DNA of 64,000 nucleotides from Myxococcaceae bacterium JPH2 (GTDB lineage: Bacteria; Myxococcota; Myxococcia; Myxococcales; Myxococcaceae): the NCBI GenBank assembly GCA_016458225.1, contig JAEMGR010000005.1:248001-312000 (forward strand), given 5' to 3'. Both the position numbers and the translations under genes were made by a program. The notes under the pieces were generated by a model. The model was not told the DNA's origin and did not search any database. It saw only the letters and a list, made by a program, of their open reading frames with translations. This document shows positions 1 to 64,000 of the stretch, piece after piece (the stretch's first letter is position 1; the number at the start of each line of letters is the position of its first letter).

Positions 1-181
1 TGCCGAGGAGAGGCGGCCGGCCCTGGTCGCTCACCCTCCCGAGGCCCCCCATGCTCGCCCATCCCGGCTCCGAAAGTCGATTCCTTCCACACCGAGCGTC
101 CGGGTGGCGGACAGTGCCACGCGCCCGCTGGGTGAAACGTCGCGAGCATGGGACGTTCGGGCCGTGTAAAGGTGGGGAGTC
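1..181. other. Upstream non-coding stretch
   Basis: I see no convincing gene here. Open frames on both strands run through it, but they are GC-rich continuations of shadows of the kinase gene. It probably holds the promoter of the two-component operon. A purine-rich AAAGGTGGGGAG at about 168-179 is the likely ribosome binding site for the GTG at 182. No clear -10/-35 pair was found. Confidence 0.4.
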
Positions 182-1714
182 GTGTCCCGCCAAGCGCCCG
201 TCATCCTCAGCTTCCGGCGCACCTTCGCGCTGCTGCTCCTGCTGGTCGTCCTACCGTCCGCGGGCCTCTCCGGCTTCGGCGTGGTGGCCATCATCAACGA
301 GCGCGCCGCCGTGGAGAAACGCCTGGAGGCCGCCTGGCGCGGCACCCTGGAGACGCTCTCCCAGGAGCTGCCGCTCGCCATGGACTCCGGACGCCTGGAG
401 GAGCTGGGCGGCGGCATCTTGCGCTTCGCGCTCCCCAACGGAGAAGTCCTCTCCGACCCCGACAGCACCTTCCACGTGGTGGATGGCAAGGTGAGCACCC
501 TGGACCCGCAGCTCGCCGAGTCCCTGGTCACCCTGGTGCCAGAGGTGGGCGCGCTGCCCACCCGTCCCACGGTCTTCTCGCTGTCGGCCGGAGGCCGGGC
601 GGTGCTGCTGGCCGCCGAGCGCGATGGCAACGGGGCGCGCGGCGTGCGGCTGTCCGGGCGAGCCGTGGAGGAGCTGCTGTCGGACAAGGCGGACCGGCGG
701 GTGAGCAACTCAGAGCCCGTGCGCTTCGCGCTGCTCCCGGTGCCACGCGACGGGGGCGAGGGCGGGTTGGTGAACCGGCTCATGTCCGAGGTGGCGCAGG
801 CGCGGCAGAACGCGCTGGGGCCGCCGGTGCTCGCCGAGCGGGTGCTGCCCTCGCCGCTCCAGGACTTCCGCCTGGTGGTGCTGCCCACGGGCGAGGACCC
901 GGTGGCGCGCGCCTCCACGCGCAACCGCGCGGTGTATGGCGTGCTCTTGGGCCTGTTCTATCTGACGCTCACCTTCGGCGTCGTCTACACGGCGCGGGTG
1001 CTGTACCGGGAGGCCCGGCTGTCGCGCATGAAGACGGACTTCGTGTCGCTGGTGAGCCACGAGCTGCGCACGCCGCTCACATCCATTCGGATGTTCATCG
1101 AGACGCTCGCCCTGGGACGCTTGAAGGACCCCACGCAGACGCAGGAAGTGTTGAACCTGCTCACGCAAGAGACCGAGCGCCTGTCCAATCTCATCGAGCG
1201 GGTGCTCGACTGGGCGCGCATCGAGAGCGGGCGCAAGGTGTACCAGCGCGAGCCTCGGCCAGTGTCCGAGGCGATGGACATGGCGCTGCAGGCATTTCGC
1301 GCGCAGCGGCTGGAGGGCGGCATGGACCTGCGCGTGGATGCGCCGGCGTCCCTGCCCCGCGTGGAGATGGACCGCGACGCGGTGGCGGGCGCGCTGCTCA
1401 ACCTGCTGCAGAATGCGTACAAGTACAGCGGTCCGACGGACCGGCGCATCCGGCTCACCGTGCACCAGAGCCGCAAGTGGGTGGAGCTGTCCGTGGAGGA
1501 CAATGGCGTGGGAATCGCTTCCAAGGAGCGCCGCCGCATCTTCGAGCGCTTCTACCGGGTGGATAACCTGCTGACGCGAAAGACCGAGGGCAGTGGCCTG
1601 GGCCTGGCCATCTCCAAGCGCATCGTCGAGGCACACGGCGGCCGCATCACCGTGCGCAGCGAGGTGGGCAAGGGCAGCCGCTTCACCATCCACCTGCCGG
1701 TGAGCAAGGCATGA
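182..1714 (+). CDS. Membrane sensor histidine kinase
   Basis: This is a 510-residue two-component sensor. It begins at GTG, supported by a purine-rich ribosome site just upstream. A first membrane segment (about residues 11-36) and a second (about 255-278) enclose a roughly 215-residue periplasmic sensor region that matches no domain I recognise. A HisKA dimerisation helix follows, with phospho-acceptor His293 in the motif SHELRTPL. The HATPase domain shows an N box with Asn411, DNGVG, and GSGLGL. The stop overlaps the next start (ATGA), so it is translationally coupled to the OmpR-type regulator, its obvious partner. The signal sensed cannot be told from sequence. Confidence 0.95.
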
Positions 1715-2406
1715 GCGAGGAGAAGACACAGCGCATCCTGGTGGTGGAGGACGACCTGTCCATCCTCACCGGCCTGTCCATGAACCTGCGCTTCGAGGGC
1801 TACGAGGTCCTCCAGGCGCAGGACGGGCGCACGGGCCTGGCTCGCGCGCTGGACGAGGCGCCGGACCTGATGGTGTTGGACCTGATGTTGCCGGAGCTCA
1901 ACGGCTACGAGGTCATCCGCGAGCTGCGCCAGCGAGGCAGGGACACGCCCGTGGTGGTGCTGTCCGCGCGGAGCATGGAGACGGACAAGATTCTCGGGCT
2001 CAACCTGGGCGCGGACGACTACGTGGTGAAGCCGTTCGGGTTGCAGGAGCTGCTGGCGCGCATCAAGGCCGTGCTGCGCCGCCGCTACGGAGGACCGCCC
2101 GCGGCGCCGAGCGTGACGTTCGGAGACGTGAAGGTGGACCTGGGCCTGCGCACGGTGGCGCGCGATGGCCAGCCGGTGGAGCTCACCGCGCAGGAGTTCA
2201 AGCTGCTGGCCCACTTCCTGGCGCACCCTGGCCGCACCTTCACGCGCGAGGAGCTGCTGTCCGGCGCGTGGGGCTACAACTACGAAGGCAGCGCGCGCAC
2301 GGTGGACAACTTCATGCGCCAGCTTCGCCTCAAGTTCGAGCCGGACCCCGAGGAGCCTCGCTACTTCCTCACCGTGCGCGGACTGGGCTACCGCTTCGAG
2401 CGCTGA
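1711..2406 (+). CDS. OmpR/PhoB-family response regulator
   Basis: This 231-residue DNA-binding regulator is partner to the preceding kinase. The receiver domain (about 7-120) has acidic pocket residues Glu13/Asp14, phospho-acceptor Asp57 (VLDLMLPEL), the switch Ser85 and Lys107 (DDYVVKPF). A winged-helix Trans_reg_C domain (about 133-230) follows, with the typical [10 protein letters not shown] and VRGLGYRF signatures. All residues needed for phosphorelay are present. It starts within the kinase stop codon. The operon ends here at a hairpin shared with the convergent gene. Confidence 0.95.
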
Positions 2407-2429
2407 GCCGCGGGGCTTACCCTTCATCA

Positions 2430-2457
2430 GGTGAGGGCCAGAGACCTGGCGCTCACC
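2430..2457. terminator. Hairpin between convergent genes
   Basis: A stem of GGTGAG/CTCACC continues, after one G-G mismatch, into GCCAG/CTGGC with a 4-base loop. It sits between the regulator stop and the immunity-gene stop, overlapping the latter. It is likely a two-way terminator; there is no T-tract. Confidence 0.55.
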
Positions 2458-3208
2458 GAAGGGCGGGAGTCCATTCATAGACTTTGACGTCCACGGAGGT
2501 CTCCGCGGCGATAACGCCGAGGATCTTCCTGAGAACTCCTGCGTCGCTGCCTCCGAACAGACAGGCCTGAGTGTCGACAGGCCCGTCTCTCAATGCGCTT
2601 TTGCAAACCATGATCGCATCAGCCCGCTCGTACAGCCCACAGAAAGGCCCTGCGGGAGCAGGCTCCCTGAACCCCAAACTGCGCAAGAGCGGCGCAAGCT
2701 GAGACGGAACATCGGGCTCGTTGCTGGAGAAGACGCCCTCGCACTGCTGGGGCATCCGCTCAACCCCAAAGCTCATGAGGGCGCCCCACGACAACATCTC
2801 CCGCAACGTCTCGAACCGGTCGTGAAGTTCGCCGCCTCGCGCATGCCGCATCGTGACTCGCGCATCTGCTCGGGCTGGAGCATCGAGGTCGTAGAAGAGG
2901 TGTAGCGGCATCACCTCATCGGACGACTCCGCGATGAACAGGAACCGGGGATCTGCTGCGACCAACCCTTCTGAGTAACATGCCAGCACGCGCTGCGCGG
3001 AGAAGTCGAGTCTCGGATAGGCCAGCGGCCCCATGCCTTGCCCCATCCGAGACAGGAACCAGCGATAGAAGGCAGGCAACGGGCGGCCCGCAATCCGCTC
3101 GATTCGCGCAACCTCGTCAGACGGGGCGCCACGCCACTGCGCCGAGAGCCCGGGCACAACTCGCAAGAGCAACGCCTCCAACTCGGGCTCTAGTTCTTGT
3201 GCAGGCAC
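2453..3208 (-). CDS. SUKH/SMI1-KNR4-type immunity protein
   Basis: This is a 251-residue soluble protein. The stretch at about residues 34-60 (IERIAGRPLPAFYRWFLSRM) fits the opening helices of the SMI1/KNR4 (SUKH) fold, with a glycine/proline-rich turn after it. SUKH proteins commonly neutralise polymorphic toxins, many of them nucleases and deaminases. Its ATG lies inside the end of the upstream PAAR-toxin gene (19-bp overlap), the classic effector-immunity arrangement. There is no signal peptide, which fits neutralisation in the cytoplasm. The immunity role is inferred from fold and position; the target is unproven. Confidence 0.7.
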   Translation of the reverse strand: MPAQELEPELEALLLRVVPGLSAQWRGAPSDEVARIERIAGRPLPAFYRWFLSRMGQGMGPLAYPRLDFSAQRVLACYSEGLVAADPRFLFIAESSDEVMPLHLFYDLDAPARADARVTMRHARGGELHDRFETLREMLSWGALMSFGVERMPQQCEGVFSSNEPDVPSQLAPLLRSLGFREPAPAGPFCGLYERADAIMVCKSALRDGPVDTQACLFGGSDAGVLRKILGVIAAETSVDVKVYEWTPALR

Positions 3209-4341
3209 TGCTCCTCCTTCTCGTCACCAGGGCACAGCATCAATGGGACAATGAGTTCGCAAGATCGACACGGGGGGACCGTCGAGCCATGCGCAAAGGG
3301 CTTCGCGACCACCTGAGCATTGCGCTCATCGAAGAACTGTATCGGGGCGGCTGTCGCATTGCCCTTGCTATGAAAGAACTGTTCCGTGAGTCCACTCGGG
3401 TAGGCACCTGCATCAAGAGCGAGCGCGAGGGTCTTCTGAGCAGCGCAGGTACCTGGTGGGTATGCCGCAGGCCCCGAGCGGTTGAGCGAGCTCTTCTCTG
3501 CACGGATGTCAGCCACGTCCCAAACTGCTTTCGCGTTCAGATCCCCGAAGCGCGCCACCAGGAAGTCCCTCATCCGAGCACGCGTCGCAGCGTAGACCTT
3601 GTCATCCGCATCTGGGACATCGATTGAGAGGGACCCAGCGGGCGCGTGCCATCCCAGCTGCGTCACGGCTTCACTGAACTCCCGCAGCGTCACGGCGGAC
3701 TGGTCCGCGTATTTCTTTCCGCACTTGCACTGGACCACTCCCAGCATCGTTACCAGACGGCGCCCCTTCTTGGCGTTGACCATTGTCTCGAGCTTTGCGG
3801 CCAGGGCGGCGGCATCCACCTTCGTTTCCTTCGTCTCCTCCAAGGCTCCGTGCTGCGCCTTGCACAGGGGGCATTGCTCATTCCCGTCGACCACCGTGAC
3901 CAGACCGGTGTGCTGAAGCACCCCCATCATCGTCGCCGAGTTCGCCGGGCTCCCGCTCGGTCCGCAGTTGTTCAGCATCGGGTCCCCGAGCAGATGGACG
4001 TTCTTGCCCTCGATCTTCACGTCCATGGACCCAGGCCCCACGAAGCTCGTGGGACCTTCCACGTTCGCGGAGACCAGTCCGCCCCCAGTCCCCTTGCTGG
4101 CCGCATCTCCCTCGGAGCCGAAGGTGGCTCCCCGAATCGCGACCTTCTTGCCTTCAATCGTGACGCTCGTTGAGTAGTTCTTCGGATCCGTCCCGCTCTT
4201 GCCGATATTGGGCAGTGGCGTCGGCACGAACGGAGCCGGCGGCCCTGGCATTGTGCACATGTTGGGCAACGTGGCCGCGGCAATCCCATCAGACCCTTCT
4301 GTCACCGGAGTCTTGGGCGCATTCACTGACACTTTCGGCAT
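3190..4341 (-). CDS. PAAR-like (DUF4150) protein with putative toxin tail
   Basis: This is a 383-residue type VI secretion-type effector. Residues about 20-125 form a PAAR-like DUF4150 domain, which would cap the VgrG spike. Next come a CPLC pair (157-160) and a CKC motif (205-207), possibly a small zinc site. The C-terminal part holds C299-A-A-Q and P357-C-R-S-C361. The PCxxC element resembles the zinc-binding motif of nucleic-acid deaminases, but the usual catalytic Glu two residues after the first Cys is Ala/Gln here. A deaminase identity is therefore a hypothesis. The start has AGGAG 8 bases upstream. It overlaps the immunity gene and lies 12 bp after the ketosynthase-like gene. Confidence 0.75.
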   Translation of the reverse strand: MPKVSVNAPKTPVTEGSDGIAAATLPNMCTMPGPPAPFVPTPLPNIGKSGTDPKNYSTSVTIEGKKVAIRGATFGSEGDAASKGTGGGLVSANVEGPTSFVGPGSMDVKIEGKNVHLLGDPMLNNCGPSGSPANSATMMGVLQHTGLVTVVDGNEQCPLCKAQHGALEETKETKVDAAALAAKLETMVNAKKGRRLVTMLGVVQCKCGKKYADQSAVTLREFSEAVTQLGWHAPAGSLSIDVPDADDKVYAATRARMRDFLVARFGDLNAKAVWDVADIRAEKSSLNRSGPAAYPPGTCAAQKTLALALDAGAYPSGLTEQFFHSKGNATAAPIQFFDERNAQVVAKPFAHGSTVPPCRSCELIVPLMLCPGDEKEEQCLHKN

Positions 4342-4353
4342 CGGAATGACTCC

Positions 4354-5403
4354 TCATGACACCTGCGGCGCTTGCAGGAGCATGGCGCCCCGCAGCCCCG
4401 AATCGGAACCTGCCATCACCAGTGCACGGGGCCCTCGCGCATACCCGCGCGCGAACGCACGAATCGCCAGGATGCCCCCAAGCGCTCCGAACGCGGCCCC
4501 CACATCCCCCCAGCAATCACTGGGGGCCTTGTACCCAGTTGATTTCCACACCGATGGCGCGCGCAGAGCCACGAAGCCCCACTCCTCACTGCGGTAGCGC
4601 TCACCATTGATGTCTGCGTAGACAGCGTCGGCGCTTTCCCGGGGAAGTTCGAGTCCCGAGACGGCGCCGTGGACGGCTCGGGTCATCCCCACGCCCAGCG
4701 AACCGGTGTCACTGTCGCGCAGGAGCTGCTCCTGCGCCGTGCTCGCCCCTCGCACCGTGGCCAACGAAGGGAGGTTCAGGCGACGGCGCATGCCCGGATT
4801 CATCAGCACCAGGGCCCCCACTCCCTCGCCAGGCGTGAACCCACTGCGGACTCCTGGCTGCGCGAACCGACGGTTCCGCTCCAACCACTCGAACGTCTCC
4901 GGGTGGAGATAGCTCTCAGCGCCGAGCACCAGAAACACGCCATCCCTGCGCTCAGCGCCCGCGCGCAGGACTCGGTCGACGGCCTGAATGGCGCCAGCGT
5001 GTCCCCGCCCCGCAATCTCGACACGCGCATGGGGCGTCTTTCCCTGAAAACGCGCGGCCACGGAGTCAGCAAGCCAGGCCGCGTCGCCCTCGGAGAACCC
5101 CGGGCGGGTTTCCGGGAGCGACAGCAACACATCGAGCCTTCCCCCCAAGAAGACCTTCGGGTCGAGCTTGGTCTCGAGTTCCTCCAGGACACTCTCGACC
5201 ATGGGCTTCAGGCGGTCTCGGCCGTCGAGTCCACGCCCGAGAAGTGAGTCAGCGGCAACCACGACGGGGGACCCGCGCGCATCCACGAAGGGATACTCAG
5301 CGTAGCGCGAGATGCCCGCACGCACTGCCGCCGCGCTGCTCTCCGCCGAGTGCCCCACGGGCGTCCGTGCGCCAACGGCCACCACATCAACCTGGGCGCT
5401 CAT
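4354..5403 (-). CDS. Ketosynthase-like (thiolase-fold) protein, probably inactive
   Basis: This 349-residue protein has a beta-ketoacyl-synthase/thiolase fold. The ATG at 5403 was chosen because it overlaps the preceding stop (ATGA) and has CGGAGG upstream. The region where active synthases carry the nucleophilic Cys (ACxSGxxAI) reads IAGRGHAGAIQAV here, with Gly at the Cys position. The two catalytic His motifs are not apparent either (DINGERYRSEEWGF in place of the first). It is therefore likely a non-catalytic relative. Such proteins recur beside DUF2169 and DUF4150 genes in type VI secretion cargo loci, where a scaffold or adaptor role is plausible but unproven. Confidence 0.75.
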   Translation of the reverse strand: MSAQVDVVAVGARTPVGHSAESSAAAVRAGISRYAEYPFVDARGSPVVVAADSLLGRGLDGRDRLKPMVESVLEELETKLDPKVFLGGRLDVLLSLPETRPGFSEGDAAWLADSVAARFQGKTPHARVEIAGRGHAGAIQAVDRVLRAGAERRDGVFLVLGAESYLHPETFEWLERNRRFAQPGVRSGFTPGEGVGALVLMNPGMRRRLNLPSLATVRGASTAQEQLLRDSDTGSLGVGMTRAVHGAVSGLELPRESADAVYADINGERYRSEEWGFVALRAPSVWKSTGYKAPSDCWGDVGAAFGALGGILAIRAFARGYARGPRALVMAGSDSGLRGAMLLQAPQVS

Positions 5404-6445
5404 CGCGAACCTCCGAGTTCGACGACTTCCGTCTCGTCCAGATAGTCCGCGTCCGAAGCACGGACTCGCAGGGCGCTCTGCCACACCAACGCGAGGCGTC
5501 TGTCTTCAGGCTCCACGAGAACTGTCACCAAGCGACCGCCGTGCTGCTCTCGCCGCGTGCCAATGCGCGTCACAAATCCGAGCGAGATGCGCGGCAGCTC
5601 GAAGCGCAGCACGCCGTCGGGCGTCATGTTCAGGAGTTCGACTCGCTCCGCCCCGACCAGGAAGGTCTCGGTCCGCTGGTCCGTGGGAGCACTCAGCGCG
5701 AAGGTGGCATCGAAGTCATCCGGAAGCAGCGGCTTCTTCGATTGCGCCCACTCCACGTCATACGTTCCCGCGAACTTGCGTCGCGGCATCCAGGCTGCGT
5801 CGATGGCGCCAAATCCCGCCGGTCCCACTTCCGAGGGAACACCCCGGGGATACTCGATGGAATGGGCAAGCGTTCCATCCACATGGGCGTCTCGGACACC
5901 CTAGCCACGCCCGATGGGGTTCCGTTCGTCGAGGCGATGCTCGCGCGGGTCAGGCGCGGTGACATCCTTCCCCCCAAACGCCAATTCATATCGAATCGGG
6001 CGCGTGGTGAAGGGCCGAGGCGTCGTCACTTTCACGCCGCGCCAGCCGGCCTCATACAAGCGCTCCCCATGAACGAGCAGTTCCTTGGAGAGCCGCCCCA
6101 CCCGCAGCGAGACCGGTACCGTTCGAGCAGGCGTTCCTCGCGGCGCATGGGCATGAGCGTTGACCAGGACGTCCGTTCCTGGCTTCGCAGCGAGAAGCTC
6201 GGAGTCGTAGCGCAGGCTCGATTGACCGGGCTCGCCAAAGTATTCGGGCACCAATATCGGAGGCCGCTGCGCGTCCGCGAGCAGCAGCGTTCCCCTGGCG
6301 CAATGGCAAACGTGGCCTTGACTGCGACAAGCCACCAATGGACCCCGTGTTTGTCGCGAGTCCAGTTGCGCTCAACCGCGAACGCAGTGCGATTCTTTAC
6401 CCCCACATGGAGGAGGACGTTAGGGAGCCACCATTCCACTGTCAA
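5400..6445 (-). pseudogene. DUF2169 gene broken by frameshift and amber codon
   Basis: Three collinear pieces of one DUF2169 protein are readable. Piece one runs from 6445 (TTG) to about 6295 and ends WWLVAVKATFAIAPG. The frame then shifts at a four-C run (plus strand 6292-6295); one extra base would restore APGGTLLL. Piece two (PEYFGEPGQSSLRY to RLDERNPIGRG) stops at an in-frame TAG at 5901-5903. The same frame continues as GVRDAHVDGTLAHSIEYP to the end. DUF2169 proteins act as chaperones/adaptors for PAAR-type type VI effectors. Two independent lesions suggest a decayed gene, although base-calling errors or readthrough are possible. The total length of 1046 bp is not a multiple of three. 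Confidence 0.8.
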
Positions 6446-6585
6446 AGACTGCTCAGGAAGCCAGGCGCGAGTGGCTTTGGAAGGGCTTGGCAGGCGAGGC
6501 GCAGGGAGTCGTCAACTTCCCAACAGTGTGCAGTTGGCCCAGACGGACTCCGCGGAGAAGCGAACCGTCGAGGTCGCCGCGGGGC

Positions 6586-7284
6586 TCACAGCCCCGCGAC
6601 CCCGAGGTAGCGGCTGTCTTCCAGGTCGAAGGGCTTGCCGTCGAAGCGGCCGTAGCGCTCGCGCGGGGTGAGGCCGATGGCCGTGAGCGCGGCCTCCAGT
6701 TCGTCCGGCGTGAAGTGGCGCAGCTTGAGCCTTCGGATGGGGCTGGCTCCGCCGGGCACGCGACGCTCGCGCAGGTGCCGGGCGAACAACGGACGCTTCG
6801 GCTCCACCGCTCCACCCGGTGCATCTTCGTCACGCGCGAGCACCGGCTCACGGGGGGCGTTGAGCACGTCGAAGACGAACGTCCCGCCCGGCGACAAGTG
6901 GTGGCGCACCGTGGCCAGGAAGCCATCCAGGTCATCGCGCGTGGACATCAGGCCGAGCGCATGCTGCGGCGCGAGCACCAGCGGGAAGCGCTCCTCCAGA
7001 CGCAGCGCGCGCGGATCCACCGAGTGGAAGCGCACGCGCGCGGACACGTCTTCGGATTCGACGCCGCGGCGCTCCTCGGCCAGGCGGACCATCACCTCGG
7101 ACGGGTCCACGCCCACCACCGTGAAGCCATGGCCCGCGAGCGCCCACGGCACCCGACCGTTGGCCGAGCCCAACACCAGCACCGGTCCGCCGTGCTCGGT
7201 GGCCTGTCGCGTGTAGAAGAGAAGGTCCGGCTCCTGTCCCACCAGGGACAGCGGGGTCCGCCCGCGCGCATCGTTCCCAGACAT
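6586..7284 (-). CDS. Class I SAM-dependent methyltransferase
   Basis: This is a 232-residue Rossmann-fold methyltransferase. The SAM-binding loop reads VLVLGSANGRV, followed by an acidic residue at the end of strand 2 (VVGVDPSE). A motif around LVLAPQHALGLM and the post-motif LSPGGTFVFDVLN complete the typical order. The start at ATG 7284 is preferred over a GTG 18 bases upstream. It lies upstream of the DUF2169 gene on the same strand, but 140 bp of non-coding sequence separates them, so co-transcription is uncertain. The substrate is unknown. Confidence 0.8.
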   Translation of the reverse strand: MSGNDARGRTPLSLVGQEPDLLFYTRQATEHGGPVLVLGSANGRVPWALAGHGFTVVGVDPSEVMVRLAEERRGVESEDVSARVRFHSVDPRALRLEERFPLVLAPQHALGLMSTRDDLDGFLATVRHHLSPGGTFVFDVLNAPREPVLARDEDAPGGAVEPKRPLFARHLRERRVPGGASPIRRLKLRHFTPDELEAALTAIGLTPRERYGRFDGKPFDLEDSRYLGVAGL

Positions 7285-7406
7285 TTGCCCAGGCACTAGC
7301 ACGGTTCGGGCTCGGGCCGGGACCTCCCGTACCCAGGATGGGAAGTCGGCTGCCCACCCCCTGTCCGAGAGCGGACGCCCCGCGCGGCTCGGACTCCCGG
7401 ATTCCC

Positions 7407-7421
7407 TGGCATCGGGCTTGC
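7407..7421 (+). promoter_or_regulatory. Candidate sigma54 promoter
   Basis: TGGCAT, five bases, then TTGC matches the -24/-12 spacing of sigma54 promoters (TGGCAY-N5-TTGC). It would start transcription near 7433, about 58 bases before the lipoprotein ATG at 7491. It was found by eye. No enhancer site was identified. Confidence 0.35.
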
Positions 7422-7490
7422 GAGGCCGCGGATGGGGAAGCGGGCCTCCCTACGAGTGCCCGACTTTTCCTCCTGGGGGATGGGCGGCCT

Positions 7491-9158
7491 ATGAAGCGGG
7501 GATGGAGAGCGACCCAAGCGCTCGTCATGGCGAGCGCGATGTGGCTGGCGGGGTGTGGTTCGAGCGGAGGTCACCCGGCACAGGGAGATGAGGACGCCTC
7601 CACGGACCCGACGGGAGAGCCAGGACCTCCGGACTCAGGCACCGACCTCGGGGACGGCGGAGACTCGATACCGGACGCAGGCGACGATGCGGGTACTCCG
7701 GACGCAGGCCCTCCCGACGCGGGGTCGGATGCGGGCACTCCGGACGCGGGCCCTCCCGACGTGGTGCTCACCTTCCCCGCGACGCCGGGCTGGCAGTTCT
7801 ACGGCCCCCAGCAAGGCGGTCCGCGCTTCGTCTTCGCGGTGTCGTCCGACCAGGGCGGCAACATCTGGGTGGCGGGCGGCGAAGAAGGGCTCTTCCTGCT
7901 GAAGAAGGGCGAGGCCACCTTGCGCCACTTCACGATGGCGGACGGACTGCATCCCTACGGCCTCATGCGCGACGGCAAGGGCGGCCCGCCGCCCGGGGAC
8001 AAGTACCTCAAGGTCATCTCCGTGGCCGGAGGCAAGTCCGGCACGGTGTTCGTGGGCTACGAGGGCAAGCCCGTGGCGAAGGGCAAGCCCACGTGCGAGG
8101 ACGAGTGGGACCAGGCGGACAACGAGGGCCGCCCGCCCGACGCGAGCGTCTACAAGAGCGGTGACGCGGACAAGGTCTCGCTCCAGCAGGACGGCACGCT
8201 GCACGTCGTGCACTACGACATCCACACGGGGCCCAACAAGATCGCCGTGGAGAAGCGCGGGCGCGAGAAGGTCTGCACCATCTACCGCATCGCGTATGAC
8301 CCCAAGACGAGCAGCGTGTGGTTCGGCGGCAACCACGGCTTCGCTCGCGGCGACGCGGAGTTCGATGGGCACGTGCCCTCGTGGTGCTTCGACCCGCGGC
8401 CGTACACCCAATCGGGCTTCCGCTGGGACTACGTCTGCACGGGCGTGCTCGAGCACGTGCACCCCGCCATCAACGGCAGCGCGCCCAATGGCGGCGACGT
8501 GCTCCTGACGGACCGCTACTTCGGCGTGGCCGTCACCGAGAACAGCGACGTGTTCTTCGGCGGGCAGATCCGCTCGACGCGCTTCTATTACGGCTCCAAC
8601 GCCAACAATTACTGGGAGGCGCAGAAGCAGACGGAGAACGCGCCCTACGTGTCCAACCGCATCGACATCTGGCAGGACCACGTGCAGGGCGAGAGCTGGC
8701 CCTACCCCACCGAGGCGGACCGCGTGGACGACCACGTCTCCGCGATGTCCATGGCGGACAACGGCGACGTCTGGGTGGCCTCGTTCACGCACGGCCTCGC
8801 GCGGCTCAGCCCGAGCGGACAACTCCAGGGCACCGTGACGAGCCAGCTCATCAACTACACGCCCGCGGGCCGAGGCAAACCCGCCATGGCGCCCACGTCC
8901 GCCGTCGCGGTGGACCATTGGGACGGCAGCGTGTGGGCCGGCGGCAACTGGTGGGGCGGCATCACCCGGTTGAAGGGGGGCTCGGCGATTCCGTATGGAG
9001 ACGCCGCGCTGGGACGTCAGCTCATCTTCGGCAGCGTGGCGGACATCCAGATGGACCGCTCCAGCCCCAATCGGAAGGTGCTCGTCGGCTTCGCGGGCTA
9101 CCTGGGCACCGATGGGCGCGTCGTCCCGGGCGCCCTCGGCATCTACACGGGCGAGTGA
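7491..9158 (+). CDS. Secreted lipoprotein, beta-propeller-like
   Basis: This is a 555-residue predicted lipoprotein. The ATG at 7491 gives a short signal peptide ending LAGC (Cys22); the open frame extends further upstream but without a signal sequence. A low-complexity linker of repeated DAG/TPDAGPPDAG units (about residues 60-95) follows, typical of myxobacterial surface lipoproteins. The rest contains recurring elements such as GGNIWVAG, SVWFGGNHGFA, GDVWVASFTHGLARL and GSVWAGGNWWGGITRL. These resemble two-component-regulator or NHL-type propeller blades. No catalytic motif was seen. It ends 3 bp from the convergent amidohydrolase gene. Confidence 0.75.
   Translation: MKRGWRATQALVMASAMWLAGCGSSGGHPAQGDEDASTDPTGEPGPPDSGTDLGDGGDSIPDAGDDAGTPDAGPPDAGSDAGTPDAGPPDVVLTFPATPGWQFYGPQQGGPRFVFAVSSDQGGNIWVAGGEEGLFLLKKGEATLRHFTMADGLHPYGLMRDGKGGPPPGDKYLKVISVAGGKSGTVFVGYEGKPVAKGKPTCEDEWDQADNEGRPPDASVYKSGDADKVSLQQDGTLHVVHYDIHTGPNKIAVEKRGREKVCTIYRIAYDPKTSSVWFGGNHGFARGDAEFDGHVPSWCFDPRPYTQSGFRWDYVCTGVLEHVHPAINGSAPNGGDVLLTDRYFGVAVTENSDVFFGGQIRSTRFYYGSNANNYWEAQKQTENAPYVSNRIDIWQDHVQGESWPYPTEADRVDDHVSAMSMADNGDVWVASFTHGLARLSPSGQLQGTVTSQLINYTPAGRGKPAMAPTSAVAVDHWDGSVWAGGNWWGGITRLKGGSAIPYGDAALGRQLIFGSVADIQMDRSSPNRKVLVGFAGYLGTDGRVVPGALGIYTGE
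7674..7762 (+). repeat. In-frame DAG-rich direct repeat
   Basis: Two near-identical copies of a unit coding for DAGTPDAGPPDAG-type sequence lie in tandem in the N-terminal linker of the lipoprotein gene. They keep the reading frame, so copy-number change would only lengthen or shorten the linker. Confidence 0.7.
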
Positions 9159-9161
9159 GCG

Positions 9162-11840
9162 CTACCGGGGAACGGTCCGGTACTTCTCCAGCAAGGCCTG
9201 CTGCCGGCTGACCAGTGACACCTGCCGCCCCGCGAGCCACATGCCCAGCGGGCGGCTGGACACCTCCAGCGGGTCTCCGTTCCAGAGCACCACGTCCGCC
9301 GTGGCGCCTGGAGCAATCCGGCCGACGTCCAGGTTGAACGCGTCGGCCACGTTGGCCGTCATCGCGCGCAGGGCCTCGGTGTGCGGCAGGCCCCAGGCCA
9401 CCGCGTTGCCCGCCTCCTGCGCCAGCGTGCGCACCATGCCGGGCTCGCCCATCCCCGAGACGAGGACCTTCACCCCGGCTTGCGTCAGCAGCACCGCCGC
9501 ATCCAATCGGCTGCTCAGTCTGTCGAAGTCCGCGGGCAGGTTCTGCGTCGGCTGGAGGATGACGGAGACCTTGGCCGCGGCCAGCTCCGGCGCCACCCGC
9601 CACGCCTCGCCACCTCCGGCGAGCACGAGCCTCAGGTTGTACTCGCGCGCGAGTGACAACGCCGCGCGGATGTCCGACTCACGGTCGGCGTGGACCACCA
9701 CGGGCATCGCGCCCGCGAGCACCGGCTGCAGCGCCTCCAGGTCCAAACGACTCGCCGCCAGCTCGCGCAGCCGACGCGTGTCGAACTCCGCCTTGCGCCG
9801 ACCGTACTCGCGCGCGTCGAACAACAGCTCGCGCAGCCGCTCCAACACCATGGCGCGCGAGCCCGAGACCGCGTTGCGCCCCAACAGCCCCAGGTTCACG
9901 TGCATGGCCAGCGACGCGCGACGCAGCCGTCCGTCCGTGTCCACCGCGGCGCTCTGCCCCGCCACCAGTCCTCCCGAGGGTACCGACACCACGCTCGTCA
10001 CGCCGCCCAGGCGCGCCACCGGGAACGCCGCCGACGCGGGGTTGAGGCTGTCACTCGCCTGAAGCGCCGCGCGCAGGTCCTTCTTCGCCGCGTCGCCGCG
10101 CGGGCTCTCGTCCTGCGTCGAGTCCTCCTGCAGCACCTCCACCAGGCCCAGCCCGGTGAACGGCTCCACGAAGCCCGGCGTCAGCACCCGGCCCTTCCCG
10201 TCCACCTCGCGACATCCCGCGGGCGCCGAGACGCCCGCGCCCACCCGCGCCACCTTGCCGCCGTCCACCACCACCGTGGCGTCGCGCAGCCACTCCGCGC
10301 CGGTGAAGGCCGTCACGCCGCGGAACACGGTGCAGGCCCCCGGCTCCACCGCCAACGGGCGCGAGCACGTGGCGTCCTTGCCCGACTCGCAGCGCGCCGT
10401 CAGTCCCAGCGCCGCGAGCGTGGGCGCGGACGCGGGACGCGCCACCAGGTGGCCTGTGGCCTCGGCCAGCGCGCCCACCTCGAAGTCGCTGTCGTCCACC
10501 GGGCCCGTGGCGGCGTCAAACGTGACGACGCCGTCCGCCCAGACGCGCTCCGCCCGCGCGTAGACGCTCAGCGGATGTCCGCGCCACAGCACCACGTCCG
10601 CCATCTTCCCCGGCTCCAGCGAGCCGGTGACGTCGTCCACGCCCATCACCCACGCGGGATGGAGCGTCACCCAGCGCAGCGCCTCCTCCTCGGAGATGGG
10701 GATGCCCGCCTCACGCGCGCGCCACAGCGCCTTGGCCGCCTCCTGGTTGAGTCGCTGGATGCCATAGGGCGAGTCCGAGTGGATGACAGCCCGGCCTCCC
10801 GCCTGGGACACCAGCCCCGCGTTCTCCGGGATGCCGTCCCACGCCTCCAGCTTGTAGCCCCACCAGTCCGCCCAGGTGGCCACCGCCACGTGCTCGCGCG
10901 CCAGCGCGTCTCGCAGCTTGTAGGCCTCCAGCCCGTGGTGGAAGGCGCGAATCTGGAAGCCCGCCTCGCGCGCCACCTGGAGCATCACGGCCATCTCGTC
11001 CGCGCGGTAGCAGTGGTTCTGCACCAGGATGTGGCCGCGCAGCACCTCCGCCAGCGTCTCCAGCTTGAGGTCGCGCAGCGGCGCGGGCCCCGCCTCCTCG
11101 CCCTGCTTCTCGTGCTTGCGGCGCCAGTCGTCCCACTTGTCCAGGTACTCGCGCGCCTGCGCGAAGGCCTGTCGGTAGCCCGCCACGTTCCCCATCCGGG
11201 TCGACGGCGCCACCTTCTTCTCCAGACCGTATGTGTTCCGAGGATTCTCGCCGCACGCCATCTTCAGCACGTCGCGAGCGCCCGGGAAGCGGACCTCGGC
11301 GGCGGAGCGTCCGAAGTGCAGCTTCACCGGGAAGCCGCGCCCGCCAATCAGGTTGGCGCTGCCGGGCAGCACCAGCAGCGACGTGACACCGCCCGCCGCG
11401 GCTCGGCGCAGGCCCGGGTCCTGCGGCCAGAAGGAGTGCTCGGCGGAGACCTCGGCGGTGACGGGGGCCGTGGCCTCGTTGCCGTCGTCGTTGGAGAAGC
11501 TGGCCGGCGAGGAATAGACGCCCAGGTGGCTGTGCGCGTCGATGATCCCCGGGGTGACGTACATCCCGGTGCCATCCACCTCCTCGGCGCCGGGCGGCGA
11601 GCGCACCTCGGAGTCCCGTCCCACCGCGACGAGCTTTCCGTCCACGAACGCCACCGCGCCGTCCGCGATGGCCGGACCCGAGGCTGGCATCACCGTGGCA
11701 TGACGCACCACCACCGCCCGAGCCTGCGTCCACGTCCGGCTGGGCGCGGAGGGCTCGCGCAGTTCCTTGGAGTCCGGGAGCGTGGGCGGGACGGTCGCGC
11801 AGGCCGTCACGAGGAGCAGCAGGCAGGAGCGCTTCATCAT
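9162..11840 (-). CDS. Tandem-domain amidohydrolase lipoprotein
   Basis: This is an 892-residue predicted lipoprotein (LVTAC, Cys14) made of two imidazolonepropionase-type amidohydrolase modules. The first (about 40-440) keeps metal-ligand candidates: H103-S-H105 (DAHSHLG), His in VQNHCYRADE, His in AFHHGLEAYK and Asp in IHSDSPYG. The second (about 480-890) ends with the usual TADVVLWNGDP strand. However, the place where HxH should be reads GFVEPFTGLGL, and no Asp follows as in the first domain, so it is probably structural. The substrate is unknown; relatives act on imidazolones, dipeptides or similar amides. It would work in the periplasm or at the outer membrane. No strong ribosome site is visible. 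Confidence 0.85.
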   Translation of the reverse strand: MMKRSCLLLLVTACATVPPTLPDSKELREPSAPSRTWTQARAVVVRHATVMPASGPAIADGAVAFVDGKLVAVGRDSEVRSPPGAEEVDGTGMYVTPGIIDAHSHLGVYSSPASFSNDDGNEATAPVTAEVSAEHSFWPQDPGLRRAAAGGVTSLLVLPGSANLIGGRGFPVKLHFGRSAAEVRFPGARDVLKMACGENPRNTYGLEKKVAPSTRMGNVAGYRQAFAQAREYLDKWDDWRRKHEKQGEEAGPAPLRDLKLETLAEVLRGHILVQNHCYRADEMAVMLQVAREAGFQIRAFHHGLEAYKLRDALAREHVAVATWADWWGYKLEAWDGIPENAGLVSQAGGRAVIHSDSPYGIQRLNQEAAKALWRAREAGIPISEEEALRWVTLHPAWVMGVDDVTGSLEPGKMADVVLWRGHPLSVYARAERVWADGVVTFDAATGPVDDSDFEVGALAEATGHLVARPASAPTLAALGLTARCESGKDATCSRPLAVEPGACTVFRGVTAFTGAEWLRDATVVVDGGKVARVGAGVSAPAGCREVDGKGRVLTPGFVEPFTGLGLVEVLQEDSTQDESPRGDAAKKDLRAALQASDSLNPASAAFPVARLGGVTSVVSVPSGGLVAGQSAAVDTDGRLRRASLAMHVNLGLLGRNAVSGSRAMVLERLRELLFDAREYGRRKAEFDTRRLRELAASRLDLEALQPVLAGAMPVVVHADRESDIRAALSLAREYNLRLVLAGGGEAWRVAPELAAAKVSVILQPTQNLPADFDRLSSRLDAAVLLTQAGVKVLVSGMGEPGMVRTLAQEAGNAVAWGLPHTEALRAMTANVADAFNLDVGRIAPGATADVVLWNGDPLEVSSRPLGMWLAGRQVSLVSRQQALLEKYRTVPR

Positions 11841-11947
11841 GGGGGGTCGGTCGTACCACGAGCGCCCGGGCCTCGCCCGCGCCTGCCCGGCAACGGGGCG
11901 ACCGCGATGGCAGGACGCAGGAAATCACCACGCGGCGCGAAGCCGTC

Positions 11948-11953
11948 TAGAAT
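11948..11953 (+). promoter_or_regulatory. Possible -10 box of the sigma54-activator gene
   Basis: TAGAAT lies 12 bases before the ATG at 11966. The hexamer 17 bases upstream (TCACCA) is a weak -35. If used, the transcript would start about 6 bases before the ATG, and no ribosome site is visible, so translation would be nearly leaderless. Confidence 0.3.
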
Positions 11954-11965
11954 GCCGTCCCGTTC

Positions 11966-13330
<1,365 letters not shown>

Positions 13331-13346
13331 CGCGGGGCCGCGGGCC

Positions 13347-14156
13347 TCAGGGCGCGCGGCACGCCGGGTCCAACAGCTCCGGCCGGTACTCGAAGTGCAT
13401 CGTGTCGTAGTGGTACCAGCGCCCTCCCCAGATGAAGCCCTCGGCCTCGAAGGCGTCCACGAGCACCTGGGGGATGGCGTTGGCCCAGCGCACCGGCTCC
13501 TTGGGCTTCTGCCATTCCCAGTAGTGCGAGCGCGCCACGTTCAGGTCGAGCGACACGCCGTAGGAATGCGCGCTCTGCCGCTTCGTGTTCGCGATGGTCC
13601 GCCAGTTGAACGTGCCGCCCACCTTGCTCACGAACGGGCGCAGCGACGCGTCGGCCGCGAGCAGCGCCTCCACGCGCTCGGCCACGCGGCGGAACGCGGG
13701 CGCCACCTTCGCGTGCACCCGCAGCGTCGTGCCCGCGAAGACGACTGGCACCAGCGCCGCGCGGACCTGCTCGGCGGAAGCGCCGTAGGTGGCGTGGAAC
13801 AGCGGATCCCACCGGATGCGGCCCGGGTCATCATTCACGCCCGTCACGGGCACCACCGGCCCGGCCCGGTACGGCAGCGACAGCGTGTCCTCCAGGTCCG
13901 GTGCGTCCAGGCGCTCGTCGAACGACTTCACGCGCCCATCGTCGAACGGATACGTGGGCCCCTCCGCCGCGAGCTGGAAGCCCCAGCGCCCCCCTTCTTC
14001 CTGGACGGGCCGCACCGCCGGGTACCACTTCGCCAGGCACGCGAGCGCGGCGGGCGGAGCGGCGCTGCCCGCGTCAGGCCCGGAGGCCCAGGCAGCGGAC
14101 GAGGATGCGACGAGGACGAGCAGCGTAAGGCGCGGAAGCCGGAGGGGGATGGACAC
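13347..14156 (-). CDS. Secreted M15-family peptidase (D-Ala-D-Ala carboxypeptidase type)
   Basis: This is a 269-residue exported protein. The GTG at 14156 was chosen because it gives a clean signal peptide (LPRLTLLVLVASSSAAWA). The C-terminal half carries the M15 zinc signature: SAHSYGVSLDLN (His and Asp ligands six apart) and, near the end, YDTMHFEYRPE (third His ligand). Such enzymes trim peptidoglycan stem peptides or related D-amino-acid peptides in the periplasm. The N-terminal half (about 30-150) is not a domain I recognise. It is convergent with the sigma54-activator gene. Confidence 0.8.
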   Translation of the reverse strand: MSIPLRLPRLTLLVLVASSSAAWASGPDAGSAAPPAALACLAKWYPAVRPVQEEGGRWGFQLAAEGPTYPFDDGRVKSFDERLDAPDLEDTLSLPYRAGPVVPVTGVNDDPGRIRWDPLFHATYGASAEQVRAALVPVVFAGTTLRVHAKVAPAFRRVAERVEALLAADASLRPFVSKVGGTFNWRTIANTKRQSAHSYGVSLDLNVARSHYWEWQKPKEPVRWANAIPQVLVDAFEAEGFIWGGRWYHYDTMHFEYRPELLDPACRAP

Positions 14157-14301
14157 GGGGCGGCATCTTCTCACCCCCGGACGCGGAGGGGGACCCAATG
14201 GCAGGCATTGGACATCTCTTCAAAACCCGCCCAGTCGTATGAACCCTCGTGGCATGGTGACACGGGATTCGCTGTCAGCCCCCCATTCAAGGAGGATGAA
14301 G

Positions 14302-14946
14302 ATGCGTCGATCTCGCTGGCTCGGAGTGACGGTTGCGGGCTTCCTGGCGCTGCAGGCCACGGGATGCTTCGGGTCGTTCGGCCTGACTCGGAAGATCTGG
14401 CAGTTCAACAAGGACGTGTCGGGGAACAAGTTCGTCCAGTGGCTCATCTTCCTCGTCTTCGTCATCGTCCCTGTCTACGAGCTGGGCACGCTCGCGGACG
14501 CGCTCGTCGTCAACAGCATCGAGTTCTGGTCCGGTGACAAGGTGGTGGGCAGCGCGGACAGCCCGGACGGCAACACGCGCATCGTGCGCCTCAACGACAC
14601 GGACACGCTGGAGATGTCGCGCGACGTGGAGACCGGCGTGATGCGCATGGAGCTGCGCCGCGAGGGACAGGCGCCGGTGGTGCGCTACTTCGAGCCGCTC
14701 GAGGACGGCATGGTCGCGCGCGACGACACGGGCGCCCTGCTCATCCGCGCGCAGGAGCAGCAGGATGGCGCGGTGGTGGTGACCAACGCCGAGGGCACCG
14801 CGCTCACCGTGCACGCGCGCGACGCCGTGGACACCGCGCGCCAGCTGTTCCTCCAGGGCGGCGCCGAGGCCCTGGCCCAGTACGCCACGCACCAGGCCCC
14901 GCTCGCATCGCAGGCCCTGGCGCTCAACACCTGCGCGGCGCGCTGA
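14302..14946 (+). CDS. DUF3332-type membrane lipoprotein
   Basis: This is a 214-residue protein. The ATG at 14302 is preferred because AAGGAGG lies 7 bases upstream; the in-frame ATG at 14296 would touch it. A signal peptide ends QATGC, followed by GSFGLTRKIWQFN and one membrane segment (VQWLIFLVFVIVPVYELG), the layout of DUF3332 proteins. The C-terminal half (about 90-214) is hydrophilic and strand-rich, without known motifs. The function of the family is unknown. The gene stands alone, divergent from the M15 peptidase and closed by a perfect hairpin. Confidence 0.75.
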   Translation: MRRSRWLGVTVAGFLALQATGCFGSFGLTRKIWQFNKDVSGNKFVQWLIFLVFVIVPVYELGTLADALVVNSIEFWSGDKVVGSADSPDGNTRIVRLNDTDTLEMSRDVETGVMRMELRREGQAPVVRYFEPLEDGMVARDDTGALLIRAQEQQDGAVVVTNAEGTALTVHARDAVDTARQLFLQGGAEALAQYATHQAPLASQALALNTCAAR

Positions 14947-14967
14947 AGCCCCTCCGCGCGGACCGAC

Positions 14968-14993
14968 CGCGGAGCCCCCTGAAGGGCTCCGCG
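14968..14993. terminator. Perfect 10-bp hairpin between convergent genes
   Basis: CGCGGAGCCC, six-base loop, GGGCTCCGCG. It lies between the DUF3332 stop and the stop of the opposing lipoprotein gene, so it can end transcription both ways. No T-tract. Confidence 0.75.
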
Positions 14994-15007
14994 CGTCACC
15001 CCGCGAC

Positions 15008-15562
15008 TCAGGGCTGCTCGGGAGGCGGCTTCACCTCGCCCGTCTCGGGGCCGAAGCCCGCATCGAGCGCGGTGGCGGAGAAGGTGCCTTCCATGCTGCG
15101 GCCGGCGCCGTAGGCATCGCCCTTGCGGAACGACAGCGAGAAGTCACCCGAGGTGGCCTCACCCGGGTTGCCGCCCTTGTCGAGCACCAGGTCTCCGCGC
15201 TCCACGGGGCCGAACATGCGCGCGGGCTCGCCCGCCGCCACGTGCACCACCGAGGCGCGGTCCTTGCCCGAGGGCGTCGTGCCGCCCAGCGGAAGCTTGG
15301 CCCCCGGCTTGAGGTCCAGGCCCTCGGTGTCCACCGTGAGGCGGGCGACGAGGTCCACGTCCATCCCGTTGTTGCGGAAGTAGCTGACCTGGAACGCCTC
15401 GGCGTTGCGCCGCACCTCCACGCGCGACACGTCGCCCGTGGGGAACAGCTCCGACACGCTGCCCGACAGGGAGTTGTCCCCCCGTCCACACGCGAGGATG
15501 CCCGCCGCGCACGCGAGGCCCGCGAGCCCCAAAGACACGAGCCCCCGGCCTCCGCGCGTCAT
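15008..15562 (-). CDS. Small lipoprotein of unknown function
   Basis: This is a 184-residue predicted lipoprotein (signal peptide ending AGILACG). The ATG at 15562 overlaps the upstream stop as ATGA, which fixes the start and implies translational coupling to the larger lipoprotein. The mature part is strand-rich with no recognised domain. It ends in a proline-rich tail. The pair probably acts together at the envelope. Confidence 0.7.
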   Translation of the reverse strand: MTRGGRGLVSLGLAGLACAAGILACGRGDNSLSGSVSELFPTGDVSRVEVRRNAEAFQVSYFRNNGMDVDLVARLTVDTEGLDLKPGAKLPLGGTTPSGKDRASVVHVAAGEPARMFGPVERGDLVLDKGGNPGEATSGDFSLSFRKGDAYGAGRSMEGTFSATALDAGFGPETGEVKPPPEQP

Positions 15563-16875
15563 CGCTCCACCGCGAGCGTGAGGGTCCCCGAGGACGGCAC
15601 GCGATAGAGCACCACGCGCTTGCCCGACGACAGGAACGCCAGCTTGGGAGACCAGCCGCCCGCGCTGTCCACCAGCACCTCGCGCCACGTGCCGGAGATG
15701 CGCGTGGAGATGAGGAGCTGATCATCCGCGGGCGTGCAGCTCGTCTCGTTGCGGCCCGCCTCCTGCGAGCAGACGTGGAACGCGATGGCCGGCTCGTGCG
15801 TGGTGGGGTCGAACGCCAGCGACGGATACCAGCCGCCCGAGCCCGCCTGGAACACCGGGAACGGCAGCGACCAGTCCCCCGCCACCGTGCACTTCGTCGC
15901 GGTGGTGCCAGCGCACTCCGTATACGTGAGGCGGTCCGAGTTGCGGTCCACCACCGCGATGCCGAAGCCCTCCTGCGTGTCGTACGCCAGCGAGGCGCCG
16001 AGCTGCGTGTTGCCCACCGCCTGGACCTGCAGCGGCGCGGACCACGTGGCGCCATCCGCGGTGCGCCGCTGGAAGAACACGTTCTGGCCCGTGGCGTCCG
16101 GTCCACCAAAGGCCTGGTCGCTCACGAGCGCCGGCTGTCCGCCCGCCATGATCATGTTGATGTGGCCACCGTAGGCCTTCTTGGAGTCACCGCCCGCGGC
16201 GACCACGCGGTGCTGCCACGTGGTGGGGCCACCCGTGGCCACCTCCAGGTCGCTGCCCGCCCAGTCCTGCTGCGGGAACTGGCCGTCGTGTCCATCGCGG
16301 TACGCCACGATGGCCTCCGAGCCCGAGAACACGAGCGCGGGGTTGAGCCCCACCAGCAGGCCCGTGTCGCTGACGGCGTTGCCCGCGCGGGCCTCGTCGC
16401 CCCGGCGCACCGCGATGCGCTCCGTCCAGGTGCCCTGGGCGTTGCGGTACGACAGCGCCATGTCGCTCTGGAACCAGAGCACGGATTGATCGCTCCCGCC
16501 GCCCAGGTAGGCCACCACGGGCTGACCGTCCGGCCCGAACGACAACGACACGCCGAACACGCGCTGCACCGTGGCGATGGCCTCGAAGGTGCTCGCCACC
16601 TGACCGTCGCGCACCTCGCGGTAGCGCAGCTGGAAGTCCTTGTCGTTCAGCTTGGCGAAGTACACCACGCCGATGCGATCCTGCGGCCCCACCGCCATGG
16701 CGATGGACGAGATGCGGTGCAGCTCGCTGGGGTCGGCGTCGACGGTGAGCCGCACGAAGGGCGAGCCCGCGTTCGGATCCTCTCCGGGCTTGGGTCCACC
16801 ATCCGGGTTGCCCGGCTTGTCGTTGCCACACCCCAGCGCGAGCGCCAGGCACAGCGCATAGGCGTGCCGTCTCAT
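15559..16875 (-). CDS. Lipoprotein, six-blade-like repeat (sialidase-type fold)
   Basis: This is a 438-residue lipoprotein. The second in-frame ATG (16875) is chosen because AAGGAG lies 9 bases upstream and the peptide then starts MRRHAYALCLALALGCG, a clean signal with Cys in a lipobox. Repeating blocks of the type SLAYDTQEGFGIAVVDRNSDRLTY, SLAFDPTTHEPAIAF and LAFLSSGKRVVLY look like sialidase/BNR-type propeller blades. No catalytic set was identified. It forms a two-gene operon with the small lipoprotein downstream. It is divergent from the gluconate-dehydrogenase-like pair. Confidence 0.7.
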   Translation of the reverse strand: MRRHAYALCLALALGCGNDKPGNPDGGPKPGEDPNAGSPFVRLTVDADPSELHRISSIAMAVGPQDRIGVVYFAKLNDKDFQLRYREVRDGQVASTFEAIATVQRVFGVSLSFGPDGQPVVAYLGGGSDQSVLWFQSDMALSYRNAQGTWTERIAVRRGDEARAGNAVSDTGLLVGLNPALVFSGSEAIVAYRDGHDGQFPQQDWAGSDLEVATGGPTTWQHRVVAAGGDSKKAYGGHINMIMAGGQPALVSDQAFGGPDATGQNVFFQRRTADGATWSAPLQVQAVGNTQLGASLAYDTQEGFGIAVVDRNSDRLTYTECAGTTATKCTVAGDWSLPFPVFQAGSGGWYPSLAFDPTTHEPAIAFHVCSQEAGRNETSCTPADDQLLISTRISGTWREVLVDSAGGWSPKLAFLSSGKRVVLYRVPSSGTLTLAVER

Positions 16876-17089
16876 GTGCATCGTCTCCTTGGTTGTCTGC
16901 CGCATCGGGACGCCATCCTATTCCAGCGTCCCACGCGTGCACCTCGCGCGAATGCACGCCTGCCCGTCGCCAACGCGTCGCGAGGCGGAGTGGTGGCTGC
17001 ACCCCACATGACGTGGACTCTCACCCTCACTTCGCGATGCAGTAGCGATGCAATACAGCGCGCCAGACACGCGCTAGGCTTCGGGGCCT

Positions 17090-17743
17090 ATGGCTCGCGC
17101 GCGTCCGTCCTCGAAGCGTCTGTCTCGGCGCTCCTTCATCCAACGCCTGACATTCCTGGGAGGTGGCGTGGTGCTGCTGGGCGGCATCGCGTGCAAGCGC
17201 GGCTCGGATGCGCCGCCTCCGCCCGCCCCCCCCGCGTCCACTGGCACCACGGCGAAGGGACAAGCGCTGCGCACCTTCTCGCGCTTCGAGTACGCCACCG
17301 TGGCCGCCGCCGCCGAGCGATTGCTGCCGCGCGACGAGGACCCCGGCGCGCTGGACGCGGACGTGCCGATCTACATCGACCGCATGCTCCAGACGCCCGA
17401 GCTGACGCAGATGCGCCATGACTTCGTCACCGGCCTCGCCGCGATGGAGCGCCGCGCGCAGCGCATGTTCCAGACGGGCTTCGCGCAGGCCACGCCCGCG
17501 CAGCAGGACGAGCTGCTCGCCATCTTCAAGGACAGCCCGCAGGGCAGCGGCGAGGCGCACTTCTTCGAACTCCTGATGGTGCTCTCGCTGGAGGGCTTCC
17601 TCGGAGACCCGTCCTACGGCGGCAACCAAGGCAAGGTGGGCTGGCGCCTCATGGGCTTCGACATGGTGGGCACCGTGGCCATGGCGCCGCCCGAGGGCTA
17701 CGACGGCCCGAAGTGCCTGCGCGAGTGCGGGAGCCACCGGTGA
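17090..17743 (+). CDS. Gluconate 2-dehydrogenase subunit 3-like protein
   Basis: This is a 217-residue secreted small subunit. The N-terminus carries a twin-arginine signal (SRRSFIQRLTFLGGG) leading to a Cys (GGIACKRG), so it may be both Tat-exported and lipidated. The body (about 60-200) matches the gluconate 2-dehydrogenase subunit 3 family (FEYATVAAAAERLLP through FFELLMVLSLEGFLGDPSYGGN). This subunit chaperones the flavoprotein through the Tat pathway in related enzymes. The stop overlaps the GTG of the GMC gene (GTGA), so the two are made together. Confidence 0.85.
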   Translation: MARARPSSKRLSRRSFIQRLTFLGGGVVLLGGIACKRGSDAPPPPAPPASTGTTAKGQALRTFSRFEYATVAAAAERLLPRDEDPGALDADVPIYIDRMLQTPELTQMRHDFVTGLAAMERRAQRMFQTGFAQATPAQQDELLAIFKDSPQGSGEAHFFELLMVLSLEGFLGDPSYGGNQGKVGWRLMGFDMVGTVAMAPPEGYDGPKCLRECGSHR

Positions 17744-19392
17744 GCAAGCCCGAGGTGGATGTCTGCATCGTCGGCAGCGGCGCGGGCGGAGCGCCCCTCG
17801 CGTTGGAGCTGGGCCGCGCGGGCTTCAAGGTCGTGGTGCTGGAGAAGGGCGCGCATTACCAACCGCGCGACTTCGTCCACGACGAGATCCTCAACAGCCG
17901 CCGCAACTTCTTCATGCCGCTGCCCTGGGAAGAGCCGCACCTGGTGCGCCGCGGCCCCAAGGAGCGCTACGAGCGCAGCAACACCGCGTGGACCGCCAAC
18001 TGCGTGGGCGGCGGCACCGTGCACATGAGCGGCTACTTCTACCGGCTCAAGCCGGTGGACTTCCGCCTGCGCTCCACGCTCGGCCCCATCCCCGGCAGCA
18101 CGCTGGCGGACTGGCCCATCTCCTACGAGGACCTGGCGCCCTTCTACGACAAGGCCGAGGCCGAGATGGGCGTGTCGGGTCAGGCCGTGGCCCATCCCTT
18201 CTTGGAGCCGCGCTCCGGCCCCTACCCCCTTCCTCCGCTCGACACGCACCCCATCTCGGGAGAAATCGACAAGGTGTGCTCGGCGCTCGGCTGGCACTCG
18301 GTGCCCACCGCGCGCGGCATCATCAGCCGCCCGTACAAAGGCCGCTCCGCCTGCGCGTACTGCGCGCTGTGCGGCAGCTACGGCTGCGAGATGGGCGCCA
18401 AGAGCGGCACCAACGCCAGCCTCATCCCCGCCGCGCTCGCCACGGGCAACGTGGAGCTGCGTCCCGGCTGCATGGCGCGCTCCATCGAGGTGGACGCGCG
18501 AGGCCGCGCCCGCAGCGTCGTCTACCTGGACCCCGACGGCGTCGCGCAGGAGCAGCCCGCGCGCATCATCGTGTCGTCGTGCACCGCGGTGGAGAGCGCG
18601 CGCCTGCTCCTCAACTCCACGTCCAACCGCTTCCCCAAGGGGCTGGCCAACGGCAGCGGGCTGGTGGGCAAGAACCTCCTGTTCAGCTCGTTCGGCGAGT
18701 CGCGCGCCACCTTCCGTATTTCCAAGCAGAAGGCCGCGCGGCCCTGGCTCACGGACCCCTCGCCCTTCGTGAACCGCAGCCTCCAGGACTTCTACCTGAT
18801 GCCGGACGCGCGCTTCGGCTTCCGCAAGGGCGGCACGCTCGGCTTCATGTGGACGCACCCCAACCCCATCTTCGCGGCGGTGGGGATGGCGGGCTCGGGC
18901 AAGAACGGCGTCTTCGGCAAGGAGCTGAAGGACCGCATGCGCGCGTATCGCGACTCGCGCATCCTCCAGTTCGAGGTCTACGCGGAGTTCCTCCCCACGC
19001 CGGGGACGGCCGTCACCGTCGAGTCCGGCGTGAAGGACAAGTACGGCATCCCCGTGGCCGCCATCACGTTGGACCGGCACCCCATGGACTTCGCCGCCAC
19101 GCGATTCCTCGTGGACCGCGGCGAGGAGGTCCTCATGCGGTTGGACCCGGATGACGTGCAGCGCGTGGGCATCGCGGGCGAGACGACCATCCTCCAGCAC
19201 GGCACGTGTCGCTTCGGAGACGACCCGGCCAGCTCGGTGCTGGACAAGAACTGCCGCGCGCACGAGGTGCCCAACCTCTACGTCGTGGACGGCAGCTTCA
19301 TGCCCACCGGAGGCAGCGTGCCCTCCACGCTGACCATCGCCGCCAACAGCTTCCGCGTGGCGGACCACCTGGTGCGCACGCTCAAGGGGTAG
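17740..19392 (+). CDS. GMC-family flavoprotein dehydrogenase with Cys cluster
   Basis: This is a 550-residue FAD oxidoreductase, the large subunit of a gluconate-dehydrogenase-like enzyme. GTG 17740 is fixed by the 4-base overlap. FAD-binding IVGSGAGGAPLALELG is at the N-terminus, and the catalytic His487 sits in LQHGTCRFGDD. A four-Cys motif, C205-x2-C208-x2-C211-x4-C216, could hold an iron-sulphur cluster as in FAD-glucose dehydrogenases. Where GMC enzymes usually have Asn-Pro before TLTI, this one reads VPSTLTI, so the second catalytic residue is altered. It has no signal of its own and is probably exported with the subunit-3 partner. No cytochrome c subunit adjoins. Confidence 0.88.
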   Translation: MSKPEVDVCIVGSGAGGAPLALELGRAGFKVVVLEKGAHYQPRDFVHDEILNSRRNFFMPLPWEEPHLVRRGPKERYERSNTAWTANCVGGGTVHMSGYFYRLKPVDFRLRSTLGPIPGSTLADWPISYEDLAPFYDKAEAEMGVSGQAVAHPFLEPRSGPYPLPPLDTHPISGEIDKVCSALGWHSVPTARGIISRPYKGRSACAYCALCGSYGCEMGAKSGTNASLIPAALATGNVELRPGCMARSIEVDARGRARSVVYLDPDGVAQEQPARIIVSSCTAVESARLLLNSTSNRFPKGLANGSGLVGKNLLFSSFGESRATFRISKQKAARPWLTDPSPFVNRSLQDFYLMPDARFGFRKGGTLGFMWTHPNPIFAAVGMAGSGKNGVFGKELKDRMRAYRDSRILQFEVYAEFLPTPGTAVTVESGVKDKYGIPVAAITLDRHPMDFAATRFLVDRGEEVLMRLDPDDVQRVGIAGETTILQHGTCRFGDDPASSVLDKNCRAHEVPNLYVVDGSFMPTGGSVPSTLTIAANSFRVADHLVRTLKG

Positions 19393-19402
19393 AGCCGCGA
19401 CG

Positions 19403-19428
19403 GCGCGAGCGCCCTGGCGCGCTCGCGC
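19403..19428. terminator. Perfect 10-bp hairpin between convergent genes
   Basis: GCGCGAGCGC, six-base loop, GCGCTCGCGC. It lies between the GMC stop and the stop of the opposing lipoprotein, touching the latter. It likely works as a two-way terminator. Confidence 0.7.
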
Positions 19429-19934
19429 TACCGGTTGCGCAGCGGCGTCACGTCCACCTTCACCACGTAGCGCGCCTGCATGTCGGACTGAATCTGGATG
19501 AGGTGGTCGCCCACGCCCGTCACGTCCGCCTCGCGGGTGAACTCGCCGAACTTCTCCATGCTGTCGATGGCGAGCTTGCCGGTGATGGCCTCCCGCTTGC
19601 GCGAGCGGCAGCCCTCCTCCTGGAAGACGATGGCCGTCTCCTCGCCCGCCGCCGTCACCTCCTCCAGATAGAAGTGCACCTTGATGGTGGAGGCCTCGGG
19701 CACCTGGACGATGAGCTGCGTGGAGCCCGGGAAGCGGCCCTCCGCGTAGCTCTCCGGCCCGAGGATGCAGCCAGCAATCTGGCTGCACACCGGCCACGAG
19801 GCGTTGCAGGCATCCAGCACGCGCGGCCCAATGAACTGCTCACGCGAGCCGCCACAGGCAGACATCATCGCCAACGACAAAACACTCACCACCATCTGGG
19901 CCCGTCGGCCAAACACTGTTACAAGTGAAACCAT
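19428..19934 (-). CDS. Small lipoprotein of unknown function
   Basis: This is a 168-residue predicted lipoprotein. The ATG at 19934 provides an n-region with Arg-Arg before the hydrophobic core and a lipobox-like MMSACGG; a later ATG (19895) would lack the charges. The mature part has six further Cys residues (for example CNASWPVCSQIAGC), suggesting disulphides, and is strand-rich. No domain is recognised. It is divergent from the next lipoprotein with only 31 bp between starts, so each promoter must lie partly inside the neighbour. Confidence 0.65.
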   Translation of the reverse strand: MVSLVTVFGRRAQMVVSVLSLAMMSACGGSREQFIGPRVLDACNASWPVCSQIAGCILGPESYAEGRFPGSTQLIVQVPEASTIKVHFYLEEVTAAGEETAIVFQEEGCRSRKREAITGKLAIDSMEKFGEFTREADVTGVGDHLIQIQSDMQARYVVKVDVTPLRNR

Positions 19935-19965
19935 CTTCTCAACCTCATCCAAGGAGTGGATGTCC

Positions 19966-20400
19966 ATGCGCCTGAAGACCCTGTGGCTGCCCATCATCCT
20001 CATTGCCGCGGCGGGCTGTGGAAACGATGACGAGAAACTGCCCAACTCGCCCCAGTTGGTCATCGACCGCAATGCCATGCAGTTCGACACCGAGTACAAC
20101 AGCGGCACCTACGTAGGGCGCTCCACCTACAACACCCTCTACATCCGCAATGGGGGCCTCCAGACACTGGAAATCACCGACATCGCCGTCTCGGGCCCGA
20201 GCGAGTTCAAGCTCACGCCCCCCGAGGGGTGGACGGCCGGCCAGCCGCTGAAGCTGGAGACGAACGCGAAGACCTTCATCCAGGTCACGTTCTCGCCCAA
20301 GAAGGCGGGGGACTTCACGGGCAAGCTCACCGTGCAGTCCAACGCCGCCAATACGCCGTCGCTGGAGATTCCGCTGACGGCCAAGGGCATCAATCCGTAA
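19966..20400 (+). CDS. Lipoprotein with Ig-like (choice-of-anchor D/DUF1573-type) domain
   Basis: This 144-residue lipoprotein starts at ATG 19966, 9 bases after AAGGAG; an earlier ATG at 19960 is too close to it. The signal ends ILIAAAGCG. The body has the beta-sandwich pattern LYIRNGGLQTLEITDIAVSG and IQVTFSPKKAGDFTGKLTVQSN typical of ASPM/SPD2-like or DUF1573-like Ig folds. It is probably a surface or periplasmic binding/adhesion element. It closes with a strong hairpin. Confidence 0.75.
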   Translation: MRLKTLWLPIILIAAAGCGNDDEKLPNSPQLVIDRNAMQFDTEYNSGTYVGRSTYNTLYIRNGGLQTLEITDIAVSGPSEFKLTPPEGWTAGQPLKLETNAKTFIQVTFSPKKAGDFTGKLTVQSNAANTPSLEIPLTAKGINP

Positions 20401-20411
20401 CACGCAACAGC

Positions 20412-20437
20412 CGGGCGGGAGCGTTGGCTCCCGCCCG
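20412..20437. terminator. Perfect 11-bp hairpin between convergent genes
   Basis: GGGCGGGAGC, GTTG loop, GCTCCCGCCC, extended by one more C-G pair. It sits between the Ig-like lipoprotein and the end of the cohesion cluster, so it probably terminates both. Confidence 0.8.
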
Positions 20438-20480
20438 TGCGCAGCGCCGGGCGGAATGTCTGGCATTGCCGCCACCGCGC

Positions 20481-22886
20481 TCACTGGCGGGTGAACTGGC
20501 AGCCTCCCGCCCACTTCGAGCCCGCGCCGCCATCCGGCAGCGTCGTGCCGCCATCCTGGGTCACCAGCGGGCACTGGTACTCGTTCTTCCCATCCGCCGT
20601 GACGTACGAGCGCGGGTACGTCCCGTAGCCGGTGCGCAGCGTGTAGTTCACGTGCGCGTAGTCGGTGCGCTCGGTGGCGGACACGGCCAGCTTCATCTGC
20701 CCGCCGCGGATGAAGCGCCGCTCCAGACAGGCGCAGGCGTAGGGCGCGAGCGTGACGGTGGTGGTCGCCGCCGTCTTGTCCATCTTGTAGAGCGGCTGGT
20801 AGCTGCTGAGCGGCGCGGAGTTGGTGGTGTGCCACGCGCGCATCGCATCCCCGCGGAAGGCCAGCGTCAGCGGGTCGCCCGTGCTCACCGTGGAGACGGG
20901 GTAGCAGTTGGGGCCCATGCCCGCGTCGGGCACGGTGCCGCCGTCCGGCGAGCCGCCCTTCATGTCGCCGTCGCAGAACGTCACGTCCAGGGCCAGCCCG
21001 TGCGGCGTGCCGCCGTCCGCCAGGTTCTGCACCTGCCACTGCACCAGCCACGCGGAGTCCTCGGGCTCGGGCAGCGCGGGGAGCTGGTAGATGTACGTGT
21101 CCACGTCGGAGGGCACCGCGTCGTAGTCATTCGGTCCGCGCACGCCCAGGCCGGTGACGCGGTCATTGGGGCGCAGCCGGCCGTAGCCGTGCGACAGCTC
21201 GCCCGACACCGCGAACGCGCTGTCACTGCCCGGCGCAGGCAGGCTGCCCGCGCCCACGCTCGCGAGGGTGAGCGCGTGCGGCTGCTCGACGCCGCCGCTG
21301 TAGGCCGACACCTCGGCGGTGTCCTCCGCGTCCCAGACCACCTCCAGCTTGTAGTCGCGGTCCTCGGCCCAGCGCTTCGTCTCGCGCACCACGAAGACAT
21401 ACGTGATGGAGCCACCGTGGCCAGGCACGGGGATGGCGCCCTGGAAGTTGCTCAGGCCGGGGAAGCGCGCGGGGTCCGCCTCGGAGCGAGACGAGTGCAC
21501 GCACATCGCCTGCGTGTACGCGTTGCAGTAGTTCTCCACCAGCGCGCGGGCGCTCGGGTTCTCCGAGTAGCCCTTGGGGCACGCCACGGGGTCGGTGACG
21601 CAGGCCGTGCGCTGCGCGGGCAGACCCGTGCCCGTCACCACCTGGGTCAGGACCAGCACCTCGCGGTCCGGGAACACGCCCTGCGGCAGGGGCAGCGGCT
21701 CGAACCGGCCGCTGTTGGCGCCACCCGACTGCGGCACCACGCGATAGCGCAGCACCGAGGGCGCGGACGCCGACGGCAGCCGCACCGCATACCAGTCCGC
21801 GTCCGCCGTGTAGCCCAGGCGTCCGGTGAACGTCAGCGTCGCGCCCACGCTCCCCGGCGTGGTGCCGTCCATGGTGAGCAGCGTGGCGCGCTCCGCCACG
21901 TCGTTGTCGCCGTTCTGGTCCTGCTTGTCCTCCTCGTCCATGACGCGCACTTCCACGTCATAGGGCTGGCGCAAGTCCCCCTGCGGCGCCTCCTTGTCCG
22001 TCCCCGCCTGATAGCCCTTCACCACCAGCGTCCAGGTGCCCGGGTCCTTCACCTTGCGCGCCGTGGCGAGCACGCCCGGATGGACCTTGGGTGACACCTG
22101 GTCCTCGGACTCCTTGCCCAGGGCGCCCGGACGGCGCAGCTCATAGGACAGGCGGTAGTTGGGCATGAAGCCCTGGTCCGGCGCGGTGACGCGCACGTAG
22201 GCGATCTTCCCCGCGGTCAGCGGGAAGGAGTACTGGTCCACGTCCCCTTGCGTGGACAGGTAGCCGTGCTGCGTGCCCACCAGCACCGCGCCCTGCGCCG
22301 CCAGCGGGATGGCCGTGGGCGTGGTGTCATTGGGCTCGTTCGTGTCGGGGTCTTCCACCACCTCCACCGTGAGGCGGTACGGATTGCGCGCGTCGAAGTT
22401 GGGGCGCGAGGGGTTGCTCGGAGAGTCCTGCACGAGCAGCAACAGGCGCGTGCCGCCCTTGGCGTACGGCAGGATGATGTCCACCGGCTGGGGCTGCCCC
22501 TGTCCTGGCACGTCCTTCTTCATCACCAGGCTGCGGTCCTTGCCGTCCGCGCCCGGCTCCAACAGGTTCAGCGTCAGGTTCACCGCCGTGCTCGACGCGA
22601 GGTACGCGCCGGTGATGTGCACCAGCGTGCGCGCGTTGGCATTGGCCGGGATGGTGATGCTGTACCAGTCCTGGTCGCCGCCCTTCACGTCCCCCTCCAG
22701 CGCGAGGAAGCGATCCAAGGGCTGGCCGGGCTTCAGCTCGCAGTCGGGCAGCGTCAGCGCCTCGTCGCGGCTGTTGCACAGGTCCACCACCGTGGGGTTC
22801 TCGGGCGGTGGCGGCTCCCCGCCCCCCGAGGAGCAGGCGGCGGCGAGGAGCAGAGCGACGGGCAGGAGTCGGGCGTGGGTGCGCAT
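20481..22886 (-). CDS. mtsF: Large PPC-like lipoprotein (MtsF-like cohesion protein)
   Basis: This is an 801-residue lipoprotein (LLLAAACSS). Three regions resemble bacterial pre-peptidase C-terminal (PPC) beta-sandwiches: GDQDWYSITIPA near 70, GDVDQYSFPLTA near 225, and ADADWYAVRLPS near 360. The C-terminal third has several Cys pairs and unknown folds. It is the last gene of a six-gene minus-strand series ending at a strong hairpin, 6 bp after the vWA gene. The name is recalled from annotations of myxobacterial cell-cell cohesion clusters and supported here only by order and neighbours. It is likely outer-membrane and surface-exposed. Confidence 0.6.
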   Translation of the reverse strand: MRTHARLLPVALLLAAACSSGGGEPPPPENPTVVDLCNSRDEALTLPDCELKPGQPLDRFLALEGDVKGGDQDWYSITIPANANARTLVHITGAYLASSTAVNLTLNLLEPGADGKDRSLVMKKDVPGQGQPQPVDIILPYAKGGTRLLLLVQDSPSNPSRPNFDARNPYRLTVEVVEDPDTNEPNDTTPTAIPLAAQGAVLVGTQHGYLSTQGDVDQYSFPLTAGKIAYVRVTAPDQGFMPNYRLSYELRRPGALGKESEDQVSPKVHPGVLATARKVKDPGTWTLVVKGYQAGTDKEAPQGDLRQPYDVEVRVMDEEDKQDQNGDNDVAERATLLTMDGTTPGSVGATLTFTGRLGYTADADWYAVRLPSASAPSVLRYRVVPQSGGANSGRFEPLPLPQGVFPDREVLVLTQVVTGTGLPAQRTACVTDPVACPKGYSENPSARALVENYCNAYTQAMCVHSSRSEADPARFPGLSNFQGAIPVPGHGGSITYVFVVRETKRWAEDRDYKLEVVWDAEDTAEVSAYSGGVEQPHALTLASVGAGSLPAPGSDSAFAVSGELSHGYGRLRPNDRVTGLGVRGPNDYDAVPSDVDTYIYQLPALPEPEDSAWLVQWQVQNLADGGTPHGLALDVTFCDGDMKGGSPDGGTVPDAGMGPNCYPVSTVSTGDPLTLAFRGDAMRAWHTTNSAPLSSYQPLYKMDKTAATTTVTLAPYACACLERRFIRGGQMKLAVSATERTDYAHVNYTLRTGYGTYPRSYVTADGKNEYQCPLVTQDGGTTLPDGGAGSKWAGGCQFTRQ

Positions 22887-22892
22887 GGGGCT

Positions 22893-24665
22893 CTAGGGGG
22901 TGGGCCGGCCGAAGCAGCCGTCCACGAAGTCCTCGGGGTTGACGCGGATGACGCCGTCCGGCGGGGACTTGATGCCGCCCACCGGGTAGCGCACGTTGTC
23001 CACGCGGAAGGTCCGCACCAGCGTGCGCGAGGACGGCTCATCCGCGGGCACCATGGCGAAGGACAGGTACAGGTCGTTGTGGCCGGCGCCACGCAGAATC
23101 ACGCCCGCGTCCGGGCCACCGGCCACGCCACCGTCGGACACGAAGTCCTGCGTGGGCGCCAGGAGCACGTTGTCCACGCGGAAGCGGTAGCACTGCCGCC
23201 CGTTGACGTCCGGCGGGCCGTCCGCGAGCACGCTGTAACGGTAGCCCTCCGACGCCAGGTGCGCGGTGTCCACGGAGAGCGGGCGCATGTGCATGCGCAG
23301 CTCCGCGCGGCTCGTCAGCCCGTCGTTGTCCGGGTCCTCGTCCAGGTCATCGCTGGAGCCCTGCGTGCCGCCGCGCCACTCCACGCCGTCCGGGACGCCG
23401 TCGCGGTCGCTGTCCACCAGCGAGGCGTTGGTGCCGATGAACTGCTCATCGCAATCCAGCAGGCCGTCGCAGTCCGTGTCCTGGTCGCGCAGCGCGGGCG
23501 GACAGCCCTTGTCCAGGCCACCGCCATCCGGCAGCGCCACTTGCGTGGGATTGAAGTCCACGCCGCGCTCCCGGTAGTACACCTCCACGCCGTCGCTGAA
23601 GCCGTCCCCGTCCGTGTCCTTCCGGTTGGGGTCCGTGCCCAGCTCCGCCTCGCGCGCGTCGCTGAGGCCGTCTCCATCCGTGTCCGCCTCGCCCTGCGGG
23701 CTGCCCGGTGGCGCGGAGAAGTTGGAGGCCACCAGCTCCTTCAGCGTGAAGGCGCGGCGCACCTGACCGAACTGGAAGTTGAGGAAGTTGATGGGCTCGT
23801 TGTTGCGGAAGTCGCGGAAGTTGCCGCCGCCCCGCCCCGCCATGTCCTCGAGGAGCTGCGCGTCCTGGTTGATGATGCGCAAGGGGCAGCCACCATCGCC
23901 CACCTCGCCCGTGTCCGTGACGTCGCAGCGCGTGGTGACGGGCTGCGTGGGATTGAAGACGTGCACGGTGTTGACCTTCACGTCCTCCACCAGGTCGCGG
24001 AGCTGGCGGATGCGCACCACCGCGTCGCCGCCCACCAGCTCGTCGCGCTGGTCGTTCGTGGGGTGACCGTCCGACAGGAAGATGACCGAGTAGCGCGCGA
24101 GCGCCAGCGCCTGCGCGCCATCCGGGTTCTGCCGCGCGCGCGAGATGTCCGTGTTGATGAGCGAGTAGATGTCCGCCAGCGGCTTGACGAAGTCCGTCGA
24201 GTCCCGGTTCGGGGAGGTGTCCTGGTTGCGGAAGGTGAGGAGCTGCTCGGTGAGCTTGTTGCGCGCGGCGGCGTCCAGCTTGGACACCTGCACGAAGCCA
24301 TCCTCGGGCGGCGGGCCCGGGTTCTGGGTGAGGAACGCCGTGGTGCTGCCGGCGAACAGCATCACCGCGATGGCGACCTCCTCGTCCTGCGGCAGGTTCT
24401 CGATGAGGTCCACGAGCGCGGTGGCGCGCGTGCCATCTGGATCGCTCACGCGCATGGACTGGCTGGCGTCCATGGCGACGACAATCTTGATGGGCCGGCG
24501 GACCTCGTTGGCGCCGAGGGTGCAGAAGCGCCCATCGAACGCGACGGTGCGGTCCGCGGGCACGTCCGTCTCGCGGCGCGGGTCGTAGAGGTAGCTATCG
24601 GTACAGGCCACCACCACGGCGAGCGCCGCCAGGCTGGCCACGAGCAGACGTCCGGTGCGACTCAC
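22893..24665 (-). CDS. cglD: vWA/TSP3 lipoprotein (CglD-like)
   Basis: This is a 590-residue lipoprotein. GTG 24665, two bases after the upstream stop, has GGGGAG upstream and gives the signal LAALAVVVAC. A von Willebrand A domain (about 50-290) keeps the MIDAS motif DASQS (IVVAMDASQSM) and the later FLSDGHPT. A run of thrombospondin type-3/EF-like Ca motifs follows (DTDGDGLSD, DTDGDGFSDG, DTDCDGLLD, DSDRDGVPDG). The C-terminus is shared with two neighbours: CYRFRVDNVLLAPTQ, then LYLSFAMVP and a VNPEDFV ending. CglD of Myxococcus is a vWA/Ca-binding lipoprotein needed for contact-dependent gliding; identity is likely but rests on memory. Confidence 0.65.
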   Translation of the reverse strand: MSRTGRLLVASLAALAVVVACTDSYLYDPRRETDVPADRTVAFDGRFCTLGANEVRRPIKIVVAMDASQSMRVSDPDGTRATALVDLIENLPQDEEVAIAVMLFAGSTTAFLTQNPGPPPEDGFVQVSKLDAAARNKLTEQLLTFRNQDTSPNRDSTDFVKPLADIYSLINTDISRARQNPDGAQALALARYSVIFLSDGHPTNDQRDELVGGDAVVRIRQLRDLVEDVKVNTVHVFNPTQPVTTRCDVTDTGEVGDGGCPLRIINQDAQLLEDMAGRGGGNFRDFRNNEPINFLNFQFGQVRRAFTLKELVASNFSAPPGSPQGEADTDGDGLSDAREAELGTDPNRKDTDGDGFSDGVEVYYRERGVDFNPTQVALPDGGGLDKGCPPALRDQDTDCDGLLDCDEQFIGTNASLVDSDRDGVPDGVEWRGGTQGSSDDLDEDPDNDGLTSRAELRMHMRPLSVDTAHLASEGYRYSVLADGPPDVNGRQCYRFRVDNVLLAPTQDFVSDGGVAGGPDAGVILRGAGHNDLYLSFAMVPADEPSSRTLVRTFRVDNVRYPVGGIKSPPDGVIRVNPEDFVDGCFGRPTP

Positions 24666-24667
24666 GT

Positions 24668-26680
24668 CTATTTGCTCCCCTGCGTCGGCGTCACGCCGAC
24701 ACACTGTCCCTGGTCCTTCCACGGGTCCGTCATCTGCCGAGGCTCACGGAAGTCCCTGCTCTCGAAAGCCAGCTCGGGCCCCAGTGGAACACGGATGCTG
24801 GGGGGAGCGTACTGGGCCCAGGCGCAGGCCGTGTGCCACACGCCGTAGTCCGTGGCCACGCCACTCTCCGGGGCCTCCGCGAACCAGACCTTGAAGAGGT
24901 TGAAGCCCTGCTTCACGCCGGGCCGCGAGGGCTTCGGCTTCTTGGACTCGTCCGTGCTGTCCTGCGTGGTGACGAGTTGGAGGTTCGTCACCGTGAAGTC
25001 GTAGCAGATGCTCTGGTCGGGCCGCACCTCGGCGATCTTCGTCTCGTACTGGTAGCCGAAGCGCTCGTAGAAGGTGCGGTCGCGGCGCGTGGGGTCGCTT
25101 CCGGCGCGCAGCTCCGCGTCATCCGGAATGCCGTCGCCGTCCGTGTCCAGCCCGGCCACGGTGGCCTGCAACGGATTGAGTCCCCACTTGGACTCCAGGC
25201 CGTCCGGCGCGCCGTCGCCATCGCTGTCCACGATGCCCTCGCGCGTCTTGAGGTACTGCTCGGCGAACTGCGACAGCGCATCGCCGTCCGTGTCGCTGCA
25301 CGAGCACTTGGGCGTCAGCGGAGACGCGGGGTTGCAGCCCCGCGCGTCCAGGTCGTTGGAGGGCCGGAAGCCCTGGTCCCACCTGCGCCACTCGAAGCCG
25401 TCATCCAGACAGTCGCCGTCGCTGTCGGTGTTGAAGGGGTTCGTCTTCAACTCGACGCTGTTGTCCTGGTCGTCCGGGACGCCGTCGCCGTCGCTGTCCA
25501 GCACCCGCTTGTCCTCACCGGGAGCCGAGCTGAGCGACTCCACGAAGAGCGTCTTCATCACGTTGGGCGAGGCGAAGGACGAGTAGTCCAGCGCGCCCAG
25601 GCCCAGGTTGGAGATCTCCGCCGTGTCGTTGAACTCCTGGTACACGCCGTTGCCCATGTCCGCGAAGCGCTTGAGCAGCCACGAGGCGATCTTCTTCGCC
25701 GCCTGCGGGTACTGCGCCTGGGGCACGCCGGGATACGTGCCGTAGATGTCCTGGCAGATGGGGCCACACGCGCGCACGGCCTCTTCGTTGAAGAGCAGCA
25801 CGGTGTGCATGCGCACGTCGCCCACGTTGTACTGGTCCTTCAACTCCATCAGCCGGCGCACGTAGCTGAAGAGCTGGTAGTTCTGGTTGCGGTCCGTGCC
25901 CACCTCGAAGCCGGTGATGGCGTCCGTGGTGCTGGTGGCGTTGCAGAAGCTGGTCAACGAGTCGCGCCACGTGAGGTCCGGGGAGTCCGGGCTCGCGTAC
26001 GCCGTGAGGTTGTCGTTGGCCGAGCAGCGCGGATACGGCGTGCCGTCCGTGAGGAACACCACCACGTAGCGCGTGCGAGGCAGCAGCTCCGGGTTGCTCA
26101 CGGAGGTCTTCTCGATGTCGCTCGCGATGACGCCGTAGGCGTAGCTGAGCGCGCCCTGGTAGTCCGTGCCCTTGCCGAGCTGGGACTGCAGGCCGCTGAT
26201 GTAGCTGTCGATGTTCGCGTCCGGCTTGGCGAACCGGTCTCCCGTCACGTTCGCGGGCCAGACGTTCTTCACGTTGGTCTCGAACGGCGCGATGGACACC
26301 GTGATGTTGCCGCCGCGGTTGTCGTTGATGTCGCGGAACTGCTTCACCAGCTTCTTGAGGGCGCGCACCCGCGCGGGCTCGGTGACGCCCGGCGGGATGA
26401 TGGCCTGCACCTCGGCGCGCTCGCAGAAGCCGCTGCCCTCCTGCGAGCCCGGCGGATCCGACACGCACATGCTGCCGGACTCGTCGACGACCACCACGAC
26501 CTTCACCGGGAACCCCGAGGGGTTGGGTGGGCGGGTGCACACCCGACCGGTGAGGGTCAGGCGGTCATCGAGGTTCGTCTTCTCCTGAGCCTTGGGCTCC
26601 AGCAGCGTGTCGGAGCAGGACAGGAGGGTTACGGCCAGGAGGCCCGTCACCCAGAGCGGTGAAGCGGTGAAGCGGCGCAT
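24668..26680 (-). CDS. mtsD: vWA/TSP3 lipoprotein (MtsD-like cohesion protein)
   Basis: This is a 670-residue lipoprotein. ATG 26680 is chosen for AGGAGG 10 bases upstream and a signal ending TLLSC. The vWA domain (about 45-310) has an intact MIDAS, VVVVVDESGSM, and FLTDGTPYP. Several TSP3-like Ca motifs follow (DSDGDGVPDD, DSDGDCLDDG, DSDGDGAPDG, DTDGDGIPDD). The C-terminal domain begins ICYDFTVTNLQLVTTQ and continues with FNLFKVWFAEAP, matching the paralogous neighbours. It is followed at 2 bp by the CglD-like gene. It is probably a Ca-dependent adhesion or contact protein on the outer surface. Confidence 0.65.
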   Translation of the reverse strand: MRRFTASPLWVTGLLAVTLLSCSDTLLEPKAQEKTNLDDRLTLTGRVCTRPPNPSGFPVKVVVVVDESGSMCVSDPPGSQEGSGFCERAEVQAIIPPGVTEPARVRALKKLVKQFRDINDNRGGNITVSIAPFETNVKNVWPANVTGDRFAKPDANIDSYISGLQSQLGKGTDYQGALSYAYGVIASDIEKTSVSNPELLPRTRYVVVFLTDGTPYPRCSANDNLTAYASPDSPDLTWRDSLTSFCNATSTTDAITGFEVGTDRNQNYQLFSYVRRLMELKDQYNVGDVRMHTVLLFNEEAVRACGPICQDIYGTYPGVPQAQYPQAAKKIASWLLKRFADMGNGVYQEFNDTAEISNLGLGALDYSSFASPNVMKTLFVESLSSAPGEDKRVLDSDGDGVPDDQDNSVELKTNPFNTDSDGDCLDDGFEWRRWDQGFRPSNDLDARGCNPASPLTPKCSCSDTDGDALSQFAEQYLKTREGIVDSDGDGAPDGLESKWGLNPLQATVAGLDTDGDGIPDDAELRAGSDPTRRDRTFYERFGYQYETKIAEVRPDQSICYDFTVTNLQLVTTQDSTDESKKPKPSRPGVKQGFNLFKVWFAEAPESGVATDYGVWHTACAWAQYAPPSIRVPLGPELAFESRDFREPRQMTDPWKDQGQCVGVTPTQGSK

Positions 26681-26711
26681 GCGAAACGAGCCTCCTGTCA
26701 TGGCAATGAGA

Positions 26712-28031
26712 TTACTCCGTCCGACGGCGGCGCAGCAGCAGGCCGAGCAGCGCGGCGCCGAGCGCGGCGGCGCTGGTGCCAGCCGGCAGCGACGTGCAGC
26801 CCGAGCCTTCGTCGTCCTTGCCCACCTTCAGCTTCAGGCTGGCGATGGAGCTGCGCTGCGCGGGGAACACACGGTCGGCGAACGCCAGGTTGGCGGTGAG
26901 CTGCAGCTCGTACTCACCCTCCTTGTCCGGCTTGAAGTTCGGCACGCTGCCGTCCACGTAGGCGTATTCCCAGTGACGGCTGTAGGTGACGGCGCCCTTC
27001 GGGTTCTCCACCACGGAGTTGGAGCCGGACGGACGCTTCACCACGGTCCACGTGTACTCGATGGCCGCGCCGTTGCGGTTGGCGAAGAGCGGCGGGCGGA
27101 TGGCGTCGCCGGCCTTGTCCAGCGTCATGCTGCCGCCGGTGCCCACGGTGAACGGCGACTTCGGATCGAGGCAGGCCTCGGCGTTGTTCTTGTCCAACAC
27201 GAGGCAGAAGTAGTCGTCACAGGCGTCGCCCTTGCCGTCGCCGTCATCGTCCGACTGGTCGCGGTTGGCCACGAGCGGGCAGTTGTCCGGCGCGCCGTCG
27301 AGGACGCCGTCGTTGTCGTCGTCCACGTCGCACGCGTCGCCCTGGCCGTCGTCGTCCGAGTCCTTCTGGTCCGTGTTGGCCACGCCCGGGCAGTTGTCGT
27401 AGCTGTCCGCGATGCCGTCCTTGTCATCGTCCGTGCGGCACAGCGCGGGGTTCTCCGGCGGGCCCTGCAGCGGGTTGGCGATGAGCGGGCAGTTGTCCTG
27501 GCCGTCCGGCACGCCGTCGTTGTCGTCGTCCGTGTCGCAGACGTCGCCCTTGCCATCCTTGTCCGCGTCCGCCTGGTTGGCGTTGGAGACGAGCGGGCAG
27601 TTGTCCGCGGCGTCCAGCTTGCCGTCGTTGTCGTCGTCGGTGTCGCAGTCATCGCCGATGCCGTCGCCGTCCGTGTCGAGCTGGCGGACGTTGGACTGCG
27701 CCGAGCAGTTGTCGCAGGCATCGCCCACGCCATCGCCGTCGCCATCGAGCTGATCGCGGTTGCTGGCGAACGGGCAGTTGTCCTTGTCGTCGGCCTTGCC
27801 GTCGCCGTCCGCGTCATCGGTGTACGACAGCGTCTTGCCGTCGTCGGTGTAGGCCACCCAGACGGAGCAGCCGCAGCCGCAGCCGCACCCGCCGCCCTCC
27901 TCCTTCGGGCGACCGCATTCGTCGCCCAGGCACTCCGGATTGTCGGGCGCGTCCTGCGCCTGAGAAACATTGGGGGTGAGGACCAGGAATGCGCCAAGCG
28001 CCAGCGCGGGAGCAATGCGTGCGAGTGTCAT
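26712..28031 (-). CDS. mtsC: MYXO-CTERM thrombospondin type-3 repeat protein (MtsC-like)
   Basis: This is a 439-residue exported protein. ATG 28031 has AAAGGAG 6 bases upstream; the signal peptide is [17 protein letters not shown] Cys/Gly stretch ([11 protein letters not shown]) precedes about seven TSP3 repeats of the type DxDxDGxGDxCDNCP (about residues 75-275), each a calcium site. A beta-sandwich region (about 290-405) and a C-terminal MYXO-CTERM sorting tail follow: Cys, a hydrophobic helix, then [17 protein letters not shown] proteins are displayed on the cell surface. It is the central gene of the cohesion cluster, which matches my recollection of MtsC. Confidence 0.75.
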
Positions 28032-28139
28032 GTTGACTCCTTTCAGCGCGGGACTCTTAGCAAGAGGCGATCCGTCGCCCAGCGATGCATCGAGTTCAGC
28101 AGTTTCAAGCTCTTGGACGACGACTGAGACATTGCAAGG

Positions 28140-28189
28140 CAGGTGTGTGGGGGGCGCTCCCCAGTGAGAGCGAGGGGGAGACCCCACAC
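28140..28189 (-). terminator. Long imperfect hairpin after the degenerate vWA gene
   Basis: An outer stem GGTGTG/CACACC with GGGG/CCCC (one bulged base) encloses an inner CTCCCC/GGGGAG stem. It is 10 bp past the stop of the upstream lipoprotein on the minus strand, in the 168-bp gap before the MtsC-like gene. It may attenuate rather than end transcription. Confidence 0.5.
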
Positions 28190-28199
28190 CTTCACGGCG

Positions 28200-29837
28200 T
28201 CAGATTCCGAGCACGAAGTCCTCGGGCACGAAGCGAACGGTGCCCGCGGGGGTGCGTCCGTCCTGGGTGCTGTAGCGGAAGTCCTGGATGAAGAGCGAGC
28301 CAATGCCCGCGCCGCGCGGATCATTGTCCCGGCCGACTTGCAGGTACAGGTAGACCTCGTTGGTGCCGGCCGGGATGCGGACCCCGGGGATGACGGGGTT
28401 GGGGCGCTCGAGCGTGGGGACCAGCGAGACGTTCTCCGCGCGGGCGCGGTAGCACGGGCGATTGTCCACCGAGGGCGCGGCCTCTTTCAGTGAGTAGCCG
28501 TAGCCGCGGTCGCGGTGGAAGTCGAGGTCGGCGCTGAGCGGATCCGAGTGTGCCTCCACCTCTTGCACGTTGGTGAGGCCATCGCGGTCGCTGTCCTGGA
28601 GGTCCTCGGGGACGAGCGGATTCGTATGAGACAGCGCCTCCACCAGGTCCGGCAGGCCGTCGCCGTCCGTGTCGCCCATGCAGGGGTTGGTGCCCAGCAC
28701 GCGCTCCTCGCAGGTGTTGAGGCGGTCGCCGTCCTCGTCCAGGTTCACGTTGCAGCCGTTGATGATGTCCACCTTGAGCGGATCCAACCCCATGCGCAGC
28801 TCGATGCCGTCCATGAGGCCGTCCTGGTCCGTGTCCGGCTGCGTGGGGTCCAACCCCATGGCGCGCTCGTCGTCGTCCGACACGCCGTCACCGTCGCTGT
28901 CCGGCATCAGCTGACCGTCGCGCACCTGCACGTTGCGGTTGAAGGCGAAGAAGCGCTTGAGCTTCAGCGCGTTGTTGAGCGGCGCGTAGTTGAGCGAGCC
29001 CAGCGCGGAGGGCAGGCCCGCGATGTCCGTCTCGATGGGCTCGCTGCCGCTGGCCTTGGCGATGACGGCCACCTCCGCGCGCGTCACCGGATCCGGCGTG
29101 GCGCCGCGCACATAGATGGGCTGCACGGAGACCTCGCCCGCGCTGTACTGCTCGGTGAGCGCCTTGAGTTCTCCGGTGGCCGCCGTCAGCTCGCACTTGC
29201 TGCACTCGGCATCACACAGGCGCTGCGCCGCGGGGCTCTCACCGCAGTTGGCGCCGCTGCGCAGGGCCTTGCAGCGCGAGTCGATGCCCTCGTTGAAGCC
29301 GGGGTTGGCGCAGCTCAGGTCCTCGCTGCGAACCACGAGGCCCACCACGTAGCGCGTGCGCGCCACCGCGCCGCGACACGACGTCTGCATGTCGCCGGAC
29401 AGCAAGCTCTTGGAGAGCTTCAGCGCGGAGCGGATGCTGTTGGGCCCCGACTCCTGGTAGCTGGAGTAGCGCGGCAGCACCTCCTGGAAGCTGGAGGCAT
29501 CCGTGAAGCTGCCTTGAATGCCCGTGGCGAACGTGTGGTACGCGACGAGCCCGAAGGAGATGTACGGGCCGGAGAAGCGACTGGTGAGCGAGGCGAGCCC
29601 ATCCGTCGCGAAGCCCACCATCTCCGTCTCCACGCCCGCGCCGCCCTGCAACGCGAAGAGTGCCTTGACGGGGAACGCGTCGCCGCCCGCCACCGGGACG
29701 CAGATGTCGCCCTCGAACGCGGCGCGGTCCTTGGCGCCGCCAGCGCGACCCTCGAGCGCGTACAGCCCCGCGTCGGAGCAGGACAACAAGCACAGGACTG
29801 GAACGAAGAGCGGAGCAGCCCGCGAGAGTGCGCGCAT
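28200..29837 (-). CDS. Lipoprotein with degenerate vWA and TSP3 repeats (MtsB position)
   Basis: This is a 545-residue lipoprotein (ATG 29837; signal ending PVLCLLSC). It shares the architecture of the two vWA-TSP3 neighbours, but the MIDAS stretch reads FPVKALFALQGGAGVETEM with no DxSxS, so metal-dependent ligand binding by that site is lost. A Cys-rich insert (CDAECSKCEL) is present. TSP3-like motifs follow (DSDGDGVSDD, DTDQDGLMDG, DTDGDGLPDL, DSDRDGLTN). The shared C-terminal domain starts CYRARAENVSLVPT and ends FVPEDFVLGI. The open frame continues upstream through the 30-bp tandem repeats, but that part has no signal peptide and was excluded. Confidence 0.7.
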   Translation of the reverse strand: MRALSRAAPLFVPVLCLLSCSDAGLYALEGRAGGAKDRAAFEGDICVPVAGGDAFPVKALFALQGGAGVETEMVGFATDGLASLTSRFSGPYISFGLVAYHTFATGIQGSFTDASSFQEVLPRYSSYQESGPNSIRSALKLSKSLLSGDMQTSCRGAVARTRYVVGLVVRSEDLSCANPGFNEGIDSRCKALRSGANCGESPAAQRLCDAECSKCELTAATGELKALTEQYSAGEVSVQPIYVRGATPDPVTRAEVAVIAKASGSEPIETDIAGLPSALGSLNYAPLNNALKLKRFFAFNRNVQVRDGQLMPDSDGDGVSDDDERAMGLDPTQPDTDQDGLMDGIELRMGLDPLKVDIINGCNVNLDEDGDRLNTCEERVLGTNPCMGDTDGDGLPDLVEALSHTNPLVPEDLQDSDRDGLTNVQEVEAHSDPLSADLDFHRDRGYGYSLKEAAPSVDNRPCYRARAENVSLVPTLERPNPVIPGVRIPAGTNEVYLYLQVGRDNDPRGAGIGSLFIQDFRYSTQDGRTPAGTVRFVPEDFVLGI

Positions 29838-29942
29838 CACTGGGATTGTAGACCTCAGGCCCCCGAGGTGACGCAAGTCACGCCGTGGAAACCCATGACC
29901 GGCACGCAGCGGGGCCAAGGAATTCGGCCGGTCGTGGAACAA

Positions 29943-30062
29943 GGTGGCGCGAACGGACCGCGCCATAGGCTCGGTGGCGCGAACGGACCGCGCCATAGGC
30001 TCGGTGGCGCGGGCGGACCGCGCCATAGGCTCGGTGGCGCGAACGGACCGCGCCACGGGCTC
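29943..30062. repeat. Four tandem 30-bp repeats with internal hairpins
   Basis: Four head-to-tail 30-bp units (29943-29972, 29973-30002, 30003-30032, 30033-30062) differ only at two positions in unit 3 and one or two in unit 4. Each contains GGCGCG, seven bases, CGCGCC, so the array can fold into four short hairpins on either strand. It lies just after the stop at 30067 and before the next minus-strand gene. There are no spacers, so it is not CRISPR. It could act in transcript stability, attenuation or phase-variable spacing. Confidence 0.9.
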
Positions 30063-30066
30063 GGGG

Positions 30067-32412
30067 TTACAGCGTGAGCAGGAATCCGAGCAGATCATCC
30101 CGCTCCTCCGGAGTCAGTGCCGAGGCGTTGCCGTGACGCGGCCCCGACATGTCGAGCACGGCGCGCAGCGCGAAGCGCGAGCCCACCGTCAAATGGTCTC
30201 CCTCCACCGCGTAGCCCGCGGCGCCGCTGGTGAGCATGGGCCAGATGTCCCACGCGCCCACCAGCGAGGGCGGCGCCGCGCCCACCACCTGGTCCTGCAT
30301 CTCCAAGCGCAGGGGCAGCGCCACGGGCGTGCCCACATCCAGGTACTGGCCTCGCGTCGCGGGTGACTCGTCCAGCGTGTAGAGCGGTGCGGGGTGACAG
30401 GCGACACAGCCTCCCTTCCCCTCGAACAGCTCTCGCCCGCGCGCGGGGTGACCCGTGCGCCCATCTGGCAGCGGAACCTCGTCCCGAGGGGCGCCGGCCG
30501 CGTCCCGGTAGGGATTGGGCGGCGTGGTCATGAGCGAGGTGAAGAGCGCGAGCGCCTCCACCTCCTCCTCGGTGGGGTTGGGATTGTGGAAGCGGTTGCG
30601 CCCGCCCACCGTGCGCGCCGTCTCCGCGATGCTGTGCGTGCTCGCGGGCGTGAAGTACGGCGGGGTGTCGCGGCTGCCCAGCGCCGTGGTGGAGCGGTAG
30701 ATACGCATGGGCCGCGTCTTCTCGTAGAAGACGCCCCCGGTGTGCCCCTCCAGATGACACGCATCGCAGCTCATGCCGGTGCGCCCCAGGTCCGCGTAGT
30801 AGAGCACCTGACCCAAGCGGCGCCGGGCCTGCGCGCGCGGCGACTCCACGGGGAGCTGGCGCAGCACGCGCGCCCCTCCCTTGCGGGCCTCGCTCACGTC
30901 CACCACCGCCACTGTGTGCGTGAAGCGGTTGAGCACATAGAGCGTGCGCCCATCCGGAGACAGCGCGAGCGCGCGCGGTCCCGAGTGCAGCTCATCTCCC
31001 GCGCGGCCCTTCGTCGACAGGTCGCTCGCGGGACGGATCCGCGGCGTGCCCTCAGGAGGAGGAATGGCCAACTCCTGGAGGACCGCGCCGCGCGCCGCCT
31101 CGTCGCTCGTCACCAGGGCCTTCACGTCGAGCACGCGCACGCGCCCCAGCGCCACATCCGCCGCGTAGAGCAGCCCCGCCGCGTCGTCCAGCGCGAGCCC
31201 TTCCGTGATGCCCGCGCCGAAGCCTCGGTGCCGCACCATCTGGCGCCGCGCGGGGTCCAGCACCGCCACGCCGCTGTTCGCGCTCACCTCCATGCGCTGG
31301 GCGTTGGGCCCCACGTTCGGCCCCAGGCTCGCCATGAAGACACGCGCCCACTTCGCGCTGGCCACGAGCGCGCGCGGCGCCTTGCCGCCCATCACCTGCG
31401 CGCGAAACGGCTCGGTGTTGCCGCCCACGATGGAGACGCCGGGCCGCGGCACCACCGTGCCCACCTCCGCGCCGTCCTCCTCACGAAGCAGCACCACTTG
31501 CCCGGTCTGGAGACTGCCCACCGACAGCAGCCCCTGGAGCCGCGCGAGCGCGCGCGGGTTGGGGTCCACCGGCGTCACCCAACGCTCGCGGCCATCGTCC
31601 AAGCCCACGGCGCGCACGGTGTCGCGGATGTGCTCGGCCACGAAGGCCACGCCGCGCGCGCCATCCACCTCCAGGCCTTCCGCTCCCTCGGGGGCGGGAA
31701 GGATGCGGGGCGCCTGGTCCAGCGCATCCAGCGCGTACAGCCGCAGCTCCGGTGCGAAGCGGTGCGCCACACCGAGCCACGCACGTCCCGCCGCGTCCTT
31801 CCACGTCGCGAGCGCGCTGGGACCGTCCGCTGTCGCGAGCGACACCACGCGCCCCTGCTCCACGTCCAGCGCGTACACGGTGTCGGTGGGAGGCGAGGCG
31901 ATGAACAGCGTGCGGCCATCCGGCGAAGACACCATCGCCGCGAGGTCCGCGAACGCCGCGTCGTTCACCACGGTGAGCCGCGCCGACCCTTCTGGCGCGG
32001 GGCCCGCGTCCGCCGCGAGCGTCACGTCCACCACGGCCTGGGGCAGCTCGGCATCCAGCCCGACCTCCGCGGGCAGGCGCGCATAGGCATGACGCGCATC
32101 GACGACCGCGAGCGGAAGCTGGCGCGAGAGCGGGGCGCCCAGGGCCAGCTTCAACCCCGGCACCAGGTTCTCGCCGTACACCGCCAACGGCTGTGATGTC
32201 TGATTGCTGGTGAGCTTGGGCCCCACCGACACGAGCCTCGGACGAGGTCCCGCCAAGGGGGGCGAGGAAGACACCCCCGACGCGGGCGTGGCGCCGCGCA
32301 GCATGAAGAAGCCCGTGGCGCAGAGCACCAGCGCGAGCGCGCAAAGCACCACTCCATTGCGAAAACCACCCATCACGATGACTCGGAGCCTCCGCGCGAC
32401 AGCATCCACCAT
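30067..32412 (-). CDS. Beta-propeller plus dihaem cytochrome c protein (MtsA position)
   Basis: This is a 781-residue membrane-anchored or exported protein. ATG 32412 or 32373 are both possible; the second gives the tidier signal segment (VVLCALALVLCATGFF). The N-terminal part (about 60-520) is a YncE/SMP30-like propeller with blades such as SSPDGRTLFIASPPTDTVYALD and LSPDGRTLYVLNRFTHTVAVVDV. The C-terminal part has two c-type haem motifs, CDACH (about 549-553) and CVACH (about 669-673), as in dihaem cytochrome c peroxidases/MauG. It is the first gene of the cohesion series. Why a redox protein leads an adhesion cluster is unclear. It is divergent from the Glt/Nfs-like operon. Confidence 0.75.
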   Translation of the reverse strand: MVDAVARRLRVIVMGGFRNGVVLCALALVLCATGFFMLRGATPASGVSSSPPLAGPRPRLVSVGPKLTSNQTSQPLAVYGENLVPGLKLALGAPLSRQLPLAVVDARHAYARLPAEVGLDAELPQAVVDVTLAADAGPAPEGSARLTVVNDAAFADLAAMVSSPDGRTLFIASPPTDTVYALDVEQGRVVSLATADGPSALATWKDAAGRAWLGVAHRFAPELRLYALDALDQAPRILPAPEGAEGLEVDGARGVAFVAEHIRDTVRAVGLDDGRERWVTPVDPNPRALARLQGLLSVGSLQTGQVVLLREEDGAEVGTVVPRPGVSIVGGNTEPFRAQVMGGKAPRALVASAKWARVFMASLGPNVGPNAQRMEVSANSGVAVLDPARRQMVRHRGFGAGITEGLALDDAAGLLYAADVALGRVRVLDVKALVTSDEAARGAVLQELAIPPPEGTPRIRPASDLSTKGRAGDELHSGPRALALSPDGRTLYVLNRFTHTVAVVDVSEARKGGARVLRQLPVESPRAQARRRLGQVLYYADLGRTGMSCDACHLEGHTGGVFYEKTRPMRIYRSTTALGSRDTPPYFTPASTHSIAETARTVGGRNRFHNPNPTEEEVEALALFTSLMTTPPNPYRDAAGAPRDEVPLPDGRTGHPARGRELFEGKGGCVACHPAPLYTLDESPATRGQYLDVGTPVALPLRLEMQDQVVGAAPPSLVGAWDIWPMLTSGAAGYAVEGDHLTVGSRFALRAVLDMSGPRHGNASALTPEERDDLLGFLLTL

Positions 32413-32602
32413 CCCTCACGATGCCGCGATGACTTCGGTTGCATCTGCTCACATGAATTGCAAGCGGCGCATGAGGATTCTCACGCCACCTTTCCAGTCG
32501 GCTGGCAATCCTGGCCGCTCAGCGTGGAGCGTCCGCCACACTGGGGTGGAGTGCCCCCCACACTTGATCCCACGCACACGTCACGCGGCACGGGACTGTG
32601 CG

Positions 32603-32631
32603 TTGACAGCTTGGGGCGCGCATCGCTTAAC
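32603..32631 (+). promoter_or_regulatory. Candidate sigma70-type promoter of the Glt/Nfs-like operon
   Basis: TTGACA (32603-32608), 17 bases, then CTTAAC (32626-32631). Transcription would start near 32638, exactly at the first ATG, with no ribosome site between, suggesting a leaderless first gene. The -10 is weak. Confidence 0.4.
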
Positions 32632-32637
32632 CTGCCG

Positions 32638-33057
32638 ATGATGCGACGCTTCCTTCTCTTCTCCGCCGTCGCCGTTGCGCTCGGCTTCGGACCGCTCCCC
32701 ACCGCCAGCGAATCTTGGGCTCAGGGGCGGACTCGCTCACCTCGAACCGCGAAGGCCGCCAAGCCCGTGTCTGGCAAGGCACCCAAGAAGGGGGGCAACA
32801 AGACGCCGCCGCGCATCGAGCCGCGCGCGGGCTCCGCTGTGAATGACCCAGTGACGGGTGACGCGGCCACCGCCTCGGCCGCTCCGCCACAGCGCGGACC
32901 GGCACGCATCGACTTCGATGACCGGCTCATCCAAGGCCAGACAAACAAGTCCGGTGCCGTGTATCTGTATGACCGCAAGGAGCTGAAGACCCGGTCGATG
33001 ATCCGCGAGCGCGAGAGCTTCCGCTCGGAGACGCTCGCCACGGTGTACGACCAGTAG
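32638..33057 (+). CDS. Small secreted protein, first gene of the Glt/Nfs-like operon
   Basis: This is a 139-residue exported protein. Two adjacent ATGs (32638, 32641) start it; the signal peptide runs to about SESWAQ. A basic, lysine/proline-rich linker (about 30-60) leads to a compact C-terminal segment (RIDFDDRLIQGQTNKSG to SETLATVYDQ), which looks like an interaction domain. No family was recognised. It lies 39 bp before the FHA protein gene, so it is probably co-transcribed and part of the same envelope complex. Confidence 0.6.
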   Translation: MMRRFLLFSAVAVALGFGPLPTASESWAQGRTRSPRTAKAAKPVSGKAPKKGGNKTPPRIEPRAGSAVNDPVTGDAATASAAPPQRGPARIDFDDRLIQGQTNKSGAVYLYDRKELKTRSMIRERESFRSETLATVYDQ

Positions 33058-33096
33058 GGCGGCGGCGCCCACCAGCCCTCGAAGGGAGCGTCACCG

Positions 33097-35457
33097 TTGA
33101 GCGGTCAGCCCACTGTCCTGCAAGTCGTTATCCTCCGCGACGGCCTCCTCGTGGGCACGGAGGTGTTCATCCCTGGCACGTACGCGCTGGGCTCCGACCC
33201 GTCGTCTGATTTGCGATTGGACGACCCCACCGTGGGGCCGCGCCACGCAGTGCTCTATTTCCAGAACGGGCGCACCGCCATCCAGGACGCGGGCTCCGCC
33301 ACGGGCGTCTTCGTCAACGGCCACCGCGTGTCCGCGTGTGAGATCCGCTCCGTGGACGAAGTGCTGTGCGGACCCTTCGTCCTGAAAACACGCGTGCTCG
33401 CGCAGCGCCCGCCCGAGGCCAAGCCTCAACCGCCGCCCGAGGTCGCCGCGCTGTTGGGCAGCCCTGCACCCGCGCCCGGCGCGCCGCAGCCGCCCGCGGC
33501 CGCGCGGCAGCTTCGCCCCACGCCGAGCCCGGTGCCTTCGGCGTCTCAGCCACTGGCGGCCACCGTCCCCGCCGCGCGCGTTCCGCTTTCCGTCCGCCCG
33601 CCCGCCGAGGCGCCCCAGGCCCCCGTCGCCGCGCCGCCTCCGGCACCGCCCGCCATGGCGCCCGTGCGCGCCGCGCCGCAGCCGATTCCCACGCCGCAGC
33701 CCACGCACGCGCATCCGCAACAGCCGATGCACGCACAGCAGCAAGCGCATGCACAGCAGCAGGCGATGCATGCGCAGCAGGTGCAGCAGCAGGCGATGCA
33801 TGCGCAGCAGGTGCAGCAGCAGGCGATGCACGCGCAACAAGTGCAGCAGCAAGCGATGCACGCACAGCAGGCGATGCACACGCAGCAGCAGGCGATGCAC
33901 GCGCCACAGCCGCAGCCCATCGCGCCGGTGCCCCCCAACACCGTGCCGTCCGTGCGCCGTCGCTCCTCGCCGGAGCCCGAGCCCACGGAGTCCGGGCTGC
34001 TCCTCGCGGATGATCTCCTGGCGGACATGCCGCCCATGCCCGTGGCGCAGGATGACGGGCCGCTGCTGCGCGAGACCGCGCTCCCTGCTCGGCCCACGCA
34101 TGCGCCGCGCATCGAGGGCGGCAAGGGCGCAGCGCAGCTCTACCTGGAGCTGTACTGGGGCGCCGTGCGCCGCGACGCGCGCCGCTTCGCTCCCGACGCG
34201 AAGAAGCCCGTGCTGGCCTCGCAGGACGAGACCGCGCCCATGCCGCTGTGGGGCTTCACCTTGCCCCAGCAGGACGCGGCCTTCGTCCTCGCCGAGTCGC
34301 GCAACGGCGCCTTCCGCCTCTACGTCCCGCCCGGCACGGACATCGAGAAGTCCGGCTCGGATGGTCGCTTCGCGCCCGTCACCACCGCGGCGCTCGAGTC
34401 CGATGGCAGCCGTCGCTTCATCACCTTGCGCCAGGGCGCCGCCGCGCGGCTCACCCAGGGCCAGATGTCGCTGGTGGCCTACTCCGCCCTCGTGCCCGAG
34501 CGCGTCTTCGTCAATCCGCTCAAGGGCCTGCCGTGGCTGACGCTCGCGCTCCTCGCCATCTTCGGCGGTGGGCTCGGCTCGTTCATCGTCACGCGCCCCA
34601 AGCGCTCGGACACCGCGGACTTCACGCAGAAGAACCTGCCGCCCGTGGCGCTGCGCCTCATCGCGCCGGAGCCCAAGAAGAAGGAAGAGGCGAAGAAGAA
34701 GCTGGAGGCCATCAAGAAGAAGGCCGAGCCCGTCAAGGAGAAGGTCGTCGAGAAGGCTCCGCCCAAGCCGGTGAAGGAAGTGGCTCCGCCGGTGAAGCCT
34801 CCCCCTCAAGTGGAGAACAAGGCCCTCAAGGCGCTCGCGAAGCTGTCCGCCGCGGGCCCTCCGGCCAATGACCTGCTCGCCGCGGTCGACAAGCTGGGCA
34901 GCGGCCCCGGCAGCAAGAACGTCAAGACCTCCAACTACAAGCTGTCCGGACTCATCGGGAAGGCGCCCATCGCCAACGCGGGCACCGGCATCTTCGGGCT
35001 CGGCGGTGGAGGCAAGGGCGGCGGCGCCACGCTCGGCGCGGAGCTGCTGCGCGGCAAGGGCGGCGGCGGAATCGGCGCGCTCGGCGCGGGCAGCGTGGGC
35101 AAGGGCGCGGTCGGCGGCACCGTCACGCGCGCCACCGCGCGCAGCATCTCGTCCGCCCAGGGCACCGTGGATCGCGAGGCCGTGGCCAAGGTCATCAACA
35201 GCCACTTGCAGGACGTGCACTCCTGCTACGAGCGCGCGCTGCTCAAGGACCCCGGACTCGCCGGCAAGGTCGTCCTGGAGTGGAGCATTGGCCTCAACGG
35301 CAGCGTGACGTCCGCGAAGACCAAGTCCTCCACCCTCCGCAATGCCTCCGTCGAGGCCTGCATCCTCAGCAGCTTGAAGACGTGGACCTTCCCCGCCCCC
35401 AAGGGCGGCATTGTCATCATCACGTATCCCTTCCTCTTCAACTCGGTTGGCTACTGA
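33097..35457 (+). CDS. FHA-TM-TonB-C (AgmX/PglI-type) protein, GltG/NfsG-like
   Basis: This is a 786-residue inner-membrane protein. TTG 33097 is supported by AAGGGAG 8-9 bases upstream. A cytoplasmic FHA domain (about 10-105, with DPTVGPRHAVLYF and NGHRV) is followed by a long Pro/Ala and Gln/His/Met-rich linker, one membrane helix (about 479-498, LTLALLAIFGGGLGSFIV) and a periplasmic Lys/Glu coil. A Gly-rich stretch then leads to a C-terminal AgmX/PglI TonB-like domain (about 685-786) with a CYERAL motif. GltG and NfsG, which link cytoplasmic signals to the outer membrane in Myxococcus gliding and spore-coat assembly, have this layout. The FHA domain implies control by Thr phosphorylation. 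Confidence 0.85.
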   Translation: MSGQPTVLQVVILRDGLLVGTEVFIPGTYALGSDPSSDLRLDDPTVGPRHAVLYFQNGRTAIQDAGSATGVFVNGHRVSACEIRSVDEVLCGPFVLKTRVLAQRPPEAKPQPPPEVAALLGSPAPAPGAPQPPAAARQLRPTPSPVPSASQPLAATVPAARVPLSVRPPAEAPQAPVAAPPPAPPAMAPVRAAPQPIPTPQPTHAHPQQPMHAQQQAHAQQQAMHAQQVQQQAMHAQQVQQQAMHAQQVQQQAMHAQQAMHTQQQAMHAPQPQPIAPVPPNTVPSVRRRSSPEPEPTESGLLLADDLLADMPPMPVAQDDGPLLRETALPARPTHAPRIEGGKGAAQLYLELYWGAVRRDARRFAPDAKKPVLASQDETAPMPLWGFTLPQQDAAFVLAESRNGAFRLYVPPGTDIEKSGSDGRFAPVTTAALESDGSRRFITLRQGAAARLTQGQMSLVAYSALVPERVFVNPLKGLPWLTLALLAIFGGGLGSFIVTRPKRSDTADFTQKNLPPVALRLIAPEPKKKEEAKKKLEAIKKKAEPVKEKVVEKAPPKPVKEVAPPVKPPPQVENKALKALAKLSAAGPPANDLLAAVDKLGSGPGSKNVKTSNYKLSGLIGKAPIANAGTGIFGLGGGGKGGGATLGAELLRGKGGGGIGALGAGSVGKGAVGGTVTRATARSISSAQGTVDREAVAKVINSHLQDVHSCYERALLKDPGLAGKVVLEWSIGLNGSVTSAKTKSSTLRNASVEACILSSLKTWTFPAPKGGIVIITYPFLFNSVGY
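33721..33912 (+). repeat. In-frame 30-bp tandem repeats coding Gln/His/Met-rich linker
   Basis: Three nearly identical 30-bp units (33763-33792, 33793-33822, 33823-33852) encode AMHAQQVQQQ, flanked by degenerate copies. Being multiples of three, copy changes keep the frame and would alter linker length in the FHA-TonB protein. Confidence 0.85.
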
Positions 35458-35512
35458 CGCGGGGTCCCCCTCCCCTCGCCACGGCCCGCCACCCGCCAGG
35501 AAACACCCCACC

Positions 35513-36148
35513 GTGCGATCCGTTCTGCTCATCCTCCTGTGCCTGGTGCCCGGCTTCGCGCGCGCGCAGGCCGAGGCGCTCGAGAATCCCGGCACCGTCT
35601 CCGCGGTGCAGGACCGGCTCTACCGCATGCACCACGAGCTGACGCTCGGCGTGGGCGTGCTGCCCGCTGACGCCTTCTACAAGGGCTTCGTCGGCGCGCT
35701 CGGCTACACGTACCACTTCAGCGACACGTTCGCGTGGCAGGTGGGCCGGGGCATGTACAGCTACAACGTGCAGACGGGCCTGCGCCGTCAGCTCGAGCGC
35801 GACTTCGACGTGGCGCCCACCGCCACCGCGTTCGAGGACCAGGTGCAGTGGATGGTGGGCTCGGACCTCGTGTGGAGCCCGCTGTACGGCAAGACGTCCA
35901 TCCTCAACAGCAGCGTGGTGCACTTCGAGGCGTTCCTCCTGGGCGGCGGCACCGTGGTGAAGGTGCACCGCTCCGACGGCTTCCGCCCCGCCATCAACCT
36001 GGGCGTGGGCCTGCGCATGTTCTCCGGGAAGACGGTCTCGTTCCGACTCGACGTGACGAACAACGTCGTGTTCGCGGGCACCTCCCGCATCATCAACGTC
36101 CCCACTGTTCAGCTGGGCACCGCGTTCAACTTCGGCGCCACGGAATGA
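35513..36148 (+). CDS. Outer-membrane beta-barrel protein (GltA/B/H or NfsA/B-like)
   Basis: This is a 211-residue exported barrel of the myxobacterial outer-membrane beta-barrel family. GTG 35513 has AGGAA about 10 bases upstream and gives the signal VLLILLCLVPGFARAQ. Alternating aromatic/hydrophobic strands such as HHELTLGVGVLPADAFYKG, ALGYTYHFSDTFAWQVG and NLGVGLRMFSGKTVSFRLDVTNNV are typical. The last residues are AFNFGATE rather than a terminal Phe. The stop overlaps the next start (ATGA). It probably provides the outer-membrane part of the machine. Only one barrel is found here, whereas Glt and Nfs systems have two or three. Confidence 0.8.
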   Translation: MRSVLLILLCLVPGFARAQAEALENPGTVSAVQDRLYRMHHELTLGVGVLPADAFYKGFVGALGYTYHFSDTFAWQVGRGMYSYNVQTGLRRQLERDFDVAPTATAFEDQVQWMVGSDLVWSPLYGKTSILNSSVVHFEAFLLGGGTVVKVHRSDGFRPAINLGVGLRMFSGKTVSFRLDVTNNVVFAGTSRIINVPTVQLGTAFNFGATE

Positions 36149-37737
36149 CACCCCGCCCTCTCATCGCCGCCGCGCTTGCGAGCGCCGCGCTGCTCGTGTT
36201 CCCACCGGCCGCCTCCGCCGCCGTCCCAGACGGTGGGCTGGCCATGCCCCCGCCCCCCACGGGCACCACCACGCGCGCCAACGCGTCACCGGCGGACGCC
36301 GGCACGCCCCCGCCCGCCGATGGTGGCACCCCCTCGACCGCCGCCGAAGCGCCTCCCCCTCCGCCCAAGAAGGTGGAGGCCGGCGTCTTCGACCAGGCGC
36401 TTCAGGACTACTTCGCCGGCAAGCCGCGCGCCGCCGCGGGCCCGCTGTATGCGTGGCTCCAGGCCACGCCCCGCACGGACGAGAACTACGCCTGGGGTCA
36501 GTACTTCCTCGCGCGCAGCCTCATCGACCTGGGCCTCACCCACGCGGGCGCGTCCTATCTGGCGCGCATCGCGCGGGAGCGCACCAACCCCAACGTGCTG
36601 CCGCGCGCGCTCGACGTGCTCAAGGACCTCACCGACCGGCCGCACGACGAGGTGATGATCGACGAGCAGGTCTTCGGCGCGCTCGACCTGGGCTTCCTCC
36701 CGGACGAGACGGGCGCCTATGCCCACTATCAGCAGGGCATGGTGGACCTGCGCGTGGGCAACGAGCGATGGGCCAACACGCACTTCTCCAAGCTGCCAGA
36801 AACCTCCTCCGAGGCCAGCCGCGCCAAGTTCGCGCTGCTCGTCACGCGGCTGCGCCAGGTGAAGGACCCCTCGGACGAGATGGTGAAGGACTTCCTCGGC
36901 CTGTCCGAGGACGACAAGCTCACCCGCGACGCGCGCAACGAAGCGGCGCTCGCCGTGGCGCGCCTGCGCTACGAGCGCAAGGACTACCCCGGCGCGCTCG
37001 AGGCCTACGGCAAGGTGAAGCTGCCGGAGTTGGACCCTGGCCGCGCCAGCCTCTACCTGGAAGAGGCGTGGACCCGCTACAAGCTGGGTGAGATCCGCGC
37101 CGCGCTGGGCATCCTCACCACCCTGGATGCGCCGTCCTTCCGCGACGAGTTCCTCCCGGACAAGTACCTCCTGCGCGCGCTCATCTTCCGCGACCTGTGC
37201 CAGTACCTGCCCGCCAAGCGCGCCGCCAAGGAGCTGACGCGGCGCTACGCGGACTCGCTGGAGTCCGTGCGCGGACGCGACGACCTGACGCAGGACGTGC
37301 GCCTGCGCCGGGCCGCCAATGCCCACGGTGGCACGCGCCGCGCCGCGCGCTTCGTGGAGGTGTTGGACCTGGAGGGTGAGCGACTGGGCCGCTACGCCGG
37401 CAGCTTCGGCGACCGCCTCTTCGCGCACCTCACCAAGCTGTATGACCTGGCCCACGCCGAGGGCGTGCGCGTGTACGAAGCGCGACTGGCCGAGGCCGTG
37501 CGCCAGGAAGCGGACACGCTGCTGCGCGCGTCCGAGCAGGTGCGCCTCATGGAGTACGAGGTGGGCCTCAAGCTGTACGAGCGCGTGAAGAAAGGCGCGA
37601 AGGTCGTGTCGCCACAAGACGAAGAACTCCTGTCACCCGCCCAGGTGGCCTTCCACTTCGACGGGGAGTACTGGAACGACGAGCTCAAGTCGTACCGGGT
37701 CCGCATCGAGAGCCGCTGCATCGAGGAAAACCCATGA
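36145..37737 (+). CDS. Periplasmic TPR-like protein (GltC/NfsC-like)
   Basis: This is a 530-residue exported protein. The signal peptide (LIAAALASAALLVFPPAASA) is followed by a Pro/Ala/Gly linker and then helical TPR-like repeats (about 90-380; for example GQYFLARSLIDLGLTHAGASYLARIA and ALAVARLRYERKDYPGALEAYGKV). The C-terminal part (about 400-530) is a long helix then a short conserved-looking ending, FHFDGEYWNDELKSYRV. Order and architecture fit GltC/NfsC, periplasmic helical proteins bridging inner and outer membrane parts. It overlaps both neighbours by ATGA. Confidence 0.7.
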   Translation: MTPRPLIAAALASAALLVFPPAASAAVPDGGLAMPPPPTGTTTRANASPADAGTPPPADGGTPSTAAEAPPPPPKKVEAGVFDQALQDYFAGKPRAAAGPLYAWLQATPRTDENYAWGQYFLARSLIDLGLTHAGASYLARIARERTNPNVLPRALDVLKDLTDRPHDEVMIDEQVFGALDLGFLPDETGAYAHYQQGMVDLRVGNERWANTHFSKLPETSSEASRAKFALLVTRLRQVKDPSDEMVKDFLGLSEDDKLTRDARNEAALAVARLRYERKDYPGALEAYGKVKLPELDPGRASLYLEEAWTRYKLGEIRAALGILTTLDAPSFRDEFLPDKYLLRALIFRDLCQYLPAKRAAKELTRRYADSLESVRGRDDLTQDVRLRRAANAHGGTRRAARFVEVLDLEGERLGRYAGSFGDRLFAHLTKLYDLAHAEGVRVYEARLAEAVRQEADTLLRASEQVRLMEYEVGLKLYERVKKGAKVVSPQDEELLSPAQVAFHFDGEYWNDELKSYRVRIESRCIEENP

Positions 37738-40700
37738 CCGGCACGCTCACCGGCCTCATCGCCGCCGCGCTGCTGACCGCCACGCCCCCCAGCGGCGTCA
37801 CCCGCCCCGGCCCCAACCTCAACCCCATCGTCTCCAAGGCGAAGGAGCGCGAGGAGCTCATCTCCAAGCTCAAGCGCGACATCTTCAAGGTGGACCGCGC
37901 GCTCGGCGAGACGGAGAAGCTCATCTCCAAGAGCCGCAACGCGCCGTACCTGCCGGACCTGCAGTTCCGTCTGGCCGAGCTGTACGTGGAGAAGAGCCGC
38001 TACGTCTATTACCTCCAGGCCGAGTCCCGGCCCGAGGGAGCCAGCGGCGCGCTCGTCTCCCCGGAGACGCGCCTGCTCAAGCAGAAGGCGGTGCAGCTCT
38101 ACTACCGCCTGCTGCGCGAGTACCCGGACTTCAAGGACGGCGACCAGGTGACGTTCTACCTGGCGCACGAGCAGCGTGAGCTCGGTCAGTTCGACGAGAT
38201 GCTCAAGACGCTCGGGGACCTGACGCACAAGTTCCCCAACAGCCCGCTGCGCCTGGAGGCCGAGCAGATCCTCGGCGACCACTTCTTCGACAAGGCGGAC
38301 CTCGTCGAGGCGGAGAAGCACTACCAGGCCATCCTGGAGGCGCCGCCCTCGCCGGTGCACGACCTGGCCCGCTACAAGATGGGCTGGATCCGCGTGAACC
38401 AGGCCAAGCACGCCGAGGCCGTGACGTTCTTCGAGGCCGCCGCCGCCAGCGCTCCCTTGCCCGGCGTGGACGTGAAGAAGGCCCTCAACGTGAAGCGCGA
38501 GGCGCTGCTGGACCTCGTGTACAGCTACACCGAGGCCCGTCCGCCCAAGGGCGCGCTCAACTACTTCGAGAAGCTCAGCGAGAGCCGCGCCACGTACTCG
38601 CTCGCGCTCGACAAGCTGAGCAACCGCTACTTCATCAAGCAGCAGTACGAGTGGGCCATCCCCGCGCTGCGCAAGCTGATGGAGATCCAACCGGACCCCG
38701 AGCTGGACCTGGAGCGCAGCCAGAAGCTGTATGACTCGCTCAAGGCCGCCAAGGGCAAGGTGCTGCCCGACCCCGAGGACATCCGCTTCCTCGTGCGCGC
38801 CGCGGTGCAGAGCAAGACGGACCCCGAGCTGGCCGAGGGCGAGCGCAAGAAGCAGCTCGCCGAGCTGGAGGAGATGGGCCGCGACCTCGCCACCCAGGTG
38901 CACCTGGCCGCGCAGAAGAAGGACGAGAAGGACCTGTACCTGAAGGCCGCCGCCGCCTACCGCGAGTACCTGGGCCTGTTCCGGCCGGACCAGTACGTGC
39001 GGCCCATCATGAAGAACCGCGCGGACGCGCTCTTCGCGGCCAAGGAGTTCCCCGAGGCGGCCCGCCAGTTCGAGGAGCTGGCCCGCTACGAGGAGAAGGC
39101 CAAGGACGGCAAGGCGGTGGAGGCGGCCCTGTACGGCGCGCTGCTCGCCCACTTCTCCACGCTCAAGCCCGAGGAGGCGCTCAAGCGCAGCGCCTTCGAG
39201 GTGGCGGACGCGCGGCAGGCCCTGAAGCTCCTGGGCGCCGACTACGTGGCGCGCTACCCGCAGAGCGCCAACGTGTTGGACGTGAAGTTCAACATCGCGC
39301 GCGCCTACTACGAGGACGGCGAGTACCCGAAGGCGGCCGAGCTGTTCACCGCGTTCGCGCTGGCGCACCCGGCCTACAAGGACGCGCCGGTGGCCGGAAA
39401 CCTGGCCCTGGACAGCCTCAGGCAGGTGAACGACTTCAAGAAGCTGGACGAGACGGGCCGCAAGTTCCTCGCGTCCGCCCTGCCCTCCAACTTCCGCGGC
39501 GAGGTGCAGAAGATCCTCAACCAGAGCAAGGCCGAGGCGCTGGACGAGCTGGCCCTGCAGAGCGCCCAGGAGACGGGCGACGTGGTCGAGGGACTCGTCA
39601 AGGTGGCCGACGAGAACAAGAACTCGGACATCGGCGAGAAGGCGCTCTACGGCGCGTTCACCGCGGCGCGCGAGAAGCGGGACATGTCGCGCGAGCGCGA
39701 GCTGGGCGCGAAGCTGGTGCAGGACTACCCCAAGAGCCAGTACCTCTCGGACGTGCTGCTCACGCTGGGCCGCCACGCCGCCGAGGCCGCGGCCTTCCCG
39801 GAAGCAGCGGGCTGGTTCGAGCAGGTGGGCCAGAAGCTCGGCGCGGACTTCGCGGCGGTGGATGGCTGGCTGGCCGCCGCGCGCCTGCGCATGGGGCTGG
39901 GTGACTACAAGGACGCCGCTCGCAACCTGGAGATGGCGGCCGAGGTGGCCGGCGCGCGCAAGGGCGAGGTGCTGGCGCTGTTGGCCGACACGCGCCTGAA
40001 GCAGAAGGACATGGGCCGCGCGAAGACGGCGGCCGAGGCCGCGCTGAAGCTCGACAAGGGCAACGTGGCGGCCGCGGCGGTGCTCGCCGAGGTGCAGGCC
40101 ACCACGGCGGCGAACGCGGCTCCGGACGCGCTCATCTCCACCCTCACCACCGCGGTGCAGGGCCCCAACGGACAGACGGAAGAGGCCGCCAAGGGCCTGT
40201 GGTTCCTCGGCGAAATCCTCTACCGCCAGTTCAAGGACCTGCCGGCGGACAAGGTCGAGGAGAAGGTCGCCGCGCTCCAGTCCATGGAGGGCGTGTACAC
40301 GCAGGCCGCGTCGCTCGGGTACCCCGAGTGGGCGGTGGCCTCGCTGTGGAAGCTGGCGCTGGCGTACGGACACATCGCGGACGTCGTCGAGCAGACGCCG
40401 GTGCCCGCGGGCCTGTCCGCCGCCGAGTCCCGGCAGTTCCAGGATGCGGTGAAGCAGCAGGTGGGCCCGCTGAAGACGCGCTCCGAGGAGGCGTTCAAGG
40501 CGTGTCTGTCTCGCGCGGAGTCGCTCGAGGTGTACAGCACCGCCGTGCTGGGCTGCCGCAACCACACGGACGTGGCCTCGCTGCCGCTGCCGCAGCCGGG
40601 CACGCCCACGCAGCCCGCGGTCCTGGAAGACCTGCGCAAGAAGGCGGAGAAGGTGCTGTCCGCCGAGGCGCTGGAGGCCCTGGGCATGGGCTACCTGGAC

Positions 40701-41006
40701 GCGCGTCAGTACGGCATGGCCCAGCTCACCTTCGGTCGCGTCACGGAGCTGCAGGACACGCGGGCCTCGGCGCACAGCGCGCTGGGCTGGGCGCTGCTCA
40801 ACACCGGCGACGCCATGGGCGCTCGCGCCGCGTACGCCAAGGCGCTGGAGGCGGACCCCACCTACGACAAGGCCCGCATCAACCTGGCCGCCCTGCGCTG
40901 CCGCTTCGGCGACACGGACGGCGCGCGCCGCGAGCTGGCCGTCCTCAAGGACGTGGCCAACCTCAACGGCCCGGACGTGGACGCGGGGTGGAAGGCGTGC
41001 AAGTGA
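37734..41006 (+). CDS. Large TPR protein (GltD/AgmU or NfsD-like)
   Basis: This is a 1090-residue exported protein with a short signal (LTGLIAAALLTATPPSG) and TPR/helical repeats along almost its whole length (for example LPDLQFRLAELYVEKSRYVYYLQ, AARQFEELARYEEKAKDGK and ARAYYEDGEYPKAAELFTAFA). The last repeats before the end (RASAHSALGWALLNTGDAMGA) are canonical TPRs. AgmU/GltD and NfsD are similarly long periplasmic TPR proteins that decorate the moving complex. Sharing of start and stop codons with both neighbours points to fixed stoichiometry. Confidence 0.75.
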   Translation: MTGTLTGLIAAALLTATPPSGVTRPGPNLNPIVSKAKEREELISKLKRDIFKVDRALGETEKLISKSRNAPYLPDLQFRLAELYVEKSRYVYYLQAESRPEGASGALVSPETRLLKQKAVQLYYRLLREYPDFKDGDQVTFYLAHEQRELGQFDEMLKTLGDLTHKFPNSPLRLEAEQILGDHFFDKADLVEAEKHYQAILEAPPSPVHDLARYKMGWIRVNQAKHAEAVTFFEAAAASAPLPGVDVKKALNVKREALLDLVYSYTEARPPKGALNYFEKLSESRATYSLALDKLSNRYFIKQQYEWAIPALRKLMEIQPDPELDLERSQKLYDSLKAAKGKVLPDPEDIRFLVRAAVQSKTDPELAEGERKKQLAELEEMGRDLATQVHLAAQKKDEKDLYLKAAAAYREYLGLFRPDQYVRPIMKNRADALFAAKEFPEAARQFEELARYEEKAKDGKAVEAALYGALLAHFSTLKPEEALKRSAFEVADARQALKLLGADYVARYPQSANVLDVKFNIARAYYEDGEYPKAAELFTAFALAHPAYKDAPVAGNLALDSLRQVNDFKKLDETGRKFLASALPSNFRGEVQKILNQSKAEALDELALQSAQETGDVVEGLVKVADENKNSDIGEKALYGAFTAAREKRDMSRERELGAKLVQDYPKSQYLSDVLLTLGRHAAEAAAFPEAAGWFEQVGQKLGADFAAVDGWLAAARLRMGLGDYKDAARNLEMAAEVAGARKGEVLALLADTRLKQKDMGRAKTAAEAALKLDKGNVAAAAVLAEVQATTAANAAPDALISTLTTAVQGPNGQTEEAAKGLWFLGEILYRQFKDLPADKVEEKVAALQSMEGVYTQAASLGYPEWAVASLWKLALAYGHIADVVEQTPVPAGLSAAESRQFQDAVKQQVGPLKTRSEEAFKACLSRAESLEVYSTAVLGCRNHTDVASLPLPQPGTPTQPAVLEDLRKKAEKVLSAEALEALGMGYLDARQYGMAQLTFGRVTELQDTRASAHSALGWALLNTGDAMGARAAYAKALEADPTYDKARINLAALRCRFGDTDGARRELAVLKDVANLNGPDVDAGWKACK

Positions 41007-41494
41007 GCCCCTCTCACATCGCGGTGGCCCTGGGCGCGCTCCTGGGCCTCACCGCCTGCGGTGACAAGGAAGGCGGCGCCCTGGAGGGGAGCGTCACCCC
41101 GCTGCTCGACCTGCGCTACCAGCGCAGCGAGGCGCGGGTGGGCGAGGGCGAGCTGTCCATCAGCTTCCTCCAGGACCAGGGCGCGGGCTCCAACACCGTG
41201 CTCAAGGTGAGCGCCCGCGTGGACGACATGCTCCCCGAGGGCTACACCGACTCGCTCGACATCGACCTCGCGCAGGTGCTCGACAACGGCGCCCAGCGAG
41301 GCACGGTGGGCCGCAGCGTGCTGGACGAGCCGGTGCGCGACTTCCCCAAGCTCGCGCGCGGCAACCTCTTCGTGCGCACCATTCCCCAGCCGGGCAGTCG
41401 CGTGTCCGGCGAGTTCAACGTCACCTTCGTCAACGGCACCGACGTCTACTCCGGCCGCACCATCTTCGGCCGCTTCGAGGCGACCGTTCCATGA
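41003..41494 (+). CDS. Small lipoprotein of the Glt/Nfs-like complex
   Basis: This is a 163-residue lipoprotein. GTG 41003 overlaps the upstream stop (GTGA) and yields a signal ending GLTACG. The mature domain (about 30-163) is strand-rich and ends SGEFNVTFVNGTDVYSGRTIFGRFEATV, like a small beta-sandwich. No family was named with certainty; by position it would be the NfsE-like outer-membrane lipoprotein. It overlaps the next gene by ATGA. Confidence 0.6.
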   Translation: MSPSHIAVALGALLGLTACGDKEGGALEGSVTPLLDLRYQRSEARVGEGELSISFLQDQGAGSNTVLKVSARVDDMLPEGYTDSLDIDLAQVLDNGAQRGTVGRSVLDEPVRDFPKLARGNLFVRTIPQPGSRVSGEFNVTFVNGTDVYSGRTIFGRFEATVP

Positions 41495-42129
41495 AGTCCT
41501 CCTTCCTGATCGCCCTGTCCCTCCTGGCCGTCGCATGCGGCCCCCGCTACGGCATGCGCGTGCCAGACGGGCTGGTGAAGAAGCTCCCGTACGAGTCCCG
41601 CATCGAGCTGCTGGAGGCGGAGAACGACCTGGCCCTGGCCATCGACCGCGTGGACGAGGCGGACAACGAAATCAACCGCGCGCGGGACAACATCCGCCGC
41701 GCCAAGTCCCGGCAGGCCGCCGCCGAGGACGAGGTGGACCGCGCCACCGACGAGGTGTCCCGCGAGGTGGCGAAGCTCGCCATTGAAGAGGCCGAGGCTC
41801 GCGTGACGTTCCTGCGCGCGCACCAGCGCCTCAACGTGGGCCTGCGCGACGTGGAGAAGCTGGCGCGGCAGTGCGCCTTCGCGAAGTTCGAGCTGGCGCG
41901 CCTCACCGCCGCGCGCAAGGCGAAGGTGCCGGGCAGCGAGAAGTTGGATCCAAAGGAGTTCGAGCAGCAGGTGTCCGAGTGCGATGCGGGCGTGAAGGCC
42001 GAGCGCGCCGACCTCGCCGAGGACACCAAGGAAGAGCAGACGGCGCGGGGGGCGTGGGAGACGAAGAAGGCCGCACTGGCGAAGAAGACCTTCGACGCAC
42101 GAGCAAGTCCCTACGTGGAGAACCTGTGA
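41491..42129 (+). CDS. Coiled-coil lipoprotein of the Glt/Nfs-like complex
   Basis: This is a 212-residue lipoprotein with signal ending SLLAVACGP. After a short conserved-looking segment (YGMRVPDGLVKKLPYESR) the protein is almost all helical, with heptad-like charged repeats (about 35-125 and 140-200), so a long coiled coil is likely. Two Cys residues (CAFAKF, SECDAG) could pair. It may span or brace the periplasm between the TPR proteins and the outer membrane. Stop and next ATG share a base (TGATG). Confidence 0.65.
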   Translation: MKSSFLIALSLLAVACGPRYGMRVPDGLVKKLPYESRIELLEAENDLALAIDRVDEADNEINRARDNIRRAKSRQAAAEDEVDRATDEVSREVAKLAIEEAEARVTFLRAHQRLNVGLRDVEKLARQCAFAKFELARLTAARKAKVPGSEKLDPKEFEQQVSECDAGVKAERADLAEDTKEEQTARGAWETKKAALAKKTFDARASPYVENL

Positions 42130-44042
42130 TGACGAGAGCCGGCGTCCTAGTCCTCCAGCTGCTCACCGCCCAGGCCCCTGCCCCCGAGGCCTCTCCGCCG
42201 GAACGTCCCGCGGCGGAGGCCGCCCGTCCGGACAAGCTGCCGGATGACCCGGACGCGCTCTACAAGCTGGGCACGGCGTTCCTGGCGCAGAATCAGCCGC
42301 GCCGCGCGGTGGCGCCCTTCACCAAGTTGGTGGGACTGACGCCGGACGGCATCCCCGCGCGCGTGGCATTGGCGCGGGCGCTGCGGCTGTCGGGTGATGC
42401 GGAGAAGTCTCGCGCGGTGCTGGACTCGGCCATCGCGAGCTTCCCCGAGGAAGCCACGCTGCGCGCCGAGCGCGGCCTGTTGGCCCGACTGCTGGACGAG
42501 AAGGACGTGGCCATCGCGCAGTACGCGGTGGCCACCGAGCTGTCCCCCAAGGACGCCGAGCTGCGCTTCAACCTGGGCGAGGCCCTGGAGAGCGCGGGCC
42601 GCACCGACGACGCCATCGAGGCGTACCGCGAGGCGCTCAAGCTGGATGGCGCGCTCAACGTGGCGCGCATCAACCTGGGCAAGGCCCTGGCCGACAAGGG
42701 CCTGACGGGCGAGGCCAAGGAGATGCTGCGCGAGGCCCTGCGCCAGAAGGCCACGGACGCCGAGGCCCACTACAACCTGGGCACGCTGCTCATGCGGGAC
42801 AACGACCTCGCGGGCGCGGTGGCCGAGTACCAGGCCGCCCTCGCGGCGGACCCCAAGCACGCGCGCGCCCACAACAACCTGGGCGTGGTGCTGGACGAGC
42901 AGGGCAACCACCGCAAGGCCACTGAGTCGTTCTCGCGGGCCATCGCGTTGGATCCGAAGTACGCCGAGGCGCACTTCAACCTGGGGCTCGCGTACTTCCA
43001 GCTCGGAGAGAACGCGCGCGCGACCAAGGCCTTCGAGAAGGCGCTGCTGTTGGAGCCCCGGCGCTCCAGCGGGCCGTACACGCAGCTCGGACAGCTCTAC
43101 CTCGCGCAGGGAAAGAAGACGCAGGCGGTGGAGGCCTTCAAGAAGGCCATCGAGAAGAGCACCGAGGACGGGAAGAAGACGCCCGAGGCGTACCAGGGCT
43201 TGGCGCGCTCCTACTTGTCGCTGGGCAAGGTGGATGACGCGGTGGCCACGCTCAAGACCGCCGTGGACGCCTTCCCGAACGAGGCCGGAGCGCACTCGGC
43301 CTATGGCGACGCGCTGAAGGCCAAGGGCGACCTGGACGGCGCCATCGCGCAGTACGAGGCGGGCGTGAAGCTGTCGCCCACGCCGGAGAATCGGCTGGCG
43401 CTGGCCGAGGCGTACTCGCGCAAGCACGTGGCGGCCAAGGCACGGCCTCTCTACGAGGCGATGCTGGCCGAGGATCCGAACCACCGCGCGGCGAAGCTGG
43501 GGCTGGCGGATCTGCTCCTGGCCATGGGCGACTACGCCGCCGCCGAGACGCTGCTGAAGGTGAAGGACGGCGAGGAGCCGGACACCGCGGCGCTCTCGCG
43601 GCTGGGCATCTTGCACTCGCGGCGCCAGCGCCCCGACCTCGCGGTCCCCGAGCTGGAAGCCGTGGTGGCCAAGGACCCCGCGCAGTTGGAGGCGCGCGCG
43701 GAGCTGGGCTTCCTCTACTTCCGCGGCGGAGATGAGCAGAAGGCCGTGCGCGTGCTGAGCGACGTGCTGGCGGTGGAGCCTCGCAACGCGCTGGGCCTCT
43801 TGTACCTGGGGCACGCGCTGTACCGGCAAGGCAAGGCGAAGGACGCGGAGAAGTCCTTCCGAGGCGCCGTGCAGGTAGACCCGGGACTCGGCGAGGCGCA
43901 CTTCGCGCTGGGCCAGCTGCTGGAGGCCACCGGCAAGACGGACGAGGCGCGCAAGGAGTACGAGACCACGCTGCTCCTCCAGGCGAACCACGCCGACGCG
44001 AAGCTGGCCCTCAAGAAGCTGGGCGCGGCCACGCCTCCCTGA
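42129..44042 (+). CDS. TPR-repeat protein, last gene of the Glt/Nfs-like operon
   Basis: This is a 637-residue protein with an N-terminal hydrophobic/proline-rich stretch that may be a weak signal, then about 15 canonical TPRs from residue 40 to the end (for example AEAHFNLGLAYFQLGENARATKAFEKAL, DAEAHYNLGTLLMRDNDLAGAVAEY and LGEAHFALGQLLEATGKTDEARKEY). TPR arrays serve as protein docking surfaces. By position it corresponds to an NfsH-like or additional TPR partner. The start shares a base with the upstream stop. The convergent transporter gene begins its stop 9 bp away. Confidence 0.75.
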   Translation: MTRAGVLVLQLLTAQAPAPEASPPERPAAEAARPDKLPDDPDALYKLGTAFLAQNQPRRAVAPFTKLVGLTPDGIPARVALARALRLSGDAEKSRAVLDSAIASFPEEATLRAERGLLARLLDEKDVAIAQYAVATELSPKDAELRFNLGEALESAGRTDDAIEAYREALKLDGALNVARINLGKALADKGLTGEAKEMLREALRQKATDAEAHYNLGTLLMRDNDLAGAVAEYQAALAADPKHARAHNNLGVVLDEQGNHRKATESFSRAIALDPKYAEAHFNLGLAYFQLGENARATKAFEKALLLEPRRSSGPYTQLGQLYLAQGKKTQAVEAFKKAIEKSTEDGKKTPEAYQGLARSYLSLGKVDDAVATLKTAVDAFPNEAGAHSAYGDALKAKGDLDGAIAQYEAGVKLSPTPENRLALAEAYSRKHVAAKARPLYEAMLAEDPNHRAAKLGLADLLLAMGDYAAAETLLKVKDGEEPDTAALSRLGILHSRRQRPDLAVPELEAVVAKDPAQLEARAELGFLYFRGGDEQKAVRVLSDVLAVEPRNALGLLYLGHALYRQGKAKDAEKSFRGAVQVDPGLGEAHFALGQLLEATGKTDEARKEYETTLLLQANHADAKLALKKLGAATPP

Positions 44043-44051
44043 GGCCTCGCC

Positions 44052-44900
44052 TCACCCGGGCCAGCCGAGCAGCACCGTGCCCACCGCGACGAGCCCCGCG
44101 CCGGCGAGCTGTCGGCGCCCGAGGCGCTCGCCCTGCAACGCCGCGAGCCCCAGCGCGAAGGCGATGGAGGTGTTGCGCAGGGTCATCACCGCGCCCGCCC
44201 CCGTGCGCGAGAGCGCAATCAGCATGAAGGCGAAGGACAGCGTGCACACGATGCCCGCGGCCACCACCCGCGCGGGGCTCGCCAGCGCTTCTTGACGGAA
44301 GACGCGCCAGCCCAGCCGGTGAACGCGCTCGCCCACCAACATGGGCAGCGCCACGCACATGGAGAGGCTGAAGAGGGCGGGAGGTTGGGTGCCCGCGCCC
44401 AGCGCCAGCTTGTAGGACAGGTGATAGCTGGCGATGCACACCGCGGCCACGGCCGCCCACGCCACGCCCGTGGCCACGGGGCCCGTGGGCCGCGCGAGCT
44501 GCATGAGCAACAGGCCCAGGCCGATGGTGACGGCGCCCGACACGGTCCACACCGAGACGGTCTCCCCCAGCCACAACACGGACACGGGCCACACCCACAA
44601 CATGGCCCCACCGCGCGACACCGTGTACGCGATGCCCAGCGGCGCGTGACGCAGCGCCCGCGCAAGCGACGCGAGATAGACGGTCTCGAAGACGCCCGCG
44701 GCCAACGTCCACGCCACACCGCGCGAGGACGCGAACGCGGGACCGTGAAGCCCGAGCGCCCACACGCCGCCGCCCACGAGGGACACGGCGATGACGCTCA
44801 CCACGCCCACCTCGGGATTCGGGTGACGCTTGAGCATCGCGTTCCACGCGGCATGGAAGAACGCGGACGACAGGACCAGCACCAGCGCAACGCTCTCCAC
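44052..44900 (-). CDS. EamA/DMT-family transporter
   Basis: This is a 282-residue inner-membrane protein with ten predicted helices in two EamA halves, the usual length and layout of drug/metabolite exporters. GTG 44900 is chosen because GAGGAG sits 5 bases upstream; GTG 44906 would overlap it. Hallmarks include FFHAAWNAMLKRHPNP, ALRHAPLGIAYTVSRGG, a Pro in WVWPVSVLWLGE and a final LAGAGLVAVGTVLLGW. The substrate is unknown. It lies beyond the haem-operon terminator on the same strand and is probably transcribed on its own. Confidence 0.85.
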   Translation of the reverse strand: MESVALVLVLSSAFFHAAWNAMLKRHPNPEVGVVSVIAVSLVGGGVWALGLHGPAFASSRGVAWTLAAGVFETVYLASLARALRHAPLGIAYTVSRGGAMLWVWPVSVLWLGETVSVWTVSGAVTIGLGLLLMQLARPTGPVATGVAWAAVAAVCIASYHLSYKLALGAGTQPPALFSLSMCVALPMLVGERVHRLGWRVFRQEALASPARVVAAGIVCTLSFAFMLIALSRTGAGAVMTLRNTSIAFALGLAALQGERLGRRQLAGAGLVAVGTVLLGWPG

Positions 44901-44974
44901 TGCCACTCCTCGCGAGCCGATGCGCCTTTGTAGCCCGCGCGCGCCTCGGGTGCAGGCAATCCCGCGTCCTCCCC

Positions 44975-45005
44975 GGGCCGCTCGCCTTGGAGGACCGAGC
45001 GGCCC
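44975..45005 (-). terminator. Haem operon terminator hairpin
   Basis: GGGCCGCTCG, 11-base loop, CGAGCGGCCC, a perfect 10-bp stem 24 bp past the hmuV stop on the minus strand. No T-tract. It separates the iron-regulated operon from the downstream transporter. Confidence 0.75.
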
Positions 45006-45028
45006 AGGGAAGACAGCGGGTGCCCCCG

Positions 45029-45832
45029 TCAGCGAGGGCGGACGGCGGCAGCAGCGGGCACGACGAGCGGCCCGGGAGCACCAGGGCGTTCGAGCACCTC
45101 GACCCGGACGCCGAAGGTCTCGGAGATGAGCGCGGGCTGGAGCACCTCCGCCGGCGTGCCCAGCGCGACGAGCCGCCCCCCAGCCAGGACCGCGAGCCGG
45201 TGCGCGTAACGCGCGGCGAGGTTCAAGTCATGGAGGATGGCCAGCACCGACCCACCCGACTGAGCGAAGCGCAGCGCTTCTTCCAACACGAGGTGCTGGT
45301 GCGCCAGGTCCAGGCTCGCCGTCGGCTCGTCGAGCAGCAGGTAGCACGGGCCTTGCGCGGGCGCGTCCCAGAGCTGGGCCAGCACGCGAGCCAACTGCAC
45401 GCGCTGGCGCTCTCCTCCCGACAGCGTGAGGTACGAGCGCTCCGCGAGGTGACGTGTGCCCGTCGCATCCAACGTCGCCAGCGCCACGCGCGTGTCGTCC
45501 TCGCCCGTGCCGCCGCCGAGGTGCGGACTGCGGCCGAGCAGCACCACCTCGCGCGCCAGGAAGCCGAAGCCCAGCGAGGCCTCTTGGGGCAGCACCGCCA
45601 GCCTTCGCGCGCGCTCGCGCGGGAGCCATGACGACAAGGGGCGGCCCTCCATCCGCACCTCGCCCATGGACGTCGCCTGCTCTCCAGCCAGCACCGACAG
45701 CAGCGTGGACTTGCCCGCGCCATTGGGGCCCACCACGGCGACGAGCTCGCCAGGATGTAGCTCCAGTGACATGTGGCGCAGGGTGACGCGGGCGCCTCGG
45801 CGGACCTCCACATCGCGAGCAACGAGGCTCAT
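45029..45832 (-). CDS. hmuV: Haem ABC transporter ATP-binding protein
   Basis: This is a 267-residue ATPase of the iron/haem/B12 class. It carries Walker A GPNGAGKST, Q-loop LPQEASLGFGF, signature LSGGERQRVQLAR, Walker B CYLLLDEPTASLD and the switch His (AILHDLNLA). ATG 45832 overlaps the permease stop (ATGA). Two copies would drive import of haem through the HmuU dimer in the inner membrane. It is the final gene of the operon. Confidence 0.93.
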   Translation of the reverse strand: MSLVARDVEVRRGARVTLRHMSLELHPGELVAVVGPNGAGKSTLLSVLAGEQATSMGEVRMEGRPLSSWLPRERARRLAVLPQEASLGFGFLAREVVLLGRSPHLGGGTGEDDTRVALATLDATGTRHLAERSYLTLSGGERQRVQLARVLAQLWDAPAQGPCYLLLDEPTASLDLAHQHLVLEEALRFAQSGGSVLAILHDLNLAARYAHRLAVLAGGRLVALGTPAEVLQPALISETFGVRVEVLERPGAPGPLVVPAAAAVRPR

Positions 45833-46917
45833 GCGCGACCTCCGCCCCGCGCGAGCAGCACGATGAAGGCCGGAGCGCCCAGCGCCGACGTCAGCGCGCC
45901 AATGGGCAGCTCCAGCGGCGCCACCACCGTGCGAGCCACCACGTCCGCCCCCACGAGCAGCGCGGCGCCCATCAAGGCCGAGGCTCCGAGCAGTCGCCGA
46001 TTGTCCGGCCCCAGCACGAGCCGCAAGAGCGACGGCACCACGAGCCCCACGAAGCCGATGGTGCCCGTGAACGCCACCGCCGCGCCCACGCCCAGCGCGG
46101 CCGCGAGGATGAGTCGGCGCTGAAGCCGCTCCACATCCACGCCCAGGTGACGTGCCTCGCGCTCGCCCAGCATCAGCAGGTTGAGGCGCGAGCCCTCGCT
46201 CAGGAGAAGGACGAGCGCGGCCCCGAGGGGAATCACCGCCACGCGCACCGCCTCCCACGACGCCCCGCCCAGACTGCCCAGGTTCCAGAAGGTGATGGAG
46301 CGAAGCTGCGCGTCCGTGGCCACGGAGATGAGCAACCCCACGCACGCGCTGGCGCCCGCGGAGATGGCCACGCCCGCGAGCAGCACACGCGGCCCCTCGG
46401 TGCGCCCACCCCGCAGGCCCAGGCGGTACGCGAGGACGGTGGCGATCAGCGCGCCCAGGAAGGCCGCCGCGGGGACCGACAACGCGCGCAGCGGCCCCAG
46501 GTGCGAGGCGAGGACCGCGTCCAGGAGGATGGCGGTCACCGCGCCCACCGACGCGCCCCCCGTCGTCCCCAGGAGCCCCGGGTCGACCAGCGGGTTGCGG
46601 AACAGCGCCTGGAGCGCGGCCCCGCTGAGCGCGAGGACCGCGCCCACCAACATCCCCAGCAGCGCGCGGGGCAGCCGGATGGAGAGCAGCACCGCCTCCT
46701 GCACCGGCTCCAAGCGGTGCGCCGTGTCCACGCCCAGCGCCGCCAACACCGAGCCCACCAGCGACGCGGGCGGCACGGGCACCGCCCCCACCGCGATGCC
46801 CAGGAGGAACACTCCGCCCAACAGCCCCCCGAGCACGGCCCACGAGAGGCCGGGCCCGAGGGAGCCTCGCGCGCGGTGCCCCCAGGACGGGGCCGGCGCC
46901 ACGTCCGGAACGCTCAT
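45829..46917 (-). CDS. hmuU: Haem ABC transporter permease (FecCD family)
   Basis: This is a 362-residue membrane protein of the BtuC/FecCD type with about nine to ten helices. Family signatures are IRLPRALLGMLVGAVLALSGAALQALFRNPLVDPGLLG, EREARHLGVDVERL (the coupling helix that contacts the ATPase) and FVGLVVPSLLRLVLGPDNRRLL. It overlaps hmuT and hmuV by four bases each. It forms the haem channel in the inner membrane. Confidence 0.93.
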   Translation of the reverse strand: MSVPDVAPAPSWGHRARGSLGPGLSWAVLGGLLGGVFLLGIAVGAVPVPPASLVGSVLAALGVDTAHRLEPVQEAVLLSIRLPRALLGMLVGAVLALSGAALQALFRNPLVDPGLLGTTGGASVGAVTAILLDAVLASHLGPLRALSVPAAAFLGALIATVLAYRLGLRGGRTEGPRVLLAGVAISAGASACVGLLISVATDAQLRSITFWNLGSLGGASWEAVRVAVIPLGAALVLLLSEGSRLNLLMLGEREARHLGVDVERLQRRLILAAALGVGAAVAFTGTIGFVGLVVPSLLRLVLGPDNRRLLGASALMGAALLVGADVVARTVVAPLELPIGALTSALGAPAFIVLLARGGGRA

Positions 46918-47780
46918 GGCGCGCGCCGCGCGGGAGCCGGGGCTTGCAGCCGCTCTCCCAACTGGTTCACCGCCGTGCCCAGGCGAGGCCCCAGCCCCAT
47001 GAAGTGAACATCCTCCACCGTCACCACGCGCCAGTCCTTCACGAGCGACAGGCCCGGCACTCGCGCCAGCCCCTCGACCCCTCCGGCGAGCGGCAGCGAA
47101 CCCTCGGGCAGCAGGATGAAGTCAGGCGCGGCCTCGACCACCGCCTCTTGTGTCAGCGGCCGAGTGCCCGTCCACGCGGCAACGGTGTTCACGCCGCCCG
47201 CCAGTTGGATGAGCTGATCCGCCGCCGTCCCACCACCCGCGACCATCCAGTTGCCAGCGCCGCGCGCATAGAGCGCCAACACGCGCGGACGCCGAGCCGC
47301 ACTCTTGCTCCGAGTCGCGGCCTGCTCCAGCTCACGGTTCATCGAGGTGACGAGCGCCTCGCCCTGCTCGACGCGACCCAGCAGTCGAGCCACCTCGCGG
47401 ATGCGCCGACGCGTCGCCTCCACGGTGGGCGTGTTGGGCACGATGACCACGTCCACGCCCGCTCCGCGCAACTGTTCCAGCACCGTGGGGGGACCGGCCT
47501 CCTCGGTGGCCACCACCCGAGTCGGACGCAGCGACAGCAGCCCCTCGGCCGACAGCGCGCGCTGATAGCCCACGCGCCGCGCGCCCGCCACCCCAGGCAC
47601 CGCCATGCTCATGTCATCCACACCCACGAGCCGCGCGCCTTGCCCCAACGCGATGACCGTCTCCGTGATGGCGGGACCCACCGACACCCAGCGAGGCTCG
47701 GCGGGCTCAGCGGCCAGCGCCACCGGAGCCATCGCGACGAGGCACAGCGCCAGCCAGCGCCCCACCGTCGCGCGGCTCAT
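46914..47780 (-). CDS. hmuT: Periplasmic haem-binding protein
   Basis: This is a 288-residue class III (helical-backbone) substrate-binding protein with signal peptide WLALCLVAMAPVALA. Early motifs WVSVGPAITETVIALGQGARLVGVDD and later AVVEAAPDFILLPEG match the haem/siderophore group; the haem-ligand Tyr usual in HmuT may be the Tyr in RVGYQRALS. ATG 47780 overlaps the hmuS stop (ATGA), and it ends in the hmuU start. It delivers haem to HmuUV. Confidence 0.9.
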   Translation of the reverse strand: MSRATVGRWLALCLVAMAPVALAAEPAEPRWVSVGPAITETVIALGQGARLVGVDDMSMAVPGVAGARRVGYQRALSAEGLLSLRPTRVVATEEAGPPTVLEQLRGAGVDVVIVPNTPTVEATRRRIREVARLLGRVEQGEALVTSMNRELEQAATRSKSAARRPRVLALYARGAGNWMVAGGGTAADQLIQLAGGVNTVAAWTGTRPLTQEAVVEAAPDFILLPEGSLPLAGGVEGLARVPGLSLVKDWRVVTVEDVHFMGLGPRLGTAVNQLGERLQAPAPARRAP

Positions 47781-48865
47781 GACACACCTCCCGCGACGGG
47801 CTGCGTCCGCGCCAACTCCTCCGCGAGCGCGCGCCACGATGCATCCTCGGGGATGCCCGGCTTTCGCGCGCCGAAGAGCAGCGCGATGTTCTCGCCGTCG
47901 GCGTCGAACAACTCCACGGACGTCACCACGCCGTCGCGCGTGGGCTTGCGCACCACCCAGGCGCTGTGGATGTGGTCCGCGCGCACGTGCAGGTTGAAGC
48001 CCGGGTCCATGACGTTCATCCACGGCCCGAGCGGCCGCACCGTGTTCACCGGCCCCGTGTGAATCTGGATGGCGCCCGGGTTGCCCACGAACACCATGAT
48101 GGACTGCCCCGACGCCGCGGCCCGCGTCAGCGTCCAGCCGAGCGCCTCCGTGCTCACGGGCTGCGCCAGCTCAGGCCCCGCCAGCCGCAGTGCCTGCACT
48201 CGGCCCGCCTTGAAACGCTGGAGCATGCCGAAGAACTCGTGCGTGTCCTGGAGCGCTCGCCACGCGGCGCGCATCCCCTCCGCGTCCACCTCCGCGTCGG
48301 GCCGAGGCGCGGGAGCCACCTTCCGAGGCTCCACGGGCGGCAGCGTGTAGCCCGAGCCCGCGGCCAGCTCCGCCACGAGCGACTCGAAGGCGCCCACGTC
48401 GCTGCCCTCCTGGAGGTGCACCTTGTGCACGGCCGTCCCGGCGGCGTCGAAGAACTGGAGGCTCCGCTTCACCGTGCCCGCGGCGCTCTCCCGCACCGCG
48501 AAGGCGAAGCGCCAGTGGGACAGGAACAGGCGCAGGTCGATGTCCGGGTCCAACACCAGCGCGCGCGCGCCGCTCAGCTCCACGTTGCGGTAGACGCCGC
48601 GCTTCTCATGCACGGCGTGCTCATTGCGCGTGAGCGCCATGACGGGCCCCAGCGACTCGAGGCGCGGCAGAATCACATCCAGGCGCGGCTGGAGGACGAT
48701 GACGTCCTCGCCGATGCCGGTGGCGATGAGCTCGGCCTCGCTGACGCCCAGGTGCTCGGCGGCGTCGCGCACGCGCACGCGGGGCTGCTCGTCTCGCAGC
48801 GCGCGCCAGCGCAGACGCAACTGGACAGGGTCTCGGTGCTCTCCCGAAAGGGAAACGGACTGCAT
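47777..48865 (-). CDS. hmuS: Haem-degrading/haem-handling factor (HmuS/HemS family)
   Basis: This is a 362-residue cytoplasmic protein with two HemS/ChuX-type halves (about 20-165 and 190-355), the usual length for HmuS. The first half has VMALTRNEHAVHEKRGVYRNVEL, whose His may be an axial haem ligand. The second has QSIMVFVGNPGAIQIHTGPVNTVRPLGPWMNVMDPGFNLHVRADHI. ATG 48865 has GAGGTGA upstream. It takes haem after import, to store it or release iron. It is coupled to hmuT. Confidence 0.92.
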   Translation of the reverse strand: MQSVSLSGEHRDPVQLRLRWRALRDEQPRVRVRDAAEHLGVSEAELIATGIGEDVIVLQPRLDVILPRLESLGPVMALTRNEHAVHEKRGVYRNVELSGARALVLDPDIDLRLFLSHWRFAFAVRESAAGTVKRSLQFFDAAGTAVHKVHLQEGSDVGAFESLVAELAAGSGYTLPPVEPRKVAPAPRPDAEVDAEGMRAAWRALQDTHEFFGMLQRFKAGRVQALRLAGPELAQPVSTEALGWTLTRAAASGQSIMVFVGNPGAIQIHTGPVNTVRPLGPWMNVMDPGFNLHVRADHIHSAWVVRKPTRDGVVTSVELFDADGENIALLFGARKPGIPEDASWRALAEELARTQPVAGGVS

Positions 48866-48891
48866 GGTGTCACCTCGTCGAAAAGAGGGAA

Positions 48892-50454
48892 TCAGAAGTG
48901 GGTCGCGCCGGGACCGGTCCACGCATACTCGAGCGTGAACGCGCCGGACGCGTAGGTGAGGAAGCGCAGCTTCGCGAAGCCGCCATCGATGGTGCGCACC
49001 ACGAACACCTGGGACTTGGGCGTCACCACGTGCGTGTTCACGTCGTAGTCGTACCAGGCGCCCAGCACGGCGTTGCCCGAGGCCTCGCCACTGCCCGGCG
49101 GGCCCGCCACGGGCCTCATCGCGTCCTGCACATAGGGACCCGTCGGAGCCTCGGTCACTTCGCCCAGCGAGGTGAACTCGGTGACGACCGCGCCCGCGGT
49201 GCCCGTGCCGCTCGTCCCGCTGTTGGTTCGCACCCACGTGCGGCTGAAGGAGATGTCCCAGTTCGAGCCGGGCGCATCCGCCGCCAGCGCGGCCACCGTC
49301 CCGAGCCCGAAGCGAACACCCACCACCTTCTGCGCATCCGAGGCGTCCACCGTGAGCTTCGTCACCCCCACGTCGACAGGCACCGCCGCGAGCTGCACGG
49401 TGTAGCGGCCCGCGGCATACGCGGTGATGCGCAGCCGCGCGTAGCCACCCGACGCCGTGCGCACGAGGAACACACGCGCCTTGGGCGACACCACGTGCGT
49501 GTTCACGTCGTAGTCGTACCAATCGCCCAGCACCGCGTTGCCCGGAGCCGTGTCACCCGTGGGCCCCGGCGACGTCAGCACCACGTCCTGCGCGTAGCCC
49601 ACGCTGGGCGCACGCTGCACCGCCGCGACATCCGTCGAGTCCGCCACGCGCGCGCCACCCAACCCCGGGCCGCTGGCGCCACCATTGGTGCGCCACTGCG
49701 TGCGCCGCACCGCGATGTCCCAGTCGCGCGAGGTAGAGGAATCCGCCACCTGCACCACGCCGCGCCCCACCTGGAGATAGACCCACGCATCGGACGCGGA
49801 GGCATCGACCTGCAGCTCGCCGTTGCCCGGGGCCTGCACCTTGCCCCAGCGAAGCTGGAGCATGGCCGGCGTGCCCGCGGCGTCGTAGTACGTGAGCATC
49901 CGCACCTTGAACCAGGTGCCCTCATCCGAGCGCACGACGTACACGCGGTCGCGCGGGGACAGCTTGTGCGTCACCGCGTCGTAGCTGTACCAGGCATCGC
50001 CCACCTCGAAGGCGGTGTCCGGGTCGGTCCCCACGTCATCGCCGTCCGCGGCATCCGTGGCGTAGCCCGCCGTGGGCGCCTGAGACAGTTGCGCGAAGTC
50101 CGCGCCCGAGAGCGTGGCCACCTCCACCCCACCCTTCCCGTTCACGCCACCGCGCGCGCGGATGTGGAAGCGCTGGAAGGCCAGGTCCCACTTCGCGTCC
50201 TGCGTCGCATCCACCTGCCGGCCCGTGTCCAGGTCCAACGCCACCCAGACGTCCTTGCTCGTCGCATCGACGGTGGTGGTGAACGTGCCGTCGCCGTTGT
50301 TGGCGTGGTGCATGTTCGCGTCACCGCCGTCTTCGGTGGGCGTCTCGGGAGGGTCTCCCGGCTTGGGCTGAAGGTCGTCGTTGCAACCCGCGAGCAGACA
50401 CAGCGGAAGGACAAGTCGGCGCAGCAAGGCGAGACCGGAGGACGGTCGGTACAT
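48892..50454 (-). CDS. Lipoprotein with three tandem HmuY haem-binding domains
   Basis: This is a 520-residue lipoprotein (LLAGC, Cys24), with AGGAG before ATG 50454. Three HmuY-like beta domains follow (about 60-205, 214-357 and 365-515). Each has a W-D-hydrophobic strand (KWDLAFQRF, DWDIAVRRT, NWDISFSRT), then WYxYDxxTHxxSP, then a VxxVR and KLR/RLR strand. HmuY of Porphyromonas is a single-domain haem-capturing lipoprotein; three in one chain is unusual. The His in YDVNTH is kept in all three and could be a ligand, though the known HmuY ligands lie elsewhere. It is likely displayed outside to pass haem to the receptor encoded just upstream. Confidence 0.88.
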   Translation of the reverse strand: MYRPSSGLALLRRLVLPLCLLAGCNDDLQPKPGDPPETPTEDGGDANMHHANNGDGTFTTTVDATSKDVWVALDLDTGRQVDATQDAKWDLAFQRFHIRARGGVNGKGGVEVATLSGADFAQLSQAPTAGYATDAADGDDVGTDPDTAFEVGDAWYSYDAVTHKLSPRDRVYVVRSDEGTWFKVRMLTYYDAAGTPAMLQLRWGKVQAPGNGELQVDASASDAWVYLQVGRGVVQVADSSTSRDWDIAVRRTQWRTNGGASGPGLGGARVADSTDVAAVQRAPSVGYAQDVVLTSPGPTGDTAPGNAVLGDWYDYDVNTHVVSPKARVFLVRTASGGYARLRITAYAAGRYTVQLAAVPVDVGVTKLTVDASDAQKVVGVRFGLGTVAALAADAPGSNWDISFSRTWVRTNSGTSGTGTAGAVVTEFTSLGEVTEAPTGPYVQDAMRPVAGPPGSGEASGNAVLGAWYDYDVNTHVVTPKSQVFVVRTIDGGFAKLRFLTYASGAFTLEYAWTGPGATHF

Positions 50455-50481
50455 GCGGTTCTCCTGAGGAAAGACAGACGG

Positions 50482-52410
50482 TCAGTGGCGGATGACGAGT
50501 CCGGCGCGGAACGAGCGCGGCGCGAGCGGCAGGTCGTTGGGGTTGCCCGCGCCCGTGAGGTTGGTGCCCTCGACGAAAACCTGGAGTCCCGCGGGGAGCT
50601 GGCGCGCCACGCGGGCATCCAGCGTCACGTAGGGAGAGGCCTCGTACGGGTCCGCGACGCCGTCTCCATCCGAGTCCGGAGCAAAGGGCCGCGCGCCAAT
50701 CCAGGCGCCGCGCACCCACGTCTCCAGGCCCCAAGGACGGGAGCGCCACGTGGCCTGCGCGGTGACGCGGTGGCGCGCCTGTCCCTCCAGCGGCAACCCC
50801 GAGTCCTGGTCCTGCCCATCGGTGAGCGAGTAGGTGGCCTCCAACAAGAGGCCCCCGGGCAGGCGCTGCCGCGCGCCCAGCTCGCCGCCGCGCACCTTCG
50901 AGCGCGCCACGTTGACGTAGACGAAGTGCTGTCCCTCCGCGTCTTGCTGGAGCGACACGCCGATGCGGTCGCGCAGCGCATGCTGATAGACGCTGACCCA
51001 CAGGAGTGAAGCGGGAGTCGGCCGCACCTCCACGCCCAGGCTCGCGCTGCGCGAGCGCTCGGGCCGCAGGTCCGGATTGCCGTTCACCGTGTATCCGACG
51101 GTGGGGTTCTCGAAGTCGAGCAGCAGCTCCTGGAAGCTGGGCGCGCGCAATCCCCAGCCGTAGCTGGCACGCACCGTGAGCCACTCCAGCGGATCCACGC
51201 GCACCGCGAGCCGAGGCGTGACCGCCGCGCCGAACTGCGTGTCCGCGTCCAGTCGAGCCCCGGGAACTAGAACCAAGCGCGGCGCCGACGCCACCGACCA
51301 ACTGTCCTGCACGTACAGCGCGCCCCGGCCCCGCTCACCGCGCCCACCTTCCAGCCGGTCCGACGCGAGCCGCTCGCCGAGCAACTCCAGGCCCGCCACC
51401 AGCGCATGGGACTCTCCCAGTCGCGCGTCGAGCTGCGTGCCCAGTCGCCCCTGCTGCTCGCGCGTGTCCTCCACGCTGTCCAGCGCGGAGGCCTGTCGCT
51501 GATCTCTCAGCGCGCGCCGCGCGAACCACGCCACGTGCCCTTCGGTGCGGAGCGTGGTGGACTCGCCCAGTCGCCACGAGGGCGCCACGCGCGCGTTGAG
51601 TTCCTCGTCGCGGCTCGCCCGGTCGAAGACCGCGCCGGCCGTGCCCAGGTCCACCCCGCGCTGGATGCGACGCGAGATGGACACCGTGCTCGCCAGGTCC
51701 ATGGCGCCCTGTCCGCGCAGGTCTCCGCGCGCCGAGAGCTGGAAGCCCTCCACGCTGCTGCCCGTCGTGCCCACGTCGCTGGGGTCCAGGTCATACGCGT
51801 TCCGGCGCTGCACGCCGCCGCTCACGCGCAGGCCCCACGTCTCGCCGCGCGCCTCGCCCGTGCCGTCCAACTCCAGACGCTGGAGGCTGCCGTACGACAG
51901 GCGCAGGTCCCCACCGAGCGGGCGCTGCGCGCGACGGGTGATGAGGTTCACCACGCCCGCGACGGCGTCACTCCCATAGAGCGCCGACGACGGCCCCTTG
52001 ACGATCTCCACCTGCTCGATGTCCTCGAGCGACAGCCGCGACAAGTCCACGCTGCCCGCGACGCGGCCGGTGACGCGCTCGCCGTCCACCAGCACGAGCG
52101 CGTACTCGGGGCCCAGGCCCTGGATGCGCAGCGATGCGCCGGAGAAGGTGTTGTCCACCTCCAGCCCTGGATGGGCGGCGAGCAGCGACGCGACATCGCG
52201 CTTCCCGCTCGCCTCGATGTCGCTCCGGGTGATGACCTCCGTGGCCACGGGCGCGTCGACCAGCCGCTCCGGGCTGCGCGACGCGGTGATGACGGTGCGC
52301 GCGACGGGCACGTCCTCCACGCCCGCATCGGGGCTCGAGGGCAGCTCCTCGCCCATCACCAGGCCGGGCACCGCCCAGGCCACGACGAACACCACCCCAC
52401 GCCAGGACAT
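50482..52410 (-). CDS. TonB-dependent haem receptor
   Basis: This is a 642-residue outer-membrane receptor with a signal peptide ending near VMGEE. A TonB-box-like TVITASR lies near residue 40, and the plug domain (about 40-160) has GLGPEYALVLVDGERVTG and IVKGPSSALYGSDAVAGVVNLITRR. A 22-strand-type barrel follows, with the FRAP-like WGLRAPSFQELLLDFENP and NPDLRPERSRS motifs of HmuR/BtuB-type haem receptors. One predicted outer loop contains DSDGDGVADPYEA, a Ca-binding TSP3-like motif. GGAGG lies about 7 bases before ATG 52410. No TonB/ExbBD gene is nearby. Confidence 0.92.
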   Translation of the reverse strand: MSWRGVVFVVAWAVPGLVMGEELPSSPDAGVEDVPVARTVITASRSPERLVDAPVATEVITRSDIEASGKRDVASLLAAHPGLEVDNTFSGASLRIQGLGPEYALVLVDGERVTGRVAGSVDLSRLSLEDIEQVEIVKGPSSALYGSDAVAGVVNLITRRAQRPLGGDLRLSYGSLQRLELDGTGEARGETWGLRVSGGVQRRNAYDLDPSDVGTTGSSVEGFQLSARGDLRGQGAMDLASTVSISRRIQRGVDLGTAGAVFDRASRDEELNARVAPSWRLGESTTLRTEGHVAWFARRALRDQRQASALDSVEDTREQQGRLGTQLDARLGESHALVAGLELLGERLASDRLEGGRGERGRGALYVQDSWSVASAPRLVLVPGARLDADTQFGAAVTPRLAVRVDPLEWLTVRASYGWGLRAPSFQELLLDFENPTVGYTVNGNPDLRPERSRSASLGVEVRPTPASLLWVSVYQHALRDRIGVSLQQDAEGQHFVYVNVARSKVRGGELGARQRLPGGLLLEATYSLTDGQDQDSGLPLEGQARHRVTAQATWRSRPWGLETWVRGAWIGARPFAPDSDGDGVADPYEASPYVTLDARVARQLPAGLQVFVEGTNLTGAGNPNDLPLAPRSFRAGLVIRH

Positions 52411-52515
52411 GCCGCGTCCTCCGGCTCACGGCCGGCTGGCCCTCCTCAGGGGAGGACCCATTGGGCGCTGGGCTCTCGGGCCTCGGGCCTCAGTCAATCC
52501 AACTCACGTCGTGCG

Positions 52516-52677
52516 CTATCCCCGAGCCGAGGGCACCGGGGACGGCGACGACTCCAACGGAACCACCTGGGTCCGATGACAGCGACGGCACTTCAGCTCC
52601 ACGCCACCGGGGACCAGCCGGGCCAGCAGGCTGCCGCACATGCACCGCAGCTCCCCTTCCGCGCACCCATCCTTCAT
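52516..52677 (-). CDS. Com-like zinc-ribbon small protein, first gene of the haem operon
   Basis: This is a 53-residue protein, too small for most gene finders. It reads MKDGCAEGELRCMCGSLLAR, then LVPGGVELKCRRCHRTQVV, giving C-x1-C and C-x2-C knuckles within the Mu-phage Com-like zinc-finger pattern (C-G-x-L-L-A-R ... E-x-K-C-x-R-C). GGGAG lies 7 bases before ATG 52677. It begins 22 bases after the predicted start of the Fur-controlled promoter and ends 105 bp before the receptor gene, so it is the leader cistron. Phage Com activates translation by binding mRNA; a similar role here is speculation. Confidence 0.75.
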   Translation of the reverse strand: MKDGCAEGELRCMCGSLLARLVPGGVELKCRRCHRTQVVPLESSPSPVPSARG

Positions 52678-52705
52678 GCACCGCTCCCGGCTCGAAACGC
52701 CAAAC

Positions 52706-52734
52706 ACGATATTGATACTCATTATCAATGTCAA
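52706..52734 (-). promoter_or_regulatory. Fur-controlled promoter of the haem operon
   Basis: On the minus strand TTGACA (52734-52729), 17 bases, TATCGT (52711-52706) form a sound sigma70-type promoter. The start point would be about 52699, giving a 22-base leader before the Com-like ATG. The Fur box fills the spacer, so Fur binding must block polymerase. Confidence 0.8.
52711..52729. promoter_or_regulatory. Fur box
   Basis: ATTGATACTCATTATCAAT is a perfect inverted repeat with 7-base arms around five bases and matches the classic Fur consensus closely. It is strikingly AT-rich against the surrounding GC-rich DNA. Confidence 0.92.
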
Positions 52735-52818
52735 ATGACCCACCGGACGATGCGGACACACGGAGAGCGGACGCGTGAGGGCGTCACGTCCCGCGCAAGT
52801 CCGGCCTCGGGTGAGGGG

Positions 52819-53460
52819 TCAGTGAAGCTTGGGGCGGGCACCGGCCTCGCGGGACGCGCGGGGCTTGCGCGTGACCATGCGGGCGATGCCGAAGTAGAGC
52901 TGTTCTTCGGTGTACACCTTGCGCACCCGGCGGCTGCGCGCGCCTGGGTGGTAGGCGGGACCGGGGCGCTCCAACCACTGGAAGATGCGCACCTCGCCGG
53001 TGTGCGCCAGCTCGGACAGCAGCTCCACGGGGCACAGCTTCAGGTAGCGACGGACGAGCGGGCGCAGCTTGCGCGAGAACTCGGCGCCGAGCACCGCGTG
53101 GCGGCGGCCCGCGTGCAGCGTGCCGTCGAAGCGGCGCGACATGTGGAACAGCTCGTGGATGACCGTCTCCACGCGCGCCTGGGCCGTGGAGCCTCGGAAG
53201 AAGAGGGGCCGCAGCGTGATGCAGTACAGCATCCGCCGGCCACGGATGCGCACCACGGGCTTGCGGCGTCCGGCGCGGTCCGCGGCCCGGCCGCCTCGGA
53301 AGCACAGGGGCTTCACGGTGCCACGCGACGCTCGCCTCGCTTCTCCGGCCACCACGAGAATGCGGCTGGCCTTCACGTGGCTGAACTCCGGCATGCGCGC
53401 CGCGATGTCGCGGATGAGGGCGCGGACCGTCTTGTTGAAGTTGGGGCGGCGGGGGGCCAC
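52819..53460 (-). CDS. Putative zinc metallopeptidase-like protein
   Basis: This is a soluble protein of about 213 residues. The motif VETVIHELFHMSRRFDG (HExxH) marks a zincin-type site, followed at about 20 residues by RRHAVLGAEF, which could give a third ligand. The protein is very Arg-rich. The start is uncertain: GTG 53460 is preferred, while TTG 53517 would add 19 residues lacking features. No export signal was found. The substrate is unknown. It is divergent from the LEA lipoprotein gene. Confidence 0.6.
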   Translation of the reverse strand: MAPRRPNFNKTVRALIRDIAARMPEFSHVKASRILVVAGEARRASRGTVKPLCFRGGRAADRAGRRKPVVRIRGRRMLYCITLRPLFFRGSTAQARVETVIHELFHMSRRFDGTLHAGRRHAVLGAEFSRKLRPLVRRYLKLCPVELLSELAHTGEVRIFQWLERPGPAYHPGARSRRVRKVYTEEQLYFGIARMVTRKPRASREAGARPKLH

Positions 53461-53516
53461 GAGTGGTGGACAGTCTAGCGGAAAAACCCTTGGGGTCAGC
53501 CTTGGCGATACCCACA

Positions 53517-54359
53517 ATGTCCACCGTGATGCGCTCGACCTGCCAGATGGCTCTCATGGCGGTGCTCCTCGCGGGGGTCGCCGGGTGTGCCTCGGCGCCC
53601 GTGCGGCCCGCCGGTCCCTCCGTCTTGACCGACCCGAGCACCTCCGTGGTGGCCCAGGGCCTCACGGAGACCACCCTGCGCTTCAACGGGCGGCTCACGA
53701 GCCCCGGCGCCGCCGTCCTGGACCGGGCCGAGTACGAGTTCGTGTCCGACGGGCAGGTGGTGAAGGCGGGCACCCAGTCACTGGGGCTCGCGCTGGCCCC
53801 GGGCACCCCCACGGAACTCGCGTTCCAGGAGGTGGCGCCCTACGCCCGCTCCGCCGAGGAGCTGGCGCGACTGGGCGACACGGGGGGCACGGTGCTCGTG
53901 GCCCTGCGGGGCACCTTGGTGGTGCGCGCGGGCGCGACCGAAGAGCGCCTCCCCTTCGCCGCGAGCCGCACGGTGCGCGTGCCCCGCCCGCCCGTGGTCG
54001 TGCTGGAGGGACTGGAGGGCGCGCGGTACTCCGCCGAGGAGGTGCAGCTCAACCTCCGGCTGGGCGTGCGCAACCCCAACCCGTTCCCCCTGCGCCTGGA
54101 GCGCCTGACGTACCAGGTGGGCATCGCGGGGAAGCTGCTGGAGGAGGGCACCGCCACGCAGGCGGACACCGTCGCGCCAGCGTCCACGGGCGTCTATCCG
54201 GTGGAGATCTCCGTGACGCGCGCCACCTGGGGCCCCGAGGTGCGAGCGCTCATCTCCAAGGGAGCGCTGCCCTGGACGGTGAAGGGCGAGCTGACGGGCC
54301 CCACGCTCAAGGTGCCGTACACGCTCGGCGGGGACGTGAAGCTCAACGTGTCCCGGTAG
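53517..54359 (+). CDS. LEA type-2 (WHy-domain) lipoprotein
   Basis: This is a 280-residue lipoprotein with a signal ending LAGVAGCAS (ATG 53517 or 53529; no clear ribosome site decides). Two WHy-like units are visible: VAQGLTETTLRFNGRLTSPGAAVLDRAEYEF and LNLRLGVRNPNPFPLRLERLTYQVGIAGKLL. LEA-2 domains are small beta-sandwiches found in stress and envelope proteins. It ends one base before aat. A shorter paralogue is encoded at 59951-60454. Confidence 0.78.
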   Translation: MSTVMRSTCQMALMAVLLAGVAGCASAPVRPAGPSVLTDPSTSVVAQGLTETTLRFNGRLTSPGAAVLDRAEYEFVSDGQVVKAGTQSLGLALAPGTPTELAFQEVAPYARSAEELARLGDTGGTVLVALRGTLVVRAGATEERLPFAASRTVRVPRPPVVVLEGLEGARYSAEEVQLNLRLGVRNPNPFPLRLERLTYQVGIAGKLLEEGTATQADTVAPASTGVYPVEISVTRATWGPEVRALISKGALPWTVKGELTGPTLKVPYTLGGDVKLNVSR

Positions 54360-54360
54360 G

Positions 54361-55056
54361 ATGCGGCGCACGGTGCCTCTCTACCTGCTGAGCGACGAAC
54401 ATCCGGAACTCTTCCCTCCCCCCGCGCGCGCGGACAAGTCAGGCCTGCTGGCGGTAGGCGGTGACCTGCGCCCCGAGCGGCTCCTCGCCGCGTACTCGCA
54501 GGGCATCTTCCCCTGGTACAGCGAGGGCGACCCCATCCTGTGGCACTCGCCCAACCCGCGCTTCCTGCTGGAGCCGGCGAAGCTGCACGTGGGTCGCTCG
54601 CTGCGCAAGGCGATGAACAAGCGCCCCTACGAGGTGCGCTACGACACGGCCTTCGAGCGCGTCATCGCCGCGTGCGCGCGCGTGCCTCGGCCCGGCCAGG
54701 ACGGCACGTGGATCACCGACGACATGCAGCGCGCCTACGTCGCGCTGCACACGCTGGGCTTCGCGCACTCGGTGGAGGCGTGGGAGGGAGACACGCTGGT
54801 GGGCGGCCTGTACGGCGTGTCCCTGGGCGCGGCGTTCTTCGGCGAGAGCATGTTCGCGCTGGCGCCGGACGCCTCGAAGGTGGCCTTCGTCACCGCGGTG
54901 GAGCGCTACCGCGAGTGGGGCTTCCACTTCGTGGACTGCCAGGTGGAGACCGAGCACACCGCGCGCTTTGGGGCGGAGCACTGGCCCCGCCCTCGCTTCC
55001 TCGCCGCGCTGGGCCGCGCGCTGAAGGAGCCCACCCGTCGGGGCTCCTGGAGCTGA
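54361..55056 (+). CDS. aat: Leucyl/phenylalanyl-tRNA--protein transferase
   Basis: This is a 231-residue N-end-rule enzyme that moves Leu or Phe from charged tRNA to N-terminal Arg/Lys of proteins, marking them for ClpSAP. Signatures present are GLLAVGGDLRPERLLAAYSQGIFPWYSEGDPILWHSPNPR, GTWITDDMQRAYVALHTLGFAHSVEAW, GGLYGVSLGAAFFGESMF and HFVDCQVETEHTARFGA. ATG 54361 follows the LEA stop by one base; GTG 54373 (MPLYLLSDEHP) is equally possible. It is a full-length cytoplasmic enzyme. Confidence 0.96.
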   Translation: MRRTVPLYLLSDEHPELFPPPARADKSGLLAVGGDLRPERLLAAYSQGIFPWYSEGDPILWHSPNPRFLLEPAKLHVGRSLRKAMNKRPYEVRYDTAFERVIAACARVPRPGQDGTWITDDMQRAYVALHTLGFAHSVEAWEGDTLVGGLYGVSLGAAFFGESMFALAPDASKVAFVTAVERYREWGFHFVDCQVETEHTARFGAEHWPRPRFLAALGRALKEPTRRGSWS

Positions 55057-55065
55057 AGGCGCGCG

Positions 55066-56061
55066 CTACGGCTGCTTGCACGGAGACAGCGTGCGGCGGC
55101 TGTGCAGGCGCTCGTCCTCGGTGAGGCTTCCATACCGCACGGCCTTGGGCGCCGACTTGAGGCGCGCCGGGTCATACACGTACAGCGTGCCCTCCTTGCG
55201 GCTCAGCAGGTAGCGCAGGCCCGCCGCGTCGTGGAAGCCGCCGTAGAGGATGCCCCCGGGACGCAGCTCCTCCATGCTGGTGAGGTCCGGCCGCCGCAAG
55301 AGGAGCAGCGACGTGTCCTCCACCTGCCAGCCGCACGGGTCCCGGCCGTTGCGCTCCATCCACGACACCGTGAGGTCATAGGCGCCGGTGCCCTCCTCGA
55401 AGGTGGCGCCGAAGTGCTCCCACAATCGCGCGCAGTTTGGAGGCGCGCATTCGTGGTCGGGCACGCGGTCCGCCATGTCTCCGGGGAGCGGGTCTCCGTC
55501 CTTGCCCGTCTCCGTCCGGTTCGGGCGGCGCAGCTTGCAGCCCGTGGGCGCGTCCTTCTGGCGCAGCGCCACGGGCGTGCCGGACAGACGGCCGGGAGGC
55601 AGCAGGTCGCAGTCCACCTGCACCTCGGCCATGAGGTACGTCTGCCGGTCTTCGTCGGTGCCCATGCGCACGGCCCACCACGTGGTGGGCAGCGCGCGAC
55701 ACGGGGCCGCGTCCGACTTGCCGAACACCCAGAGCGGCACCTTCGGATCCGCCGCGCCCATCCGGCGCGCCTGGTCCTCGGGGACGGGCTTCACACCGGA
55801 GCGCGAGCGCTCGGCGCGCTGGAACCATCGGTCCTTGGCCTCGGGGATGACGGCTTGATGCGCCAGCCAACCCGAGCGCGGCAGTCCCGCGACGGACATC
55901 GCGGTGAAGGGGACCACGTCTGGCTTCGCGGGGCAGCCTCGGTCCATCTCGGGCGGAGGAATCACCACCGCCTCGCCATCATCCTGGGCGAACGCCGTCG
56001 CGCCTCCCACGAGCCACAGCACCCACGCGGCCAGCCCGGCGCGCTTCATCGCAGCCTTCAT
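55066..56061 (-). CDS. Secreted protein of unknown function
   Basis: This is a 331-residue exported protein. ATG 56061 has GGGAGG about 9-10 bases upstream and gives the signal LAAWVLWLVGGATAFAQ. The mature protein has about ten Cys residues, suggesting disulphides, and a repeated mix of short strands; no known domain was recognised. It is convergent with aat and divergent from the LVIVD-repeat lipoprotein. Confidence 0.65.
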   Translation of the reverse strand: MKAAMKRAGLAAWVLWLVGGATAFAQDDGEAVVIPPPEMDRGCPAKPDVVPFTAMSVAGLPRSGWLAHQAVIPEAKDRWFQRAERSRSGVKPVPEDQARRMGAADPKVPLWVFGKSDAAPCRALPTTWWAVRMGTDEDRQTYLMAEVQVDCDLLPPGRLSGTPVALRQKDAPTGCKLRRPNRTETGKDGDPLPGDMADRVPDHECAPPNCARLWEHFGATFEEGTGAYDLTVSWMERNGRDPCGWQVEDTSLLLLRRPDLTSMEELRPGGILYGGFHDAAGLRYLLSRKEGTLYVYDPARLKSAPKAVRYGSLTEDERLHSRRTLSPCKQP

Positions 56062-56217
56062 CGTCGTGCGACCTCCCCGCCCCGTCATACCGCACCGGCG
56101 CGCGAGGGCGCAGCGCCCAACCTCACCCCACCTCCCGCGACAAGGTCGAGAGTCCACCGCACCGCGTCCGGTAGCATGACGCGCCCACAGCTCTGCACCT
56201 TCGGGGGAATCGCCGTC

Positions 56218-57762
56218 ATGCGCCACGCGTCGCCGCTGCTTCTCGCGCTGTTCCTGTCACTGCCTGCCTGCAAGGAAGAGCCGGTGCCGCAAGCCCCCAC
56301 CCCGGTCCTCGTCGAGGACGGGGACTGGAACGACACGGGCGCCTTCGCGCCATGCCTCGTGGTGACGCGGGCCCCGTGCGGTGCGCGCAACAACTTCGAG
56401 TCCGGTGCGTGCGACCCCGCGAGCCTCGCCGCGTTCGACACCGAGTCCGCGTACACGATGCACGTGCGCGTCACCCGCCCCGCCTACGCGGAAGCGCTCG
56501 GCTTCATACCCCAGGCGATGCTGCCGTCGGCCTCGGACGCCGGCACCGCGGGGGGCTACCCGCTGACGGAGCGCGAGGTCACCCCGAGCAGCTTCTTCCT
56601 CACGTCCCAACACGAAGACCTCCAGGGCCGCGTCATCCGCCGCACATACCTGGGCTGTCGTCAGCCCACGCCGGGGCACCTGCAGGGCTGCTACGTCGAA
56701 TGCACCAACGACACCGTGGCCGCGCACGGCACCTTCGATGCCTGGAAGTTCACCCCCGCCGCGAACGAGCCCGTCGCCTCGGGACTGGAGCAGGTCTCCG
56801 AGACGCGCATGGACCTGGGCACGCCCGCGGACGTCTACGTCACGCACGGCCACGCCTATGTGGTGTCGCTGCGCGGCGGCCTGTACGTCTACGACGTGCG
56901 GGACCCCGCCCACCCGGTGCTCACCGCGCACGTGTTCCGCGAGACGGACAACTACTGGAACGGCGTCTGGGCCAAGGACAACGCGCTGTACGTCGCGAGC
57001 GCCGCGCGAGGCGTGCTCGTCTTCGACCTCCAGGACCCGGCGCATCCGGTGCTCGCGGGCGCGGCCCCCACGCAGTCCATCAACGTGCACACGTTGTACA
57101 TCACCGAGAACCTGCTGCTGGCCGCGTCGTCGGATCCCGACGGCGTGGTGCTCGTGTTCGACATCACCCAGCCGCTGCGCCCCGTGCTGCTGTCCCAGTT
57201 CCAGGCGAACGGCTTCAATCCCTCACGCTCCTATGGTCCGCACGACATGTTCGCCTTCGAGCGGCGCCTGTACGTGAACTACTGGGGCGCGGGCTACGTG
57301 GTGGCCTCGCTGGAGGACCCCACCGCACCGGTGGAGCTGGGCCGCTTCCGCTACGAACACTCCACCAGCCACGCCAACGCGGTGGGCCGCATCCAGGGCC
57401 GGCTCATCGGCTTCGAGGGCGGCGAGGACTGGGGCGCGCACCTGCGCGTGCTGGACCTCACGGACCCGGCCGCCCCGCGCCGTATCGGAGAGCACCAGCG
57501 CTCCGGCCATGTCTCCATCCACAACATGGTGCTGGTGGGCACCCGGCTCTACGTCGCGTGGTACCACGAGGGCGTGCGCGTGCTGGACGTCGCCGAGCCC
57601 GAGCACCCGCGCGAGGTGGCGTGGTTCAACACGTTCCGCGCGACCGACCCAGAGCGCGGCGTCAGCTTCTACGAGGGCACCATCGGCATTCGCGTGCCAG
57701 GGGATGGCTACGTCTACGCGGTGGACACGTCGCGCGGCCTGCTCGTGCTGCGCGAGCAGTGA
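56218..57762 (+). CDS. LVIVD-repeat beta-propeller lipoprotein
   Basis: This is a 514-residue lipoprotein (ATG 56218, GGGGGAA upstream; signal ending LFLSLPAC). After a Cys-rich N-terminal region (about 25-180, with three to four Cys pairs), seven LVIVD-type blades follow, such as GGLYVYDVRDPAHPVLTAHV, RGVLVFDLQDPAHPVLAGA and HLRVLDLTDPAAPRRIGEH. Such propellers bind proteins or ligands at the cell surface; no catalytic residues were seen. It is convergent with the next gene, 3 bp apart. Confidence 0.85.
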   Translation: MRHASPLLLALFLSLPACKEEPVPQAPTPVLVEDGDWNDTGAFAPCLVVTRAPCGARNNFESGACDPASLAAFDTESAYTMHVRVTRPAYAEALGFIPQAMLPSASDAGTAGGYPLTEREVTPSSFFLTSQHEDLQGRVIRRTYLGCRQPTPGHLQGCYVECTNDTVAAHGTFDAWKFTPAANEPVASGLEQVSETRMDLGTPADVYVTHGHAYVVSLRGGLYVYDVRDPAHPVLTAHVFRETDNYWNGVWAKDNALYVASAARGVLVFDLQDPAHPVLAGAAPTQSINVHTLYITENLLLAASSDPDGVVLVFDITQPLRPVLLSQFQANGFNPSRSYGPHDMFAFERRLYVNYWGAGYVVASLEDPTAPVELGRFRYEHSTSHANAVGRIQGRLIGFEGGEDWGAHLRVLDLTDPAAPRRIGEHQRSGHVSIHNMVLVGTRLYVAWYHEGVRVLDVAEPEHPREVAWFNTFRATDPERGVSFYEGTIGIRVPGDGYVYAVDTSRGLLVLREQ

Positions 57763-57765
57763 GCT

Positions 57766-58530
57766 TCAGCGCGTCGGCTTGCGCTTGGGCAGTGGGGCAA
57801 CAGGCGGCGGGCTCGCGGGCGGCGTGACGGTCCCCGCGTCCGGAGCGGGGGCGGCCGGAGCAGGCGCCTCCACCTCCACGCGGTCCTCCAGCGGCACGCG
57901 GCCCACGGCTCGGCGGAACAGCTCCCAGAGGGCCTTGTGGTGGGCCTCGGCGCTGGCCTTGCCCGACATCACCAGCCCCGCGCCGCTGTAGCGCACCGTC
58001 ACGCCCGGCGGCAGGGCCGCGCTGAACGCGGCGAGCTGCTCCTGGAGCATGGCCACCTCGAACGTCAACTCCAACTCGCGCGCCACATACGCGTCCGTCC
58101 GGAACAGCTCCGAGAGCGCCGCGCGACATGCGGCATCCTTCACCGTCACGGAGAGGGAGCGCTCCGGCGTCGCCACTTCCTTCAGGTCTGGACACGCCTT
58201 GGTCGCGGCGGCGCGGCGGGACGCCACGTCCTCGGGAGCCTGCGGCCCCACGGTGATGCGCCACACCGCGAAGCGCCCCTCGGCGTACAGGAGGGCGAGC
58301 GTGCGCCCCGGCTTCTTCCCGGTGAGCAGCAGCTCGCCGCTGCCCGCGAAGGCCTCCACGCTGACCACGGACGGGTCCTCGACTTCCACCCAGTCCACCG
58401 CGGTCAGCTTCTGGAAGCGCTCCTGGCCGGGCTCCACTGAGACGCGCTGGTCCACCGGCCAGGCCAGGGCCAGGGCAGGCAGCAGGAGCGACAGCAGCCC
58501 TCCAACGATGGACATCCCACGTGCAAGCAT
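57766..58530 (-). CDS. Exported protein with pilus/secretin N-terminal (CpaC-like) domain
   Basis: This is a 254-residue exported protein; ATG 58530 has GGGAGG upstream and the signal is LLSLLLPALALA. Residues about 25-90 match the N-terminal domain of type II/III secretins and CpaC (RVSVEPGQERFQKL, DPSVVSVEAFAGSGELLLTGKKPGRTLALLY). The middle (about 110-210) is a BON-like alpha/beta region; a Pro/Ala tail closes it. No secretin barrel is present, so it may be a periplasmic accessory or an orphan adaptor. It is divergent from the CBS-domain gene. Confidence 0.7.
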   Translation of the reverse strand: MLARGMSIVGGLLSLLLPALALAWPVDQRVSVEPGQERFQKLTAVDWVEVEDPSVVSVEAFAGSGELLLTGKKPGRTLALLYAEGRFAVWRITVGPQAPEDVASRRAAATKACPDLKEVATPERSLSVTVKDAACRAALSELFRTDAYVARELELTFEVAMLQEQLAAFSAALPPGVTVRYSGAGLVMSGKASAEAHHKALWELFRRAVGRVPLEDRVEVEAPAPAAPAPDAGTVTPPASPPPVAPLPKRKPTR

Positions 58531-58588
58531 CGCGCCTCCCGCCTGGGTGGTGGTGCGACCCTCTAGCACGGGTTAAGAACATCGCTCT

Positions 58589-59947
58589 ATGCCAACCTGG
58601 ACCCTCTGGGTCGCCTGCCTGGCCCTCAGCTACCTGCGGGCCCTGGTCGCCGCCGCGGAGTCCGCGCTGTACGGCACCTCGGACCTCAGCGCTCAGGAAC
58701 TCGCCAAGACTCACGGCCGCGCGGGCCGCCGCGTGCTGCGCCACAAGACGGAGCGCGAGGCCACCGCCACCGCGCTGCGCCTGGGCACCCTCCTCAGCGG
58801 CTTCCTGGCCGCCGCCATCGGCGCGTTCGTCCCGCCGCGCATGCTCGACTTCAGCCGCTTTGGCGAGGCGGCCTGGGTGCCGCTCGCCACGGTGTGCGCG
58901 GGCGCCCTCTTCGTGGGCGTGCTCGCCAGCCTCATGGAAGTCACCATGCGCGGCCTGGCCAACGGCAACCCCGAGCGCTGGGCGCTGCGGCTGTCATGGT
59001 TGGTGTCGGGGCTGGTGACGGTGCTGTACCCGCCCATGCGCCTGACGCTGCGGCTGCTCAACCTGGGCGCGCGCACCTTCGGCCGCACGCTGCGCTTCGA
59101 GGCCCCGCCCCCGCCGCTGGAGGAGCTGGAGAAGCTCTTGGCCGCGCAGGCCGCCAAGAACGAGGTGGACAAGAGCGCCCCGCAGCTCATCCGCTCCATC
59201 TTCGAGCTGTCCGACAAGCGCTGCCGCGACGTGATGGTGTCCCGCACGGAGGTGGTGACGGTGGACATCACCACCACGCCCGACGAGGTGCTGCGCCTGC
59301 TGGCCGAGGAGAACCACTCGCGCATCCCCGTGTTCCGCGATGACGTGGACCACATCGTCGGCGTGCTGCACGCGCGCGACCTGATTCCCCTGCTGCTGCA
59401 CCCGGAGCTCATCGTCCTGCAGGACATCATCCGGCCCGCGCACTTCGTGCCGTGGATGAAGCCCATTGGCGACCTGCTGCGCGACATGCAGAAGCGCAAG
59501 ATTCACATGGCCGTCGTGGTGGACGAGTACGGCGGCTTCATGGGCGTGGTGACGCTGGAGGACATCCTGCGCGAAATCGTCGGCGACATCGGCGACGAGT
59601 TCGAGGTCGAGGAGAAGCAGGTGGAGAAGCTGGCCGACGGCAGCTTCCTGGTGGACGCCGGCATGGAGACGGACCGCTTCACCCAGGCCTTCGGCTTCCC
59701 CCTGCCCGAGGGCGACTTCGACACGCTGGGCGGCTACCTGTCCTCGCTGGCCGGGCACCTGCCGGACGTGGGCGAGCGCTTCACGTACAACGGCTGGCAG
59801 TTCGTGGTGTCCGCCAAGGAGGGCGCGCGCATCGACCGCGTCCGCCTGAGCCGCCTCAAGGCCCCGCCTCCCGCCAAGGAGGCCCCGCCCGCGAAGGAGA
59901 ACACGCCCCGCCCCCCCGAGCCGCCCACGGCCCAGCTCAAGAGCTGA
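58589..59947 (+). CDS. CNNM/CorC-type membrane protein with CBS pair
   Basis: This is a 452-residue protein of the HlyC/CorC/CNNM group. An N-terminal DUF21-like membrane region (about 1-150, AAAESALYGTSDLSAQEL) is followed by two CBS domains (about 205-330; RDVMVSRTEVVTVD, HSRIPVFRDDVDHIVGVLHARDL, AVVVDEYGGFMGVVTLEDILREIVGDI) and a CorC_HlyC domain (about 345-425). The family takes part in Mg/Co efflux or metal homeostasis. A Pro/Lys tail follows. The full family architecture is present. Confidence 0.9.
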   Translation: MPTWTLWVACLALSYLRALVAAAESALYGTSDLSAQELAKTHGRAGRRVLRHKTEREATATALRLGTLLSGFLAAAIGAFVPPRMLDFSRFGEAAWVPLATVCAGALFVGVLASLMEVTMRGLANGNPERWALRLSWLVSGLVTVLYPPMRLTLRLLNLGARTFGRTLRFEAPPPPLEELEKLLAAQAAKNEVDKSAPQLIRSIFELSDKRCRDVMVSRTEVVTVDITTTPDEVLRLLAEENHSRIPVFRDDVDHIVGVLHARDLIPLLLHPELIVLQDIIRPAHFVPWMKPIGDLLRDMQKRKIHMAVVVDEYGGFMGVVTLEDILREIVGDIGDEFEVEEKQVEKLADGSFLVDAGMETDRFTQAFGFPLPEGDFDTLGGYLSSLAGHLPDVGERFTYNGWQFVVSAKEGARIDRVRLSRLKAPPPAKEAPPAKENTPRPPEPPTAQLKS

Positions 59948-59950
59948 CGC

Positions 59951-60454
59951 TCAGCGCTCGGCACCGGCCTCGGGAAGCAGCGCCCGAGGCACCGTCAACG
60001 CCGCGCCCAGCTTGAACGGCGCGCGTCGCTCCACGCCGCCAAAGCGCAGCACGACGCCGCCGTCGACCTCCACCATCGCGTCCTTGGCGTCCGGAAGCGC
60101 GTCGCCGCGCACCGAGGCTTGAGGGCGCGGGTTGGGGAGCAACAGCGTCACGTCCACCTTCACTTCGCGCTCGGCATCCACCGGCACGTCGAGGGTCTGC
60201 TCGGTGACGGCGAAGCCCCGGCCCGCCAGGCGCACGGCGAAGTCCACCCGCGTCAGCGTGGCCGCGTCCGAGGAAGGGTTGCGCACGCCCAGCGCCAGCA
60301 GCAGCTTCGCCGAGCCGTCCGGCAACCGCTCCACGCCGAGGCTGCGCACGCGGGCCGCGTCGTCGTAGGCGCGCGGCTGGAACGGCACCACGCCCAGACA
60401 CCCGCCCAAGGGCACCGCCACCGCGAGCGCCAGCAGCGCCCGGCGCGAGCGCAT
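59951..60454 (-). CDS. Short LEA type-2 lipoprotein
   Basis: This is a 167-residue lipoprotein with signal ending AVPLGGC. A single WHy/LEA-2 unit (VERLPDGSAKLLLALGVRNPSSDAATLTRVDFAVRLAGRGFAV) fills it. It is a distant paralogue of the protein at 53517-54359. ATG 60454 shares a base with the kinase stop (TGATG), so the two are coupled. Confidence 0.75.
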   Translation of the reverse strand: MRSRRALLALAVAVPLGGCLGVVPFQPRAYDDAARVRSLGVERLPDGSAKLLLALGVRNPSSDAATLTRVDFAVRLAGRGFAVTEQTLDVPVDAEREVKVDVTLLLPNPRPQASVRGDALPDAKDAMVEVDGGVVLRFGGVERRAPFKLGAALTVPRALLPEAGAER

Positions 60455-61371
60455 CAGCCCCCCAGCAGAGGCTGCAGCGCCTCCACCGTCAGCGGCCAGC
60501 CCGCGCGGCGCGCCAGCACTTCCAGCGCCTTGAGGAACTCGCCCGCCGTCTGGAAGCGCCGCGCGCGGTCCGCGAACAGCGCCTTGCGCGCCACCTGCGC
60601 CGCGTAGTGCGGCAGCTCGGACGTCACGGACGAGAGCAGCGGCACGCGCGCGTCGCGCACCTTGTGCATCAGGTCCGCCTCGCTCTCGCTGTGGAAGAGG
60701 CGGCGGTTGGCCCACAGCTCCCAGAGGACGACGCCCACCGCGTACAGGTCCGTGCGCGCGTCCACCGGCTGCCCGAGCACCTGCTCCGGGCTCATGTACG
60801 GCAGCGTGCCGCGCAGCGCGCCGGCGTCGCCTCGCATCATCCCCTCCACCTCGGCCACGCCGAAGTCGGTGAGCTTCACGTCACCGTTGATGCCCAGGAG
60901 CACGTTGGCGGGGTTGATGTCGCGGTGGATGATGGTGGAGCCGTTCTCCGCCACCTTCGCCCGGTGGATGTAGTCCAGGGCCTTGAGCAGACACCACGCG
61001 ATGTAGCAGGCGGACTCGGGCGGCATCGCCGTGCCGGCCTTGATGAGCAGCTCCTGCATGTAGCCGAGCGTCCGGCCACTCACGAGCTCCTGCACCATCA
61101 AGTAGTCCGGCCCCGCGCGGAACAAGCGGAAGGTGCGGACGATGTGCGGATTGCGCAGGCGGACGGTGAGCTTCGCCTCGTCGACGAAGGCCTTCACATA
61201 GCCAGGGTCACCGCGGAAGGACGGGTGCAGCCGCTTGATGACGACATCGTCCGGCTCGCCAGGGGAGCGCTGCGTGCCCTCACGCGCGCGCACCTGGTAC
61301 ACCTCGGCCATGCCACCCACGGCCAACCTGCCAACCACCTCGTAGCCACCCAGGTCCGGAGCTTCCGCCAC
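60454..61371 (-). CDS. Cytoplasmic Ser/Thr protein kinase
   Basis: This is a 305-residue Hanks-type kinase consisting of little more than the catalytic domain; no membrane helix or sensor domain. The Gly loop reads RLAVGGMAEVY and the ATP Lys is Lys46 (VVIKRL). The catalytic loop is HRDINPANVLL with Asp151, followed by DFG (169-171), an activation segment ending GTLPYMSPEQ, and DLYAVGVVLWELW. All residues for activity are present. GTG start. It lies 45 bp after glgA and overlaps the LEA gene, so a glgA-kinase-LEA operon is likely. Confidence 0.93.
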   Translation of the reverse strand: MAEAPDLGGYEVVGRLAVGGMAEVYQVRAREGTQRSPGEPDDVVIKRLHPSFRGDPGYVKAFVDEAKLTVRLRNPHIVRTFRLFRAGPDYLMVQELVSGRTLGYMQELLIKAGTAMPPESACYIAWCLLKALDYIHRAKVAENGSTIIHRDINPANVLLGINGDVKLTDFGVAEVEGMMRGDAGALRGTLPYMSPEQVLGQPVDARTDLYAVGVVLWELWANRRLFHSESEADLMHKVRDARVPLLSSVTSELPHYAAQVARKALFADRARRFQTAGEFLKALEVLARRAGWPLTVEALQPLLGG

Positions 61372-61416
61372 GGCTGCAAGCCTACAGCCAAATTCGCACG
61401 GGCCCCACTATTCCGT

Positions 61417-62841
61417 TCACAAGGCTGCAAAGAGGGCTTCGTACCGCCGGGCAGACGCCGCCCAGGAGAAGTCCTTCTCCATCCCTCGGCGCCGGAACGC
61501 GGCCATCCGAGGCGGGTCCGCATAGAGGGCCAGCGCGCGCCGGATGGCGGCCAGGAGCGCCGCCGGGTGGAACGCCTCGAAGAGCAGGCCGTTGCCCTCC
61601 AGCCCGCCCTCCACCGTGTCCAGGAGCCCGCCCGTGGCGCGCACGATTGGCACCGTCCCGTAACGCAGCGAATACATCTGGTTGAGCCCGCACGGCTCGT
61701 AGCGGCTGGGCATGAGGAAGAAGTCCGCCCCCGCCTCCAGCAGATGGGACAGGCCCAGGTCGAAGCCGAGGTGCACGCCCACCTGCTTGGGGAAGCGGGC
61801 CTGGAGCGCGCGCAGGCCGTCCTCCAGCGGGCCCTCGCCGTTGCCCACCGCCACGAAGCGCAGGTCCGCCTGCAGCGCGGTGGGCAGCACGTCCAGCAGC
61901 AGGTCCACGCCCTTCTGCCAGGCCAGGCGCGTGACGATGCCGAACACGGGCGCGTCTCCTGGCGGCAGGCCAAAGCGCGCGAGCAGCTCCCGCTTGCACG
62001 CGGCCTTGCCCGTCAGGTCTCCCGCGTCGAAGCGCGCGGGCAGGAACGGATCCGCGCCCGGGTCCCACGCCTGCGTGTCGATGCCGTTGATGATGCCGGT
62101 GAGCGCGTGCGCGCGGCGGCGCAGCAGGCCGTCCAGTCCGTAGCCCTGCTCGGGCGCCTGGATCTCCCGCGCGTAGGTGGGCGACACGGTGGTCAGCGCG
62201 TCGGAGTAGACGAGCCCCGCCTTGAGGAAGTTGACCGTGTCGTGGAACTCCAGGCCGTTGTCCGCGGTGAACACGTCCCACGGCAACCCCAGCTCGCCCA
62301 TCACGCTCTTGGGGAACTGCCCCTGGTACGCCAGGTTGTGGATGGTGAAGACGCTCTTGGCGCGAGACAGCGCCGTGCCCGCGTAGCCTCGCCGCAGCGC
62401 CAGGGCCGCCAGCCCCGCCTGCCAGTCATGGAGGCTGACGATGTCCGGCGCGAAGTCCAACCGCTGCGCGGCCTGGAGCGCGCCCACGGACAGGTAGGCG
62501 AAGCGCCGGGCGTTGTCCCCAAACTCGCCATGCATGTCGCCGTAGAGCCCGTCACGGCCGCCGTACAGCGCCTCGTTCTCCAGGAAGAGCACCTCCAGGC
62601 GCTCGGAGAGGCGGGCGGACAGGATGGGGCCCCGCAGCGCTCCGGAGGGGAAGCGCACCTCCAGGGAGGCGCCGGTGGGCACGAGCCGCCCGCCATCCCG
62701 CACGTCGCGGTAGCGCGGCGTGACGACCTTCACGTCATGCCCCAGCGCGGCCAGCGCCGCGGGCAGGGCCCCCGCCACGTCCCCCAGCCCTCCCGTCTTG
62801 GAGAAGGGGGAGACCTCGGAGGCAATGAAGAGAATCTTCAT
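61417..62841 (-). CDS. glgA: Glycogen synthase (ADP-glucose type)
   Basis: This is a 474-residue GT5 glycosyltransferase that extends alpha-1,4-glucan from ADP-glucose. The N-terminal K15-T-G-G-L-G-D loop, [23 protein letters not shown], a conserved [13 protein letters not shown] and C-terminal [31 protein letters not shown] are all present. ATG 62841 has GGGAG upstream. It leads a probable operon with a Ser/Thr kinase, which could regulate storage-polymer synthesis. Confidence 0.96.
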   Translation of the reverse strand: [474 protein letters not shown]

Positions 62842-62918
62842 GCTCCCACCATCGCGTGTCCCACCCGCGAGTCAACCGCGAACGTGCGCGGCCAGCGACC
62901 GTTGCCTATGTTCCCCCC

Positions 62919-63503
62919 GTGTCCATTCCCCCTGACCCCATCCAGCGCTTCGCGGCCCTCTTCGAGCGGGCGAAACAGGCCATCCCCGTGGATCCGAACG
63001 CCATGGTGGTGGCCACCGTGGACGACGCCGGCCGGCCGAGCGCGCGCGTGGTGCTGCTGAAGGACTTCGATTCGCGCGGCTTCGTCTTCTTCACCAACCA
63101 CGAGAGCCGCAAGGGCGAGCAGCTGCGCGCGCACCCCTTCGCCGCGCTCTGCTTCTACTGGCAGCCGCTCGACCAGCAGGTTCGGGTGGAGGGCCGCGTG
63201 GAGCGCGTGACGGACGCGGAGGCGGACGCCTATTTCCAGAGCCGTGCCCGGGGCAGCCAGGTGGGTGCCTGGGCCAGCCTCCAGAGCCAGCCGCTCGCGG
63301 AGCGGGAGCTGCTGGAGCAGCGCGTGGCCGACGTGGAGGCGCGCTTCGAGGGGCGCCCGGTGGAGCGGCCTCCTCACTGGAGCGGCTTTCGCGTGGTGCC
63401 GGATCGCATCGAGTTCTGGCATGCCCGCCCCAGCCGCCTGCACGAGCGCCATGTCTACCTGCGCGAGGCGGACGGCTGGCGCACACAGATGCTGTATCCG
63501 TGA
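62919..63503 (+). CDS. pdxH: Pyridoxamine 5'-phosphate oxidase
   Basis: This is a 194-residue FMN enzyme that makes pyridoxal phosphate in the final step of vitamin B6 synthesis and salvage. GTG 62919 gives SIPPDPIQRFAALFERAKQ at the N-terminus. Motifs are PSARVVLLKDFDSRGFVFFTNHESRKGEQL, ALCFYWQPLDQQVRVEGRVERV, SQVGAWASLQSQPL and the C-terminal WSGFRVVPDRIEFWHARPSRLHERHVY. No ribosome site is visible and a TATGTT lies seven bases before the start, so it may be leaderless. It is divergent from glgA. Confidence 0.95.
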   Translation: MSIPPDPIQRFAALFERAKQAIPVDPNAMVVATVDDAGRPSARVVLLKDFDSRGFVFFTNHESRKGEQLRAHPFAALCFYWQPLDQQVRVEGRVERVTDAEADAYFQSRARGSQVGAWASLQSQPLAERELLEQRVADVEARFEGRPVERPPHWSGFRVVPDRIEFWHARPSRLHERHVYLREADGWRTQMLYP

Positions 63504-63536
63504 GCGGCGCCAGGGGGCCGCTGGCCGAGCGCCGCT
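63503..63536. terminator. Hairpin between convergent genes
   Basis: AGCGGCGC/GCGCCGCT encloses an inner CAG/CTG stem between the pdxH stop and the end of the dehydrogenase gene. It is likely a two-way terminator. Confidence 0.6.
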
Positions 63537-64000
63537 ACCAGACGACCTCCGCGCCCTCGAAGTCAAAGAAGCGCCCGCTCTGCTCCGGCGTGAGCCCGTC
63601 GATGACACGCAACATGCCGCGCACGGAGACCTCGGGCACCACCGGCGCGTCCGGACCGCCCATGTCTGTCTGCACCCAGCCCGGGTGCAGCAGCACGCAG
63701 GAGAAGCCCTCCGCGCGCAAGTCCAACGCCACCGAGCGCACGCCCATGTTCAGCGCGGCCTTGGACATCCGGTAGGCGTACGCACCGCCCTCGGTGTTGG
63801 ACGAGACGGCGCCCATGCGGGAACTCACGTACGCGACTTTGCGTACGGTGCCTTGTCTCAGGGCGGGCAGCAGCGCGGCCGTGATGCGCAGAGGACCGAG
63901 CGCGTTGACCGCGAGCGTGCGAGCCATGTCGTCATAATCCAGCTCGTGCAGGCCCACCCACTGTCCTGGCACACCGGCGTTGTTGATGAGCACATCCACC
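63535..64000 (-). CDS. Short-chain dehydrogenase/reductase, 5' end outside window
   Basis: Only the last 154 or so residues are in the window; the N-terminal NAD(P)-binding GxxxGxG lies beyond position 64000. Visible are LINNAGVPG, the catalytic Ser in YVSSRMG and the Tyr-x3-Lys pair in AYRMSKAALNMG, so the active site is intact. LLHPGWVQTDMGG follows, as in classical SDRs. The substrate is unknown. Confidence 0.88.
   Translation of the reverse strand, partial: VDVLINNAGVPGQWVGLHELDYDDMARTLAVNALGPLRITAALLPALRQGTVRKVAYVSSRMGAVSSNTEGGAYAYRMSKAALNMGVRSVALDLRAEGFSCVLLHPGWVQTDMGGPDAPVVPEVSVRGMLRVIDGLTPEQSGRFFDFEGAEVVW

Follow-up and report, generated by a model that had tools for sequence, protein, structure and literature searches.

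The haem-uptake operon in the 64,000-nucleotide stretch of DNA analysed here (the window), which comes from a Myxococcaceae-like genome of 8.99 Mb, does not begin with its receptor gene. A gene of only 53 codons stands between the promoter and the receptor, and the locus raises the question of what so small a first cistron might do. A sequence-only reading had proposed that its product is Com-like and that it controls the receptor post-transcriptionally. This proposal is partly supported, with strong comparative evidence on its side, and the main new result is a hairpin element in the receptor leader; Com was previously known as the translational activator of mom in phage Mu. We consider it probable that a chromosomal, host-owned relative of Com acts on this leader hairpin and thereby controls translation or termination of iron-uptake outer-membrane genes.

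The small gene heads a predicted Fur-regulated haem operon

The promoter and the genes behind it are placed as follows.

52706..52734, minus strand: sigma70-type promoter TTGACA-N17-TATCGT, read directly
52708..52726, minus strand: Fur box GATAATGAGTATCAATATC in the promoter spacer, 16/19 against the classical consensus
52516..52677, minus strand: gene (including stop codon) for a 53-residue Com-like Cys4 zinc-ribbon protein (conservation, dN/dS, Com profile match)
52417..52422, minus strand: receptor Shine-Dalgarno GGAGGA
50482..52410, minus strand: TonB-dependent haem receptor (HmuR-like), presumed target cistron (PF00593, PF07715)
48892..50454, minus strand: HmuY-like haemophore with three HmuY stretches (PF14064, E = 9.5e-54)
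47777..48922, minus strand: HemS/HmuS haem-degrading protein, start provisional (PF05171)
46914..48023, minus strand: periplasmic haem-binding protein (HmuT-like), start provisional (PF01497)
45829..46917, minus strand: FecCD permease (HmuU-like; PF01032)
45029..45832, minus strand: ABC ATPase (HmuV-like), start estimated by eye (PF00005 in a 604-aa frame, 45029-46843)

The operon thus runs in the order small gene, receptor, HmuY, HemS/HmuS and HmuTUV, all on the minus strand, and the receptor also matches TIGR01785 and TIGR01779 below cut-off. The frame of the small gene (MKDGC...SARG*) opens with ATG and extends from 52677 to 52516 on the minus strand. It is the first cistron of a haem receptor operon with predicted Fur regulation, a position that it shares with HemP/HmuP genes. 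Upstream of the promoter, the gene at 52819-53517 (minus strand) has a weak match, below cut-off, to the phage metallopeptidase family PF18894. Several Myxococcus and Corallococcus relatives apparently have a single HmuY domain where the window has three in one chain.

The Fur box had been claimed to lie within the spacer of the TTGACA-N17-TATCGT promoter, and this is borne out. Scored against the classical 19-bp Fur consensus, shuffles of the same region average 8.9/19 and reach at most 11, against 16/19 for the box itself. The best Fur site lies 48-56 nt ahead of the start codon and scores 13-16/19 in all 44 homologous loci scored, a set in which some genomes are counted twice, from two collections; the weakest sites (13/19) equal or barely pass their own shuffle maxima of 11-13.

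Strong matches to the small gene (E <= 5e-11) were found in 46 of 96 Myxococcaceae genomes, and the median dN/dS over its 33-codon core is 0.078 (31 distinct sequences; 460 pairs with dS of 0.05-3), indicating purifying selection. These two results together show that the frame is not due to chance, and the tiny, Cys-rich first cistron described by the sequence-only reading is therefore a real gene. Its conservation between Fur box and receptor, proposed there as a check, holds among relatives: 43 of the 46 gene-positive family genomes carry a receptor homologue behind it in the same orientation (30 checked on the loci themselves and 13 by comparing the positions of gene and receptor matches). 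Of the three exceptions, G009 and G043 (loci L076 and L077) have different genes beside it, and G015 holds a remnant.

A scan of named genomes gave 24 receptor loci, of which 18 were judged myxobacterial, among them a record titled Comamonas sp. KCTC 72670 (L033), a title that is probably wrong. The small gene lies upstream in all 14 myxobacterial loci with a receptor identity of at least 62 % (best segment) and in none of the four at 37-41 %, and it is absent from all six non-myxobacterial receptor loci of the scan. Both the gene and the leader element described below are present in a strain of Myxococcus xanthus (L034).

The small protein resembles phage Com

We compared the family profile with a profile of six phage Com-like proteins taken from records, using hhalign. 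The two match with a probability of 96.2 and E = 2.2e-9 over 40 columns, VRC-x-CGSLLARL...VELKCRRC in the family aligning with VRCxxCNRLLARA...IEIKCPRC in Com. When the comparison was rerun, the score of 48.6 stood well apart from those of 100 shuffles in which the Cys columns of the Com alignment were kept and its non-Cys core columns shuffled (mean 13.6, sd 3.2, maximum 22.5). The paired Cys knuckles that had been likened to those of Com thus match at the profile level, but the first pair departs from Com: the ligands read C-x-C ... C-x2-C in 23 of 23 rows of family model A2, and the first pair is C-x2-C in the six phage rows. All four Cys are invariant in the family alignment, and most family rows have an extra Cys nearer the N-terminus.

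The search against the filed Com family PF10122 that had been suggested as a check came out negative. Searching the window's own genome gave no match, but the positive control was silent too, and hmmscan was used instead; no member scanned reached the cut-off of 22.9 bits, PF10122 was listed at E <= 10 for none of 27 Myxococcaceae members, and one of four distant members scanned scored 13.4 bits (E = 0.055). The sequence-only reading had named the joint absence of a Com-family match and of conservation in relatives as grounds for giving up its proposal; PF10122 indeed gave no match, but the small frame is conserved. On these comparisons, the small protein appears to be distantly related to Com, its first knuckle being C-x-C, and we do not assign it to PF10122.

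Other sources were searched for relatives of the small protein. PF10636 (HemP/HmuP) was found in none of the 96 family genomes, its control being positive in Escherichia coli, and was not listed at E <= 10 for the window's protein. Neither NCBIfam nor PHROGs yielded a meaningful match, a search of viral contigs brought up no relative, all plasmid matches had E >= 2, and a PDB sequence search and a fold search with the predicted model returned nothing significant. The AlphaFold model has three strands, at modest confidence (mean pLDDT 67). A plant zinc ribbon, PF23547, was matched by 10 of 27 members, below cut-off (E = 0.007), and was taken as general ribbon likeness.

The receptor leader holds a conserved hairpin element

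Three structures are predicted between the small gene and the receptor.

52461..52493 (core 52464-52489, about 26 nt), minus strand: conserved element GGC-CCGA-GGC-CCGAGA-GCC-CAGC-GCC, proposed site of the small protein
52438..52458, minus strand: hairpin HP1 of the receptor leader (fold; covarying pair on 10 relatives)
52421..52435, minus strand: hairpin HP2, the 3' arm of which includes the first two G of the receptor Shine-Dalgarno (fold)

The leader from small gene to receptor measures 87-144 nt in most loci (longer in L029) and consists of a nearly invariant block followed by two hairpins. A coding function for the block was considered and rejected, as single-base indels break the frame. 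In ten Myxococcus-type leaders, one pair of HP1 occurs as four standard types (AU 5, CG 2, UA 2, UG 1). On three of five measures (paired cells, two-sided cell changes and covariation score) HP1 outdoes every one of 500 shuffles; on the other two, 10 shuffles reach its count of further pair types and 109 its count of pairs with changes on both sides. RNAalifold on full leaders missed HP1 and HP2 because MAFFT misaligned them, and these values come from a smaller, consistent set that leans towards the drawn structure. R1, a covariance model of the leader, found 35 strong leaders (E <= 2.5e-9) among 64 sources, 10 of them its training set, and gave no equally strong match in loci of these sources that lack the small gene. 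Rfam gave no match at E <= 1 in the window (52300-52800) and none at E <= 0.5 in L066, L067, L076 and L095.

With rare departures, the element core follows the consensus GGC-C[AC]G[AC]-GGX-C-N2-4-G[AC]-X'CC-C[AC]G[ACT]-GCC, which is to say an outer helix GGC/GCC, a 4x4 internal loop, an inner helix GGX/X'CC and a terminal loop that is mostly C-N2-3-G-A. Among 29 diverse sites, the inner pair X/X' is CG in 15, UA in 11 and AU in one, and is unpaired in two (A-G in L119 and L120). This pair shows 12 two-sided changes where every slid control shows none, and its covariation score was reached by 0 of 500 shuffles. The numbers of pairs changed on both sides (440/500) and of further pair types (500/500) were no better than in shuffles, because only one pair of the element varies. 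Five of the six pairs are invariant across the 29 sites; one site outside that set, in G193, reads GAC/GTC, a compensatory change at a second pair. The case for an RNA structure therefore rests on one covarying pair and one distant site.

The loop bears directly on Com. According to a SELEX study (PMC6483171), Com selects hairpins with the loop CC(N)2-3GAG, an invariable C-G closing pair and a stem of 3-4 pairs, often bipartite, and the GA dinucleotide is described there as decisive. The leader of the gene after the small gene thus holds a candidate Com-type site with a matching loop: 24 of the 29 elements carry C..GA on a standard pair, 14 of the 29 are closed by C-G, and the window's own loop is GGC-CCGAGA-GCC, closed by C-G. 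The study was consulted only after the element had been found, and the agreement was not built into the search.

Gene and element co-occur across the Myxococcota

A profile search of 195 Myxococcota genomes placed the small gene in 59 at E <= 2.5e-8; six further genomes, at E values from 3e-4 to 0.008, were counted as gene-negative. Outside the Myxococcaceae the neighbours of the gene change yet remain iron-related. The gene directly follows a FUR-family gene in L069, L077 and L095, an arrangement that suggests a co-regulated pair; it follows FeoA/FeoB in L094 and a DtxR-FeoA protein and FeoB in L096, and in L066 it stands ahead of a receptor, an HmuY-like protein and HemS. An upstream Fur-like site exceeds its shuffle maximum in 7 of 15 distant loci (L068 and L070-L075) and is no better than chance in the other eight. 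In L066 the best Fur-box score upstream of the small gene is 9/19, at chance level, and an inverted repeat, GAAGTTGA-N9-TCAACTTC, can be seen there by eye.

In 10 of the 15 distant loci the element lies directly behind the small gene (L066, L067, L068, L070, L073, L075, L076, L077, L094 and L095). It was not found behind the gene in L069, L071, L072 and L074, and L096 has only a relaxed form. The gene after the element varies in distant loci, being the receptor, an OprB porin or a beta-barrel-like protein of unknown family. In L076, L094 and L095 the element shares its 3' strand with a strong hairpin, of which that strand forms the 5' foot; a T-rich run comes after this hairpin, as in an intrinsic terminator, and folding prefers the terminator by 9.5-16 kcal/mol to a structure in which the element is forced.

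A pattern search of 145 genomes of the order gave a match in 54 of the 56 genomes with the small gene and in 7 of the 89 without it; five of the seven gene-negative matches were inspected, and all of them lie in coding-like sequence. As a control, the reversed pattern matched 29 genomes, 13 gene-positive and 16 gene-negative. Some pattern-found sites stand away from the small gene (L119, L120, L121, L123 and a second site in L122). In L119 and L120 the element precedes a putative outer-membrane gene, with two FeoA genes following in L120; it lies ahead of a homologous gene in L123 and of a putative outer-membrane gene in L121, and the second element of L122 precedes, as judged by eye, a putative outer-membrane gene and a FeoA-like gene. 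A Fur-like site lies at most 50 nt upstream in L119 (13/19), L120 (13/19) and L123 (12/19), where shuffle maxima are 13, 12 and 11, respectively; none is present upstream of the elements in L121 and L122. G110 is without the small gene, and there the leader of the L119-gene homologue shows no element; in G115 this homologue is cut by the contig end. The L119 putative outer-membrane protein has no Pfam match. Putative outer-membrane proteins of unknown family stand behind the element and near Feo genes at L094 4572-5537, L119 1573-2352 and the second gene of L122, and some proteins of this type share the repeated motif QDNSFLxEEAYNQE.

We built a covariance model of the element, R2, on 29 sites and ran it with Infernal's stricter filters. 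Strong matches (E <= 4e-4) occurred in 56 of the 59 Myxococcota genomes with the small gene and in none of the 136 counted as gene-negative (Fisher p about 1e-45, ignoring the relatedness of genomes, which are not independent); 26 of the 56 element-positive genomes supplied a training site. Ten gene-negative genomes searched again with laxer filters gave a best E of 0.024. The gene-positive exceptions are G015, in which the gene is decayed, G193, with a weak match (E = 0.18) 15 nt 3' of the small gene, and G113, in which we found no convincing element and no copy of the outer-membrane target that its sister genomes have. Ten weaker R2 sites (E 0.005-0.09) were inspected by eye and none stands ahead of a recognisable iron gene; most are in or at the end of coding frames, and those in L178, L181 and L184 are intergenic. 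We consider it very probable that gene and element work together.

Possible modes of action

We propose that, under iron limitation, Fur would leave the promoter and the first cistron would then yield the small Com-like zinc-ribbon protein, which would bind the conserved hairpin in the leader of the next gene and raise its expression. The target in the window would be the haem receptor. In some relatives the targets would be other putative outer-membrane genes, including those for an OprB-type porin and beta-barrel-like proteins and a gene before two feoA genes, and some of the hairpin-bearing outer-membrane genes would be reached from a distance, as they stand away from the small gene.

Action at the RNA level is the likely mode. 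Zinc ribbons often bind DNA, and the small protein might instead be a DNA-binding regulator with the element as its operator, so that control would be transcriptional; the Fur-like sites no more than 50 nt from the element in L119, L120 and L123 fit such an arrangement. We regard it as unlikely, since at the sites read the element is sense-oriented, behind a promoter or an upstream gene and ahead of the start codon that follows, the two strands of its internal loop are not palindromic, its inner pair covaries, three distant copies overlap intrinsic terminators and the loop fits the RNA motif selected by Com.

The element might also be a self-standing cis-regulatory RNA, such as a ligand switch, with the protein serving separately as a metal sensor or Fur partner. 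The layout of element and terminator in L076, L094 and L095 does resemble the expression platform of a riboswitch, and the gene adjoins a Fur-family gene in L069, L077 and L095. An independent switch is nonetheless improbable given that no strong element was found in any of 136 gene-negative genomes, that about 26 nt is small for an aptamer and that the loop fits the Com motif.

If the protein does bind the hairpin, the step that it controls may differ between lineages. As the element overlaps the terminator foot in three distant lineages (L076, L094 and L095), binding there would act by antitermination: a protein holding the element would part the terminator from its U-tract. Leaders of the Myxococcaceae have two further hairpins ahead of the receptor Shine-Dalgarno, which makes translational control more likely there; no terminator-type T-run was seen in the leaders read, and HP2 abuts the Shine-Dalgarno. 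Release of the Shine-Dalgarno by the element was considered and is not supported by folding, its mean unpaired probability over 34 leaders being 0.26 when folded freely, 0.23 with the element forced and 0.35 with shuffled flanks. Since folding gave no sign that the element frees the Shine-Dalgarno, we infer the translational step by analogy with Com.

The sign of the effect leans towards activation. The protein could instead repress, keeping the leader closed until another signal releases it: SELEX and SHAPE on a homologue give binding and not its sign, and forcing the element left the Shine-Dalgarno unfreed. Repression seems to us a minor possibility, because PMC6483171 describes Com as an activator of mom and because binding would presumably disfavour the terminators that overlap the element.

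Absence of the gene and element from some receptor loci

In twelve family loci a receptor of 52-70 % identity occurs without the small gene, and nine of these loci have a Fur-like site of 13-15/19 just upstream. Five g7/g8 sister genomes retain the receptor and Fur box and lack both gene and element, indicating that the control is dispensable and not obligatory. In four of the gene-less loci, L098-L101, the eye can follow the 5' leader as far as GCCGGGA, and sequence resembling the late hairpins comes directly after it, the stretch with gene and element being missing; R1 matches these leaders partially in L101 (E = 7e-4), L098 (0.13) and L100 (1.0) and not at all in L099. The system can thus be absent while the operon stays. 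Decay can be observed in G015 (L109, 4600-4840), where the small gene has lost its ATG, with an in-frame GTG left, an otherwise invariant Arg is replaced and the Fur box is lost; no receptor was found in this genome at E <= 1e-100.

The earlier suggestion of post-transcriptional receptor control by a Com-like leader gene thus gains from the profile match, the co-occurring leader hairpin and the SELEX-type loop, but such control is not obligatory, as the five sister genomes indicate. That sister genomes manage without the small gene could also mean that the frame encodes just a leader peptide or is a passenger that regulates nothing, which is very improbable in view of the strong purifying selection on its amino acids and of homologues in several families that share the Cys4 core and stand next to differing iron genes, and is already contradicted by the phylum profile search, the R2 co-occurrence and the dN/dS.

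Relation to known systems and significance

The pair of gene and element resembles Com-mom of phage Mu (PF10122, Zn_ribbon_Com) in several respects. Both proteins are small Cys4 ribbons with a variable tail and match at the profile level, each is encoded a short way ahead of the gene that has the site, or candidate site, in its leader, and the candidate site is a short hairpin with a C-N2-3-GA loop, closed by C-G in the window. In contrast to Com, the first knuckle of the family is C-x-C, most rows carry an extra Cys on the N-terminal side, and the members scanned fall short of the PF10122 cut-off. It also differs in being chromosomal, in its Fur-box promoter, in its proposed targets, which are iron-uptake outer-membrane genes, and in a site that lies about 50 nt from the start codon with hairpins between or overlaps a terminator.

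Like HemP/HmuP/ChuP (PF10636), the gene is a small first cistron of a Fur-regulated haem operon. In PMC9131926, ChuP and Ensifer HmuP are described as positive post-transcriptional regulators of the receptor, and HemP/HmuP members in two other species are transcriptional activators. Unlike these, our family is a Cys4 ribbon with a different RNA element, and PF10636 is matched nowhere in the 96 family genomes.

A third comparison is with LicT and SacY, which are RNA-binding antiterminators. As in systems of that kind, L076, L094 and L095 have an RNA hairpin that overlaps an intrinsic terminator at its foot; unlike them, the protein is a ribbon of 53-73 residues without regulatory domains. Among the open-licence PMC papers listed, none reports a Com-like regulator of iron genes encoded on a chromosome, a weak kind of absence.

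These results suggest that, in these predatory soil bacteria, a chromosomal relative of a phage switch tunes iron uptake once transcription is under way. More speculatively, a Com-like class with a shared hairpin code might serve iron-uptake outer-membrane genes across the Myxococcota, in cis and in trans and by translation or antitermination, and its C-x-C and extra N-terminal Cys might make it metal-responsive, with gating by iron or zinc beyond that of Fur; we give this wider scheme a low probability. A cellular counterpart of Com with its own RNA site would mark the minimal pair of ribbon and hairpin as a reusable gene switch. If so, it would be a second, non-homologous answer to the problem met by HemP/HmuP, and a compact RNA-protein module with targets predictable from sequence.
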